Origin: an uncultured bacterium
Lineage (GTDB): Bacteria > Verrucomicrobiota > Kiritimatiellia > RFP12 > UBA1067
Direction of reading: 5' to 3'
Length of the DNA: 49,817 nt
Assembly (NCBI GenBank): GCA_902779865.1
Contig: CACZDG010000008.1
Coordinates: 1-49,817 of the forward strand
In this document: positions 1 to 49,817 of the stretch, piece after piece
How the letters are laid out: the number at the start of each line of letters is the position of its first letter
How positions within the stretch are numbered: position 1 is the first letter of the stretch
Notes under the pieces: generated by a model
What the model saw: only the letters and a program-made list of their open reading frames with translations
Told to the model about the DNA's origin: nothing
Databases searched by the model: none
Position numbers and translations under genes: made by a program

Positions 1-95
1 TCAATGGAAAGCCGTATGCGGGAAATCCGCACGTACGGTTTGACGAGGGGGAAGTCGCATCGGCGGCAACGCCGAGGCGTGGGTCTCTACTCTAC
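1..95 (+). mobile_element. Group II intron, 3' end (domains V and VI)
   Basis: A hairpin at about 9-41 has arms AGCCGTA and TACGGTT, a GCGG/CCGC upper stem and a GAAA-type loop. This is the catalytic domain V of bacterial group II introns. A second hairpin (about 46-90, stem CGGCG/CGCCG with loop GCAA) is domain VI, and the run ends in CTCTAC, matching the usual AY 3' end, so the splice junction is placed at about 95/96. Only the 3' end is in the window; the rest of the ribozyme and any reverse transcriptase/maturase must lie upstream. One reading frame through this region gives the REIRTYGL-type peptide often mis-annotated at intron ends, so no gene is called. The exact junction could be off by a few bases. 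Confidence 0.85.
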
Positions 96-1514
96 AACAA
101 GAGAAAACTGACATGGAGAGCCGCAGTCTCGGCGGCGGCAACGGTTGTGCTTACGGTGTATGCGGGGTTCGGCGCGATGCGCCCCACGCCGGAGTATCTG
201 AAGAGTGCGGTGGTGTATCAGTTGGTGTTGCGCAACTTTACGCGGGACGGTAACTTCAAGGCTGCCACGGCGATGCTGGAACACGTGCGCTCCGCAGGCG
301 TGGACGTGGTGTACCTCTGTCCGTTCGTGGAGATGGACTGTGACATGGACGAGAGCGGCTGGAGCCCGCGCCAGAAGCAGAGCGGGTACCACACGCCTAA
401 GAACCCATACCGCATCTCGAACTACGACAAGATCGACCCTGAGTACGGCCACGACGCGGACTTCAAGGCGTTCAACGACCGTGCCCATGCCCTCGGCATG
501 AAGGTGTACATGGACCTCGTGTACCTCCACTGTGGGCCGAACAACGTGATGAAGGACATGTTTCCTGACGCCTTCCAGAAGAACTCGGACGGGACGGTAC
601 GGATGACGCGTTGGAACTTCCCGTACGTCAACTTCAATTCAAAGGACGTGCGCAAGTACCTCATCGACTCGATGCTCCACTGGATGCGGCTTGGTTGCGA
701 CGGGTTCCGCTGCGACGCGGGCGACCATGTGCCGATCGACTTCTGGGTGGAGGCCGCGACCATCTGCCAGAAGGTGAACCCGGAGCTCGTGATGATCAAC
801 GAGGGCAACAAACCCGAATGGCTGAAGAAGGCGTTTGACGCCTGTTACGGGCCGTGGAGCTTCTCGATCCGTCACTTTCTCACTCCGTCCCTGCCCGGGC
901 CCAAGAACAGGAGGCTTGACCAGAAGATGCCCGGTGTCCGCCAGTACGAGGCGAAGATGCCGAAGGATGCCCTGATGCTCTGCTTCATGGACAACCACGA
1001 TACGGCGGCGAACGACTGGGAGAATCGCTTCGACCGCGTCAATCCCGTGGAGGCCGGCAACGCGGCGTTCGTGCTCACGTTCCTGCGGCGCGGTCTGCCG
1101 CTCATCTTCAATGGCAACGAGATCGCCGACAATTCGCTCAATACGTTCTTCGCAGCGGTCGAGGACGTCGGCCGTGCGCGCAAGACGGTCGATTGGGCGC
1201 GAGCGCTCCAGCCTGCCGGACAGAAACGCCTCGCGCTCATCCGTATGCTCTCGAAGTTGCGCCACGAGAACAAGGTGTTCTCCGAAGGTACGCAGGAGTG
1301 GATCACCGAGGGAGAACGCAATGGTGCAATCGCGTTTGTGAGACGGCTCGGCGACAAGGCCGTGTTTGTCTCTGCGAACCTGACGGGCAAGGATGTAAAG
1401 TTCAAGGTGAGAGCCAAGGGAGGCAGAGGTGTTTTGATCGCTGAACGCGGCGAACTGTCCGCCGACGGCACATGTCATCTGGGGCCGTATGGCTTCGTAG
1501 TGGTTGAATTGTAA
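96..1514 (+). CDS. GH13 (alpha-amylase family) glycosidase, 3' exon, interrupted by a group II intron
   Basis: The (beta/alpha)8 catalytic domain of family GH13 is clear. The motif GFRCDAG carries the nucleophile Asp (codon 714-716), MINEGN the acid/base Glu (801-803) and MDNHDTA the transition-state Asp (999-1001). A short C-terminal beta domain follows. It likely hydrolyses or transfers alpha-glucans outside the cytoplasm. The frame stays open upstream of the first internal start (GTG at 147). Codons from 96 onward read NKRKLTWRAAVSAAATVVL, a typical signal peptide, and closely match the N-terminus of the next gene (NTRKLTG). The true ATG is therefore probably in the 5' exon before the intron. 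Starting at GTG 147 would remove the signal peptide. The next gene starts 20 bp downstream, so the two may be cotranscribed. The exact substrate is unknown. Confidence 0.85.
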   Translation, partial: NKRKLTWRAAVSAAATVVLTVYAGFGAMRPTPEYLKSAVVYQLVLRNFTRDGNFKAATAMLEHVRSAGVDVVYLCPFVEMDCDMDESGWSPRQKQSGYHTPKNPYRISNYDKIDPEYGHDADFKAFNDRAHALGMKVYMDLVYLHCGPNNVMKDMFPDAFQKNSDGTVRMTRWNFPYVNFNSKDVRKYLIDSMLHWMRLGCDGFRCDAGDHVPIDFWVEAATICQKVNPELVMINEGNKPEWLKKAFDACYGPWSFSIRHFLTPSLPGPKNRRLDQKMPGVRQYEAKMPKDALMLCFMDNHDTAANDWENRFDRVNPVEAGNAAFVLTFLRRGLPLIFNGNEIADNSLNTFFAAVEDVGRARKTVDWARALQPAGQKRLALIRMLSKLRHENKVFSEGTQEWITEGERNGAIAFVRRLGDKAVFVSANLTGKDVKFKVRAKGGRGVLIAERGELSADGTCHLGPYGFVVVEL

Positions 1515-1533
1515 AGCAACAAAAAGGAAGCAA

Positions 1534-4362
1534 ATGAAAATGAACACGAGAAAACTGACTGGGAACGCCACCATCTTGGCGGCGGTTGTCGCGGCAAGTG
1601 CGCTGGCGGCGAACGCCGATACCTACAAGTACAAGGTGCAATACCTTGAATCGACGGGGACGCAATACATCAACACTGGTGTCCTACCCGCCACAACCAC
1701 GGGCTGTCGGATAACGTACGAGTTCATATCCCTCGTTGACACGGCGGATTGTATCGACATGGTGGCGGGTGTCACAGACGGCAAATTGTCATGCTATCCT
1801 GTGGCGCTCATGTACACGAATGGCAGAAACCCGAAGACGAAAGATGTTCTCTGTGAACGCTACACGTATGGCGCCAATATCCCTTCAAGCGGGGAGAGAT
1901 ATGCATCACGCACACGCCACACGGCTTCGTTCAACGGTACGGGGAGAATGCTGTTTGTCGATGGCGCATACCTTGGTAAGTACACGGAAACGAAAAATGG
2001 CACGATGCCTTTTTTCCTCTTCGCATATAGCGACAAGGGCACGGTTAAGGGCCGTTCCGCCTCGCGCATCTACAGCTGCGAGTTTTTCAACAACACGACG
2101 GGCGCGGCCATCGCACGCTTCATACCCGTGATCGACAACAACGACCGCCCCGCCATGTTCGACGAGGTGGGTAATGTGCTTTACTACAATCTTGGGACCG
2201 GCGAATTTACGCCCGGTCCGCGCAAGGACGAACCTTGGTATTTTGTCGAGTACATCCAGTCGAGCGGTACGCAGTACATCGACACGGGCGTGATTCCGGC
2301 GCGAGGTACATCTTTTGCGGCGAAATATGAATACCTTTCCATGGTTCCTGGAAGCGTGGAATGCGACATGATCGCCGGCGTCAACTCCAACGGTGGCGCA
2401 TACTATCCGGTCGGCATTGACTACAGCAAGCGAAATCAGGGCGCAAACGTCATTCGTTACGAGCGGTACGTCACACCCGGCACGACGCTGTACCTGACGC
2501 ATCCAACGCGCACCAGCCATACGGTCATGTTCAACGACAGCTCCTACCGTGTGTTTGTCGATGGTGCGTATCTTGGCGTCATGTCAACTTTCAGCAAGAC
2601 ACTTGCCCATCCCTGCCATTTGTTCGCCTACAACGCAAGCGGCACCGCCACCGCGCTTGCGGCTGCGCGTAACTTCGGGTGCGAGTTCCGCAACAGCGGG
2701 ACGCTCTTGGCGGAGTTCGTCCCCGCCGTCGCAAAGGATGGTAACGGCGCGGCCTTGCCGTGCATGTACAACAACTACGCGGGAACGAACCACTTAAACC
2801 AAGGGACAGGCACGTTCACGACAGGTCGCATCGTCTCGCCAGTCGTTCCGCTTGACCTTTCGGCGCGGACGGATCTCGCGCCAGGGCTGAAGGTCTTTGA
2901 TTTCACCGTGCGCCCCTCGTACGGTACCGTGTTCACGCTTGATGCGGCGACGGCGGCGGACTACGACGTGCAGGTGCTGTCCGACGGCGTTTACCTCGCG
3001 GCGAAGGGCGCGGGCGGCGCGGCCGCGAACGTCATCACCGTGACCGGCAGCACGTCCGCGCAGTTCAAGGCAGGCGAGATGCCGACTTGCGCTTCCGTGG
3101 TTCTTTCCAACAAGGTGACTCTCGCGGCTGACTGCGACTGGACCGGCCTCGGCACGCTCGTCATACCCGACGGCGTGACGATTGACCTTGCCGGACACGA
3201 CCTGACGCTCGCCGGAATTTCCGCGCCGCCCTGCGCGACTGCGGTGATTACCGATTCCTCGGCGGTGGGTTCTGGCGGAAAACTCAAGATCGTCGTCGCG
3301 GACGATGACCTCATTATGAACGACTGCATCGCGTTTTTCGGATCGCTCCGCTTCGTGAAGGACGGCCCCGGGCGCTTTATTGCCGCTTTGCCGCGCCAGC
3401 AATACACGGGTGGCACGGAGGTCGTCGACGGTACGCTCACGTTTGGTACGGATCAATATCCTCTTGGGCCGAAGAACGCAGAGGTGAAGGTCGGTCCTGG
3501 TGCAGTCTGCGACCTTGGCGGGCGCTGCAACACTACCAACTGCGTTTACAACTACGACCTTGCCGGAACGCTTCGGATGTCCACAAAGGCACGTGCGAAC
3601 GGCTACAACAACGCATACAAAATCCTTGGTACGGCATTCTCGCTTTCGGGCAACGCTACGATTGAAGGCGAGGGCTTCTATTTCGCGAGCGCATCGACAA
3701 GTCCGCTGACGCTTGCGCTCAACGGATACGATTTGACCTTCAACGTGCAGGACATCAACAGCTCCACGCGGGGTTACATCGGCATGGGGGCATTTAACGA
3801 TGATGGGAGCGGGGGCAAGTTGATCGTCGTGCATGGCGAGACTGAATGGCTTGGCGGCGGCGGGTTTGACCGGTCCGTGGCGGTGGAATACCGTTCACCT
3901 GCCTTTTATCGTGTTAGCGCCTCAGATGTCAAATTCTATGATTTCACGTATTCCTCCGGTTGGTGGTCGAATGGTTATACCTTTAAGGTGAAGCTGTATG
4001 GCACGTATCACGCGGGTACGATCCGTCCGCCGATTGAGGTACAGAACGGGGCAACGCTTGACCTTGCTGCGCTGGCTGCACCGCTCAATGCGAATGCCGT
4101 CGCGAACACATCGGGTGCCATGACGTTTGTGTCGGGCACAGCGGAGACGCCGTCGGTCGTGAACGTGAACCTTGCGGGGCGCACGGATCTGCGTACGCTT
4201 GTGAAAAGCACGAATCCGTATGTCGTCACCTGGCCGTCTCAGCCCGCGAACGTGAACTTCGTTCTTGACGCGCAGTCCAGGGCAAATGGCTACAGGATCT
4301 ATTCCGAAGCTGAAGGACTGAGACTGAAGCGCTTCAAGGGTTTCATGATTCTCGTCAAGTAG
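1534..4362 (+). CDS. Large secreted lectin-like protein with two 'GTQYI(N/D)TGV' domains and a beta-helix-like region
   Basis: Start ATG 1534 is preceded by AAGGAAG at 5 bp spacing; the further in-frame ATG upstream overlaps the GH13 gene and lacks a ribosome site. The product is 942 aa. Residues 1-28 form a signal peptide (TRKLTG.. then ASALAANA). Two homologous domains of about 210 aa follow, one starting VQYLESTGTQYINTG and the other VEYIQSSGTQYIDTG. Both carry VDGAYLG strands and look like LamG/concanavalin-type jelly rolls. Residues about 470-900 are rich in short beta-strand repeats such as GTLTFGTDQYPLG and PGAVCDLGG, resembling autotransporter-associated beta-strand repeats. The C-terminus ends in a basic-hydrophobic KGFMILVK. 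It probably binds glycans at the cell surface alongside the GH13 enzyme; no catalytic motif was seen. Confidence 0.8.
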   Translation: MKMNTRKLTGNATILAAVVAASALAANADTYKYKVQYLESTGTQYINTGVLPATTTGCRITYEFISLVDTADCIDMVAGVTDGKLSCYPVALMYTNGRNPKTKDVLCERYTYGANIPSSGERYASRTRHTASFNGTGRMLFVDGAYLGKYTETKNGTMPFFLFAYSDKGTVKGRSASRIYSCEFFNNTTGAAIARFIPVIDNNDRPAMFDEVGNVLYYNLGTGEFTPGPRKDEPWYFVEYIQSSGTQYIDTGVIPARGTSFAAKYEYLSMVPGSVECDMIAGVNSNGGAYYPVGIDYSKRNQGANVIRYERYVTPGTTLYLTHPTRTSHTVMFNDSSYRVFVDGAYLGVMSTFSKTLAHPCHLFAYNASGTATALAAARNFGCEFRNSGTLLAEFVPAVAKDGNGAALPCMYNNYAGTNHLNQGTGTFTTGRIVSPVVPLDLSARTDLAPGLKVFDFTVRPSYGTVFTLDAATAADYDVQVLSDGVYLAAKGAGGAAANVITVTGSTSAQFKAGEMPTCASVVLSNKVTLAADCDWTGLGTLVIPDGVTIDLAGHDLTLAGISAPPCATAVITDSSAVGSGGKLKIVVADDDLIMNDCIAFFGSLRFVKDGPGRFIAALPRQQYTGGTEVVDGTLTFGTDQYPLGPKNAEVKVGPGAVCDLGGRCNTTNCVYNYDLAGTLRMSTKARANGYNNAYKILGTAFSLSGNATIEGEGFYFASASTSPLTLALNGYDLTFNVQDINSSTRGYIGMGAFNDDGSGGKLIVVHGETEWLGGGGFDRSVAVEYRSPAFYRVSASDVKFYDFTYSSGWWSNGYTFKVKLYGTYHAGTIRPPIEVQNGATLDLAALAAPLNANAVANTSGAMTFVSGTAETPSVVNVNLAGRTDLRTLVKSTNPYVVTWPSQPANVNFVLDAQSRANGYRIYSEAEGLRLKRFKGFMILVK

Positions 4363-4631
4363 TCCGCGCGCAACAACACGTTCTACATGTTCTACACGGA
4401 CAAAAGCAACGGCCAAAGCAAAGGCGAAATCCTGTCAAACCAAAACCACATCTTTGTTTTGTCTTTGCGGCGGTCGCGCCGGGGCGCGGCGTGGGCGGTG
4501 AAGAAGGCAATTGAGACCAACACCGTGCGCGAACGCCGCACCACCCTCGCCGAGCGCCTCAAACGCTAATTCGTGGTCCGGAATTGAGCGACGGTTCCGT
4601 GTGCGACTTCCTTCCATCCATGATATCATAA
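4363..4631. other. Intergenic region without a supported gene
   Basis: A 60-codon ORF (4387-4569) lies here but has no ribosome site, no recognisable domain and a Lys/Arg-rich tail typical of spurious GC-rich frames. No clear terminator hairpin with a T-run was found after the preceding gene. The repeats and promoter of the next gene begin at 4632. Confidence 0.5.
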
Positions 4632-4711
4632 TCCCAAAAGTTGCAAAAGCCGATTCCGTTATAGTCCAAAAAGTTGCAGATTCTTTTAATCAACGAGTCC
4701 AAAAAGTTGCA
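4632..4711 (+). repeat. Three direct repeats with exact 33-bp period upstream of an ATPase gene
   Basis: TCCCAAAAGTTGCA (4632-4645), TCCAAAAAGTTGCA (4665-4678) and the same again (4698-4711) begin exactly 33 bp apart. The sequences between them are unrelated. The last copy ends 2 bp before a perfect -35 box. The arrangement resembles operator or iteron sites on one face of the helix; the binding protein is unknown. Confidence 0.85.
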
Positions 4712-4713
4712 CA

Positions 4714-4743
4714 TTGACAATCGTAATGAATATTTGGTATAAT
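4714..4743 (+). promoter_or_regulatory. Consensus sigma-70 promoter for the DUF4143-type ATPase gene
   Basis: TTGACA (4714-4719), an 18-bp spacer and TATAAT (4738-4743): both boxes are perfect consensus. Transcription would start near 4750. CAGGAGC (4761-4767) is a good ribosome site 5 bp before ATG 4772. A perfect promoter beside three phased repeats suggests a strong promoter that is normally repressed. Confidence 0.85.
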
Positions 4744-4771
4744 TTCGCCGTTTTGGAAAACAGGAGCTTCA

Positions 4772-6100
4772 ATGATAGAACTCAGGCGAAAATTCTACGA
4801 TTGGCTGATGCAGTGGAAAAACACACGGCATCAGGAGTGCCTTCTTGTCAAGGGTGCTCGGCAAATTGGAAAGACCTTCATCATTGAAAAATTCGGGAAG
4901 GAACAATACGAGAGTTTCATTGAATTCAACTTCATCCTGGATCCGGAAGCCTGTTCGATATTCGATGGAAGCCTCAAGGCGGAAGATCTCTATCGTAAGA
5001 TTTCCGCATACGATGCGTCGAGGCGCCTTCTGCCAGGGCGGACGCTGATTTTTCTCGACGAGATACAAGAGTGCGCGAACGCTCGGACTGCATTGAAGTC
5101 GTTCGCGCTGGATGGGCGTTATGATGTCATTGCCTCTGGCTCTCTGCTTGGAATCAAGTACAAGAACAAAAAGAACCGCGATCGCCACGAACCGAAGTCC
5201 ATTCCCGTTGGCTATGAGCGACAAGTTACGATGCACTCCCTTGATTTCGAGGAATTCCTCTGGGCGAGGGGCGTGACGGAAGAGGCCATTGAGGTTCTTA
5301 AGGGATACTGCGCACGGCGGGAGATTGTGCCCGACGCGGTGAACCGCAAGTATTTGGACTTACTGAAGGAATACATGATTGTCGGTGGCATGCCGGCTGT
5401 CGTGAAGACGTATGTCGAAGCCGGGGATTTTGGTCCGGTGCAGGAGGAACAGGAAAAGATACTTGCCTCATATATCGACGACATCCACAAGTATGCGGAC
5501 ACGACGGACGTTCCGAAAATCGAAGCCTGCTACCGCGCGATTCCGCGTCTTTTGGCAAAGGAGAACCGCAAGTTCAAGTATGCGGAGGTGGAAAAAGGCG
5601 GCAGCGAGCGTAAGTACGCATTCTCCGTGGATTGGCTCTGTGATGCATCGTTCGCCTCCCGTGCGCTTAACGTAACGGTGATGGATGTGCCGCTCAACGC
5701 GCAGATCCGCGATGGATGGTTCAAGCTGTATCTTTCGGACATCGGCCTGCTCTCGGCCCTGTATGGCACGGAAACAAAGGGGCTTCTGTATTCCAGCAGG
5801 CTGAAGGGAAATGCGAAGGGCGGGCTTTACGAGAATCTGATAGCCTGTATTCTTGACCGTAAGGGCATTCCGCTGTACTACTTCAAAAACGAGGACGGGG
5901 CGCGTGAAGTCGAGTTTATGGTTGAACGCGATGGCGGAATCGTGCCGGTCGAGGTCAAGGCGTCAAATGGCACGACCATATCGTTGAACGAAGCCCTTGA
6001 GAAACCGCAGGTACCATATGGGTACAAGTTCATCGACGGAAACATCGGCGTTGCGGGAAAGAAGATCACGTTGCCGCACTATATGGCAATGTTCATCTGA
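4772..6100 (+). CDS. AAA family ATPase with DUF4143-type C-terminal domain
   Basis: 442 aa, the usual size for the AAA_14/DUF4143 family. Walker A is KGARQIGKTF (about residues 27-36) and Walker B is LIFLDEIQE (about 92-100). A sensor-like ASGSLLG follows. The C-terminal part contains a degenerate PD-(D/E)XK-type core, REVEFMVERDG followed by VPVEVKAS, which in this family is nuclease-like. Members are common single-gene accessory ATPases of unknown role, often in multiple copies per genome and often discussed as mobile or defence-related. The gene is monocistronic, with its own strong promoter and phased upstream repeats. A functionally similar but different ATPase lies at 22814. The cellular function is not known. 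Confidence 0.9.
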   Translation: MIELRRKFYDWLMQWKNTRHQECLLVKGARQIGKTFIIEKFGKEQYESFIEFNFILDPEACSIFDGSLKAEDLYRKISAYDASRRLLPGRTLIFLDEIQECANARTALKSFALDGRYDVIASGSLLGIKYKNKKNRDRHEPKSIPVGYERQVTMHSLDFEEFLWARGVTEEAIEVLKGYCARREIVPDAVNRKYLDLLKEYMIVGGMPAVVKTYVEAGDFGPVQEEQEKILASYIDDIHKYADTTDVPKIEACYRAIPRLLAKENRKFKYAEVEKGGSERKYAFSVDWLCDASFASRALNVTVMDVPLNAQIRDGWFKLYLSDIGLLSALYGTETKGLLYSSRLKGNAKGGLYENLIACILDRKGIPLYYFKNEDGAREVEFMVERDGGIVPVEVKASNGTTISLNEALEKPQVPYGYKFIDGNIGVAGKKITLPHYMAMFI

Positions 6101-6258
6101 TTCAACTTGAACAACCTCGATGCCCGGTTCTGGGACATTTTCCCCTTCCGCAAATCGGGCGGCTTTGCTAAACTATTACGCGGTTTTCCGTGCGCAAGTG
6201 AACTGACGGCAGTGTCGCGTCGTCGGCGTGGTCGGGAGACCTGAAACGGAATGTAGAT

Positions 6259-8295
6259 ATGACAGGTTTTGATATCGCAATGGCCGGGCTGCTCTCCTTC
6301 GGACAGGTGATCCCGAGCGCACAACGTGAAATCGTGAAACACGCTGGTCTCCAGGTGATCCATGCGGACGGCGCGGTGACGCTCCGGCTGAAGGAAACGG
6401 GCCGGGAGGAGCGCGCCATCGAGGGCGGGCGCGTCGTGACGGTGAAATTGCAGGACGAGCACTATCCCGTGTACATCACACGGCACGTGCGGACGTGGAA
6501 GGACTGCGACGCCGTCGAGACGTGGTACGAGCTACGCCACGATGAGCCGGGGCCGGTGAGGCTGCTTCGCGCCGACAGCTTCGCCTCGCGGATCAACTGC
6601 CGGGCCGACGTCGTGAAAGTGCTCACGCTCACGGGCGTGTGGGCGTACGAGGGGAACATCACGGAGGCGACCGTCGCGAACGGACAGATCGCGCAGTACC
6701 GCTCGCTCGCGGGCACGCGCGATGCGTGGGAGTCGAACGCCGCGATGATGGTGAGCTTCGGGAACGAAGTAGATGAAGAGCACGGCAGGGTCCTCGGCGT
6801 GGCGCTGGAGTGGACCGGCACCACCGAGAAACGCGTGCGGCGCAGCTGGAACGGACGCGAGACGGATGTGTTCGCCGGAATCGACATGGAGACGGGTCCG
6901 TACGTCCTTGACCCCGGCAAGACCTTCACCACGCCGCGGGCGATCATCGTGTGGTCCGAGAAGGGCAAGGGCGAGGTGTCGCGCCAGTACCACCGCTGGG
7001 CGCGCCGTCACCTGATGCCGCACGGCGACGTACTGCACCCCATCCTGCTCAACACGTGGGAAGGCTCGTACTTCAGCTTCACGGAGAAGACGCTCACCGA
7101 CATGATGGACGGCGTGAAGGAGATGGGCGGCGAAATGCTCGTCCTCGACGACGGCTGGTTCGGGAAGGGCAAGTACGCCCGCGACAACAAGAACCGCGAC
7201 AAGGCCGGCCTCGGCGACTGGGTTGTGAACCCCGCGAAGCTGCCGCACGGTCTCGCCTGGCTCGCGGACGAGGCCGCCAAGCGCGGACTAAAGTTCGGCC
7301 TCTGGGTGGAGCCGGAGATGTGCAATGTGAAGAGCTGGCTTGCCGAGGCGCATCCCGACTGGATCCTGCGCGAGCAGAACCGCTCGCTCCTCCTCGGACG
7401 CGGCGGCTCGCAGGTCGTCCTCGACTACTCGAACCCGGCGGTGCGCGAGAACATCTTCAACCAGCTCGACGCCGTGTACGCGCAGGTGCCCACGCTTGCC
7501 TACGTCAAGTGGGACAGCAATCAGAACATCGTCAACCCCGGTTCCACCTACCTGAAGCCCGACCGCCAGCCGAACCTCTGGTACGACTACACGATCGGCC
7601 TCTACGACCTGCTCGCGAAGCTCCAAGCGAAGCGTCCGCAGATCATGGTGCAGGCGTGCGCCTCGGGTGGCGGGCACATGGACTTCGGATTCCTGCGCTA
7701 TGCGGACGAGTTCTGGGCGAGCGACAATACCGACCCGTTCCGCCGCGTGTTCATCCAGTGGGGCGCATCGCAATTCTATCCCGCGAGCGCGATGGCCTGC
7801 CACGTGACGCGGCGAGGCTCGTCGATGAAGTACCGCTTCGACGTTGCCATGACCGGACGCATGGGCTTCGAGCTGCATCCGACGAAGCTTTCGAAGGCGG
7901 ATGTCGAGTTTGCGAAGGCGGCAGTGGCCGACTACAAGCGCATCCGTCCGATCGTACAGCGCGGCGACCTCTACCGCCTCGTCTCGCCGTACGGCGGGAG
8001 GATGTCCGCGCTCATGTTCGCGAGCGAAGACAAGAGCGGCGCGGCGGTGTTCGCGCTCGGTCTCGACAGGGACATCATCGTGGAGGAGACGCTGCGTCTG
8101 CGCGGACTCGACCCCGATGCAAAGTACACCGTCACCGAGATCAACAAGGGCGCGAAACTCCACGCCAAGTTGCCGACGGAGCCGGTCGACGGCCGCACGC
8201 TCATGGAGAAGGGAATCGCCGTCAGGCTCTCCGGCAGGTTCGACTCCGCCTCGTTCGAGGTCGTGCGCGCTGGGAACAACACTGCGACAAAGTGA
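6259..8295 (+). CDS. Alpha-galactosidase, GH36 family
   Basis: 678 aa. An N-terminal beta-supersandwich is followed by the catalytic barrel. Visible signatures are LDDGWFGKGK, WVEPEMC, the nucleophile motif YVKWDSNQN (Asp about residue 419) and the acid/base motif WASDNTDPF (Asp about 489). The 70-residue spacing of these two acids is as expected for clan GH-D GH36 enzymes. It releases terminal alpha-1,6-galactose from raffinose-type sugars or galactomannan. There is no convincing signal peptide, so it is probably cytoplasmic, although the first 20 residues are fairly hydrophobic. The ATG at 6259 follows a weak ACGGAA site. The dus gene starts 10 bp after the stop, so the two are likely cotranscribed. 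Confidence 0.92.
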   Translation: MTGFDIAMAGLLSFGQVIPSAQREIVKHAGLQVIHADGAVTLRLKETGREERAIEGGRVVTVKLQDEHYPVYITRHVRTWKDCDAVETWYELRHDEPGPVRLLRADSFASRINCRADVVKVLTLTGVWAYEGNITEATVANGQIAQYRSLAGTRDAWESNAAMMVSFGNEVDEEHGRVLGVALEWTGTTEKRVRRSWNGRETDVFAGIDMETGPYVLDPGKTFTTPRAIIVWSEKGKGEVSRQYHRWARRHLMPHGDVLHPILLNTWEGSYFSFTEKTLTDMMDGVKEMGGEMLVLDDGWFGKGKYARDNKNRDKAGLGDWVVNPAKLPHGLAWLADEAAKRGLKFGLWVEPEMCNVKSWLAEAHPDWILREQNRSLLLGRGGSQVVLDYSNPAVRENIFNQLDAVYAQVPTLAYVKWDSNQNIVNPGSTYLKPDRQPNLWYDYTIGLYDLLAKLQAKRPQIMVQACASGGGHMDFGFLRYADEFWASDNTDPFRRVFIQWGASQFYPASAMACHVTRRGSSMKYRFDVAMTGRMGFELHPTKLSKADVEFAKAAVADYKRIRPIVQRGDLYRLVSPYGGRMSALMFASEDKSGAAVFALGLDRDIIVEETLRLRGLDPDAKYTVTEINKGAKLHAKLPTEPVDGRTLMEKGIAVRLSGRFDSASFEVVRAGNNTATK

Positions 8296-8305
8296 ACGTG
8301 CGGTC

Positions 8306-9187
8306 ATGTGCAGGCTGTGGTTGGCACCGCTGCGGGGCGTGACGATCCGTGCATTCCGCGAGACATTCGCGGAGGCTATCCGCGAGGCGGGGTTTGCGGG
8401 CGCGTTCGCGCCGTTCATCCCCGCCAATCCCGGCATCCGCGTGAACGACCGCCTGCTCGCCGACCTCCAGCCGTTTCCAAACGAAGCGGCGTCTTCCCTC
8501 CCGCTCGTCCCGCAAGTCATCACGAAGCACCCAGACGCAATGCGCACGCTCCTGCGCGCATTCCGGGAACGGGGTTTCGACCGCGCCGACCTCAACGCGG
8601 GGTGTCCGTTCCCGATGATTGTGCGGCGCGGACGCGGCTCGGGACTCCTGCGCACGCCGGACGTTCTGGAGACGCTGCTCGCGGCGGGGTGCGAGGAGAT
8701 GGGGCCGGGGAAGTTCTCGCTCAAGGTGCGCCTTGGCGTGGAGTCGCCGGACGACCTCCGCGCGCTCCTGCCGCGCATCAACCGCTATCCGCTCGCCGCG
8801 CTTACGGTACACGCACGCACGGCGCGGCAGATGTACGGCGGCGAAGTTGACCGCACGCGCTTCGCCGAGATTCTTGCCGAATCGACGAACCCCGTGATCT
8901 ACAACGGCGACGCGGAGTTGGGGCATTTGGATGAAGTGCCAAACGGCGTGGCTGGCGTGATGGTGGGGCGAGCATTTGTGCGTGCGCTCGGCGCGCGGAC
9001 TGACGCAGGCAATCTTCTGCGCACCTACATTGCACGGTCGCAGAAAGAGCTGTGTGGCGACGTACCAGTCGTGGGGCGGATGAAGGAACTTCTCACCTAC
9101 TGGTGCGCCGTTCCGCGCTGGCACCGCCTCTGGCCAGTCATCAAACTCTGCCGTTCAGTGGAAGAACTCCTCTCACTCAATTTCTGA
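8306..9187 (+). CDS. dus: tRNA-dihydrouridine synthase family protein
   Basis: 293 aa from ATG 8306. The frame is open further upstream, but that part overlaps the alpha-galactosidase gene, and MCRLWLAPLRGVT is the typical Dus N-terminus (LAPMxGVT). DLNAGCP contains the catalytic Cys. KVRLG, VHARTARQMY and YNGD are FMN and substrate-binding motifs of the family. The enzyme reduces uridine to dihydrouridine in tRNA D-loops using FMN and NADPH. The subgroup (A, B or C) cannot be decided by eye; the short length fits DusC-like bacterial members. It ends 11 bp inside the convergent LRR gene, so the two 3' ends overlap tail to tail. Confidence 0.88.
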   Translation: MCRLWLAPLRGVTIRAFRETFAEAIREAGFAGAFAPFIPANPGIRVNDRLLADLQPFPNEAASSLPLVPQVITKHPDAMRTLLRAFRERGFDRADLNAGCPFPMIVRRGRGSGLLRTPDVLETLLAAGCEEMGPGKFSLKVRLGVESPDDLRALLPRINRYPLAALTVHARTARQMYGGEVDRTRFAEILAESTNPVIYNGDAELGHLDEVPNGVAGVMVGRAFVRALGARTDAGNLLRTYIARSQKELCGDVPVVGRMKELLTYWCAVPRWHRLWPVIKLCRSVEELLSLNF

Positions 9188-12100
9188 AAACCGCCGCAGA
9201 CGGTGAGACCGTGACCGGCCAATCAATCGACGGCTTCTTGCACGTAGCCATGCCAGTGCCAACACCGTCAACGACAACGCCCGACACCTTTATCGTGTAC
9301 TTCTTCAACTTGATCCGAGGAGATGCGCCTTGCAGTTCATACACCTTGAAAGAGCCGTTGAACGTGCCCTTCTTGGAATTGTACGTCAACTTCATCGACG
9401 AGAGATTGCTGCCCTTCTTCGTATCAACCACGAGACCGTAGCCGGACGCATCAGAGACAAGCGGCGTAACGCCAGCCTTCACTTTCGTCCATTTGACAGT
9501 GGCGGCACGGGCAAACTTCCACTTTCCACCGGAAACGTTTGCCACCTCGTCCAGTGGCAGGAGGTCATCCACCACTTCGCCAGTGAACATTGACAGGTCA
9601 TCCACGTCAACAACCACATTGGCCGTGGAAGCATTCCAGTTGCCACCAACCTCTACGCTCTGAACGTGGTAACCGCCGAGTGTACCCGCGAATTTGGTTC
9701 CGCCAATCGTCACTGTCATTGTTCCAAGGTTCTTGACTTCCAACGACACTCTCTTAGGCGAAACACCGTCAATGTTTGTAATCTTGACGGCCTTCATCGT
9801 GCTTCTCTTTCCGTCAAGACCCGTAATCGAACCAGAAATACGTCCAGACTGAGACCTTGTATTCACCTTCGCGAGCTTCAACTCCACGATTCCTACGACC
9901 ATGCTGCCGTCATACACCGCTCCCGTCAACGCCGTTGCCTTAGAAGCGGCAAACGCATCGGTTATATCGCTTTCGGTCAGCGTCCCATAAGGCGATGACG
10001 TCGGATCAACGACTGGTTTAGAGGGAGACGGCAGAACAGGCGTAACCGCCAAATTATAGTATTTGACCTTCATCCCCTGCCACTTGCCACTGGAATCCAC
10101 CATGAATCCGCTCGCTCCGTTCGGGATATAGACAATGCAATCTGGATTAATATTTGAAAACGCATACGATCCCACATACGGGGCGTTCCCGCTGAACCTC
10201 ACGCTCGCCAACCGGCTGCAATCATTAAATGCCGCATCGCTAATGTTTGTAACGCCTGCCGGAATCGACACTTCCGTGAGGCTACTGCAAAATTGAAACG
10301 CTCCCATCCCTATATCTTTCAAGCCGCTACCCATCGCCACTTTGCTTAGGGCAGTGCATCCGTTGAACGCATAGTCGCCGATACTCGTGACACTGTCCGG
10401 GAATGACACTTCCTCCAGAGTCCCATTGCCGGAGAACGCCCCATTATCGATTCGCGTCACCCCGTTGCTGATGACGAAACCGTCAGGAACGTTGTCGTCT
10501 GGGGATTCGTCTGGGGGAACCGGCTCTTCACCTTTTTCAGAATCATCAGGTGTCACATCTGGCTTCGTGCCACATCCATAGAACGCATCCTTCCCGATGC
10601 TCTCAACGCTATCCGGAATATCCACGTCCGCAAGCTTAGCACAGTTGTAGAACGCCTCCGCCCCGATGCTCCTCACCCCGGCGCCGATCACCGCATTAGT
10701 CATCGAGGCGCAGTTGTAGAAGGCGCGTTCCCCAATACTGGACACGCCGTCGGGTATCGTCACGGACGTGAGAGCACTACAGCCCGAGAATGTCTCGGCC
10801 CTGACGCTCTCCAGCCCGCTGCCGACACCAACACTCTCTAGCCCGCTACAGTCGTAGAACGCCTTTTCGCCTACGCTTTCCACGTTGTCCGGTATCGTCA
10901 CGCCGACAAGAGCCGTGCAGCCGGAGAACGCCTCCGAGCCGACGCTCCTCACCCCGGCGCCTATCACCACGTTCGTCATAGAGGCGCAGTCCTTGAACGC
11001 GCTCCCCCCGATGCCCGTGACGCTGTCGGGGATCACGATTTCCTTAAGATTCCCGCAACCGGAGAACGCACTCGCGCCGATGCTCTTCACCCCGCTGCCG
11101 AGCGTTACGCTGACCAGCAACGGGCAGTCGGCAAACATGCCGTCGAAGATGGTCTGCACTCCGATGCCGATCTTGACATTCGTCAGGGCCTTGCAGCCGT
11201 AGAACGCGTTCGGTCCGATGCTCACCACCCCATTGCCAATCTCAAGTCTTGCGAGCGAAACGCAGCCAGAGAACGCATTGTCACCAACACTAGTAACACC
11301 GTCGGGAATCACGACACTTGCCAACGATCCGCAGCCGTAAAACGCATTGTCCGCGATGCTCGTGACGCCTGATCCGATCACGACATTTACGAGCGAGGCA
11401 CAGCCGTAGGACGTGCTGTCGCCGATGCTCGTAACGCCGTCACCAACCGTGGCGGAGGTCATGGAGGAGCATTCGTAGAATGCCCTCTCGCCAAGGTTCG
11501 TCACGCTGTTGGGTATCTCAATGCCTGCCAGAGCGCCGCAGCCGGAGAACACACTCGCACCGATACTCCTCACGCCGATACCGATCTCGGCACGGGTGAG
11601 CGCCACACAGTCCTGGAATGCACTGTCGCCGACGCTCGTAACCCCATCAGGGATCTCAACGCCCGTCAAGCCTCTGCAACCCTGAAACGCGCCAGCTCCG
11701 ATAGTTTTCACGCCCGTGCCGATCTTCGCGCTTGTCATGACGCGGCACTCGTAGAAGGCGTTGTCGCCAATGCTCTCGACGCCGTCAGGAATCACCACGC
11801 TCGTTAGTTTGGAACATCCAGAGAACGTGCCTTCGCCAATGTGCGTGACTCCATTCGATATCGTCACGCCCGTCATGGCGCTACAATTCTGAAACGCCCT
11901 GTCGCCAATGCTTACTACGTTGCCGGGTATGGTCACGTATGTGAGGGCGCTGCATCCCGAGAACGCCTCTGTTCCGACTTCCTCCACTCCTTCACCAATC
12001 GTCACACTGGCCAGACCGATGCAATCGGCAAAAGCACCGTACGAGATGTTTGTAATCCCTGATGGTATGGTCATGTCAACCAAAGCCCTACATCCAGAGA

Positions 12101-12512
12101 ACGTATTGGGCCTTATCATCTTCAATCCGCTGCCGATGCTGACTCCCGTCAACCCGACGCAGCCGTAAAACGCATTTTCACCTAGGCTTTCGACGTTGCC
12201 GGGTATCGTGATATCTGGCAATGCTATGCACCCAGAGAACACACCGTCGCCGAAACTTTTCACGCCGCTGCCTATTGTGACTTTGGTAAGTGCGACGCAA
12301 CCCTTAAACGCTTCATCTCCGACAGTCTCCACGCTGTCTGGCATAGTCACCTCAATCAGTCTGTCCCAGCCGGAGAACGCACCGGCGCCAATGTGCTTCA
12401 CGCCATCAGGGATCACCAATTTCCCCGCAATGCCGCTGCAGCCGGAGAATGCGTTCGCCCCGATGCTCTCCACCGCGCTGCCAATCGTCTCAAGTCCGTC
12501 AAACCCACGCAC
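9177..12512 (-). CDS. BspA-type leucine-rich-repeat surface protein, main (C-terminal) fragment after a frameshift
   Basis: About 28 tandem 23-residue LRR_5 (TpLRR) repeats, of the form IPDGVTSVGDNAFSGC, are followed by an acidic Pro/Asp linker and five more repeats. A 280-residue Gly/Val/Lys-rich beta C-terminal module then starts at about SPYGTLTESDITDAF. Family members are secreted or surface adhesins. The GTG start at 12512 is artificial: the repeat pattern continues upstream in another frame (12413-13075). Deleting one of the two TC dinucleotides at 12488-12491 (GA on the coding strand) restores the LTDLTIGSAVESIG repeat and one protein of about 1298 aa with about 39 repeats. This is either a real pseudogene mutation or an assembly or sequencing error. 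Confidence 0.88.
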   Translation of the reverse strand: MRGFDGLETIGSAVESIGANAFSGCSGIAGKLVIPDGVKHIGAGAFSGWDRLIEVTMPDSVETVGDEAFKGCVALTKVTIGSGVKSFGDGVFSGCIALPDITIPGNVESLGENAFYGCVGLTGVSIGSGLKMIRPNTFSGCRALVDMTIPSGITNISYGAFADCIGLASVTIGEGVEEVGTEAFSGCSALTYVTIPGNVVSIGDRAFQNCSAMTGVTISNGVTHIGEGTFSGCSKLTSVVIPDGVESIGDNAFYECRVMTSAKIGTGVKTIGAGAFQGCRGLTGVEIPDGVTSVGDSAFQDCVALTRAEIGIGVRSIGASVFSGCGALAGIEIPNSVTNLGERAFYECSSMTSATVGDGVTSIGDSTSYGCASLVNVVIGSGVTSIADNAFYGCGSLASVVIPDGVTSVGDNAFSGCVSLARLEIGNGVVSIGPNAFYGCKALTNVKIGIGVQTIFDGMFADCPLLVSVTLGSGVKSIGASAFSGCGNLKEIVIPDSVTGIGGSAFKDCASMTNVVIGAGVRSVGSEAFSGCTALVGVTIPDNVESVGEKAFYDCSGLESVGVGSGLESVRAETFSGCSALTSVTIPDGVSSIGERAFYNCASMTNAVIGAGVRSIGAEAFYNCAKLADVDIPDSVESIGKDAFYGCGTKPDVTPDDSEKGEEPVPPDESPDDNVPDGFVISNGVTRIDNGAFSGNGTLEEVSFPDSVTSIGDYAFNGCTALSKVAMGSGLKDIGMGAFQFCSSLTEVSIPAGVTNISDAAFNDCSRLASVRFSGNAPYVGSYAFSNINPDCIVYIPNGASGFMVDSSGKWQGMKVKYYNLAVTPVLPSPSKPVVDPTSSPYGTLTESDITDAFAASKATALTGAVYDGSMVVGIVELKLAKVNTRSQSGRISGSITGLDGKRSTMKAVKITNIDGVSPKRVSLEVKNLGTMTVTIGGTKFAGTLGGYHVQSVEVGGNWNASTANVVVDVDDLSMFTGEVVDDLLPLDEVANVSGGKWKFARAATVKWTKVKAGVTPLVSDASGYGLVVDTKKGSNLSSMKLTYNSKKGTFNGSFKVYELQGASPRIKLKKYTIKVSGVVVDGVGTGMATCKKPSIDWPVTVSPSAAVFRN

Positions 12513-13075
12513 CCGGAAAACGCAGACTCCCCAATGCTGATCACCTTGTCAGGAATCGTGACACGCGTCAAACCGATACAATCGAAGAACGCCCCCACTC
12601 CAATCGTCTTCACGTTTTCGCCAATCGTCAAGTCGGTCAGACCGCTGCAACCGGAGAAGGTGCCGTATGCGATGTGTTCTACGCCAGACGGAATCGTCAC
12701 GACGGCCAAAGATTTGCAACCTAAGAATGCATTCTCGTCAATGCGTTTCATGCCGTTGCCAAACGTCACAACTGCCATCACGGCGCAATTATGGAACGCA
12801 TTCGTCCCGATGCTCTCAACGCCATCCGGTATCGTCACGCTCGACAGCCGATCACAATCGGCGAATGCATTGGCGCCAATGCCCTTCACGGGATATCCAC
12901 CAAGGGTCGATGGAATTGCCAAACTGCCTATGGCGGGAGACACGCCGATAATCTCTGCCGTGCCGCTGGAGATGGAATATTCCCAAGTATAGTCACCTAT
13001 CGTTTCGGTATCGGCCGCAAGCGGTAGTGCGGCGGATAGGAAAACACCAAGAATCAACATTACTGTCTTTTTCAT
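12413..13075 (-). CDS. BspA-type leucine-rich-repeat protein, N-terminal fragment with signal peptide
   Basis: ATG 13075 is preceded by AGAGG at 8 bp spacing; the upstream in-frame ATG at 13093 lies before that ribosome site. Residues 1-22 (MKKTVMLILGVFLSAALPLA) are a classical signal peptide. A short beta domain (TIGDYTWEYSISSGTAEIIG) and six LRR_5 repeats follow. After GCVGLTD the frame departs into Arg/Ala-rich nonsense and stops at 12413, while the repeats resume in another frame as the gene listed at 9177-12512. The gene lies 45 bp downstream of the PTS EIIA-like gene on the same strand. Confidence 0.85.
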   Translation of the reverse strand: MKKTVMLILGVFLSAALPLAADTETIGDYTWEYSISSGTAEIIGVSPAIGSLAIPSTLGGYPVKGIGANAFADCDRLSSVTIPDGVESIGTNAFHNCAVMAVVTFGNGMKRIDENAFLGCKSLAVVTIPSGVEHIAYGTFSGCSGLTDLTIGENVKTIGVGAFFDCIGLTRVTIPDKVISIGESAFSGCVGLTDLRRLAARWRASGRTHSPAAAALRGNW

Positions 13076-13120
13076 TTTCTGTACCTCTTTCATGCTTTGA
13101 TGTTTGGCACATGGACGTCT

Positions 13121-13576
13121 TTACCCTGCAAGGAGACGTAAGGCCTCGTCGCGGGTTTTCGCCAGCAGTAACGCCGCACGCACTTCGGGGATGATCAAGC
13201 GGCGATTTACGGCAGCGAGGAAACGGACGTGGTCGCGTGAACCAGGATGGTTCAGTATCAGGACGAATATGCGCGAGGGCTCTCCGTCGATCGAAGAGCA
13301 ATCCACGCCATGAGCATGGATGCCTATCGCAACGATTGGCGACGTCACTTCGTCGAGGTAGCCGTGCGGGATGGCAACGCCATTGGCGAGCGCAGTGCAG
13401 CCGGAGGCTTCGCGGGCATTGACAGCCGCCCTCGCAACCTCACGCAAATCGGCCGAAAGGCAGCCCTCCGCCACAAGCGCATCGAACAACGCGGAGAATA
13501 CGTCTTCAGGCGAATTCTCCGTCATGCCCAGCAGTATGGGGCTTTTCTGTAGGATGTCTGTATATAAGTCGGTCAT
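13121..13576 (-). CDS. PTS fructose/nitrogen-type EIIA domain protein
   Basis: 151 aa, a single PTS_EIIA type-2 domain. The phosphorylatable His lies in GVAIPHGY (about residue 71). The C-terminal LAAVNRRL and ALLLAKTRDEALRLL segments fit the PtsN/FruA-IIA fold. No IIB/IIC permease or HPr/EI gene is nearby, so a regulatory PtsN-like role is more likely than sugar uptake. It starts 14 bp after the secretin gene on the same strand and is therefore probably the last gene of the pilMNOPQ operon. No ribosome site is visible before the ATG, suggesting translational coupling. The link between an EIIA and a pilus operon is inference. Confidence 0.85.
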   Translation of the reverse strand: MTDLYTDILQKSPILLGMTENSPEDVFSALFDALVAEGCLSADLREVARAAVNAREASGCTALANGVAIPHGYLDEVTSPIVAIGIHAHGVDCSSIDGEPSRIFVLILNHPGSRDHVRFLAAVNRRLIIPEVRAALLLAKTRDEALRLLAG

Positions 13577-13590
13577 GTCGTGGTTCGTGG

Positions 13591-15657
13591 TTATTGGTTT
13601 GTGGTTTGAACGGGAGTAATCGTCACTGTGCCGGAACCAGTACCGGTGCTCTCTACCTTACTCTCTTCCGTCTTCCGGTCGCCGACTTTCCGCTCTTCTG
13701 CCTGCTTTTCCTCTATGGACCGCATGTCGAGCGACATAACGTCAGCAAACCCACCCTTCCGATCGCCCGGCTCGGCCTTGCGCCCCGAGACGTATTCGCG
13801 GCCCACGATGGCGTTCTTAGGCAGGCCGACATCCGCCGGCAAATCTGCGGGATCGGCCATGCCTAGCGTCACGAACACTATGATCTCCTTCTGCACCTTG
13901 CCGCGGCTCTTCCACCCGAACAGCTTCGGACCAATCCACGGAATCTTGCGCAGATAGGGAATGCCGGAGTCAACGTCCTCCTCCGTGGTACGCGAAAGTC
14001 CGCCGATAACCGCCGTCTCGCCGTCCTTCATCGTGAAGTCCGTCGTCAGGCGCTTGATCTGGATGATCGGATAGGACGAATATGCGGACGAATCGCCGCC
14101 GCTCACCTGATAGAAGCCAGTGGGGGAGACGTCGGTGTCGAGCTGGCTGATCGTGGGAATGATCTCCACGCTGATAAGACCATCGGGAGATATGCGCGGC
14201 TTGACCGAAAGCATGATGCCCCAGCTGAAGAACACTTCTTTCGCGAACATGAGCTTGTCCTCGCCGGGAATCGCCTCAAGCTGCGTGGAGATGTCGAGCG
14301 AGTCTGATCCGTTCGACGTGTTGCGCGTCGCCTGCACGCGGACGTTGGGGAACTTAGTCGTCATGTCCACACGCGCCTCCTTGCCGTTGGAGACGATGAT
14401 TTTCGGGTTGGAGAATATCTTGACGTCGTCCAGCCTCTCAAACGCGCTCATGGCCAAACGGAAATCGTCAACGGAAAGCTGGCCCGAGAAACCGCGCGCA
14501 TTTCGCCACGCCATGTCGTTCGCCGTGCGTCCCGCGCCGGGCGCGTCGGAGATTGAATCTGGAACCATGTAGTTTTTCGTGTAGTAGTCCACGGCAGACT
14601 TCCCCGAACTCACGTCGTTGCCGTTCGCATCAGTGACTTTCGGCGTGTACATGGTCGCCGTCTTGCCTGAGTAGTAACGAGCGACATTGCCGTTGTTGTA
14701 CTCGATGCCGCCCTCGATGTTCTTGGCGGTCGCGCCCCAGCTTTCGAGCTGGTTCCACTGCAACCCGAGCTTGTGCATCGCCTCGTTCGACACCTCAATG
14801 AAACGCGCCTCGATGTAGATTTGGGGGATGGCCCTATCAACGGAGTGGATGATCTGCTCGCAATCGGCCAAAACCTTCTCCGATGCCGTCACCACAACCA
14901 CGTTGGCGCCCTCAAAAGCAGTTGCGATCTGCTTGCCGCTCTGTTTGCCTGTCTTGGGATCGCGCCCGCCGCCGCCAAGTGTGCTGTTGAAAAGTTCGGC
15001 AAGATCCTTCGCCGATGCGTGGTTCAGCATGAACGTGCGCGTGAACACCGGTTCGAGCTGTTTGTCCTCGCTCACGAAATAGATGTCGCCACGAGGTTCG
15101 AGACGGAACTTCTTCGTGTTGAGGATGGCCTGAAGGGCGCTCAGCCACGGAACGTGCCTGAGCGACACGGACACGCGCTGCTGGAGGTTTGAGGAATCCG
15201 CCGAGATGATGTTCGCCCCTGTCGTCTTACGGAACTGGCGCAGGATGTCCGCAAGCGTCGCGTCGTCGCAGTCGATATCCACGAGCCCCGTGGAAACAGC
15301 CATCTGCGGAACGGGCTCTGGCGACGCATCCGTTGACGCCTTTGCTGCGTCCACCGCGTTTGTCGTGGGTGCGGTCGCAACAGAGTGCGACCCTCCCTGT
15401 GCAGGCGCAGCAACCGCAACTGCGTTTGTCACAACGGACGGCGGCGCCATCTTCACCTTGGGTACCTTGCGCGCGGCGTCGGCGGAGTCATCGAATTTGT
15501 CAAGGTCGATCTCGTCGGTCTCAACCGCCTCTGCGGAGGCGGGCGTGGGGACGGGGGCGGTCGCGACGGAGCGCGACCCTCCCTTCGCGGGCTCTTCTGC
15601 GAAAGTTGCGCCGCAAAGCGCGGCGAACGCAATCAGCGTTTCGAGTTTGAGTTTCAT
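13591..15657 (-). CDS. pilQ: Type IV pilus secretin PilQ (GspD superfamily)
   Basis: 688 aa, the outer-membrane pore through which the pilus leaves the cell. Residues 1-20 form a signal peptide (LIAFAALCGATFA). Residues 21-125 are a Pro/Ala-rich linker containing two GGS(R/H)SVATAP copies encoded by palindromic elements. An N-terminal STN-like domain follows (VDIDCDDATLADILRQF), then an N1-type KH domain and the C-terminal secretin barrel with KRLTTDFTMKDGETAVIGG and GIPYLRKIPWIGPKLF. The start overlaps the pilP stop in an ATGA. Its position as last pilus gene after M-N-O-P identifies it as PilQ rather than a type II GspD. Confidence 0.93.
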   Translation of the reverse strand: MKLKLETLIAFAALCGATFAEEPAKGGSRSVATAPVPTPASAEAVETDEIDLDKFDDSADAARKVPKVKMAPPSVVTNAVAVAAPAQGGSHSVATAPTTNAVDAAKASTDASPEPVPQMAVSTGLVDIDCDDATLADILRQFRKTTGANIISADSSNLQQRVSVSLRHVPWLSALQAILNTKKFRLEPRGDIYFVSEDKQLEPVFTRTFMLNHASAKDLAELFNSTLGGGGRDPKTGKQSGKQIATAFEGANVVVVTASEKVLADCEQIIHSVDRAIPQIYIEARFIEVSNEAMHKLGLQWNQLESWGATAKNIEGGIEYNNGNVARYYSGKTATMYTPKVTDANGNDVSSGKSAVDYYTKNYMVPDSISDAPGAGRTANDMAWRNARGFSGQLSVDDFRLAMSAFERLDDVKIFSNPKIIVSNGKEARVDMTTKFPNVRVQATRNTSNGSDSLDISTQLEAIPGEDKLMFAKEVFFSWGIMLSVKPRISPDGLISVEIIPTISQLDTDVSPTGFYQVSGGDSSAYSSYPIIQIKRLTTDFTMKDGETAVIGGLSRTTEEDVDSGIPYLRKIPWIGPKLFGWKSRGKVQKEIIVFVTLGMADPADLPADVGLPKNAIVGREYVSGRKAEPGDRKGGFADVMSLDMRSIEEKQAEERKVGDRKTEESKVESTGTGSGTVTITPVQTTNQ
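15373..15392. repeat. Palindromic element inside pilQ, copy B
   Basis: GGTCGCA (15373-15379), six-base loop ACAGAG, TGCGACC (15386-15392): a perfect inverted repeat followed by CTCCC. It encodes part of the linker peptide GGSHSVATAP. The arm differs from copy A by one base with the matching change in the other arm, so pairing is kept. Confidence 0.75.
15559..15578. repeat. Palindromic element inside pilQ, copy A
   Basis: GGTCGCG (15559-15565), loop ACGGAG, CGCGACC (15572-15578), followed by CTCCC. It encodes GGSRSVATAP just after the signal peptide of the secretin. It shares its loop pattern and flank with copy B at 15373. Confidence 0.75.
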
Positions 15658-16340
15658 TTCTTAGCTCCTTTACTGGGTTGCTTGCCGGCGTCGCCGGCCT
15701 TTTCAATGTACTTCGCACGAACGCGAACGAGCTTCAACGTGCCGTGGTCGGTCAATCCCTCGACGCGCCACGTGAAACGCCGCGAATCGTGGGTTATAGA
15801 AATGTAGTCGCCGTCCGAATAGACCTTGCCGTTGATGACGACGCTGGTGTTCTGGATTGCGTCGTCCTCGCGTAGCTTCACGCGTCCGCCGAACTTCAGC
15901 GTGGCGCGCGCGGCGGTCCAGTGGTCGGACGTAATCTCGCGCTTCTTGCGCTCCGCCTCCGCGCGCGCGGCGGCCTCTTTCTCGGCCTTTTCCTTAGCTT
16001 CCTTCTCAGCTTTCTCCTTAGCCGCCTTTTCGGCTGCAACCTTTGCGGCCTCGCGCGACGCCTTCTCTGCGGCGGTAATGGGTGGAGGGAGTTTGGAGGG
16101 ATCGGAGGCGGCTGGTTTCGGACGCTTGAACACTTCAGGGGAAATCGTCTCGCGCGTCCCCTCGTAGCCAATCGGCCAGAACGGATTGCGCACGCCCTGC
16201 TCAGTCGGCTCGGCGGAACACCTCGCCCCACCATACGGCCCGCTCGGCGAGCGGGCCCTACCATACGGCTCGGCGGCGGGCGTTTCACCGAACGCGGACA
16301 TGACGGCAACGGCGGCAACAATGATCATGAGGCGTTTCAT
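15654..16340 (-). CDS. pilP: PilP-like pilus assembly protein
   Basis: 228 aa. An N-terminal signal sequence (MIIVAAVAVMSAFG) is followed by a short RARSPSGPYGG stretch encoded by a palindromic element, then RNPFWPIGYEG. A long Ala/Lys/Glu helix (about 90-140) of TolA-like composition leads to a small beta domain (about 150-215) with KVYSDGDYISI and FTWRVEGL. The position between pilO and the secretin, with ATGA overlaps on both sides, and the small C-terminal beta domain fit PilP, the inner-membrane lipoprotein or anchor that contacts PilQ. No lipobox Cys is evident, so it is probably released or anchored differently from proteobacterial PilP. Sequence similarity is weak; the call rests largely on synteny. 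Confidence 0.75.
   Translation of the reverse strand: MKRLMIIVAAVAVMSAFGETPAAEPYGRARSPSGPYGGARCSAEPTEQGVRNPFWPIGYEGTRETISPEVFKRPKPAASDPSKLPPPITAAEKASREAAKVAAEKAAKEKAEKEAKEKAEKEAAARAEAERKKREITSDHWTAARATLKFGGRVKLREDDAIQNTSVVINGKVYSDGDYISITHDSRRFTWRVEGLTDHGTLKLVRVRAKYIEKAGDAGKQPSKGAKK
16230..16268. repeat. Palindromic element inside pilP with flanking direct repeats
   Basis: Arms GGCCCGCTCG (16237-16246) and CGAGCGGGCC (16248-16257) around a single G form a perfect 10-bp inverted repeat. It is followed by CTACC and flanked by direct repeats ACCATACGG (16230-16238 and 16260-16268), like a target-site duplication. It is read in frame as GRARSPSGP right after the PilP signal sequence. Confidence 0.8.
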
Positions 16341-16960
16341 TTCTTCGCGCCCCCTTTCGCGGCGGCGGCGGTGTTGACGCCCCTAACCGGCCACTCGAAC
16401 ACGAACGTGGCAGACTGTTCGTCGGGCTCCTTCTGCGTCTTGAGGGAAAAGGCCTCAAGCGAGACAAGCGGAAGCTTCTTTTCGACGCGCATCAGGAACG
16501 AGATTATCCTGGCGTACGATCCCGTACAGGTGAGACGTATCGGCTTACGCGCATAAAGCTGGGTGGCCTGCGGCTTAGGAAGAGGCAGCAGCCGCACTGG
16601 CATCTCCGCGTAGTCGGATATCTTCAACCCCACGTCGGACGCCAACGGATCAAGCAGCGACTTTGCGCGCATGGCGTACGATCCGAGCATAGGTTCGAGA
16701 AGCGCGGAAAGGTACACCTTGCGTTCGGACTCAATTGCATCAAGGCGGCTCTTCACCTGTTCAGCGCCATTCAGGTCGCGCACCATGGCGCTCTGCTGGG
16801 CCTGCATGCCAGAGAGATCGCTCTGGGCCTTCACAAGCGCAGACTGTGAAGGCTGCACACAGAACATGTAGATGACCACGGCCACGACGCCAATCGCCAA
16901 CGCCTGGAACAGCGCGCGCTTCATCGGCGCGGACGGGTCTTGCTGGACGCGTTCGCTCAT
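16337..16960 (-). CDS. pilO: Type IV pilus inner-membrane protein PilO
   Basis: 207 aa from ATG 16960, which overlaps the pilN stop as ATGA; an ATG 24 bp upstream in the same frame is within pilN and less likely. One transmembrane helix (LFQALAIGVVAVVIYMFCV) is followed by a periplasmic coiled coil (about 40-85) and a ferredoxin-like domain (about 125-200). This is the PilO architecture. It pairs with PilN to align the inner-membrane platform with PilQ through PilP. The stop overlaps the pilP start, also as ATGA, indicating tight translational coupling. Confidence 0.85.
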   Translation of the reverse strand: MSERVQQDPSAPMKRALFQALAIGVVAVVIYMFCVQPSQSALVKAQSDLSGMQAQQSAMVRDLNGAEQVKSRLDAIESERKVYLSALLEPMLGSYAMRAKSLLDPLASDVGLKISDYAEMPVRLLPLPKPQATQLYARKPIRLTCTGSYARIISFLMRVEKKLPLVSLEAFSLKTQKEPDEQSATFVFEWPVRGVNTAAAAKGGAKK

Positions 16961-17655
16961 TTCTCGAACCTCCTCTCCACGCAACGGTACTCCACGTCGA
17001 ATGAAAGCAGACGCAGCCCGTGCTCGTCAGGCGTGGCATCCTGTTGGAACGAGCGCACGCGCGGGCTCATCTGATCGCCCGGCGCGTCCTTTGCCACGAT
17101 GAGGAAGTTCGTGAACGCAGGCTCCGCCAGCGACTTCATCAGCTGCTCGACTGGCGTCTCGCGCGGAGTGCGTCCAACGATGCGCAGCGCAACGCGCTCG
17201 ACTGTGCCCGTAGGCCCCAGCAGTGGTCTCACGGTCGGACCCGGCTTCGCCCCCGGCGGCAGCAACTGCTGCGCGGCGGGTTCCGGAATCTCCAGCGACA
17301 TCAACTGCACGCCTTCGGGCACGACGTTCGCAAGCTCCTTGAACAGCGATCCGTACGTCCTGCGTCCGCCGGCGTACATCTTGAGCTGGTCAAGCTCGGC
17401 CTGCATTTCCCGGGCGTTCCCCATCTGCTTGAGGATGCCGGAATGCTCGTTCTTCTTAGCGTCAAGGTCGTTCCGCAGCGACGTCACCTGCGTCTTCGCA
17501 AGAATCAGCTGTCCCGCGACGACGCCCCACCACACAAGGCAGCCGAGGCACGCGAGCAACGCTAAAATCGGAAGCATCACTCGCAACCGCACTGGCGACG
17601 ACGACTGTCGTTCGTTGTCGCGAAGTAAATTCAAATGGAGTTTAGGCGCTGTCAT
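16957..17655 (-). CDS. pilN: Type IV pilus inner-membrane protein PilN
   Basis: 232 aa. The N-terminal cytoplasmic LHLNLLRDNER resembles the conserved PilN 'INLLP' peptide that docks on PilM. A single transmembrane segment (LPILALLACLGCLVWWGVVA), a coiled coil (about 55-95) and a periplasmic domain including ELANVVPEGVQLMSLEIPEP follow. PilN-type proteins form the PilNO heterodimer of the alignment complex. The start overlaps the pilM stop and the end overlaps pilO, both as ATGA. Confidence 0.87.
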   Translation of the reverse strand: MTAPKLHLNLLRDNERQSSSPVRLRVMLPILALLACLGCLVWWGVVAGQLILAKTQVTSLRNDLDAKKNEHSGILKQMGNAREMQAELDQLKMYAGGRRTYGSLFKELANVVPEGVQLMSLEIPEPAAQQLLPPGAKPGPTVRPLLGPTGTVERVALRIVGRTPRETPVEQLMKSLAEPAFTNFLIVAKDAPGDQMSPRVRSFQQDATPDEHGLRLLSFDVEYRCVERRFEK

Positions 17656-18848
17656 GCATTGTCCTCCATTGCGGCGCGAGCGGCACCGAGCGCGGCAAGG
17701 AACGCCTGCGACTTCGACGGCGTGAGCGCGGCGAATTCCTCGTCTTTCGCAGGCAACGAAAGCCCCTTGAACACGGACGGCGAAACAAGCGGGATGCTCA
17801 ACGCCTCCTCGGACATCTGGCTCCAGTAGCGCGCGCCTGACGGCATGCCCATTATGAAGACTTTGTCAATGTGCAGGTTGTGGCGGCTGCGCAGGTAGTC
17901 GAGCGAAATCTCCAGCTGCTGCAGTACGGGACGCACGAACGGCTCCATCGCGCTGCGAGGATCGATGAGCGCGTCGTCGAGGATTTCGTCCACCATTTCC
18001 TCGTCGAGGCCTAGACGCAGCTTCACACCCTCGCGCAGCATCTCCCAGCCGGCCACGCCGGGGCACGATCTGAAAAGGATCAGGCGTCCGTCTTTGTATC
18101 CGGCGAGATAGACCGCAGTGCGCATCACGTAAATCGCAAACGCCGTGCCACCGGCCGCGACGAACTCAGGTTGCTCGCAAAGCGAGGCGAGAAGCGCAGA
18201 CGGCAGGGTCTGTATCGACGCCGCCGTGGGACGACGCCCCTCCGGCAACAAATGCGCCAACCACGTAACCTGATATTCCGGCAAACCAGCCTGAACAACG
18301 AACGGATTCTCCACAAGCGGCTGCATCACGAAACGCACACCGTCGGAACTGGCGGGGACACCAGGTTTGACGTCCACGGCCTTGTCACCAGCGGTACTTG
18401 GCGCGGACGCAGGTGCGAGCGCGACCGGCTTTTTCTCAAGGCGGCGAACACCCAATTTGCGGGGCGGGGGCGTGGAGGATACCCTAGGGGCGGTCTGCAC
18501 GAGATCCGCAGTCAGCGCGTCCGGCGTGGTCTGCCTGGTGAACGCATGCGGAGAAATGACGGCCAACGCCGCACTTGGCGCCTGAAAAGCCTGAGGAAGA
18601 GACCATGCCATCTGCCCCTTGTTCGCCTCGTCCCATGAATCCGGCAACGGCTCCAGCGGCGCAGGTATGAAACCCGCTGCTGCAACGTGCCAGCCGCTTT
18701 TCTTGTGGACGAGACGTACGGCGGGGCACCCACGCGCATCGCCGCCGTTCAGCACGACACCGGTGACGTCGGTCAAGGCTTTCCTTCCACCGCCAAGGCG
18801 TGAAAAGTCTATCTCTACCGTCTTCGTCTTTGTAAGTTGCAATTTCAT
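17652..18848 (-). CDS. pilM: PilM-like actin-fold pilus assembly protein
   Basis: 398 aa, first gene of the pilMNOPQ operon. The middle and C-terminal parts match the actin-like PilM/GspL cytoplasmic fold: EYQVTWLAHLLPEG, then FRSCPGVAGWEMLREGVKLR and VLQQLEISLDYLRSRH, with a final glycine-containing ALGAARAAM helix. Residues about 110-170 are a Pro/Ala-rich linker not seen in classical PilM (about 350 aa). PilM binds the N-terminal peptide of PilN in the cytoplasm and connects to the PilB ATPase. The assignment relies on fold-level resemblance plus gene order. Its ATG lies only 9 bp from a good -10 box, implying an almost leaderless mRNA. Confidence 0.8.
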   Translation of the reverse strand: MKLQLTKTKTVEIDFSRLGGGRKALTDVTGVVLNGGDARGCPAVRLVHKKSGWHVAAAGFIPAPLEPLPDSWDEANKGQMAWSLPQAFQAPSAALAVISPHAFTRQTTPDALTADLVQTAPRVSSTPPPRKLGVRRLEKKPVALAPASAPSTAGDKAVDVKPGVPASSDGVRFVMQPLVENPFVVQAGLPEYQVTWLAHLLPEGRRPTAASIQTLPSALLASLCEQPEFVAAGGTAFAIYVMRTAVYLAGYKDGRLILFRSCPGVAGWEMLREGVKLRLGLDEEMVDEILDDALIDPRSAMEPFVRPVLQQLEISLDYLRSRHNLHIDKVFIMGMPSGARYWSQMSEEALSIPLVSPSVFKGLSLPAKDEEFAALTPSKSQAFLAALGAARAAMEDNA

Positions 18849-18857
18849 CTGCAGTAA

Positions 18858-18886
18858 ATATTAGCATAATCCATGCCACCCGTCAA
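18858..18886 (-). promoter_or_regulatory. Sigma-70 promoter of the pilMNOPQ operon
   Basis: On the minus strand TTGACG (18881-18886), a 17-bp spacer and TAATAT (18858-18863). The pilM ATG (18848) lies 9 bp downstream of the -10 box, so the transcript would start at or within about 3 bases of the start codon. No ribosome site is present, in agreement with leaderless initiation. Confidence 0.65.
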
Positions 18887-18925
18887 TAAATCCTTGGTAC
18901 GAAATGTGCTGTAATTGTTTTTAAT

Positions 18926-19300
18926 ATGGATGAAGAGCCGATAACAGACATCGCAAGGCGTCTCGCCTTGGCCGAAGTGCAGGTCGAGCGCTCAAAGGTC
19001 GTGATGGAGTCCCTTGCGGGATTCTGCCACGCCTTGGGTCAGCCCGCCCAGGTACTTTTGAGCAGCATTGAATTATTGAAGATGCCCGAAACCGACCCTG
19101 ACCTGAAAAGCCAGGTTCTAGATATGTGTTACGATGCTGCCGTCGAGATACGCAGCTTACTTTCACAGATGAAAGAAAAGCGGGAATATGTTTCAGAGGC
19201 ATACCTCGCCAGCAACGCAAAGGCCGGTAGCATGATTTCACTTCAGGAATGGCGCGACAAGACCCCGCCTAAGGCGAGCTGGGATAGTAGTGGTTCGTGA
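18926..19300 (+). CDS. Small protein of unknown function with a HisKA-like helix
   Basis: 124 aa, mostly helical and soluble. The segment GFCHALGQPAQVLLSSIELL (about residues 31-50) resembles the H-box of histidine-kinase dimerisation domains (HE-L-x-P-L spacing, followed by LL), and two long amphipathic helices flank it. There is no ATP-binding domain. The gene is divergent from pilM with 77 bp between the two starts. No ribosome site precedes the ATG. It could be a phosphotransfer or inhibitor protein, or a coincidental helix; function is not assigned. Confidence 0.6.
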   Translation: MDEEPITDIARRLALAEVQVERSKVVMESLAGFCHALGQPAQVLLSSIELLKMPETDPDLKSQVLDMCYDAAVEIRSLLSQMKEKREYVSEAYLASNAKAGSMISLQEWRDKTPPKASWDSSGS

Positions 19301-19316
19301 TTCGTGGTTAGAGTGC

Positions 19317-19357
19317 AAACCTCACCTATTTGTGGTTTTGGCAAATAGCGGAGGTTT
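19317..19357. terminator. Hairpin between convergent genes, possible bidirectional terminator
   Basis: AAACCTC (19317-19323) pairs with GAGGTTT (19351-19357), and inside it CTATTTG (19326-19332) pairs with CAAATAG (19342-19348). It sits exactly between the stop of the small plus-strand gene and the stop of the minus-strand TPR gene. There is no strong T-run, so intrinsic termination is uncertain. Confidence 0.5.
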
Positions 19358-20172
19358 CATCTTCTTGCTTCCAACATGCGCTCAATGGCATGGGTGGTTG
19401 GGTGATTAGGTGCAAATCGACGCGCCGCATTCAATAAAACGGTAAGTTTCTGCGTATCGTTTCGGTGTCTCGCCGAATCGGCAAGATACCCCAAGGCACT
19501 AAAAAGCGGAAGCTCATCGCTTTCTTCCAGTTCCTTTTTATCTTCGGCAAGTTCAAGTACCTTGTGGAACATTGCCTCGGATTTCGCCTGATCTCGCGTT
19601 GCCTCCGCACGGTAGGCGCGTCCCAGCACACACGCCATTTCCAATGACTCCGGGTTGAGTCGTTGCCCTTCAGTTGCGATTCGCAGTGCCAATGCCTCAT
19701 CTTTCATGAGGTGCGAGGCCGAATACCACGCCGTGCTCCACGCATCTATGTTGTGCGGGTCGGACTTGACCGCAACCCAGAACCACGGCATCATCTCCAC
19801 AGCCTTGCCGCCGTCAAGATGTCGGTCAATCTCTGGCGCACGGACGTGGGCGTTAATCCAACGCCAGGGATCGAACGATTCCGTTTCGTTGTCGTGATCC
19901 TCTTCCGCATGATGTTCATGGTCGTGATGGGCATGTTCATGGTCGTGATGGTCGTGCAGATGATGACAGTCCATATCCACGCCGCCGTGGAAGTAACTAT
20001 CCGCCTCATGCACCATCGCCCCCGAAATATCCTTCTTGGCATCGCCCAACAGCACGGACAACATATCTCCGCCCGCAATCGCCTGCGGCATCTGCGCGGG
20101 GGCGACTTGCGACAGCACCCACACAAGTACCCCAAGCACCGCAAGTGCGCCGTATGGAATCAGCCGTTTCAC
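19357..20172 (-). CDS. Membrane-anchored TPR protein with a histidine-rich segment
   Basis: 271 aa. Residues 1-24 form a signal anchor (LIPYGALAVLGVLVWVLSQV). Residues 69-92 are almost all His, Asp and Glu (HHLHDHHDHEHAHHDHEHH), a likely Zn/Ni/Cu-binding stretch. The remaining 170 residues are helical TPR-like repeats (FWVAVKSDPHNIDAWSTAWY, GQRLNPESLEMACVLGRAY). The start overlaps the permease stop as ATGA, so it is the third gene of an ABC exporter operon. It could scaffold or sense metal for the transporter on the outer face of the membrane. The metal link is inference from composition. Confidence 0.75.
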   Translation of the reverse strand: MKRLIPYGALAVLGVLVWVLSQVAPAQMPQAIAGGDMLSVLLGDAKKDISGAMVHEADSYFHGGVDMDCHHLHDHHDHEHAHHDHEHHAEEDHDNETESFDPWRWINAHVRAPEIDRHLDGGKAVEMMPWFWVAVKSDPHNIDAWSTAWYSASHLMKDEALALRIATEGQRLNPESLEMACVLGRAYRAEATRDQAKSEAMFHKVLELAEDKKELEESDELPLFSALGYLADSARHRNDTQKLTVLLNAARRFAPNHPTTHAIERMLEARR

Positions 20173-20951
20173 AGGCGTTTCCTTTTAAAGAGGAAGTGCG
20201 CGAGAAACAGCAACACCGCCGAATAGACCACGCCGTAGCCGACCACGGCCAGAAACACCCCCGCTTCCACGCCGCCCCAGCCGTGTACGAGCCGCTGGCG
20301 CATGTCGAAGAACTCCACATGCGGCGCAATCCAATAGAAGGCGTTCACAAGCCACCGCAACACGCCAGACACATTCTCAGCGTAATCGGGAAGGTGTCGT
20401 CCAAAGAAGAACATGGACGGGAAGAGAATGGCAAGAAGGGTCGTGCTTGCAGAAGGCGTCAGCAGAAACGACCCCTCCACTGCCGCCGCCACTGCGAGTG
20501 CCGCGAACAGCGCGTGCAGTATGAACGCCTGGAAGAAACAAACAGTTAGGCACTCGCCCCCGCGCAGCAGAGATGCCCCCGCCCACAGGGCATAGAAGAA
20601 CGCGAGCGCGGACCACGAAGCCGTCACCGCTCCCAGATACTTCCCCACGAGCAGCTCCCCACGCGAAACGGGCTTCGCCAGAAGCGGATAGACAGTTCGG
20701 TTAGCGAATTCGCTCGTGAAGAGGCGTCCCCCGATGCCCAGGGCGATGAAGAGCGAATAACCCCACACGAGCAGAAGCGCCACCTCATCGAAATAGCGCG
20801 TCGCGCCGGACGCCCCAAACGGACGCGCCAGCGAAAGCGGCACGAGTAGCACGAGGGACAGGACCAGCAGCGCGAACATATCGTTCCGGCGCCACAGTTC
20901 AAGCAGGGACAACTTCACGAGCGCACCGATGCGTCTCATCGAGCCCTTCAT
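20169..20951 (-). CDS. ABC transporter permease (ABC-2 type)
   Basis: 260 aa with about six hydrophobic segments. The N-terminal LELWRRNDMFALLVLSLVLL and the following GRLFTSEFANRTVYPLLAKP, then RGELLVGKYLGA, are characteristic of ABC-2/NosY-like permeases. The upstream ATPase overlaps by an ATGA and the downstream TPR gene likewise. Such pairs export lipids, polysaccharides, peptides or drugs, or support copper-site maturation (NosFY). The substrate here is unknown. Confidence 0.85.
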   Translation of the reverse strand: MKGSMRRIGALVKLSLLELWRRNDMFALLVLSLVLLVPLSLARPFGASGATRYFDEVALLLVWGYSLFIALGIGGRLFTSEFANRTVYPLLAKPVSRGELLVGKYLGAVTASWSALAFFYALWAGASLLRGGECLTVCFFQAFILHALFAALAVAAAVEGSFLLTPSASTTLLAILFPSMFFFGRHLPDYAENVSGVLRWLVNAFYWIAPHVEFFDMRQRLVHGWGGVEAGVFLAVVGYGVVYSAVLLFLAHFLFKRKRL

Positions 20952-21679
20952 GCCACGCCCCCTTTCTCCAGAACGTCGAGGAAAAGCCGCTCAAGGTTGC
21001 CGCCTCCATCGCCCGCAAGACGATCCACGGGGCCGTGGTAGATGCATCGCCCTTTCTTCATTATTGCCACGTTGTCACACAAGAGCTCCGTCTCTCCCAA
21101 TTCGTGCGAGGAGAAGAAGATTGACTTGCCTTGATCGCGCAGCTTCTTCAGCAGATTGCGAAAATGGATGCGTGCGAGTGGGTCGAGCCCGGTGAACGGC
21201 TCGTCGAGAATAAGCAGATCGGGATCGTTCAGGAGCGCCTGCGCGATGCCGGCGCGCTGGAGCATTCCCTTGGAGTATGTCTTGAGCGGACGCTTCGCCG
21301 CCTCCACGAGCTCCACCTCTTCCAACAATTCGTCCGTGCGCGCCTTGACGGTTTGCTTGTCCATTCCACACACGCCGCCGTAGAAGGACAGCAGTTCGCG
21401 CACGTTGAGATAGGGATAGTAGTAGGCAATCTCCGGCATGTAGCCGATGCGCGCGCGCGTGGCGGACACGGTCGGATCGCCACCGAACAAACGCACTGTG
21501 CCGGATGTCGGACGAATAAGCCCGATCAGCATCTTGATGGTCGTGGTCTTGCCAGCTCCGTTCGTGCCGAGAAAACCCGTCACCTCACCCTTCCCCAGCG
21601 AAAGCGTGAGGTTGTCAACGGCCTTCAGCGACCCGAACGACCGGCTGACGCCATCCAACTCAAAAACCTTGTCTTCCAT
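20948..21679 (-). CDS. ABC transporter ATP-binding protein
   Basis: 243 aa, a standard single nucleotide-binding domain. Walker A is GTNGAGKTT (about residues 38-46), the signature is YSKGMLQR (about 137-144), Walker B is LLILDEPFTGLD (about 155-166) and the switch His is in SSHE. The sequence is of the CcmA/NosF-type subfamily that pairs with ABC-2 permeases, and the permease gene follows with an ATGA overlap. The gene heads a three-gene operon whose promoter carries two GGTTTG..AAACC palindromes. Confidence 0.92.
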   Translation of the reverse strand: MEDKVFELDGVSRSFGSLKAVDNLTLSLGKGEVTGFLGTNGAGKTTTIKMLIGLIRPTSGTVRLFGGDPTVSATRARIGYMPEIAYYYPYLNVRELLSFYGGVCGMDKQTVKARTDELLEEVELVEAAKRPLKTYSKGMLQRAGIAQALLNDPDLLILDEPFTGLDPLARIHFRNLLKKLRDQGKSIFFSSHELGETELLCDNVAIMKKGRCIYHGPVDRLAGDGGGNLERLFLDVLEKGGVA

Positions 21680-21681
21680 AA

Positions 21682-21732
21682 TAGGGTTTGCAAACCATAC
21701 GAAAAGCCTTTTTATGTGGTTTGAAAACCCTA
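21682..21732. promoter_or_regulatory. Operator-like palindrome pair (33-bp centre spacing) before the ABC operon
   Basis: TAGGGTTTGCAAACCA (21682-21697), containing the perfect palindrome GGTTTGCAAACC, and TGGTTTGAAAACCCTA (21717-21732) are near-identical inverted copies (15 of 16 bases). Their centres (21690.5 and 21723.5) are exactly 33 bp apart. One covers the expected transcription start and the other ends next to the ATG, the geometry of a repressor pair. Confidence 0.75.
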
Positions 21733-21734
21733 CA

Positions 21735-21763
21735 AGTATAGCACATTACACATGCGCTTTCAA
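21735..21763 (-). promoter_or_regulatory. Sigma-70 promoter of the ABC exporter operon
   Basis: Minus strand TTGAAA (21758-21763), a 17-bp spacer and TATACT (21735-21740). Start expected near 21728, giving a leader of about 50 bases that contains both palindromes. Confidence 0.7.
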
Positions 21764-21990
21764 GAATCTACAGATAAGAACCAAAATCCTGGGCGCATCT
21801 GCGTTTTTCACCCATACGTATTGGGATTTGGAAACAACCATGACAACTTTCAAGAACAACATTATCCTGCGGGCGCACCTTGAACATTCAGAATCGTGAT
21901 AGTTTGAGGGTCGGCAAATGGGCGCGGGCGAGTTAGCCCGCGCGCCAAAGGCAAGTTGTTTCAATGAGTTGTTTCCAATTATCAGAATGC
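21764..21990. other. Intergenic region with a GC-rich palindrome
   Basis: No gene is supported here. A hairpin with arms GGCGCGGGC (21921-21929) and GCCCGCGCGCC (21936-21946) around GAGTTA is present downstream of the PH-like gene; it may act as that gene's terminator or be a degenerate relative of the palindromic elements in this window. It lacks the GGTAGGG flank. Confidence 0.5.
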
Positions 21991-22656
21991 TCAGGTTCTG
22001 GCGCGTTCAAGAACGTCTGCGGCCACAAGCGGGTTCTGGAACGTGAAGGCACAGCGTAAGGCTACCGACTCAAATATGATCCCCCCTGGCTTCACGATGG
22101 TCTTTTTGAGGTCGGCAAAGGGGATACTGATGTCAAGATCCTTCCCCGCAAACGCAACACGCCGGTTCGTGAAATAGCAGTGCGTACGCTGGCACACATA
22201 CCCATTGCTCCGGTGTCCGGGAAACGCCACGTCGCTTGGGCACCCCACGGGACGCGAGGCCATGTTGCCTATAGACGGCGCGCTCGGCGAGCGCGCCCTA
22301 CCAGATTTCACGGCTGCGGCAATGTAAAGCGTACCCTTCTCATGGAAGAAAGCCTGCTCATCGGGATCAATGGGATTCAGCCGAACCTTCTGCGCCGGAC
22401 GCGGACGGATCGACGCCACACCACCATCGGAAAGCCATTTCTCGTATCGTTCCCTATTCTGTTTGAGACGGCGGCGAATCCGCAGTTTCACAACGATCAT
22501 GGGGATGAGCAGCCAGAAAAAGGCAAAGGTGATCGTAATGAGACCAAGCGCATGCATGAACCACGGCTTGTCAAGGTTGTCCAAGTCCTGATAGACGAAC
22601 CAGAACATCCCGCCGAGGAACACAAAGGCAATCAGTTTTCTCAATGCGTAAAGCAC
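21991..22656 (-). CDS. Two-helix membrane protein with a bacterial PH/GRAM-like domain
   Basis: 221 aa starting at GTG 22656. Two transmembrane helices occupy about residues 8-25 and 35-55, followed by a basic linker (RIRRRLKQNRERYEKW). The C-terminal part has a PH/GRAM-like strand pattern: GTLYIAAAVK, then CYFTNRRVAFAGKD and SIPFADLKKT. Between these strands lies an insertion of about 45 residues (GRARSPSAPS..VAFPGHRSNGYV). Its first part is encoded by a palindromic element also found in pilP. Such proteins are presumed membrane-associated adaptors; function unknown. An extended -10 box ends 7 bp before the GTG, implying a leaderless mRNA. Confidence 0.75.
   Translation of the reverse strand: MLYALRKLIAFVFLGGMFWFVYQDLDNLDKPWFMHALGLITITFAFFWLLIPMIVVKLRIRRRLKQNRERYEKWLSDGGVASIRPRPAQKVRLNPIDPDEQAFFHEKGTLYIAAAVKSGRARSPSAPSIGNMASRPVGCPSDVAFPGHRSNGYVCQRTHCYFTNRRVAFAGKDLDISIPFADLKKTIVKPGGIIFESVALRCAFTFQNPLVAADVLERART
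22277..22303. repeat. Palindromic element inside the PH-like gene
   Basis: Arms GGCGCGCTCG (22277-22286) and CGAGCGCGCC (22288-22297) around a single G, followed by CTACCA. It is the same element as in pilP (16237-16257) with a compensatory C/G exchange in the stem. It is read in frame as GRARSPSAP. Confidence 0.8.
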
Positions 22657-22663
22657 GGCCTTT

Positions 22664-22672
22664 ATTATACCA
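22664..22672 (-). promoter_or_regulatory. Extended -10 promoter of the PH-like gene
   Basis: Minus strand TGGTATAAT: a TATAAT box (22664-22669) with TG-N extension and no recognisable -35. The GTG start lies 7 bp downstream, where transcription would begin. Confidence 0.55.
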
Positions 22673-22711
22673 CAATTCGCCCTTTAATGCTGACACCGAT
22701 TTCAAAGTAGA

Positions 22712-22800
22712 TCGGAATGCCATAAAAAAGCCACATTCCGACCGCTTATCTCATATCGCTTGACGGAATCGGGCAAATATGATATCATTCCGACCGCTTA
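22712..22800. promoter_or_regulatory. CATTCCGA dyads around the promoter of the second ATPase gene
   Basis: TCGGAATG (22712-22719) and CATTCCGA (22734-22741) form a perfect dyad. A second, weaker dyad is CGGAAT (22764-22769) with ATTCCG (22787-22792). The 15-bp sequence CATTCCGACCGCTTA occurs twice (22734-22748 and 22786-22800). A promoter TTGACG (22760-22765), 17 bp, TATCAT (22783-22788) lies between the repeats, so the last copy covers the transcription start. This suggests autoregulated or repressed expression. Confidence 0.65.
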
Positions 22801-22813
22801 CGGAGAAAAAATT

Positions 22814-24232
22814 ATGGTTGGCAGAAGAGTTGAGATAGAAACATTGAAACTGGCAGAAGCTTCAGACCACTCTGAATTCGTTGCCGTTTATGGACGTCGC
22901 CGAATAGGTAAGACGTTTCTCGTACGCGAGACGTTCGGCCAACGCATCACCTTCGCCCATACAGGCGTCGAGAATGTGAACCAGGCAGGGCAACTGCGCG
23001 CCTTTCAAAGCTCTTTGCGCGAGAGTGGCTGGACTGGCAATGGCCGATTACACGACTGGTTTGACGCATTTGACGCGCTCAAAGGCATCATAAGAAACAG
23101 CACCCAACAAAAGAAAATCATATTCATTGACGAACTGCCATGGATCGACACCCCAAAATCCAATTTCATTCCCGCCCTTGAATTCTTCTGGAATGGATGG
23201 GCATCGGCCCGAAAGGACATCTTGTTGGTAATATGCGGAAGTGCAACATCATGGATTATCGCGAAACTTCTCAAATCAAGGGGCGGACTACACAATCGCG
23301 TGACAGACCAGATTTGGCTACGTCCCTTCACGTTGGCGGAATGTGAGGAATATGCCTGTGAGCTTGGTCTTCAAATGTCGCGCATGGAACTTGCGGAAGC
23401 CTACATGGCCCTCGGTGGAGTTCCTTATTACTGGGGATTCCTCAAACCTGGTTTGAGCCTGGCGCAAAACATGGATGCATTGTTCTTCGCTTCCGACGCC
23501 AAGTTGAGACTTGAGTTCTCGCAACTATTCGCCTCGCTGTTCAAGAATCCCGAACCGTATGTTCGCATCGTCAATGCATTAGGCTCGCAATCGACCGGCA
23601 TGACACGAGAAGAGCTAATTACAGCTTGCAAGTTGAAGGAATCCGGCAAGATTTCCAAAATGCTCGAGGAACTTGAGCAATGTGGCTTCATCCACCGATA
23701 CCAAGCGTTCGGCGTGAAAAAGAAGGGCTTCATTTGCCAGCTCATCGACAACTACACATTGTTCCATTTCCGGTTCATCAGAGAAAACCACGCGCACGAT
23801 CCGCATTTTTGGTCTTCTTCGTTCTCCACGCCACTCCACAACATGTGGGCCGGGTTGGCATTTGAGCGACTCGGTCTCCAGCACATCAACGCCATAAAAC
23901 AAGCGCTCGGCATTTCCGGCATGACTTGCAGCACATGTACTTGGAGAAGTTCACCTGACGGCAATACCCGTGGAGTGCAAATTGACTTACTCATTGACCG
24001 CGATGACAGAGTCATCAATCTTTGCGAAATGAAGTTTTGCGAGGGGATGTTCAGCGTCGATTTGCAATGCGATGAATCGTTAAGACGGAAACGTGAAGTT
24101 TTCGTTCAAAAGACCGGTACGAGAAAGGCAGTACATATAACACTCATCACGACCAACGGGCTGGCAGGGACGAAATATCGCGGCGTATTCCAATCCGTCA
24201 TAACCCTAAACGACCTATTCCGCGTTTCATGA
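22814..24232 (+). CDS. ATPase with DUF234-like/nuclease-like C-terminus
   Basis: 472 aa from ATG 22814 with GGAG 8 bp upstream; the further upstream frame runs through the promoter. Walker A is YGRRRIGKTFL (about residues 24-34) and Walker B is KIIFIDELPW (about 101-110), as in the archaeal-type ATPase/DUF234 family. A winged-helix region follows (MTREELITACKLKESGKISKML-like, about 275-310). The C-terminus holds a PD-(D/E)XK-like core: QIDLLIDRDD followed by LCEMKFC. Like the ATPase at 4772, it is a stand-alone gene with its own repeat-bearing promoter. The role is unknown; members are linked loosely to mobile or stress functions. Confidence 0.88.
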   Translation: MVGRRVEIETLKLAEASDHSEFVAVYGRRRIGKTFLVRETFGQRITFAHTGVENVNQAGQLRAFQSSLRESGWTGNGRLHDWFDAFDALKGIIRNSTQQKKIIFIDELPWIDTPKSNFIPALEFFWNGWASARKDILLVICGSATSWIIAKLLKSRGGLHNRVTDQIWLRPFTLAECEEYACELGLQMSRMELAEAYMALGGVPYYWGFLKPGLSLAQNMDALFFASDAKLRLEFSQLFASLFKNPEPYVRIVNALGSQSTGMTREELITACKLKESGKISKMLEELEQCGFIHRYQAFGVKKKGFICQLIDNYTLFHFRFIRENHAHDPHFWSSSFSTPLHNMWAGLAFERLGLQHINAIKQALGISGMTCSTCTWRSSPDGNTRGVQIDLLIDRDDRVINLCEMKFCEGMFSVDLQCDESLRRKREVFVQKTGTRKAVHITLITTNGLAGTKYRGVFQSVITLNDLFRVS

Positions 24233-24319
24233 CGCTACACACCACTTTACTTGTCCACCACCATGAAAGGATTACTACTCCGGCACAGCGAAATCGGGAG
24301 AGCGGGTGGGCGAATCAAA

Positions 24320-24421
24320 ATCTATCGGTAGATGACATCGGATCTATCGGTAGATTCCATGTCATCTATCGGTAGATTATATAATATCTATCGGTAGATT
24401 ATATGCCATCTAACGGTAGAT
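24320..24421. repeat. Array of five 14-bp palindromes with exact 22-bp period
   Basis: ATCTATCGGTAGAT occurs at 24320, 24342, 24364 and 24386, and as ATCTAACGGTAGAT at 24408. All starts are exactly 22 bp apart. The 8-bp spacers differ (GACATCGG, TCCATGTC, TATATAAT, TATATGCC). Each unit is an inverted repeat ATCTA/TAGAT around four bases. The repeats and spacers are far too short for CRISPR and no cas gene is present. Two helical turns per unit would place every palindrome on the same face of DNA. Confidence 0.9.
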
Positions 24422-24617
24422 CACTGTCATGGTGTAAGACCAACCCACTCCTATAGGGCGTCCATCAAAGTCATACTTCAGGTGTAATACTGCAAAGTAG
24501 TAGGGTAGGCGTGCCATTTCCATGCCGTTCGCTTAACCAGTCAATGACGAAGAAGGGCCATGCACAGTAATGAGCGTCACGCAGACCATGTTAGCGGCCG
24601 CGTTTGTCGCGGCCGAC

Positions 24618-24644
24618 TGGTAGGGCACACTCGCCAAGTGCGCC
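24618..24644. repeat. Degenerate copy of the GGTAGGG palindromic element
   Basis: GGTAGGGCACACTCGCC (24619-24635) followed by AAGTGCGCC: the flank and overall layout match the copies in pilP and the PH-like gene, with two mismatches between the arms. This copy is intergenic. Confidence 0.65.
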
Positions 24645-24664
24645 GAGATGGGGCCGGATCCTCG

Positions 24665-24802
24665 CAAGATTACGGTGCGGAACGATCTCACGAATGGCGG
24701 ATAATGGTTGAAAGGCTTGTGTAAGATTATGGTTCGGAACGATCTCTGGATGGGCAGATAGAGTACGACGAAAATCAGTCGCGATATTATGGTGCGGAAC
24801 GG
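24665..24802 (+). repeat. Three copies of a 'GGTGCGGAACGATCTC' repeat
   Basis: CAAGATTACGGTGCGGAAC begins at 24665, TAAGATTATGGTTCGGAAC at 24722 and GATATTATGGTGCGGAAC at 24783. The first two copies continue with GATCTC and keep weak similarity for about 20 bp more (spacing 57 bp, then about 60 bp). An inverted copy matching 21 bases of the third copy lies at 25645-25665 on the other side of the pilin gene. Confidence 0.75.
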
Positions 24803-24895
24803 GACGGCAGAGTATGAGGCTAATGCTACAGAGAATACATTGGTCGCCGCCAAGATGACGGCGTTCACAGTCAATACGACTAACTAAAAACAACA

Positions 24896-24925
24896 AGACC
24901 CCGGAATCACCGAGGTCTGTTTTTT
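24896..24925 (+). terminator. Rho-independent terminator-like hairpin
   Basis: AGACCCCGG (24896-24904), loop AATCA, CCGAGGTCT (24910-24918), then GTTTTTT. There is one mismatch in the stem. The T-run fits plus-strand transcription from the repeat region; on the minus strand, downstream of the pilin gene, the hairpin is followed by a weaker TTGTTGTTTTT run, so it may serve both directions. Confidence 0.75.
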
Positions 24926-24992
24926 CTAAATAAGAGGGCAAGATTCAGTTCTCTTGCACCTTCTAACTTAATTCGTTAGTCGTGAATTACGT

Positions 24993-25373
24993 TTAGCTAG
25001 TTTTTACCGCAGGTAATGCATGCGGGTAGTCGGCATCGGTGCCAAGTTCCTTGCAAGTCGGATTCGTATCATCACTACCAACCGTATATGCGTCATCATT
25101 CTCCTTTGATGAATCGGATGGGCAATACAAATTAGTCTTAATATACTTGTCTTTGCCAACAAGTTCCGCAACCGTGGTCGGCTTGGTACCAGCTAGACTT
25201 GACTGTTCGTAGGCCGCCTGAATCTGCTTTAAGTTTGAGACACACGCAGTAGCCTGCGAACTCTTACGGTATTTCACGAAGTTCGGGATCGCTACAGCGG
25301 CCAAGATGGCGATGATGGCGACCACGATCATGATTTCAACGAGGGTAAAACCCTTCTTCAGTTTCATTTTCAT
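24993..25373 (-). CDS. pilA: Type IV major pilin-like protein (PilA family)
   Basis: 126 aa from ATG 25373, with AAGGA 8 bp upstream; longer in-frame starts lie upstream of the ribosome site and would run through the promoter. A short basic leader (MKMKLKKG) precedes FTLVEIMIVVAIIAILAAVA, the prepilin peptidase site (G-1/F+1, E+5) and polymerisation helix. The globular part contains ACVSNLKQIQAAYEQ and a Cys pair (LYCPSDS and PTCKEL) typical of pilins with a disulphide loop. It is a monocistronic gene with a sigma-54 promoter and a downstream hairpin, as expected for the major pilin. A type II pseudopilin is less likely because all neighbours are pilus genes. Confidence 0.88.
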   Translation of the reverse strand: MKMKLKKGFTLVEIMIVVAIIAILAAVAIPNFVKYRKSSQATACVSNLKQIQAAYEQSSLAGTKPTTVAELVGKDKYIKTNLYCPSDSSKENDDAYTVGSDDTNPTCKELGTDADYPHALPAVKTS

Positions 25374-25440
25374 GGTTGTTTTCCTTTTTTGTTTGTTTTT
25401 TGTGGCAACCGACACCATGCCGATTGCGCGGAGATATTGT

Positions 25441-25456
25441 AGCAAATTGCGTGCCA
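25441..25456 (-). promoter_or_regulatory. Sigma-54 (-24/-12) promoter of the pilin gene
   Basis: The minus strand reads TGGCACGCAATTTGCT: a full match to the sigma-54 consensus TGGCAC-N5-TTGCW with correct GG to GC spacing. Transcription would start near 25430, leaving a 57-base leader with a ribosome site. rpoN and an NtrC-type activator are encoded in the same window. Confidence 0.88.
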
Positions 25457-25501
25457 AAAAGCTAGAGGAAGGTGAAAGGGACGTGAAAAAGTGGTTCTAA
25501 T

Positions 25502-25547
25502 GGGTAAATAGCTCATTTTTCTTGCGTTCACGGGTAAAAGGCCCATT
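25502..25547. promoter_or_regulatory. Candidate enhancer-binding sites for the pilin promoter
   Basis: GGGTAAATAGCTCATT (25502-25517) and GGGTAAAAGGCCCATT (25532-25547) are direct repeats 30 bp apart, matching at 13 of 16 bases. Relative to the expected start (about 25430) they lie at about -72 to -117, the usual distance for NtrC/PilR-type activator sites. Confidence 0.55.
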
Positions 25548-26011
25548 GCCCCAGTACGGAATATTCGCAATTTTGCAAAAACATTTTGGCGGTTCTGCAA
25601 ACGCGAGAACAGAATAATGCCGCGACGGGGCGCGGAACGACAAATTCCGCACCATAATATCGCGATTCATGAGGGATGCACATTACGCCCAAGAGGGCAC
25701 TTGATGTTGCCCTAGGTGCAAGAGTTGCTTGGACTGGGGTATCGATGGCGATTGGACTTGGGTGTGCTTTCAACAAATAGGGCTATTTGTTGGAACAAAT
25801 AGGGCTACTTGTGGCGACAAATAGCCCTACTTGTGGCGACAAATAGTACTATTTGTTGTTTCTACACTATAGTGTGGCAGCTTCATGGTGGGGGTGTATG
25901 AGCGTAGTGGTGCCGCACCGGCTTCCATACATGTCCCCCCAGAACCCTATGCATAGCTAACCAAACGCTTAAGGTGGAGTCAAGACGGGAGCGGGCAAAT
26001 CTGTCTTATTA
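25548..26011. other. Intergenic region with palindrome array and inverted repeats
   Basis: No gene is supported. It contains the 21-bp inverted copy of the 'TGCGGAA' repeat (25645-25665), the palindrome array (25773-25875) and an imperfect long hairpin at about 25886-25941 (TGGGGG..TATG paired with CATA..CCCCCCA). The histidine-kinase gene ends at 26012. Confidence 0.5.
25773..25875. repeat. Array of palindromes with exact 22-bp centre spacing
   Basis: ACAAATAGGGCTATTTGT (25773), ACAAATAGGGCTACTTGT (25795), ACAAATAGCCCTACTTGT (25817) and ACAAATAGTACTATTTGT (25839) are 18-bp inverted repeats starting exactly 22 bp apart, with 4-bp linkers TGGA, GGCG and GGCG. A different palindrome, ACACTATAGTGT (25864-25875), has its centre at 25869.5, again exactly 22 bp from the previous centre. 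The period equals that of the array at 24320, although the sequences differ. Confidence 0.88.
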
Positions 26012-28660
26012 TTAAGCGGGTTTCAAGGACTCAAGCAACGCCTTTAGCTCGGCAAGGGTATATGGCTTGGCTAGAAAGGCGTTGTATGGCTGGGTGGCGA
26101 AACGCGCCTTGACGATTTCGGGAGCGTACCCCGACGCGATAACCACCGGCACATTGGGCGCAATTGCCCGGAAACTGTTCAGAAGGCGAACAGAGTCCGT
26201 TTCGCCAAGGTTGGCGTCCATGAGCACGCACGAAAGGTTTGGCGCATGGCTGCGGAAGATGTCCAATGCGTCACGGTGCCCCTTCGCAGTGAACACACTG
26301 TACTTCAGCACCTTCAGCAAAATCGCCGCAGCCTTCAAAAGCGTCACGTCGTCGTCAACCACGAGCACCTCGCGTGCGCCGCCGGTAAACTGCACTGCCG
26401 TGGGCTGCGCCGACTCAACGGACTTCGCTTCTGCCGCCGGTGCGCACTTCGACGCCGGCAGGAATATCTGGAACGTCGTACCCGCTCCCAAGGTCGAGGT
26501 GACGCATATCCCACCATGGTGAGCATCTACTATTGACAATACCGTGGCAAGCCCGAAACCGTGTCCCGTGGATTTCGTGGACACATACGGGTCGAACATC
26601 TTCTTCCGGAACTCCTCCGTCACGCCCGGCCCTGTATCCGAGAACTTGAACATCACGCCCAGCCCCGCGGCGACGGGCTTAGTGGCGATGAAGTCCTCCA
26701 CGAGGTCCTCCGTCATCGTGAACGCCTGCGCGGAAATCGTTATCTGCCCAGAACCGCCCATCGCCTCGTTCGCGTTCTTTACAAGGTTCAGGAACACTTT
26801 CCACATCTGGTCGATGTCCACGTCCACCATCGGCAGGTTCTCCGACACTTCATACGTCACGGTGACGTGTTCGCCGACAATGCCATCCACCAGGTGGCTT
26901 GCGTCGCGTATCAGTTCAGCGGGCGGCATGGATATGAACGACACCTTCGTCTCGCCGGCGAACGTCATCAGCTCGCGCGTCATGGCGGTGCCGTGGCGGA
27001 TTGCGGAGCGGATCGTGTTGAGCGAATCGACGACATCCGGATCGGATTCGTCCATCCACGTGATCTCCATGGTGTTGTTGATCGCGGCGAGCACGTTGTT
27101 CATGTCGTGCGCGATTGAGCCCGCGAGCAGAGTGAGCGACTCGCGCTTGCTCGTATGCGACAGCCGCGTTTCGGCGGCGAGGCGGCGGGCGTGCTCCCGT
27201 CTGTACTCCGTAACGTCGCACACGATGGCCACCGCGAAAAGTTCGTCCATTTTAGCGATGCGCACGTCAAAGTAACGCGCATGGCGCCCGTTGCCGGTAT
27301 CCAGCACTATCCGCTTTACGCCGCCTTCGCCGAAGAGCGCGTTCACCGCCTCCCCGAACGCATCAACCCCCTGCCGGCCGAACACGGTCACGTCGATCGG
27401 CTTCCCTTCACAGACACCTGGAACCGGCTCAACGAAGTCAGGTTGTTTTATGATTGAAACGAGCCGGTGCTGGCGGTCGAAGATCAGCAATCCGTCTGGC
27501 ACTCCGTTGATCATCGCCTTCTGCCTGTTCTCGACCTGCGCTATCGCGAGGGTTCGGCTGGCGATGGTCTCGATGAGCGCGTTTACGGAAAAGGCGAGTT
27601 CGGCGAATTCGTCGTCGCCCTTCCAGTCAACGCGTGGGCAATCCGCGTCGCCGCAGTGTTCGCGCGCGTTGCGAAGACTTTCCGTCATCTTCGTCAAAGG
27701 GTTCAGCAACATCCGGCTCTGCATCCAGAAAATCGGCAGAACCAGCACGATGCCCGCGATGGCAATGAACAGAGTGAGGCGGCTTATCGCCGCACCCGCC
27801 GCGTTGGAGAAAGTCTGAGGAAGCGACACCGACAGCCGCGACACGGGCTTTCCCGCGATGTCACGTATCGTATATACCGCCTCGAAGGGGTCGTCGCCGA
27901 GTTTCCAGAATCCGCCCGAATAAAACTCGAACGCCTCAGAAACCATCGACGAGAGTCCGAACGACATGGTTTGCTGCCGCGCTTCGCGCTTTGCCTGCAT
28001 GTGCGTAACTGCCACGCCCTGCGATTCGCCGCGTGGACGCGTAACATGCATTTCAAGTCCCGCGAACGCCTCGTTCATCTGGGCGGTAAACGCAGACGAA
28101 TCAAACGGCGATCCGAGCATTAGAAAACGTCCGTCCACGCACCGCGTCATGGCCACGTAATATGATTTCCTGCGGACGCTAATGAGCCCCGCCGGCAACA
28201 CGCCCTTATTGCCAAACGTCTTCGCCCACTGCTCGAACTGTTGCGCGTAACCCCTAAGATCCCCCGCCGTCACCGGCACGCCGGAATTCCCACCGACCAC
28301 GCACCCTTCGGCAAAACGCCCATCAGCTCCAAGACGTACCGCGAGCGCAACGTGTACCTGTCCGTACAATCCCAGATGCGAATTCATCGGCTCTGCAGTG
28401 CGTTCAACGGGCAACGAGTCCACGTACCGTTTTATCGCGGCTGCGTTGCGGTCCGCAAGCCGGTTGATGTCCGCCCCGATCTTCCGCACCTGCGTCTCTG
28501 CATCCTTGACGAGATGCACGAGCACGATTCGCCCGCCCACGTAGAACAGGCCAAGGATTGAGAGAAGCAAGAATGCCGTAGCGAGCGAATAGCGCGTCCT
28601 GATTGAACGGCGGACCTTGTCAAACACGCCCTTCCTCTTTCGCAGTTTATTAAGGAACAT
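26012..28660 (-). CDS. Hybrid sensor histidine kinase with extracytoplasmic sensor and receiver domain
   Basis: 882 aa. Transmembrane helix 1 (about 25-50) and helix 2 (about 300-320) enclose an extracytoplasmic sensor domain of about 250 residues. A HAMP linker (about 320-375) and PAS domain (about 385-490) follow. The HisKA H-box is SIAHDMNNVLAAI (His about 518), with HATPase motifs NLVKNANEAM (N-box), FSDTGPGV and HGFGLATV. The C-terminal receiver has VVDDDV and the phosphoacceptor Asp in CVLMDANLGE (about 813). It starts 3 bp after the preceding small gene, as the last gene of a minor-pilin operon, so its signal may concern pilus or surface state. It could feed the NtrC-type regulator at 41531; that is inference. 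Confidence 0.9.
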   Translation of the reverse strand: MFLNKLRKRKGVFDKVRRSIRTRYSLATAFLLLSILGLFYVGGRIVLVHLVKDAETQVRKIGADINRLADRNAAAIKRYVDSLPVERTAEPMNSHLGLYGQVHVALAVRLGADGRFAEGCVVGGNSGVPVTAGDLRGYAQQFEQWAKTFGNKGVLPAGLISVRRKSYYVAMTRCVDGRFLMLGSPFDSSAFTAQMNEAFAGLEMHVTRPRGESQGVAVTHMQAKREARQQTMSFGLSSMVSEAFEFYSGGFWKLGDDPFEAVYTIRDIAGKPVSRLSVSLPQTFSNAAGAAISRLTLFIAIAGIVLVLPIFWMQSRMLLNPLTKMTESLRNAREHCGDADCPRVDWKGDDEFAELAFSVNALIETIASRTLAIAQVENRQKAMINGVPDGLLIFDRQHRLVSIIKQPDFVEPVPGVCEGKPIDVTVFGRQGVDAFGEAVNALFGEGGVKRIVLDTGNGRHARYFDVRIAKMDELFAVAIVCDVTEYRREHARRLAAETRLSHTSKRESLTLLAGSIAHDMNNVLAAINNTMEITWMDESDPDVVDSLNTIRSAIRHGTAMTRELMTFAGETKVSFISMPPAELIRDASHLVDGIVGEHVTVTYEVSENLPMVDVDIDQMWKVFLNLVKNANEAMGGSGQITISAQAFTMTEDLVEDFIATKPVAAGLGVMFKFSDTGPGVTEEFRKKMFDPYVSTKSTGHGFGLATVLSIVDAHHGGICVTSTLGAGTTFQIFLPASKCAPAAEAKSVESAQPTAVQFTGGAREVLVVDDDVTLLKAAAILLKVLKYSVFTAKGHRDALDIFRSHAPNLSCVLMDANLGETDSVRLLNSFRAIAPNVPVVIASGYAPEIVKARFATQPYNAFLAKPYTLAELKALLESLKPA

Positions 28661-28663
28661 TCA

Positions 28664-28987
28664 CTACCTCCCTGCCTTTTTCTGCCAAATCCAGACGACA
28701 AGCAACAGCAAGACAAGCCCCGCCGTTATTGCAAGGCGCGTGTGCCGCCATGCGACCTCCGGGTCAACAGGCGGCGGCACCACTTCGACCGGCTGCATCT
28801 CCGTCGCCGCTGACTGTGCTGGTTGTGGTAGGGCGGGCTGACTCCAGCCCGCCAACGTCTCTGTCGTGCGCGGCTTCACTTCCAGCCGCCCTTCCGAAAC
28901 GGCTTTCTGGTAGGACTCCTGCGCCTGCCGCATTTCCTGCTGCCGTCGCATCGTCACAAGGTCGATGTTTTCATTCGCTTCAATCAT
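28664..28987 (-). CDS. Small single-pass membrane protein in the minor-pilin operon
   Basis: 107 aa from ATG 28987; the longer frame upstream overlaps the PilX-like gene. The N-terminus is helical and charged (VTMRRQQEMRQAQESYQKAV), followed by a Pro/Gln/Ala-rich linker whose LAGWSQPALP part is encoded by a palindromic element. A C-terminal transmembrane helix (LAITAGLVLLLLVVWIWQKK) follows. The orientation suggests a tail-anchored protein with the N-terminus in the cytoplasm. It lies 22 bp after the PilX-like gene and 3 bp before the histidine kinase. No family recognised. Confidence 0.65.
   Translation of the reverse strand: MIEANENIDLVTMRRQQEMRQAQESYQKAVSEGRLEVKPRTTETLAGWSQPALPQPAQSAATEMQPVEVVPPPVDPEVAWRHTRLAITAGLVLLLLVVWIWQKKAGR
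28827..28853. repeat. Palindromic element inside a small pilus-operon gene
   Basis: GGTAGGGCGGGCTG with arms GGCGGGCTG (28832-28840) and CAGCCCGCC (28845-28853) around ACTC. It shares the GGTAGGG flank with the copies in pilP and the PH-like gene, but is inserted in the opposite orientation relative to the host gene. Confidence 0.75.
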
Positions 28988-29009
28988 ATCCCAATCCACA
29001 CATTGAACG

Positions 29010-30989
29010 TCACGGCACCTCCTGCCAGAAGAGGACCTTTGGCTTGCCCGTGCCGAGCGGCATGCCAACCATGCTATTCATCACGTTTTCAGGCGACCCG
29101 GAATAGAGACGGTAGTCCCAGTTCAGGTAGAGTTTCCCGCTGAAGATCATGCCCTCGTTGCGGCACACTAGCGAACCGTTGATCGTACACTGCCCCAGCT
29201 TGCCGAATATACCGTGGTTGTTGTAAAGAACCGCGTCGATCTGCGTAATGGTGGAGGCGCGCGAGGAAATTTCATTCGGCGCTACCACGCTGTCGTAGTA
29301 ACGGCGTCCCGTGGCTGAAGCGTAGGTATAGTGGTCAAGGACGTTCTGAATGCGTCCCCACCTATCCCTTTCCTGCCTGTAAACAGCCTGTTGCGTCACC
29401 TTGTTCCCACCGTCTGCGACGGTGTAGTTGCCTGCAAACTTGTCATTTGGTCCTGGCGTAGTGGTCTTAGGATAACCTATGTCACCATCGCTCCATGATT
29501 TCCAGGTTCCATCTTCGTTAGTCTCCTTCGCACATTCGTAGGGCTGTACGTATGGAGCCTGCGTGAGAACCTTCTTGAGAGTGGTGTCAAGCCAACTCGA
29601 TGACGTACAGTCACCCATGACGATATTACCTCTCGCTGCAAGACAAAGAAGGTCCTTGGTGGCGTTTCCGCCCCCTGAAAGAGCCCTCTTGTCCGCCCAG
29701 TTAGGAGGGTTGACGTACTGTATGTTTCCCACGATGTGGATGTTGCGGCTCGAATAGATAGTGCCCTGCCCCGTCACGTATCCCTTAATCACCACGTCAT
29801 TTGAAACCACCACGGGGCCGTTCAATCTGATGGGATTTGACTGCGTCCCTTCCAGCACTAGCGCATGGTTGTCCGGGAGCGAAGCATTGCCAGACGGCCC
29901 CGCACCCTGGTAGTACCCGTAAGTCTTATACTCCTTGTCGTCATAAGTATGCGGCATGTCCGCTTTGTTGCTATTGCGGTTGTCGATGAAATAGGTTGAT
30001 CCCTGGGAGAGCGTTGATTCCAACTCCTTGCCATACTCGATATACTCGTTGAGGTTTGAAATCCACGGCATGTCAAGACCATCATATCGAACGTGGCTAG
30101 CTTCTTCGCTTTCCCCGGAAACGTGGCCGTGGAGGCGGTTCTTCAGATCGGCGGAAGTAACCGTATCCGGTGCATTGTAACCGCCCGCGTTGTATCGAAC
30201 GTTGCTCTGGTCTGAATCGTCCTTGTAAAACGGGCGCGCGCGGTTTGAAGTGCCGTACTGGGTGCTGCGGTATGTGTTCTTGTTGTCCATCGTGCCCGTG
30301 CCGTTCGTGATTTCCCCACGAGCGCCAAGCTCCTGGTTGAAAGCGGCGTAAACTTCCCCGTTCACCTTTGGGCTTTGCGAAAGCGACATGTTGCCGTTCG
30401 CGCGCACGTCGCCGTTCGCGGTAATCGTGGAACCCTCGAACCAGCCGTAGTTGTTCACAAAATAGGCATAGTCGAACACCTTTGAACGATCCACGCCGAA
30501 CGACACCCGTTCGGCAATCGTCACACTTACCGGCATACCTCTACCGATCACGCGCGATGCCGTACCGAAAAACGTCACTTCCGCGCGGTTACCCACATCT
30601 ACCGGCGCCGACCTTATGCCCACTCTCAAATCAGTGAATCCAGGCAGCTGTTGTCTGAGCGGTTCAACGGAAGTATCGAAATTGACAACAAAACTGCCAG
30701 TTCCAATGGAGTTTGTAGTCCAACCCGACGTGAACCAGTTATAGACGTTATAGCCAAGGACTGATCTGTTTCCATTACGTTGCGCGAATGCCTCATAGAC
30801 ATCCCTCTTTACCTTCTCGATGGCGCTCAGCGCCGCTAGACGGCAACTGGATCTGGCCGCATGCATGGCGCTCTGCCTTGCGGCGAACGAGACGTAACCG
30901 AGCGTCCCCGCAAGGATCACCCCCGCGCAGAGCGCGAGGACAAGGGAGAATATCAATACGAAGCCTTCAGATGAGTGCCGCCCCTTCAT
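29010..30989 (-). CDS. Large PilX-like pilus-associated protein
   Basis: 659 aa. The N-terminus, SSEGFVLIFSLVLALCAGVI then LAGTLGYVSFAARQ, is a PilX/PilV-type hydrophobic stretch after a short basic leader, with G-F at the likely prepilin-peptidase site. A long extracellular portion follows, including FDYAYFVNNYGWFEGSTITA, ANGDVRANGNMSLS and repeated glycine-rich beta segments with turns of a right-handed beta-helix kind (PVVVSNDVVIKGYVTGQGTI). It resembles large PilX N-terminal domain proteins of PVC bacteria that sit at or near the pilus tip. It overlaps the preceding pseudopilin by an ATGA. A role in adhesion or pilus initiation is inference. Confidence 0.75.
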   Translation of the reverse strand: MKGRHSSEGFVLIFSLVLALCAGVILAGTLGYVSFAARQSAMHAARSSCRLAALSAIEKVKRDVYEAFAQRNGNRSVLGYNVYNWFTSGWTTNSIGTGSFVVNFDTSVEPLRQQLPGFTDLRVGIRSAPVDVGNRAEVTFFGTASRVIGRGMPVSVTIAERVSFGVDRSKVFDYAYFVNNYGWFEGSTITANGDVRANGNMSLSQSPKVNGEVYAAFNQELGARGEITNGTGTMDNKNTYRSTQYGTSNRARPFYKDDSDQSNVRYNAGGYNAPDTVTSADLKNRLHGHVSGESEEASHVRYDGLDMPWISNLNEYIEYGKELESTLSQGSTYFIDNRNSNKADMPHTYDDKEYKTYGYYQGAGPSGNASLPDNHALVLEGTQSNPIRLNGPVVVSNDVVIKGYVTGQGTIYSSRNIHIVGNIQYVNPPNWADKRALSGGGNATKDLLCLAARGNIVMGDCTSSSWLDTTLKKVLTQAPYVQPYECAKETNEDGTWKSWSDGDIGYPKTTTPGPNDKFAGNYTVADGGNKVTQQAVYRQERDRWGRIQNVLDHYTYASATGRRYYDSVVAPNEISSRASTITQIDAVLYNNHGIFGKLGQCTINGSLVCRNEGMIFSGKLYLNWDYRLYSGSPENVMNSMVGMPLGTGKPKVLFWQEVP

Positions 30990-31633
30990 TTGTCCAGACC
31001 TCCTTTCCCGTCCGAACGTGTCTCCTGCTGCCGACCGAACACGGGCACTACTATGCGCTCATTGTGCTCAACTGAAAGTCCCGCCACGTCCATACGACCC
31101 GAAAGATGTATGTAGAACCGCGATTTGTCATAGGTGTTGTCGGCCTTTCTCGCCCATGTAAGCGGAGGCGTGTCGTCAGAATCCGCAAGGAGGTTCAGGC
31201 CGCCAGGATTCAACCAACGGTGCGACCAGCGTTCGTCGTAGCGGTCTTCGCTGAAGAAACTGCACTTCTCCGTACCGAAGTCCTTGAATATCAGCTGGAT
31301 GGTCTGGTTTGCGGTCGCGTTTCCCGATGTCTTCAACGCCGCACATTGCATGACGATCTTCTTTTCATTGCCCTCCAGAACGTCGTTTCGGTTCGTCCCC
31401 GAAAGGAGACCCGCCCACACGGTGCCGTCATGTATCGGCGCAGCGCGGAAAAGCAACCTGTCGCGCAGGTCACGCGAACGCAGAGACATCTCCGCCGTGG
31501 CGAACGTGGCCTTCAAGAGGCGGATACCGCCGACGAACGAACTAATCACCGCGGTCAGAATCAAGGCGGAAATTGCCGACGTCACCATCAGTTCGACGAG
31601 CGTAAACCCTCTTCTGGAAACACCTCGCGTCAT
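30986..31633 (-). CDS. Minor pilin / pseudopilin (PilW/GspJ-like)
   Basis: 215 aa from ATG 31633, whose A overlaps the last base of the upstream stop. The leader MTRGVSRRG precedes FTLVELMVTSAISALILTAV, a prepilin methylation motif with Glu at +5. The long globular region (LRDRLLFRAAPIHDGTVWAG) is of GspJ/PilW size. It lies between another prepilin and the PilX-like gene in the same operon, in the usual V-W-X order, so it probably belongs to the minor-pilin priming complex. Confidence 0.82.
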   Translation of the reverse strand: MTRGVSRRGFTLVELMVTSAISALILTAVISSFVGGIRLLKATFATAEMSLRSRDLRDRLLFRAAPIHDGTVWAGLLSGTNRNDVLEGNEKKIVMQCAALKTSGNATANQTIQLIFKDFGTEKCSFFSEDRYDERWSHRWLNPGGLNLLADSDDTPPLTWARKADNTYDKSRFYIHLSGRMDVAGLSVEHNERIVVPVFGRQQETRSDGKGGLDK

Positions 31634-32079
31634 CAATCGTCCTCCACCCCACTCTTGAACACCGTCGCCGTATGCGTAGCGGAAAGATGCCGACGCGCCC
31701 CCTCTGCACCCCATTCCACGTCCACTGAGATCAATACACCGAACTCGACTGACGTGTCGCTCGGATTGGTGATGCGCCTGATCGTCGTGTGCGATTTTGC
31801 CGGGGAATCTTTGCGGTAGAGCATCGGCGCCGCGTTTGAGACGATGTTCTCGTCAAAAGGCCTTTCAGATACAAGTTTCCGCAGCGCCCCGTAACTCTCA
31901 TTGTACCGCTTCCACGCTAGGTCGAAGGCGTAGGCGTCCGCCTGCAGGTATTCCGCGTTCTCGCGGGCGATTCGAGCCGAGACCGCTATGCCCTCGAACA
32001 CGGCAAGCACCGTAAGCGCGAGGATTGATGCGGCAAGCATCACCTCCACTAGCGTTACGCCGCGTTCCGCATTACGCAT
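31633..32079 (-). CDS. Minor pilin / pseudopilin (PilV/GspI-like)
   Basis: 148 aa from ATG 32079, overlapping the end of the TPR/MshEN gene by 8 bp. The leader MRNAERG precedes VTLVEVMLAASILALTVLAV, a class III prepilin signal with Val at +1 and Glu at +5. A short mature domain with LAWKRYNESYGALRKLV follows, then beta strands including EFGVLISVDVEWG. The position directly before a PilW-like gene fits PilV. The longer open frame upstream is antisense-like coding inside the neighbouring gene and was not used. Confidence 0.82.
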   Translation of the reverse strand: MRNAERGVTLVEVMLAASILALTVLAVFEGIAVSARIARENAEYLQADAYAFDLAWKRYNESYGALRKLVSERPFDENIVSNAAPMLYRKDSPAKSHTTIRRITNPSDTSVEFGVLISVDVEWGAEGARRHLSATHTATVFKSGVEDD

Positions 32080-32950
32080 TCTCGATGAAGTACTTGTCAA
32101 GGAAGTCCTCCGTTGTATGCGGGTCCGCGAGGAAGAACCTGCACGGACACCCCGCAAGGCGTTCAACCTGCGCGTGGAACTCCGCGTCCATCGGGTTGAG
32201 CACCGCCACGAGCAGCGTGTCGCCAAGCCGCCCGAACGGCACCGCTCCGCGAACGCGCACTATCTCCTCCGGCAGTTGCTTCACAAGCGCGGCAGACGGC
32301 ATGAACGCCTGCAGGGATACGGGCGGCGCGGACGCTGCATCCGCCATGAACACGGCCGCCTTCTCGCCCATGCCACCGCTCTCCTTTTCAAGAATCGCCA
32401 ATGCGGAAACGAGAAAAGGACGCGTCGGTTCCGGCAATCCGCCAAGATGCCGCTGCACCACCTCCGCCGCCGAAGCATCCACCACGTTACGGGCGTAGAG
32501 GTCGCGAATCAGCGCGGCCTCTGCCTTCACCGCCGACATCACCACCTTCGCAAGGGAAATCTCTCCGTTTGCGCCGCCCCCGGATTTAACTACTAACTTC
32601 GCCTTCACCGGTTTTGCCGCCACAGTCGTCGCACCATCTGCGTTACGCACAACGGCCTTCAGCTGTATCGGATGGAGCGTGGAGTGTATCTTGCGCGCCA
32701 TCTCCTGGGCATCTTCCTCCTTGAAGTTCGCAAGCCGTTCACCTATCGCGCCAGCAGCCTCAAGATCCTTCTCGCGCAGCAACGCCTCCCCCAGTTGGAT
32801 TAATGAAATCCTTTGCTTCTCCGCATCGCCCAACTGTTCGTAGGCAACTGAAAGGAACTCCAGCGTGGTGCGGTCGCCCGGCATCACTTTCAGCATTTTC
32901 TCGAAATAGGCAATGCCTTCGAGCAGTTTTGAGTTGTCGCGTTCTGCCAT
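32072..32950 (-). CDS. TPR protein with C-terminal MshEN/GspE-N-type domain
   Basis: 292 aa from ATG 32950 with GGAG 7 bp upstream; an upstream in-frame ATG (33010) lies in the promoter. Residues 1-90 form TPR-like helices (LLEGIAYFEKMLKVMPGD, TLEFLSVAYEQLGDAEKQR). Residues about 195-292 (QAFMPSAALVKQLPEEIVRV then PFGRLGDTLLVAVLNPMD) match the N-terminal domain of GspE/PilB ATPases, which in MshE binds cyclic-di-GMP. There is no ATPase domain. It is first in the minor-pilin operon and divergent from pilB. It may be a c-di-GMP or PilM-binding adaptor; function inferred only. Confidence 0.72.
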   Translation of the reverse strand: MAERDNSKLLEGIAYFEKMLKVMPGDRTTLEFLSVAYEQLGDAEKQRISLIQLGEALLREKDLEAAGAIGERLANFKEEDAQEMARKIHSTLHPIQLKAVVRNADGATTVAAKPVKAKLVVKSGGGANGEISLAKVVMSAVKAEAALIRDLYARNVVDASAAEVVQRHLGGLPEPTRPFLVSALAILEKESGGMGEKAAVFMADAASAPPVSLQAFMPSAALVKQLPEEIVRVRGAVPFGRLGDTLLVAVLNPMDAEFHAQVERLAGCPCRFFLADPHTTEDFLDKYFIENA

Positions 32951-32971
32951 TATGTCTCTCCGCTTTATAGT

Positions 32972-33001
32972 ATAGCATAATTCATGATAGCATAATTCAT
33001 G
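32972..33001. repeat. Perfect 15-bp tandem duplication in the divergent pilus promoter region
   Basis: ATAGCATAATTCATG occurs at 32972-32986 and again at 32987-33001 without a gap. It lies between the divergent TPR/MshEN gene and pilB, and duplicates a TATGCTAT segment that could serve as a promoter element. Confidence 0.8.
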
Positions 33002-33025
33002 CCGATACATGGCATGGTTTATGCT
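32989..33025. promoter_or_regulatory. Divergent sigma-54-like promoter elements for the minor-pilin operon and pilB
   Basis: Plus strand TGGCATGGTTTATGCT (33010-33025) and minus strand CGGCATGAATTATGCT (32989-33004) both have GG and GC at the exact 10-bp separation of sigma-54 promoters and share GGCATG..TTATGCT. Both deviate from consensus at the -12 (ATGC for TTGC) and in the last base of the -24 element. A sigma-70 box TATACT downstream on the minus strand is an alternative for the minor-pilin operon. Confidence 0.4.
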
Positions 33026-33037
33026 TTATTTATTGGT

Positions 33038-34789
33038 ATGTTATTGAAATCGGTCAGACAGGCCCAAACGGGCAAGCACTACAGCAACTTTTCAGAGGCG
33101 CTTTTGGCATGTAAGGTGCTAGAGGCGGAACAGCTCAAGGAAGTTGCACGTCAGGCGGCGGACGAGAAAATGCCCCTTGAACGGTATCTTGTGCAGAAGG
33201 ATTTGGTCGATCCTGCGGCGTTCACCCTGGCCACCGCCGCGTATTTCAACATGGCACCGCTTTCGCTGCCGGACAATTTCACGGTAAACCAGGATTTCCT
33301 CTGCGGCAAGACCGAGGATTTCTGGATCAAGGCAAAGGCCGTCCCAGTGGCAAAGCTCGGGGGACGCCTCACAATCGCCCTCGCCGATCCTTTCAACCTC
33401 CCCGCACAAGAGGAGGTCACTCGGGCGGCGGGCGGGCGCATCTGGCCGTGTGTTGCGCCAGAGAAGCAAGTTGCGGACGCCCTTGCACGATTAAAGGCGG
33501 CGCGTGACGCCTCCAACCCGGCCCTCGCGATGGAATCCATCATGAAGGGCGACGATTCCGAACTCGAAGTCCTCTCCGAGATGAAGGCGTCGGACGTACT
33601 TGATGCATCTCTTACATCGGACGAAGACGCGCCCGTGATCCGCATGGTGAACTCCATGATGATCGAGGCGCTGAAGACGAAGGCTTCTGATATCCACTTC
33701 GAGGCGCTGGAGCGCACATCGCGTCTGCGCTACCGCATTGACGGCGAACTCATGGAACGCCCCGCCCCGCCGAAGGCCCTCCACAACGCCGTCGTGAGCC
33801 GCATCAAGATCATGAGCGCGCTCGACATCGCCGAACGCCGCAAGCCGCAGGACGGCCGCTTCAAGATAAAGGCCATCGGCAAGGAAGTCGATGTGCGCGT
33901 CTCGATCCTCCCCACCGTGCATGGCGAAAAGGTCGTGATGCGTATCCTCGACAAGGCGAACCTCGCGCCCGGCCTCGCCTCGCTCGGACTCGACGAATAC
34001 GCCTACAAGGCGATGAAGTACGCGATCGAACAGCCGCACGGCATCATCCTCGTGACAGGCCCCACCGGTTCGGGAAAGACGACCACGCTCTACTCCTGCC
34101 TTCAGGACCTCAACACACCCAACGTGAACATCATCACCGCCGAGGACCCCGTCGAATACGAACTCGCCGGCGTCAACCAGGTACACGTGAACGCGGCGGT
34201 GGGACTCACGTTCGCGGGCGTGCTGCGAAGCGTGCTACGCCAGGACCCTGACATCGTGCTCGTTGGCGAAATCCGCGACGGTGAAACTGCCGACATCGCG
34301 GTGAAGGCCGCCTTGACGGGCCACCTCGTACTTTCCACGCTCCACACCAACGATGCCGTGGGCGTCGTGGCGCGTCTCTTCGACATGCAGATCGCCCCGT
34401 TCATGCTTGCAAGCTCGCTCATCCTCGCGCAGGCGCAACGACTTTTCCGCAAGCTGTGTCCGTTCTGCAAGAAACCCGTCGAAATCAACGCCGAATTGCT
34501 GCAGGCGAATAAGGTGGACCCAGCACCGTTCGAGGGCATCACGGTGTACGGCCCTGGTGGCTGCCCGAAGTGCCGTGGCTCCGGCTACAAAGGACGCGGC
34601 GCGTTTATGGAGGTACTGCCGATCTCACCGAAGATTCGTGGTCTAATCGAACGTGGCGGCGACGCGGAGAAACTTAAGGAGTATGCACTTCAAGAGGGAA
34701 TGGTCACTCTGAAGGAGGCCGGGATGCGCAAGGTACGCGCCGGCATAACGTCGCTTGAAGCCGCGTTTGAAGTGACGGGAGGTGAATGA
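33038..34789 (+). CDS. pilB: Type IV pilus extension ATPase PilB (copy 1)
   Basis: 583 aa from ATG 33038 (MLLKSVRQAQTG). Earlier in-frame ATGs (32999, 33014) lie within the promoter region, and none has a ribosome site. An N-terminal MshEN domain (about 20-150) is followed by the AAA+ motor with Walker A GPTGSGKTTT, Asp box DPVEYELAGVNQ, Walker B LVGEIRDGETADIAV and His box GHLVLSTLHTNDA. The Zn-binding Cys tetrad is CPFC..GGCPKC. It hydrolyses ATP in the cytoplasm to drive pilin polymerisation. pilC overlaps its stop by an ATGA, so this copy is paired with the platform protein and is the best candidate for the main extension motor. Confidence 0.93.
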   Translation: MLLKSVRQAQTGKHYSNFSEALLACKVLEAEQLKEVARQAADEKMPLERYLVQKDLVDPAAFTLATAAYFNMAPLSLPDNFTVNQDFLCGKTEDFWIKAKAVPVAKLGGRLTIALADPFNLPAQEEVTRAAGGRIWPCVAPEKQVADALARLKAARDASNPALAMESIMKGDDSELEVLSEMKASDVLDASLTSDEDAPVIRMVNSMMIEALKTKASDIHFEALERTSRLRYRIDGELMERPAPPKALHNAVVSRIKIMSALDIAERRKPQDGRFKIKAIGKEVDVRVSILPTVHGEKVVMRILDKANLAPGLASLGLDEYAYKAMKYAIEQPHGIILVTGPTGSGKTTTLYSCLQDLNTPNVNIITAEDPVEYELAGVNQVHVNAAVGLTFAGVLRSVLRQDPDIVLVGEIRDGETADIAVKAALTGHLVLSTLHTNDAVGVVARLFDMQIAPFMLASSLILAQAQRLFRKLCPFCKKPVEINAELLQANKVDPAPFEGITVYGPGGCPKCRGSGYKGRGAFMEVLPISPKIRGLIERGGDAEKLKEYALQEGMVTLKEAGMRKVRAGITSLEAAFEVTGGE

Positions 34790-35856
34790 TGGGAAATGCG
34801 ATTAAGGTAAAGGGCGCAAGCCGCATCCGCAACAAGGAAATCATCCCGTTCACGCGTCAGCTCGCATCGATGCTGGGTGCGGGCATGACAATTCTCGCAT
34901 CCATACAGACGCTTGGCGAGCAATGCTCCGAGCCAGAGTTCAAGAAAGTTCTCCAGCACCTCTGCGACGTCATCGAGGGCGGCGCCCCAATGTCGAACGG
35001 GCTTGCCGAATACCCACAGCTGTTCGACGACATGTACGTGAACATGGTCATCGCAGGCGAACAATCAGGCGAGTTCGCAGGCATCATGAAACGTCTCGCC
35101 GCAATCCTCCAATCGTCCTCGCGCCTGAAGAAGAAAGTCAAGAGCGCGATGACGTACCCGACCGTAATCGTCAGCATCGCCCTGTTGCTCGCGGCGGGTC
35201 TAATTCAATTCGTCGTGCCTGTGTTCGCAGAAATGTTCAGCGGCTTTGGCAAGGAACTCCCCTGGCTCACGCAGAAGCTCGTGGACATCTCGGATTTCGT
35301 GAAAAACTGGTGGTACATAATCGGCGGCGTGGTAGTGGTCGCCATAGTCATCTTCAAACGCTGGAAAGCCACAAAGGCCGGCCACCTCGCGTTTGATCGT
35401 TGGAAACTCAATCTGCCGGTATTCGGCCTTTTGAACCAGAAGGCGGCAATCGGACGCTTCTGCCGACTCCTCGCGCAGATGATTGCGGCGGGTGTCCCGA
35501 TCCTCAAGTCGCTGGAGGTCGTGGCCGGTTCGCTAGACAACTTTGTCCTCGAGAATTCCGTCCTCGCCGCGCGCAAGGAAGTCGAGCAGGGCAACCAGCT
35601 CAGCCCTTCGCTGCAAGGAAAGCCCTTCATGCCAATCCTGATGATCCGAATGCTCGCCGCCGGTGAAAAGGCCGGCAAGGTGGAGGACATGCTTGAATCT
35701 GTGGCCGACTCCTACGACGAAGAAGTGGAGGTGATGCTCGCCACGCTCACCTCGCTGATGGAACCGTTCCTAATGGTGTTCCTCGGCATCATCATCGGCA
35801 CAATCGTCACGGCCATGTTCCTTCCGATCTTCAACCTCGGTTCCCTCGCCTCGTAA
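34786..35856 (+). CDS. pilC: Type IV pilus platform protein PilC (GspF family)
   Basis: 356 aa. Two homologous T2SSF domains are visible. The first contains FTRQLASMLGAGMTILASIQ then GGAPMSNGLAEYPQLF, and the second FCRLLAQMIAAGVPILKSLE then GNQLSPSLQG. Transmembrane helices lie after each domain (VIVSIALLLAAGLIQFVVPV, WWYIIGGVVVVAIVIF, and the C-terminal FLMVFLGIIIGTIVTAMFLP). It is the inner-membrane rotor that couples PilB/PilT to pilin assembly. It starts within the pilB stop (ATGA; an ATG 3 bp later is also possible). It is the only platform gene seen here, so the other PilB copies must share it or use one elsewhere. Confidence 0.93.
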   Translation: MMGNAIKVKGASRIRNKEIIPFTRQLASMLGAGMTILASIQTLGEQCSEPEFKKVLQHLCDVIEGGAPMSNGLAEYPQLFDDMYVNMVIAGEQSGEFAGIMKRLAAILQSSSRLKKKVKSAMTYPTVIVSIALLLAAGLIQFVVPVFAEMFSGFGKELPWLTQKLVDISDFVKNWWYIIGGVVVVAIVIFKRWKATKAGHLAFDRWKLNLPVFGLLNQKAAIGRFCRLLAQMIAAGVPILKSLEVVAGSLDNFVLENSVLAARKEVEQGNQLSPSLQGKPFMPILMIRMLAAGEKAGKVEDMLESVADSYDEEVEVMLATLTSLMEPFLMVFLGIIIGTIVTAMFLPIFNLGSLAS

Positions 35857-35939
35857 CACGCGCCGAAAATTACAATTCTCCGTGCCTGTTCAGCGGTAAT
35901 CCGTGTCCGCTATTCGTAGTGCAGGCGCTGATGCTTGGA

Positions 35940-37712
35940 TTAGCGGATGCGGGTGATGGCACCGAACTTGCAGACCTGCTGGCATTGTTTGCATCCGGCG
36001 CAGAGCGACGGGTCGATCTTCATCTGGAAGCGGCCGGGAGCCGTCTCTTTCCCGCGCGTCATTGCGGGGCAACCCATCTTGAAGCACGCGCCGCAGGCCT
36101 TGCACTTCTTCTCGTCAACCGCGCAGAGACCTTCCTTCGTGAGCTTCGCCGCGATGCGGCACGGCGCGTAGGCGATGATCACCGCTCCCTCGTCGCCGTC
36201 CATAGCGTCCTTCAGCACCTTCTCCAGTTCGCCAAGGTCGTCCGCGCTCACGGTCACGACCTTCTTGTATCCCATCGCTTTCGCGACGGCTGCGATCTCC
36301 GTGACGGGCGCGGGATCGCCGGGAAGCGTCTTGCCCGTGCCGGGGTTGTCCTGATGACCGGTCATGGCGGTGATGCGGTTATCGAGGACGACCGTAGTCA
36401 CCGGCGTGCCGTTGTAGTGCGCCGAGAGGATTCCTGTAAGTCCGCTGTGGAAGAACGTGGAGTCGCCCAAGACGGCGCAGATGCGCCCCTTGAGGCCCGC
36501 CTTGCGCATTCCGGCCGCGTTGCCGATCGACGCACCCATGCAGATCGTTGAGTCCATCGCGTTAAGGGGCGGGAACGCGCCGAGCGTGTAGCAGCCGATG
36601 TCGCCCGTCACCGTTGCGCCGAGTTTGTGCAGGACGTAGAACACGCCGCGGTGTCCACAGCCAGCGCACAGCACGGGCGGACGCGTGGGAAGGGAAGGAT
36701 CGGGCTTCGCCGGCTTCGCCTTCGGCACGTCCTTTAGGAGTTCGTGGCGGAGGTTCTGGAGACGGTCCGGGTTGAGCTCAAGCATGTTGAGCTCGGTCTT
36801 GTGCGACTGCACCTTGATGCCGAGCGCACGTACCTGGCTCTCGATGAACGGATCGAGTTCCTCGACCACGAGCACGTGGCGGACGGTTTTCGCAAACTTC
36901 TTCACGAGTTCGGCGGGGAAGGGGTTCGTCCAGCCCAGCTTGAGGACGGTGAACTCGGGGAACACCTCCTTCACGTACTGGTACGTCACGCCGCTCGTGA
37001 TGATACCGACCTGCTTCTTGCCCGGCTCGATGCGGTTGAACTTCGAGCGGGAGGCGGCGCGGGCCATCTCCTGCTCGCGCTTCTGTGCGGCGAGACGCTG
37101 CCCGCGCGCGAACGCGGGCACGGGAATCGTGCGCGTGATGTCCTTCACGTAGGGAATCACCGGATGCGGCGCGGGGTGGAAGTCGCCGAGGTCCACGAGC
37201 GAGCTCGAGTGCGAGGTGCGCGTGGTGAGGCGCAGGAAGCACGGCACACGGTACTTCTCGGACGTCTCGAACGCGGCCTGCACCATGTCGTACGCCTCCT
37301 GGCTGTCGGAAGGCTCGAACATGGGGGCGCGCGCGAACTTCGCGATGTTGCGGTTGTCCTGCTCGTTCTGCGAGGAGTGCATGCCTGGGTCGTCCGCCGT
37401 CACCACTACCATGCCGCCCGTCGCGCCCACGAACGTGAACGTCATGAGCGGGTCCATCGCCACGTTGAGGCCCACGTGCTTCATGGCCGTGAGCGACCGC
37501 GCGCCTGCCATCGACGCGCCGATCGCCGTTTCCATGGCGACCTTCTCGTTCACGGCCCACTCGCACTTGACGGTGTCCTTGAACTTGGCGATGTTCTCGA
37601 GGATTTCCGTCGATGGAGTGCCGGGGTAAGCGCTCGCGACAATGCACCCGGCCTGTGCGGCGCCACGCGCCACGGCCTCGTTTGCGGACAACAGTATTTT
37701 CTTCTCGCTCAT
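35940..37712 (-). CDS. iorA: Indolepyruvate ferredoxin oxidoreductase, alpha subunit
   Basis: 590 aa, full length for IorA. The N-terminal pyrimidine-binding domain (AYPGTPSTEI) is followed by a transketolase-like C domain. The TPP/Mg site is GDSTFFHSGLTGILSAHYNG with the later LDNRITAMTGHQDNPGTG. CAGCGHRGVFY is the family motif. The C-terminus carries a ferredoxin-like pair of 4Fe-4S motifs, CKACGACFKMGC and CAGCKQCQQVC. With IorB it oxidatively decarboxylates aryl pyruvates from aromatic amino acids to acyl-CoA, reducing ferredoxin in anaerobes. IorB is not adjacent: the convergent pilC gene ends 83 bp beyond the stop, and the region before the start holds dtd on the other strand. Confidence 0.95.
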   Translation of the reverse strand: MSEKKILLSANEAVARGAAQAGCIVASAYPGTPSTEILENIAKFKDTVKCEWAVNEKVAMETAIGASMAGARSLTAMKHVGLNVAMDPLMTFTFVGATGGMVVVTADDPGMHSSQNEQDNRNIAKFARAPMFEPSDSQEAYDMVQAAFETSEKYRVPCFLRLTTRTSHSSSLVDLGDFHPAPHPVIPYVKDITRTIPVPAFARGQRLAAQKREQEMARAASRSKFNRIEPGKKQVGIITSGVTYQYVKEVFPEFTVLKLGWTNPFPAELVKKFAKTVRHVLVVEELDPFIESQVRALGIKVQSHKTELNMLELNPDRLQNLRHELLKDVPKAKPAKPDPSLPTRPPVLCAGCGHRGVFYVLHKLGATVTGDIGCYTLGAFPPLNAMDSTICMGASIGNAAGMRKAGLKGRICAVLGDSTFFHSGLTGILSAHYNGTPVTTVVLDNRITAMTGHQDNPGTGKTLPGDPAPVTEIAAVAKAMGYKKVVTVSADDLGELEKVLKDAMDGDEGAVIIAYAPCRIAAKLTKEGLCAVDEKKCKACGACFKMGCPAMTRGKETAPGRFQMKIDPSLCAGCKQCQQVCKFGAITRIR

Positions 37713-37787
37713 TCCATTTCTCCTAAAGAGGTGAATAGTTTACCACATCCTTGTCCGTCTGTGGAAAATAATCTATCTCTTTTCGGC

Positions 37788-37816
37788 TTGCGCCGGAACG
37801 CGGTTTAGGCTAAAAT
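37788..37816 (+). promoter_or_regulatory. Sigma-70 promoter of the dtd-rpoN operon
   Basis: TTGCGC (37788-37793), a 17-bp spacer and TAAAAT (37811-37816). Start expected near 37823, giving a leader of about 32 bases to dtd. The TTGCGC -35 also appears at 42941. Confidence 0.6.
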
Positions 37817-37854
37817 GGGTGCGTTGTGCATAAAGTGTTTACTGAGAACGGCAG

Positions 37855-38310
37855 ATGAAAGCCTGGATACAGAGAGTGTCGCGCGCGTCCGTGACCATCG
37901 GCGCGGAGCGAGTGGCGGAGATAGGGCGAGGGTACCTCGTCCTGCTCGGCGTCACGCATTCAGATACCGAGGCGGACGCGGACAAGATTGCGTCGCGCCT
38001 TCCGGTGCTGCGTCTTTTCACGGATTCCAACGGGCAGATGAACCTCTCGCTCGAGGACGTAGGCGGGTCGGTAATCGTCGTCTCGCAGTTCACGCTTTAC
38101 GCGGACACCGCGCACGGGCGGCGTCCGGGATTCTCCGCCGCCGCGCGTCCCGAGAAGGCAGAGCCTCTATACGAGCGCGTTGTGGCGCAGCTGCGCGCGC
38201 ATCTTGGCGCTGACCGCGTGGGCACCGGACGCTTCGGTGCGGACATGCAGGTGGAGCTTGTGAACGATGGGCCGGTGAGCGTGGAACTCCGCGCAGGCGC
38301 GGAGGGGTGA
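37855..38310 (+). CDS. dtd: D-aminoacyl-tRNA deacylase
   Basis: 151 aa, the normal size of Dtd. The two active-site motifs are present: SQFTLYAD (about residues 80-87) and the C-terminal NDGPVS (NxGPVT in most members), which form the cross-subunit Gly-cisPro/Thr site of the homodimer. The enzyme removes D-amino acids mischarged on tRNA in the cytoplasm. The stop overlaps the rpoN start region (TGATGG), so dtd and rpoN are translationally coupled. Confidence 0.95.
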   Translation: MKAWIQRVSRASVTIGAERVAEIGRGYLVLLGVTHSDTEADADKIASRLPVLRLFTDSNGQMNLSLEDVGGSVIVVSQFTLYADTAHGRRPGFSAAARPEKAEPLYERVVAQLRAHLGADRVGTGRFGADMQVELVNDGPVSVELRAGAEG

Positions 38311-39842
38311 TGGCAATGTCGATGGAGGGATTCAGCCTTTCGCAGTCGATGAAACTGCAGCAGACCCTTGCGCCGCAGATGCGCCAGGGTCTGAAGATGC
38401 TGCAGATGACGTCGCTCGAACTGCGCGCCGAGCTCCAGCACGCGATGGAGACGAATCCCGTCATCGAGGACGTCACGAGCAAGGTCGAGCGGCAGATGTC
38501 CGCCGCGCTTCCCGAGGCCCATACCTACGGCGAAGTGACTGAGAAGCCACTCGACTTCAGCACCGACGGCGAGATGGCGAAGGTGATCGGCACCGAGGCG
38601 AGCGATGACGGCTACCGAGACTACTTCCTCCGCAACATGGAAAGCTCCTCAGGCGACGAGGAGGCGCAGTCCCGCCGCGACCACATGTTCGACTCGATGG
38701 TGAAGAACGAAACTCTCCAGCAGCACCTCATGGATCAGATCGGCCTTTCCGACATCCCTGACGAAGACCGCCAGCTCGCCGGCATCCTCGTGGAGAACAT
38801 CGACGACGACGGCTATTTCCGCGGCTCTGTGCCGGACATTGAGATGGTCACGGGCGCGGACGAGGCGAAGATCGACCGCACGCTCGCGGCGATACGCGAG
38901 TTCGACCCGCCAGGATGCGGAGCGCGGAACCTGCGCGAGTGCTGGCTTTCGCAGATGGAGAAGCTGGACGACTCCCCATGGGAGGACGAAATCCGCTCCG
39001 TGCTCGAACACCATTTCGACGACCTCACTGCGCGTCGCGTGCCGGTGATCTGCCAGGCGCTGCACATCACGGGCAATGAGTACCAGCAGATGCTCAAGGA
39101 GCTGGCGCTGCTCGACCCCATGCCGGGGCGCACGTTCCTCTCGCGCGCGAACGGCGGCAAGTTCGTGTCGCACGGCGGCGGATATGTGCAGCGCGTGAAC
39201 CCCGGCGAATACGTGAAACCGGAGGTGTACGTGTTCCGCGACGGCGGCGAATGGCAGGTGCGCGTCGATGGCCGCGACATCCCAGAAATCCGCATCTCTC
39301 GCCAGTACCAGAAGATGCTGGAGGATCCGTCAGTCTCCGCCGAGACAAAAAGCTACATCCGTGAACGCATCCGTGCGGCGCAGGGCTTGCAGGACAACGT
39401 ACGCAAACGCCAACAGACCATCCACGACATCGCACAGTCGATTGTCGATGCCCAGCCGGAGGTGTTCGAGAAGGGCGGCCTCCACGCGCTCAGGCCGCTC
39501 ACTATGCAGCAGGTGGCCGATCAGGTGGGTGTGGTTGCGACGACTGTGTCGCGCACGGTGCGCGACAAATACATGGCCACTCCGTTCGGCGTGGTGGAGA
39601 TGCGGAAGTTCTTCACTTCGGGTGGAACGAAGACGGAAGAGGGCAAGTCCGTATCCGACTCCGCGATCAAGGCGCGCATAAAAGCGCTCATCGACGCCGA
39701 GGACGCCTTGCATCCGCTTTCGGACGACGAGATAACGAAGATGCTCAACGGCGAGGGCGTGACGATCTCGCGCCGTACCGTGGCGAAGTATAGGGGCGCG
39801 ATGAAGATCCCCGGCAAGATCGAGCGCGCGGCGTACCGCTGA
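38310..39842 (+). CDS. rpoN: RNA polymerase sigma-54 factor
   Basis: 510 aa from ATG 38310 (GGAGG at 4 bp; ATG 38316 at 10 bp spacing and GTG 38307 are alternatives). Region I is Gln/Leu-rich (LSQSMKLQQTLAPQMRQGLK). An acidic region II follows, then the core-binding domain with LAGILVENIDDDGYF. A helix-turn-helix (TMQQVADQVGVVATTVSRT) precedes the RpoN box SRRTVAKYRG (about residues 486-496), which recognises the -24 element. It directs transcription from -24/-12 promoters when activated by NtrC-type ATPases. The pilin promoter at 25441 and the regulator at 41531 are probable partners. It follows dtd without a gap and is followed 5 bp later by a polysaccharide lyase gene. Confidence 0.95.
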   Translation: MAMSMEGFSLSQSMKLQQTLAPQMRQGLKMLQMTSLELRAELQHAMETNPVIEDVTSKVERQMSAALPEAHTYGEVTEKPLDFSTDGEMAKVIGTEASDDGYRDYFLRNMESSSGDEEAQSRRDHMFDSMVKNETLQQHLMDQIGLSDIPDEDRQLAGILVENIDDDGYFRGSVPDIEMVTGADEAKIDRTLAAIREFDPPGCGARNLRECWLSQMEKLDDSPWEDEIRSVLEHHFDDLTARRVPVICQALHITGNEYQQMLKELALLDPMPGRTFLSRANGGKFVSHGGGYVQRVNPGEYVKPEVYVFRDGGEWQVRVDGRDIPEIRISRQYQKMLEDPSVSAETKSYIRERIRAAQGLQDNVRKRQQTIHDIAQSIVDAQPEVFEKGGLHALRPLTMQQVADQVGVVATTVSRTVRDKYMATPFGVVEMRKFFTSGGTKTEEGKSVSDSAIKARIKALIDAEDALHPLSDDEITKMLNGEGVTISRRTVAKYRGAMKIPGKIERAAYR

Positions 39843-39847
39843 AAAAG

Positions 39848-41515
39848 ATGCTCGTGAAAATAAAACATGCCTTGATCGTAATCAGCCATGTAGCAGCTTT
39901 TGCGCTTGCCGCCGATGCGCGCACGTTCGTCCATCCCGGCATCGACTGCTCGCAAGCAGACATCGACAGGGCGCGGGCGATGGTGTCTGCTGGACGCGAA
40001 CCGTGGGCTTCGTCCTTCGCAGCGTTGCGCGACTGCCGCACGTCCAATCCCGCACAGGGCGTTCCCGACTACGGCACGTCTCTCGTGCCCGCTCGCTGCA
40101 ATGCCACGCTCGGACACGCTGGGCGACGCGCGCACGACCTGGCGCTCCTGTGGCAGCTGACGGACGATGCGCGATATGCTGACAAGGCAGTCGCCTTTAT
40201 CAATGCCAGCTCCCGCTACGAATCGCTCGACGCACATGGCACGGCCCCTCTTGATTACGGTAAGGTGTTCCTCCTCTGCGAGGCCGCCGAACTGATGCGC
40301 GACTATCAGGGCTGGGCGGCGGACGACCGGACGCGCTTCGCGCGAATGCTCCGCGAGAGGTTCTACCCGATTCTCAAGAACGGCGACGCCGGTCGCTTCG
40401 GCAACCAGGGACTCTTCGCGCTTCGGAGCGTCCTCGCGATGTCCGTGTTCCTTGAAGACGAGAGGATGTACGACCGCGTGTGGCGGTATCTCACCGCGCA
40501 GCCGCACTGCACCGACGACGAACCGTACGAACCGGGTCCGCCCAAGACCTCCTCCGCTCCAATTGCGGCAGACGACTTCATGGAGACGTTCAAGCTCGGC
40601 GGGCGCAGAAGCAACATCGCCGACTACGGCTACGACGAACAACTGCGCCACTACATCTACGCTAACGGGCAATGCCAGGAATCCTCACGCGACCAACCCC
40701 ACGCCATGGTCGGGCTGTTCATGTACGTGGCCATCGCCGAGACGTTCTGGTTGCAGGGCGACAACCTCTACGGTGCGCTCGACAACCGCATCCTGAAAGG
40801 ACTCGAATGGAGCTTTCGCTACAATCTCAGCGCGTGGGAGCCAACTGGCTTCACGGACGCCGAAAACGACGCATCCTTCGAGAACGGCGTCTTCTACCGG
40901 GCACGCCACCGTTCGGGACGATGGCGCTCGCTTGCGCCGAGTCCGAAGCAGCGTGGTACGCTAGGGTCGGAAGGCGCACCGCGCGAATGCGCGTATGCGC
41001 ACTACCGTATGCGGATGGGCCTTGGCGAAGATGCCGTGTCGTGGCTGAAAAGGGGAATGGACGAAATGAACGCCCGATCCGCCTCCGGCGGCGAGACGTG
41101 GGGAGCGCCGCCGAACTGGTTCTACGAATGGAGTGGCTGGGGTACGCTCATGAAACGGCGCACGCCGTGGATGGCCGGCGATCCGCCTCATGGCATCCAC
41201 AAACTGCCCGGTTCAATCGCCGCACGGGAAAAGGACGTAAACCCCGCGCGTACGATCAAACCTTCCTTCACAGTTAGTTCAAGAGAGAAGCGCGCCTACG
41301 CGCTCACCATTGCCTACCGCTCGTCATCCGCAGCCACGATTGCCTTTTCGTGCGATGAAGCGCCAGCGATCACGGTCAAATTGCCCGCGAACGCCAGAAG
41401 GGGAGTCGTCCAGTCGCCGCATCCACTCACCGTGCCAGCCGGTGCGTCGGTAATCCGTTGGGCGCTCGTTTCAGGCGGCACCGACTTCCAGCTAATCGGC
41501 CTCCAGCTCAAATGA
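39848..41515 (+). CDS. Secreted alginate-lyase-family polysaccharide lyase
   Basis: 555 aa. A signal peptide (LIVISHVAAFALAADA) is followed by HPGIDCSQADIDRARAMV and EPWASSF, the opening motif of the (alpha/alpha) toroid alginate-lyase superfamily. Downstream motifs include GNQGLFALRSVLAM, NGQCQESSRDQPHAMVGLFM, with its conserved Glu/Asp/His, and WFYEWSGWGTL. The layout is closest to family PL38-like (glucuronan lyase) proteins, but that subfamily call is tentative. The C-terminal 100 residues (KRAYALTIAYRSSSAATIAF and later strands) look like a CBM6-type beta sandwich. It would cleave uronate polysaccharides outside the cell by beta-elimination. It follows rpoN by 5 bp and is convergent with the NtrC gene. 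Confidence 0.75.
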   Translation: MLVKIKHALIVISHVAAFALAADARTFVHPGIDCSQADIDRARAMVSAGREPWASSFAALRDCRTSNPAQGVPDYGTSLVPARCNATLGHAGRRAHDLALLWQLTDDARYADKAVAFINASSRYESLDAHGTAPLDYGKVFLLCEAAELMRDYQGWAADDRTRFARMLRERFYPILKNGDAGRFGNQGLFALRSVLAMSVFLEDERMYDRVWRYLTAQPHCTDDEPYEPGPPKTSSAPIAADDFMETFKLGGRRSNIADYGYDEQLRHYIYANGQCQESSRDQPHAMVGLFMYVAIAETFWLQGDNLYGALDNRILKGLEWSFRYNLSAWEPTGFTDAENDASFENGVFYRARHRSGRWRSLAPSPKQRGTLGSEGAPRECAYAHYRMRMGLGEDAVSWLKRGMDEMNARSASGGETWGAPPNWFYEWSGWGTLMKRRTPWMAGDPPHGIHKLPGSIAAREKDVNPARTIKPSFTVSSREKRAYALTIAYRSSSAATIAFSCDEAPAITVKLPANARRGVVQSPHPLTVPAGASVIRWALVSGGTDFQLIGLQLK

Positions 41516-41530
41516 CCGGGAACAACCTAC

Positions 41531-42910
41531 TTAATTGTTGGGGTCGTCGGAGAGCTTGCGGTACAGCGTTGAGAGATTCACCTTGAGCGCGTCGGCGGCT
41601 TTTGCCTTGTCGCCGCCGGCCGCGACGAGGATGTGCTCGATGTATTCCTTTTCCTTCTGCTTGAGGAAGCTCTTGAGCGAGGCGTTGCCGGATGTGGCGG
41701 AGTCGGCGTTTGAGCTGGACGCGGCCTCTGCCGCCTGCGCGTGGTGGAGAATCTTCGGAGGCAAGAGGTCGGGGGTAAGGCAACTTTCGGACATGAACGT
41801 GAGGGCATGCTTGATGGCGTTCTCCAGTTCACGGACGTTGCCGGGCCAGTCGTAGGCCATGAGAGCCTTGGCGGTCTCCGGTTCAAGTACGGGAATCGGG
41901 GAGCCGTCCGGCGTCTCAAGACGGATAAAGTGCTTGGCGAGCGGGATAATGTCGTCCTTGCGCTCGCGCAACGGCGGGATGTCGATCGTGATTACGGCGA
42001 AGCGGTAGTAGAGGTCGCTGCGGAACGTGCCCTTGACCACGGCCTGTTCGAGGTTCGTGTTCGAGGCGGCGATAACGCGCACATCCACCGGGATGTCCTT
42101 CGTGCCACCAACGCGACGAATTTCGCGTTCCTGGAGGACGCGAAGCAGCTTACCTTGGAGGAGAAGCGGCATGGACGATATTTCGTCGAGGAAGAGTGTG
42201 CCGCCGTTCGCGACTTCAAAGAGGCCGGGCTTGTCCGCATACGCACCCGTGAAGGAGCCTTTGACGTGCCCGAACATTTCGCTTTCGAGCAGATTCTCCG
42301 GAAGGGCGGCGCAGTTGACGGCCACCCACGGCTTGCTCGCGCGCGGGGAGTTCCTGTGGATTGTCTTCGCGATCACTTCCTTGCCCGTGCCGGACTCGCC
42401 GTTAATCAGCACCGTTGCGGCGGTGGGGGCGACCTTCTGGATCATGTCGCACACTTGCGTCATGATAGGCGATGAGCCGATGAGGTTTTCAAAGCGGTAC
42501 TTGGGAGGTGTATCGGCGTCCATCGAGAGGGCGAGCGACTCGTGTTTCTTCACCTTCTCGTCCGCGCGGGCGAGGCACGAAAGTATATCATCCACCTTGA
42601 ACGGCTTGGTGAGGTAGTCGAACATTCCCTCCCTCATGGCGTCGATTGCGGTTTCGACGGACGCATACGCCGTGAGCAGTATCACGGGCATGGACGGGTG
42701 GAGCTTGTGAATCTCCTTGAAGAGCCCCATGCCGTCCATCGGCGTCATGCGGAGGTCGGTTATGACGATGTCCACGCCGCCGCCGCGCACGATTTCGAGG
42801 GCACCGGCACCGTCACGGGCCGTCTCGACTTCGTACTTGTTCGTCTTCAAGAGGCTTTGAAGCAGCAGGAGTATCCGCGGCTCGTCATCGACTATTAATA
42901 CTTTTGACAT
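41531..42910 (-). CDS. NtrC-family sigma-54-dependent response regulator
   Basis: 459 aa from ATG 42910; a 12-codon N-terminal extension in frame runs through the promoter and was rejected. The receiver (1-120) has the acidic pocket VDDE and phospho-Asp in DIVITDLRM. The AAA+ domain has Walker A GESGTGKE, the sigma-54-contact loop as GSFTGA (variant of GAFTGA), Walker B GGTLFLDEI and arginine-finger motif SDLYYR. The C-terminal Fis-type helix-turn-helix is KAADALKVNLSTLYRKL. It activates sigma-54 promoters after phosphorylation. Its kinase is not adjacent; the hybrid kinase at 26012 is a candidate. A PilR-like role in pilin control is inferred from context. Confidence 0.93.
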   Translation of the reverse strand: MSKVLIVDDEPRILLLLQSLLKTNKYEVETARDGAGALEIVRGGGVDIVITDLRMTPMDGMGLFKEIHKLHPSMPVILLTAYASVETAIDAMREGMFDYLTKPFKVDDILSCLARADEKVKKHESLALSMDADTPPKYRFENLIGSSPIMTQVCDMIQKVAPTAATVLINGESGTGKEVIAKTIHRNSPRASKPWVAVNCAALPENLLESEMFGHVKGSFTGAYADKPGLFEVANGGTLFLDEISSMPLLLQGKLLRVLQEREIRRVGGTKDIPVDVRVIAASNTNLEQAVVKGTFRSDLYYRFAVITIDIPPLRERKDDIIPLAKHFIRLETPDGSPIPVLEPETAKALMAYDWPGNVRELENAIKHALTFMSESCLTPDLLPPKILHHAQAAEAASSSNADSATSGNASLKSFLKQKEKEYIEHILVAAGGDKAKAADALKVNLSTLYRKLSDDPNN

Positions 42911-42916
42911 GTGGAA

Positions 42917-42946
42917 AGTATAGCATTTTTCACCGCCCCAGCGCAA
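42917..42946 (-). promoter_or_regulatory. Promoter of the NtrC-type gene, leaderless geometry
   Basis: Minus strand TTGCGC (42941-42946), an 18-bp spacer and TATACT (42917-42922). The ATG starts 6 bp beyond the -10 box and no ribosome site exists, so the mRNA would begin at or next to the A of the start codon. Confidence 0.6.
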
Positions 42947-43100
42947 GCGGTAATGTTTGGTAATGTTGCATAGACATCCAGCCCCTTATGCATAAGCGCT
43001 TGTTCTGCTACGCATGGGCATCAGGATTCGCCGAACGCGACAAAGCGCATCCCTCGATGTATCAAGGGTGACACCTAGGATTGCCTTATTTTATGAGGCG

Positions 43101-44801
43101 TTAGGTGTAGCGAAGGACTTCGTCCACAGTGGTGTAACCGTCGAGGATCGAACGGACGCCGTCCTCGCGCATGGTGCGCATACCAAGTTCGCGTGCCTTC
43201 TCGCGGATGATGAGCGTGGGCGAACGTGCGTTGATCAGCTCGCGTATAGGATTCGTCACACGCAAGTACTCAAAGATGGCTTTGCGTCCTTTGTAGCCCG
43301 TGCCGTTGCAGGTCTTGCAGCCCTTGCCGAAGTAGAACGGGCGTCCGCCGATCTCTTCTCGCGTCAGGTTGATGCGGTCGAGGGTTTCGTTGTCGGGCTC
43401 GTACGGCGTCTTGCACTCGCGGCAGCAGGTACGGAGAAGTCGCTGGCCCAGCACGGCCTCGAGGGTGGAGGCCACCATGTACGGGGCCACGTTCATATCC
43501 ACGAAACGCATCACGGCGCCGGCGGCGTCGTTGGTGTGGAGCGTGGAGAACACAAGGTGCCCGGTGAGGGCGGCCTGAATCGCCACTTCGGCAGTTTCAA
43601 GGTCGCGGATCTCGCCAATGAGCATGATGTCCGGGTCCTGACGCAGAAAGGCGCGCAGCACCTTCGGGAATGTGTTGCCCACTTCGTGGTTGATCGGCAC
43701 CTGCACGATGCCGTCCACGTCGTATTCGACAGGTTCCTCGGCGGTGAGCAGCTTGGAGTCGATGGAGTTGATGCGGCGGAGGACCGAGTAGAGCGTGGTG
43801 GTCTTGCCAGAGCCGGTCGGGCCCGTCACGACGATGATGCCGTTCGGCTTCTCGATGTCCATCGTGAGCTGTTCGTAAACGTCTTCGGCGAGACCCACGT
43901 TTTCGAGGTCGAGTGACGTGGCGCTCTGGTCGAGAATACGCATAACCACTGATTCGCCGTGCGTGGTCGGGAGGCACGACACACGAAGGTCAACGGGACG
44001 TCCCGCGACGGTGATCGCGATGCGTCCGTCCTGCGGGACGCGGCGCTCCGCGATGTTGAGGTTGGCCATGATCTTGATACGCGAGATGATGGCGGGAGCC
44101 ATGGAGACGTCCGGCGCCTTCACCGCGTAGAGAGCGCCATCGACGCGGTAGCGGATCTGGAAGTTCTTCTCGAACGGCTCGATGTGGATGTCGGCCGCGC
44201 GGTCCACCACGCCCTGGTAGAGGATCATGTTCACGAACTTGACGACGGCGTTGGAGTTCGCGGCGGCGTCGAGCGCGGCCACGTCGTTCGGATCGCCCTT
44301 CAGGGCTTCGTCGGCGTCCATGCCCTCGCCGAGACTCTTGAGCATGTCTGCGACGGACTCGGAAGAATCGCCGTAGTGCTGCGCAATGCGGTCGTTGAGA
44401 TCCTTCTCGCGCGCCATGACGAAGCGCACTTCCTTCGAGAGCGCGAACGAGACCTCGTCGGAGACTCGCGGATCGACCAGGTTCGACGTGGCAAGCGTGA
44501 CTGACGTATCGTCAACCCCCACGCACAGCACATTGTACATGCGCGCGATGGATGCGGGTATGGCGTTCACCACGTCGCTGGAAAGCTCGGTGTTCGCGAG
44601 GTCAATCACCTCGCAGCCCTGGTAGGCGGCCATCATGCCGAGGAGGCTATCCTCATCGATGTATCCGCCATCCACGACGATTTCGCGCACTGTCTTTCCG
44701 GCGGCGTTGCGCTGCTCTTCGCGGATCGTCTCGACAGCATCCTGATCGAGGACGCCGTTCTTGACGAGCAAGTCCAGTAATGGATCGAATGCCTCTGACA
44801 T
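43101..44801 (-). CDS. PilB/GspE-type ATPase (copy 2)
   Basis: 566 aa. An N-terminal MshEN domain (1-150: LDLLVKNGVLDQDAVETI, MAAYQGCEVIDLANTEL) is followed by the motor with Walker A GPTGSGKTTT, Asp box EEPVEYDVDGIVQ, Walker B LIGEIRDLETAEVA and His box GHLVFSTLHTNDA. The Zn tetrad is CREC..GCKTC. The start codon directly abuts the pilT stop, so it is the third gene of a PilB-PilT-PilB operon. It may power a second pilus type or a specialised extension mode; the platform partner is not next to it. Confidence 0.9.
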   Translation of the reverse strand: MSEAFDPLLDLLVKNGVLDQDAVETIREEQRNAAGKTVREIVVDGGYIDEDSLLGMMAAYQGCEVIDLANTELSSDVVNAIPASIARMYNVLCVGVDDTSVTLATSNLVDPRVSDEVSFALSKEVRFVMAREKDLNDRIAQHYGDSSESVADMLKSLGEGMDADEALKGDPNDVAALDAAANSNAVVKFVNMILYQGVVDRAADIHIEPFEKNFQIRYRVDGALYAVKAPDVSMAPAIISRIKIMANLNIAERRVPQDGRIAITVAGRPVDLRVSCLPTTHGESVVMRILDQSATSLDLENVGLAEDVYEQLTMDIEKPNGIIVVTGPTGSGKTTTLYSVLRRINSIDSKLLTAEEPVEYDVDGIVQVPINHEVGNTFPKVLRAFLRQDPDIMLIGEIRDLETAEVAIQAALTGHLVFSTLHTNDAAGAVMRFVDMNVAPYMVASTLEAVLGQRLLRTCCRECKTPYEPDNETLDRINLTREEIGGRPFYFGKGCKTCNGTGYKGRKAIFEYLRVTNPIRELINARSPTLIIREKARELGMRTMREDGVRSILDGYTTVDEVLRYT

Positions 44802-45896
44802 TTAGCGGCGCCCCATTTCTTCCTTGAGCTTGGCGACCACGGTGTCGGGGTCCTGGCTCTTGGTGATGAGTTCGTCGTAGGAGATGAGCCCGTTCTTGTA
44901 GTGTTGCATGAGGCAGGCGTCAAGCGTGACCATGCCGAACTTCGCGCCAGTCTGGATGTCGGAGCGGATCTGGAAGGTCTTGTTGTCGCGGATGCGGCTG
45001 CGGATGGACGGCGTGGCGAGCATGATCTCGAACGCGGCGATTCGGCCGTGGACCTCTCCGTTCACGTCGAGCTTCGGGAGGAGGATCTGCGAGATGACGG
45101 CCTGGAGACCAACGGAGAGCTGCGTGCGCACCTGCTCCTGCTGGTCGGTTGGGAAGGCATCTACGATACGGTCAATCGTCTCGGCGGCGCCGGTGGTGTG
45201 CAGCGTGCCGAACACGAGGTGGCCCGTTTCTGCGGCGGTGATCGCCGCGCCGATCGTCTCAAGGTCGCGCATTTCGCCCACGAGGATCACGTCCGGGTCC
45301 TGACGCAGCGCGCGGCGGATGGCTTCGGCGAAACTTGGAACGTCGGAACCGACTTCGCGCTGCGTTACGAGCGACTTGCGCGAGGTGTGGTAGAATTCGA
45401 TAGGGTCTTCAATCGTGATGATGTGTACGCCGCGTTCGCGGTTGATCACGTCGAGCATCGAGGCGAGTGTGGTGGATTTACCTGAACCCGTCGGGCCGGT
45501 CACGAGGATGAGTCCGCGCGGCTTGAAGAGCAGTTCCTTCACCGTGTCCGGCAAGCCAATCTGCTCGAGCGTGAGCAACGTGGAGGGAATCATACGGAGC
45601 ACGCAGCCCCAGCGCTTGCGTTCCTTGAACACGCTCACGCGGAAACGCGTGCCGTCCTCGTGCGCAATGGCGAAGTCAGCGCCGCCGTTCTTTTCGACTT
45701 CGGCCGACTGTTCCGGCGTCATCATCTCGTGGCAGAGCTTGTCCGTATCCTCCTCGGTGAACGCCTCGTCGGCAATCGCCACCAACTCACCGTGTACGCG
45801 GAGCTCGGGCGGCATGAACGCCCGCACGTGCAGGTCGCTCGCGCCCTCGTCGATCGTCGCCTGCAGAAGGTCGTGCATCGTGATTTCAGTTGCCAT
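44802..45896 (-). CDS. pilT: Type IV pilus retraction ATPase PilT
   Basis: 364 aa, typical PilT size and without an MshEN domain. The N-terminal PAS-like domain has GASDLHVRAFMPPELRVHGE. Motor motifs are Walker A GPTGSGKSTT, Asp box DPIEFYHTSRKSLVTQREVG, Walker B LVGEMRDLETI and His box GHLVFGTLHTTGA. The later FPTDQQEQVRTQLSVGLQAV and C-terminal KFGMVTLDACLMQHYKNGLI are PilT-specific. It depolymerises the pilus, giving twitching motility and DNA uptake. AAGGG lies 8 bp before the ATG. It sits between two PilB-type genes. Confidence 0.95.
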   Translation of the reverse strand: MATEITMHDLLQATIDEGASDLHVRAFMPPELRVHGELVAIADEAFTEEDTDKLCHEMMTPEQSAEVEKNGGADFAIAHEDGTRFRVSVFKERKRWGCVLRMIPSTLLTLEQIGLPDTVKELLFKPRGLILVTGPTGSGKSTTLASMLDVINRERGVHIITIEDPIEFYHTSRKSLVTQREVGSDVPSFAEAIRRALRQDPDVILVGEMRDLETIGAAITAAETGHLVFGTLHTTGAAETIDRIVDAFPTDQQEQVRTQLSVGLQAVISQILLPKLDVNGEVHGRIAAFEIMLATPSIRSRIRDNKTFQIRSDIQTGAKFGMVTLDACLMQHYKNGLISYDELITKSQDPDTVVAKLKEEMGRR

Positions 45897-45944
45897 TTCT
45901 AATCCCTTTCACTTTACGCTTTTTCTCGTTACATTTTACACTCG

Positions 45945-47615
45945 TTAGTCCGCGTCGCCCATCGTCGCCTGCAGCACCTCCTTCAGGGAGGTCATGCCAG
46001 ATGCGACCTTGAGCATTCCGTCTTCGCGCAGCGTGCGCATGCCCATTTCGCGGGCGCGTTCTCGCAACACGGAGGACGGCGCGTGGTCGAAGATCAGACG
46101 CTGGATTGTGTCGTCGATTTCAAAGATTTCAAAAATGCCCTTTCGCCCCTTGTATCCGCCGTTGCACTTCGGGCAGCCGCGCCCGATGTACATGTGCTCG
46201 GGCGCTGTTTTCGCAATCGCGCCGAGCATCTTCATGTCGCGCTCGGTAGGAGTGTACTCCTCCTTGCAGTTCGTGCAAATTGCGCGCACGAGACGCTGGG
46301 CCATCGCGGCACGAACGGCGGACGCGACAAGGAACGGCTTCACGCCCATATCCGTCAGACGCGTCACGGCGCTCGGCGCGTCGTTGGTGTGCAGGGTTGA
46401 GAACACAAGGTGACCGGTGAGCGCCGCTTCCATAGCAATGTCTGCGGTTTCGTCGTCACGGATTTCGCCGATCATCACGATGTTCGGAGCCTGACGCAGA
46501 ATGGAGCGCAACGCGGCCGAGAAGTCGAGGCCCACGTCGCGGTTCACCTGCACCTGGTTGATGCCGCTCATCTGGTATTCCACCGGGTCCTCCACGGTGA
46601 TGATCTTCTTGTCGGGCGTGTTGATCTGTCCGAGACAGGCGTACAGCGTAGTGGTCTTGCCAGAGCCGGTCGGACCCGTCACGAGCACCACGCCATCGGA
46701 GAGGTGGATCAGTCGCTCGAACTTGTTCTGGTCGTCGGAGAGGAAGCCGAGCTGCGGCAGGCCGAGCGCGAGGTTCGACTTGTCGAGAATACGCATGACG
46801 ATCGACTCGCCGTGGTTAGTCGGCACGGTCGATACACGCAAGTCAAGGTCGCGCCCGCCCACGTTGATCTGGATGCGTCCGTCCTGCGGGATGCGCTTCT
46901 CGGAAATCTTGATCTTCGACATGATCTTGAAGCGTGAGATTATCGCGCCCTGAAGGCGCTTCGGCGGCGAGTCCATCTTGCGGAGCGCACCGTCGATGCG
47001 GTAGCGCACGCGGAACTCCTTCTCCATCGGCTCCAGGTGGATATCGGACGCCTTCATCTTGATCGCGTTGGAGAGGATGAGCGAGCAGAGGCGGATCACC
47101 GGCGTGTCGTCGCCGCTGCCCTCGCCGCCTTCGTCGCTGCCGCCGAACTCGTCGTCGCCGCGCGTAACGATCTGTTCGCCGGTGGGGTAGAGCTTCTCCA
47201 TCACGGCCTTGACCTCTTCTGACGGCGCGAGCACGGCCTGGACGTCCTTGCCCTGCAGCACGTACCGCAGCGAGTCGATCGCGTCATAGCCCATCGGGTC
47301 GGAGAGGACCACGGTCACGGAGTCGGCGTCCCTCATCACGGGTGCGACGCCGTACTTATGGGCGATTTCAGGGGTGATCTCCTTCGCCACCTCCGGGTCG
47401 ATCGCACCGGGGTCGATGCTCACGTACTTGATGCCGAACTGGTCGGCAATCGTGCCAAGCACGTCGTCCTCGCTCACGGCGCCGGACGCGAGAAGCACGT
47501 CCAGCGTCGTCTCGTTGCCCGCACGCATGGCGGTAGAGGCGGCCTCGAGCTGTTCGGCCGTCACGTATCCCGCTTCACGCAGGAGCTGCAACACATATTC
47601 GTCATTTGATGTCAT
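45945..47615 (-). CDS. PilB/GspE-type ATPase (copy 3)
   Basis: 556 aa. The N-terminal MshEN domain (LLREAGYVTAEQLEAASTAM, LGTIADQFGIKYVSID) is followed by an acidic Gly/Asp/Glu linker (about 150-170). Motor motifs are Walker A GPTGSGKTTT, Asp box DPVEYQMSGINQVQVNRDVG, Walker B MIGEIRDDETADIA and His box GHLVFSTLHTNDA. The Zn tetrad is CTNC..GCPKC. It heads the operon with pilT and copy 2. No clear ribosome site precedes the ATG. Which of the three PilB-type ATPases drives the major pilus cannot be decided from sequence alone. Confidence 0.92.
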   Translation of the reverse strand: MTSNDEYVLQLLREAGYVTAEQLEAASTAMRAGNETTLDVLLASGAVSEDDVLGTIADQFGIKYVSIDPGAIDPEVAKEITPEIAHKYGVAPVMRDADSVTVVLSDPMGYDAIDSLRYVLQGKDVQAVLAPSEEVKAVMEKLYPTGEQIVTRGDDEFGGSDEGGEGSGDDTPVIRLCSLILSNAIKMKASDIHLEPMEKEFRVRYRIDGALRKMDSPPKRLQGAIISRFKIMSKIKISEKRIPQDGRIQINVGGRDLDLRVSTVPTNHGESIVMRILDKSNLALGLPQLGFLSDDQNKFERLIHLSDGVVLVTGPTGSGKTTTLYACLGQINTPDKKIITVEDPVEYQMSGINQVQVNRDVGLDFSAALRSILRQAPNIVMIGEIRDDETADIAMEAALTGHLVFSTLHTNDAPSAVTRLTDMGVKPFLVASAVRAAMAQRLVRAICTNCKEEYTPTERDMKMLGAIAKTAPEHMYIGRGCPKCNGGYKGRKGIFEIFEIDDTIQRLIFDHAPSSVLRERAREMGMRTLREDGMLKVASGMTSLKEVLQATMGDAD

Positions 47616-47629
47616 GGCTGGTGAGCGAT

Positions 47630-47658
47630 ATTGTAGCGCATTAAAGAGCGCAACGCAA
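47630..47658 (-). promoter_or_regulatory. Promoter of the PilB-PilT-PilB operon
   Basis: Minus strand TTGCGT (47653-47658), a 17-bp spacer and TACAAT (47630-47635). The ATG at 47615 lies 14 bp downstream, giving a leader of only about 7 bases without a ribosome site. Confidence 0.55.
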
Positions 47659-47683
47659 GAGAAACGTCAAAATAATGTCACTC

Positions 47684-49321
47684 TCACAGGAGGTCGCCGA
47701 GGGGAATGCCGTTGCGTCCCGACTCGTAGATCTTGCGCACGTCCTCGTACGAGAGCGAACGCGTCCAGAGCGCGAAGTCGTCGATGTCGCCGTTGAACGC
47801 GGCCGGGTACTTGCCGGTGCCGTCCTGCCCGAGGAAGAACGGAAGGCCCGTCTTGAAGTTGATGTCCTTCGCGTTGAACGCGATGCGGTAGAGGTAACCG
47901 TCGCGCCCGCCCTGGTAGTAGCCGAGCACGCCGTCGGGACCGCGCGTCACCGCGTAGAAGGTCCACTTGCCGAACTCGATGTCGTATGGGCCCACGTCGA
48001 TGCGGGGGCGGCCTTTGCTCATGCCGGCGTTGAAGCACACGCCGCCGACCTTCGACTCGATCTTCTTGTTGGCGGTCACGAGGATGCCGGGGTTGGAGCC
48101 CTTGTGCCAGTCCTTGTTCGCGACGATCACGGAGTCGCCCTTCTGCGCCTCGGGCATCTTCACCCACATCGCGATGGCGAACTCGGCGCCGTTCTCGAAC
48201 GCAAGGTTCTCGGAACCCTTCAGGCACACGCTGCCCGTGCCGTTCGTCGAATTCACCAGGTGCAGACAGCCGCCGAGGAAACCGCCCCTCCCGACGATTG
48301 CCGCCTTGCCGCGCGGCTCGGCGGTCACACCGCCCTTGGCGGCGTTCGCAAAGGCGGCCGGGGCCTTGCCCTCGAACGGCATGTACACGGCGAGGCCGTC
48401 CTTGAGACAGCGCTTCGCGTCGGTGACGGTCTCGGTGCCGACGGCCTTGCCGTCGAGGTCGAAGCCGCTCCAGTCGATCCCGAAGTGCGTCAGCACCGTC
48501 GGCGCGGCGTAGTAGTTGTGGGGGATGCCGGGGATGCGTCCCTGCGACACGTTGCGTCCGGTCACGAGGAACGGAATCGTCTCGCAGTGCCCGCCCCAGA
48601 GGCCGTGCGTGCGCCAGTAGCCGCCGTGGTCCGCCGTGACGATGATCATCCAGTCCTCGTCCTTGAACGTGGGACGCGAGGCGATTGCCTTCAGGGCGTC
48701 ACCGATCGCCTTGTCGGAGAGATAGACCGTGTTCAAATGGCCGATGGTGTAGGGGTAGTAGCCGAAGCCGTGTCCGCCATGGTCGGGCCAGTCGATGTAC
48801 CACTGAACGCAGTCGGGCGCGTCGGCCGCGGCGAGGATCTTGGGCATGGCCGCCGCGTTGCCGGCGTCGGAGCCGTGGATGAACTTAACGCGTGGATCGG
48901 GCGATATCTGCTCGTCCCACCTCCACGAATACATGAAGAGCCCCTTCGTGCCAGGCCTGGCGTCCGCAACGCGCACGAGCCAGCTCGGCCACTTCTTGAA
49001 GTCGCAGGTGCTCTTGTGGTTCTGCTTGATGGTGTGCTTCTTCGATGTCACGCCCGTGGCGATGGACGTGTGGTTGGGCCCGCTCACGGTGATCGCGTCG
49101 TAGATCGTGTGGGCGCTAAGGGACCACGCGCACTTGTAGCCGGGTTGCCACTGGCCGTCGCGAAGCATCCGCAGATTCGGCGTGTACACGTTCTCGATCG
49201 AATCGGCGCGCATACCATCCAACATGATAACAAGGGCCTTCGGCTTAAGCGCCGCGCCATCGGCTCCCACAACTGCGCCACAGACCATCAGCGCACCAAA
49301 CGACATCAATGTCTTCTTCAT
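47684..49321 (-). CDS. Secreted alkaline-phosphatase-fold phosphodiesterase with C-terminal LamG domain
   Basis: 545 aa. Signal peptide (MSFGALMVCGAVVGA). The N-terminal 300 residues are a type I phosphodiesterase/nucleotide pyrophosphatase (alkaline phosphatase superfamily). Metal ligands are in VIMLDGMRAD, the likely Thr nucleophile in SGPNHTSIATG, and further ligands in WPDHGGHGFG and VTADHGG. Residues about 320-540 form a Laminin-G-like jelly roll (EFAIAMWVKMPEAQKGD, then GDIDDFALWTRSLSYEDVRK). No sulfatase CxPxR motif is present, so it is not a formylglycine sulfatase. It likely hydrolyses phosphate diesters or monoesters on extracellular glycans or nucleotides. AAGG lies 10 bp before the ATG. 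The gene is monocistronic. Confidence 0.88.
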   Translation of the reverse strand: MKKTLMSFGALMVCGAVVGADGAALKPKALVIMLDGMRADSIENVYTPNLRMLRDGQWQPGYKCAWSLSAHTIYDAITVSGPNHTSIATGVTSKKHTIKQNHKSTCDFKKWPSWLVRVADARPGTKGLFMYSWRWDEQISPDPRVKFIHGSDAGNAAAMPKILAAADAPDCVQWYIDWPDHGGHGFGYYPYTIGHLNTVYLSDKAIGDALKAIASRPTFKDEDWMIIVTADHGGYWRTHGLWGGHCETIPFLVTGRNVSQGRIPGIPHNYYAAPTVLTHFGIDWSGFDLDGKAVGTETVTDAKRCLKDGLAVYMPFEGKAPAAFANAAKGGVTAEPRGKAAIVGRGGFLGGCLHLVNSTNGTGSVCLKGSENLAFENGAEFAIAMWVKMPEAQKGDSVIVANKDWHKGSNPGILVTANKKIESKVGGVCFNAGMSKGRPRIDVGPYDIEFGKWTFYAVTRGPDGVLGYYQGGRDGYLYRIAFNAKDINFKTGLPFFLGQDGTGKYPAAFNGDIDDFALWTRSLSYEDVRKIYESGRNGIPLGDLL

Positions 49322-49366
49322 CTAGTAAAACCTTTCTTGGTTGATTATGTTTTTTGCACGGCAGAT

Positions 49367-49413
49367 AGTGTACCATAACTTCACGCCCCGTGTCTAGAAT
49401 TCGCTTTAGACAC
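49367..49413 (-). promoter_or_regulatory. Promoter with overlapping palindrome for the phosphodiesterase gene
   Basis: Minus strand TAGACA (49391-49396), an 18-bp spacer and TACACT (49367-49372). A perfect 7-bp inverted repeat GTGTCTA (49390-49396) / TAGACAC (49407-49413) covers the -35 box, which suggests an operator. Confidence 0.5.
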
Positions 49414-49462
49414 ACCGGACGCGTTTCAGTTCTCGCGCCTCACGTCGCCGCCGGTAACATGG

Positions 49463-49817
49463 CTATTCATCTTCGAAGGTGATCCGCCACTTGAAGAACA
49501 TCTTCGGCGGAGGGTTGTCGTCGATGAGATGCCAGGTCCCGTCCGATTTCTCGTACGCCATCGGGACGAGCTTCGCGTCAGACCAGTCCGCGAGGTCTTC
49601 GGTGGCCAGCACCGTCACCGTCACGCCGTCGGTGTTCACTAAAGCCGGTAGCTTCACAACCGGCTTGCCGTTCGCATCGAACGTGACGTCAAGCAGCGGC
49701 TCGGCGAGGTCGGCGGAGCCGATCGAGGGGTCGATCCCGAAGACGTACCGCACGCCGGCCGGAATGCCCTCCACCATGTCTTCCGGTTTCGGCATGTCTT
49801 CCGGTTTCGGTTCGTCG
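49463..49817 (-). CDS. C-terminal end of a secreted protein (5' part outside the window)
   Basis: The frame is open to the window edge, so the start lies upstream, beyond 49817; the ATG at 49795 is internal. Visible are a short acidic Pro repeat (PKPEDMPKPEDM) and a C-terminal beta module with AGVRYVFGIDPSIGSADLAE then FDANGKPVVKLPAL, ending FFKWRITFEDE. This kind of tail is seen on large extracellular repeat proteins. No catalytic motif; the family is not recognised. Confidence 0.6.
   Translation of the reverse strand, partial: DEPKPEDMPKPEDMVEGIPAGVRYVFGIDPSIGSADLAEPLLDVTFDANGKPVVKLPALVNTDGVTVTVLATEDLADWSDAKLVPMAYEKSDGTWHLIDDNPPPKMFFKWRITFEDE

Follow-up and report, generated by a model that had tools for sequence, protein, structure and literature searches.

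The short palindromic elements scattered through the genome of this uncultured kiritimatiellial bacterium are GTAG-tagged REPs, not a Rickettsia-type family, and we consider it highly probable, on the sequence comparisons set out below, that they are non-autonomous hairpins moved in trans by a single clade of RAYTs (TnpA-REP, Y1/HUH transposases). The window, that is the whole stretch of DNA analysed, is the 49,817-nucleotide contig C8 of a genome of 4.30 Mb in 272 contigs, and its closest named relatives are Kiritimatiellae of the rumen and related MAGs (RUG10619, RUG14821 and, from goat omasum, RGIG2765). A preliminary description of this DNA had proposed a family of small palindromes, inserted in frame in coding sequence, distinct from the Rickettsia palindromic elements and enriched in pilus genes. 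The in-frame family and its separateness from Rickettsia are borne out, the family can now be identified as GTAG-tagged REPs with a cognate RAYT clade, and the enrichment in pilus genes falls away.

Copies in the window and architecture of the element

The sequence GGTAGGGC occurs four times in the window, at 16255-16262 (-), 22295-22302 (-), 24619-24626 (+) and 28827-28834 (+), against 0.75 occurrences expected, and one of 100 shuffles reached four. Each occurrence is followed by a hairpin, scored in Table 1 with the covariance model R1. The four copies thus lie where they had been described, the two translated readings and the C/G to G/C exchange between their stems are correct, and the reading frame is open through all three genic copies. 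The perfect and the degenerate REP in the gene at the pilP position make up a two-unit tandem, and the ACCATACGG repeats in that gene are the tag and spacer of these two units, with a single copy at the relatives' site; a plain target-site duplication was accordingly rejected. The name pilP is that of the preliminary description; a Pfam search found no family in this gene, in the PH-like gene or in the small gene. At gathering score, Rfam gave no match at the window elements, its sole match in the window being a group II intron (RF00029, 52 bits) at 7-95 (+), where the contig begins. The two GGGAGGG-tagged palindromes in pilQ, at 15373-15397 and 15559-15583, translate as GGSHSVATAP and GGSRSVATAP and belong to another family of palindromes; the genus has similar hairpins (GGGAGGGGCCGCGCTTGTCGCGGCCC) at other places.

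Table 1. REPs, related palindromes and host genes in the window
Feature	Position	Strand	Remarks
Weak related palindrome in pilQ	15373..15397	-	tag GGGAGGG; R1 8.9 bits; 33 bp missing from 6 relatives
Weak related palindrome in pilQ	15559..15583	-	tag GGGAGGG; R1 13.1 bits
Host gene at pilP position	15654..16340	-	228 aa; orthologues found
Degenerate older REP	16207..16232	-	GGTGGGGC, GA-bulged stem; in pilP-position gene; R1 14.4 bits
REP, perfect 9-bp stem	16237..16262	-	in frame in pilP-position gene, reads GRARSPSGP; R1 41.0 bits
Host gene ("PH-like", label of the preliminary description)	21991..22656	-	221 aa; ORF and alignment
REP	22277..22302	-	in frame in PH-like gene, reads GRARSPSAP; R1 41.8 bits
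Intergenic REP	24619..24644	+	R1 33.3 bits
Host gene, small ORF	28664..29068	-	134 aa; G005 orthologue, 57% identity
REP, 4-nt loop	28827..28853	+	antisense within the small gene; R1 29.4 bits

The element is 26 nt long and consists of an unpaired GGTAG, a 9-bp stem beginning G-G, a 3-nt loop and the complementary arm. In 1.19 Mb of this genome, the window included, 45 of 61 GGTAGGGC sites carry a hairpin in the 21 nt that follow GGTAG, with at least 7 of the 9 pairs formed, against none of the 61 when the start is shifted by 3 nt; this is an unbiased count, and the covariation based on R1, a model built from 20 distinct elements picked among the GGTAGGGC sites with at least seven pairs, leans towards structure. 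In that set, chosen for its pairing, the stem covaries behind a constant tag. Pieces of four genomes yielded 137 strict copies with 53 stem-loops, and their loop ends in CC in 123 cases. A G stands directly after the hairpin in 94% of 129 copies, the base at -1 is T (53%) or C (40%), and CT occupies -2/-1 in 34 of the 129 against a background of 5%. Single copies and direct tandem units are as common as inverted pairs. Two other tests were weak: a loose pattern, nested matches included, found 229 matches where its reversal found 153, and was replaced by the covariance model; a generic scan for GTAG hairpins returned 94, and eleven other tags made up of these letters returned 29 to 75. The elements have the properties of GTAG-tagged REPs, namely a length of 20-40 bp, a stem of 6-13 bp, a short loop, high copy number and an unpaired GTAG at one end of the palindrome. 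Single hairpins of 26 nt rule out MITEs (70-300 bp, with terminal inverted repeats of 15-30 bp), and the GGTAG tag rules out a Rickettsia palindromic element or CGTC repeat.

The preliminary description had proposed a covariance-model search of the genome, a comparison of orthologues with and without the insertion and a search for a transposase acting in trans, and had named a scarcity of further copies as a point against the family. With R1 we find 58 copies at E<=0.01 in the 1.19 Mb, which scales to approximately 200 (about 210) in the genome, and a separate count, in which 150 candidates were scored, gives at least 125. Placement was determined for 72 of 73 R1 matches, one truncated match being left out: 36 lie in called genes, 35 are intergenic and one is at an edge, in both orientations. 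The gene caller was purpose-made and missed the small gene at 28664-29068, so the copy at 28827 is counted as intergenic. Given a coding share of 84%, genic REPs are under-represented (P=2e-11), yet they make up half of the copies. The 18 same-strand genic copies fall in frames 0 and 2 and never in frame 1, the frame in which the TAG of GGTAG is a stop. Host genes include GltB (the large subunit of glutamate synthase), GH31 and GH106 glycosidases, a BACON-domain protein and a phage integrase gene with four copies. The window holds 4 of the 58 matches where 2.4 are expected (P=0.23), and pilus genes are therefore not special. Genic copies sit in stretches that are variable among relatives, as might be said of ordinary linkers in proteins whose DNA is palindromic by chance; that such conserved linkers are all that is seen here is scarcely credible, however, since the same DNA occurs in both orientations, in several frames and between genes, and orthologues exist without the copy.

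Empty sites and length differences between sister species

Empty sites in sister species are found at the pilP position, in the PH-like gene and in GltB. At the pilP position, 30 bp (the REP and 4 nt) are present here and missing from G014, G012 and G010. The copy at 16237-16262 belongs to this species only, among seven species aligned, and the older copy beside it is common to this species, G014, G012 and G010 and missing in G007 and G005. The REP of the PH-like gene is present in five species and absent from two, G003 and G004, where the gene is 33 bp shorter at that place. Neither the copy at 16237-16262 nor that of the PH-like gene, then, has the distribution that had been named as the mark of ordinary conserved protein, in which distant relatives would carry identical residues there. 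In the small gene, the corresponding linker of the G005 orthologue carries another palindrome instead.

Copy number also varies in a loop of GltB, where the unit is 33 bp, a 26-nt REP and 7 nt. No REP is present there in 14 of 19 genomes aligned; G010 and G013 have one, this genome two, G014 three and G008 an inverted pair, and G012, outside that alignment, has two. At a second site in GltB, G014 and G012 have 66 bp, including an inverted REP pair, that G010 and this genome lack; this may be a gain or a loss. Other in-frame repeats of this gene (L046 7357-12024), RTSDVGPQTSEVGSQKSE and GERGTGNGERGTGNGER, are lacking in many relatives or differ there. At one coding site a GGTAGGG REP in G010 (C16) stands opposite a row of unrelated palindromes (GAAGCGGCGAGAGCGCCGCTTCCCC and others) in G012 and G014 (C35), and insertion sites seem to be shared between palindrome families.

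For the flank-anchored comparisons we used 83 of 213, with flanks at least 80% alike and a GGTAGGG element in the first genome, and 60 of the 83 differ in length. Fifty-nine of these 60 differences are multiples of 3, the exception being an intergenic difference of 34 bp, and with both sides in called genes the figure is 50 of 50. The 50 genic comparisons represent approximately 13 loci, for which (1/3)^13 = 6e-7. Multiples of 3 are what selection on the reading frame would leave of any indel, and the in-frame copies may likewise be what selection leaves of insertions in genes: a genic copy would survive if its net gain is a multiple of 3, and would afterwards multiply and vanish as a tandem unit. 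Within genes, copy number does vary by in-frame tandem units of 30, 33 and 48 bp.

Against movement by a RAYT, many of the differences in length inside genes resemble duplication or loss of tandem units, for which no transposase is needed. The REPs might be old, with the RAYT no longer moving them, and the variation between species might come from slippage, tandem duplication and loss of existing copies only. The 33-bp units of GltB and the 48-bp units of a coding array, which differ in number between sister species, are in keeping with such a history, as are the degenerate copies. We nevertheless regard it as unlikely, because some sites have REPs in one species and none in sisters that are 95% alike, and because identical stems recur at many unrelated sites (GGCGGTCGCCCCGCGACCGCC 24 times, GGCGCGATCACCGAGCGCGCC 19 times).

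The associated RAYT clade

A candidate transposase was found with the NCBIfam model NF047646, which has nine matches in this genome, all under its curated cut-off, the best being a 222-aa ORF at C25:6461-7129 (-) with 63 bits against the cut-off of 80; matches across the genus are likewise below 80 bits, and clade members in other families exceed it (for example G083:C4, 84.2 bits). The C25 ORF contains MPDHLHLIV and FRYICNNPVRKGL, which we take to be the HUH-type and tyrosine motifs. REPs lie around and inside it, at 6372-6397, 6684-6709, 6846-6871, 7725-7750 and 7764-7789, so that the RAYT is flanked on both sides by the same REPs, as a cognate RAYT should be, and two copies in the frame of the RAYT itself read GRAGAPRTP and GVRGAPALP. 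The Pfam model PF01797 led instead to RAYTs of other clades, and the loci found with it are nearly devoid of these REPs (one weak match in 32 sources and one weak match in 30), with 39 GTAG hairpins near them against 40 in the reversed control; it was NF047646 that led to the REP-associated clade.

Several other RAYTs have palindromes of their own. The RAYT at G000:C85 (268-1124) has, in and around it, eight copies of another GTAG REP, TGCGTAG-CGACGGCG..CGCCGTCG, which read LRSDGASPS or GGAVATQ, and its frame continues into downstream protein-like sequence with no stop. A RAYT of another family at G030:C217 (30-1717) has seven hairpins TGTGG-CGACGACG..CGTCGTCG, likely a variant of the C85 type with the tag GTGG. 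A further clade, at G012:C1 (94 kb) and G010:C55 (14 kb), has repeated in-frame palindromes (AGGCGGGCGCGGAGGCCCGCCT, reading KAGAEAR..) in the C-terminal part. A REP that is similar to the present one but distinct flanks a non-clade RAYT of G124 (3.17 Mb) at 1221-1976, as three hairpins GTAG-GGCCGGCG-CTCGC-CGCCGGCC.

When 34 RAYTs are placed in a tree, those that have at least two GGTAGG hairpins within 700 bp, nine in all, form one clade (support 96/89; 97% of bootstrap trees), where shuffling gives 8.1 changes. The tree holds 34 of 50 loci; the 16 left out were fragments, weak or already covered, and three of them have an R1 match (L255, L263 and L271), and loci L268-L270 were picked since REPs were known nearby. 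REP labels were assigned by hand in this tree, with G033:C41 set to none, and automatically in a tree of 52 rows that leaves out two long-branch rows of the first; with the stricter script label, which overlooks four members of the clade, the REP group takes 5 changes. Twenty further RAYT loci, 19 of them taken regardless of REPs and one (G017:C40) chosen for a known nearby REP, gave at least two R1 matches in 6 of 6 clade members and in 0 of 14 others (P=2.6e-5); among the 14, G017:C40 has a single strong match and G066:C30 a weak one (E=0.08). The two non-clade RAYTs with clear REPs have them more than 500 bp away, G033:C41 in the form of a downstream pair with one REP at 531 bp, and G017:C40 being the other. 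Counting both sets, all 16 clade members have R1 matches.

The stems at these loci are largely different between clade members, with a few in common, and as one RAYT clade stands beside all of these REPs, one clade goes with dozens of stems. The tree sisters G095:C112 and G107:C4 have a GA-bulged REP of the same form as the older copy at the pilP position. Across the genus and the phylum, elements and transposases go together: among 31 relatives, at least four elements are found in 23 of the 24 genomes that have a Y1 transposase match and in 1 of the 7 that lack one, and among 115 Verrucomicrobiota genomes a RAYT match is present in 35 of 35 with elements against 36 of 80 without, kinship being ignored in both comparisons and the element counts per genome being lower bounds (at most 150 candidates scored in the relatives and at most 67 in the 115 genomes). 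A separate family that merely resembles the Rickettsia palindromic elements, with no relation to REPs or RAYTs, would share with those of Rickettsia the in-frame insertion in conserved genes (PMC3733652), but we hold it to be very improbable, as the tag is GTAG and not CGTC and the REPs flank and fill one RAYT clade.

Stem variation, recognition and relation to known systems

Where both sides have a GGTAG element and the flanks are 89-97% alike (24 comparisons), mostly 0-2 stem bases are different. Two loci differ by 5-8 stem bases at the same site, GltB (G012 against G010, and G012 against this genome) and C104/C46 (G010 against G012); both could be explained by loss of one of two tandem copies. 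Two differences of 9 were rejected as stem swaps, their counterparts having a decayed tag. Tandem-copy loss explains less easily the frame-open array of 48-bp units (..RPPYQGGGTN..), in which G010 has two adjacent units that are unlike at 8 of the 21 bases of the stem-loop and at 2 of the 22 of the spacer. As the difference lies in the stem-loop and hardly in the spacer, the stem was probably exchanged there after the unit had been duplicated.

On the preferred reading, movement by the clade RAYT, the enzyme would bind the single-stranded tag and hairpin, cut beside a pyrimidine and move the REP, probably as single-stranded DNA. Its recognition would ignore most of the stem, the signal most likely being an unpaired GGTAG, a 9-bp stem of nearly any sequence that begins G-G and ends C-C, and an NCC loop. 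TnpA-REP proteins cleave at CT according to PMC8266576, and the bias to T and C at -1 with the excess of CT at -2/-1 would fit such cutting. A more speculative extension, which we put forward with considerable doubt, is that the clade RAYT, reading tag, geometry and loop and not the stem, can replace the hairpin of an existing REP in place, such that genic REP sites would act as sockets for stem swaps and in-frame additions of 30-48 bp. If so, a domesticated transposase would go on altering short peptides, both in housekeeping enzymes and in its own sequence.

The kind of element is known, since REPs, RAYTs and intragenic copies have been published for Verrucomicrobia. Di Nocera et al. 2013 (PMC3733652) describe, in the portions of the article drawn on here, 24 GTAG families with alternative complementary stems, RAYT association and intragenic REPs, most of the intragenic repeats being those of a verrucomicrobium, Opitutus terrae. 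The present REPs resemble those families in the GTAG at one end, the short stem-loop, the high copy number and the RAYT association, and also in their alternative complementary stems, their occurrence as singles, inverted pairs and groups and their copies in ORFs. They differ, as far as those portions go, in being approximately half genic, in far more varied stems behind a constant GGTAGGG tag, in one RAYT clade for all stems and in the REPs inside GltB and the RAYT; they may be identical with one of the O. terrae families. In-frame copies in housekeeping genes are a likeness to the Rickettsia palindromic elements and CGTC repeats, which according to the same paper have a CGTC tag and belong to a different superfamily. 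The group 3 TnpA-REP system of Stenotrophomonas maltophilia (PMC8266576) similarly has a perfect short palindrome with a 3-nt loop, GTAG and an important loop base, and its cleavage at CT agrees with the base bias seen here; its REP is 23 nt long with an 8-bp stem, whereas the REPs here have a 9-bp stem, an NCC loop and many stems per genome. Inverted pairs, among them the 66-bp GltB pair shared by G014 and G012 and others spaced by 2 nt, recall the REPINs (PMC3116915), from which the present elements differ in that single copies and direct tandem units are equally frequent. In the titles and abstract openings of the open-access literature we found nothing on the REPs of this lineage, on one RAYT clade with many stems or on REPs inside a RAYT gene.

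In annotation of these rumen genomes, peptides of the GRARSPSAP or ARSVIAPYQ kind should be read with caution, as they derive from mobile DNA and are not conserved protein motifs. How REPs spread and what a RAYT recognises are general questions, and in this case a single RAYT clade can be traced, together with its REPs, across a phylum. Sister species differ by single in-frame copies in the widely conserved GltB, and the many stems represent natural recognition variants, which opens stem tolerance, the cut site and the cost of carrying REPs inside genes to direct tests.
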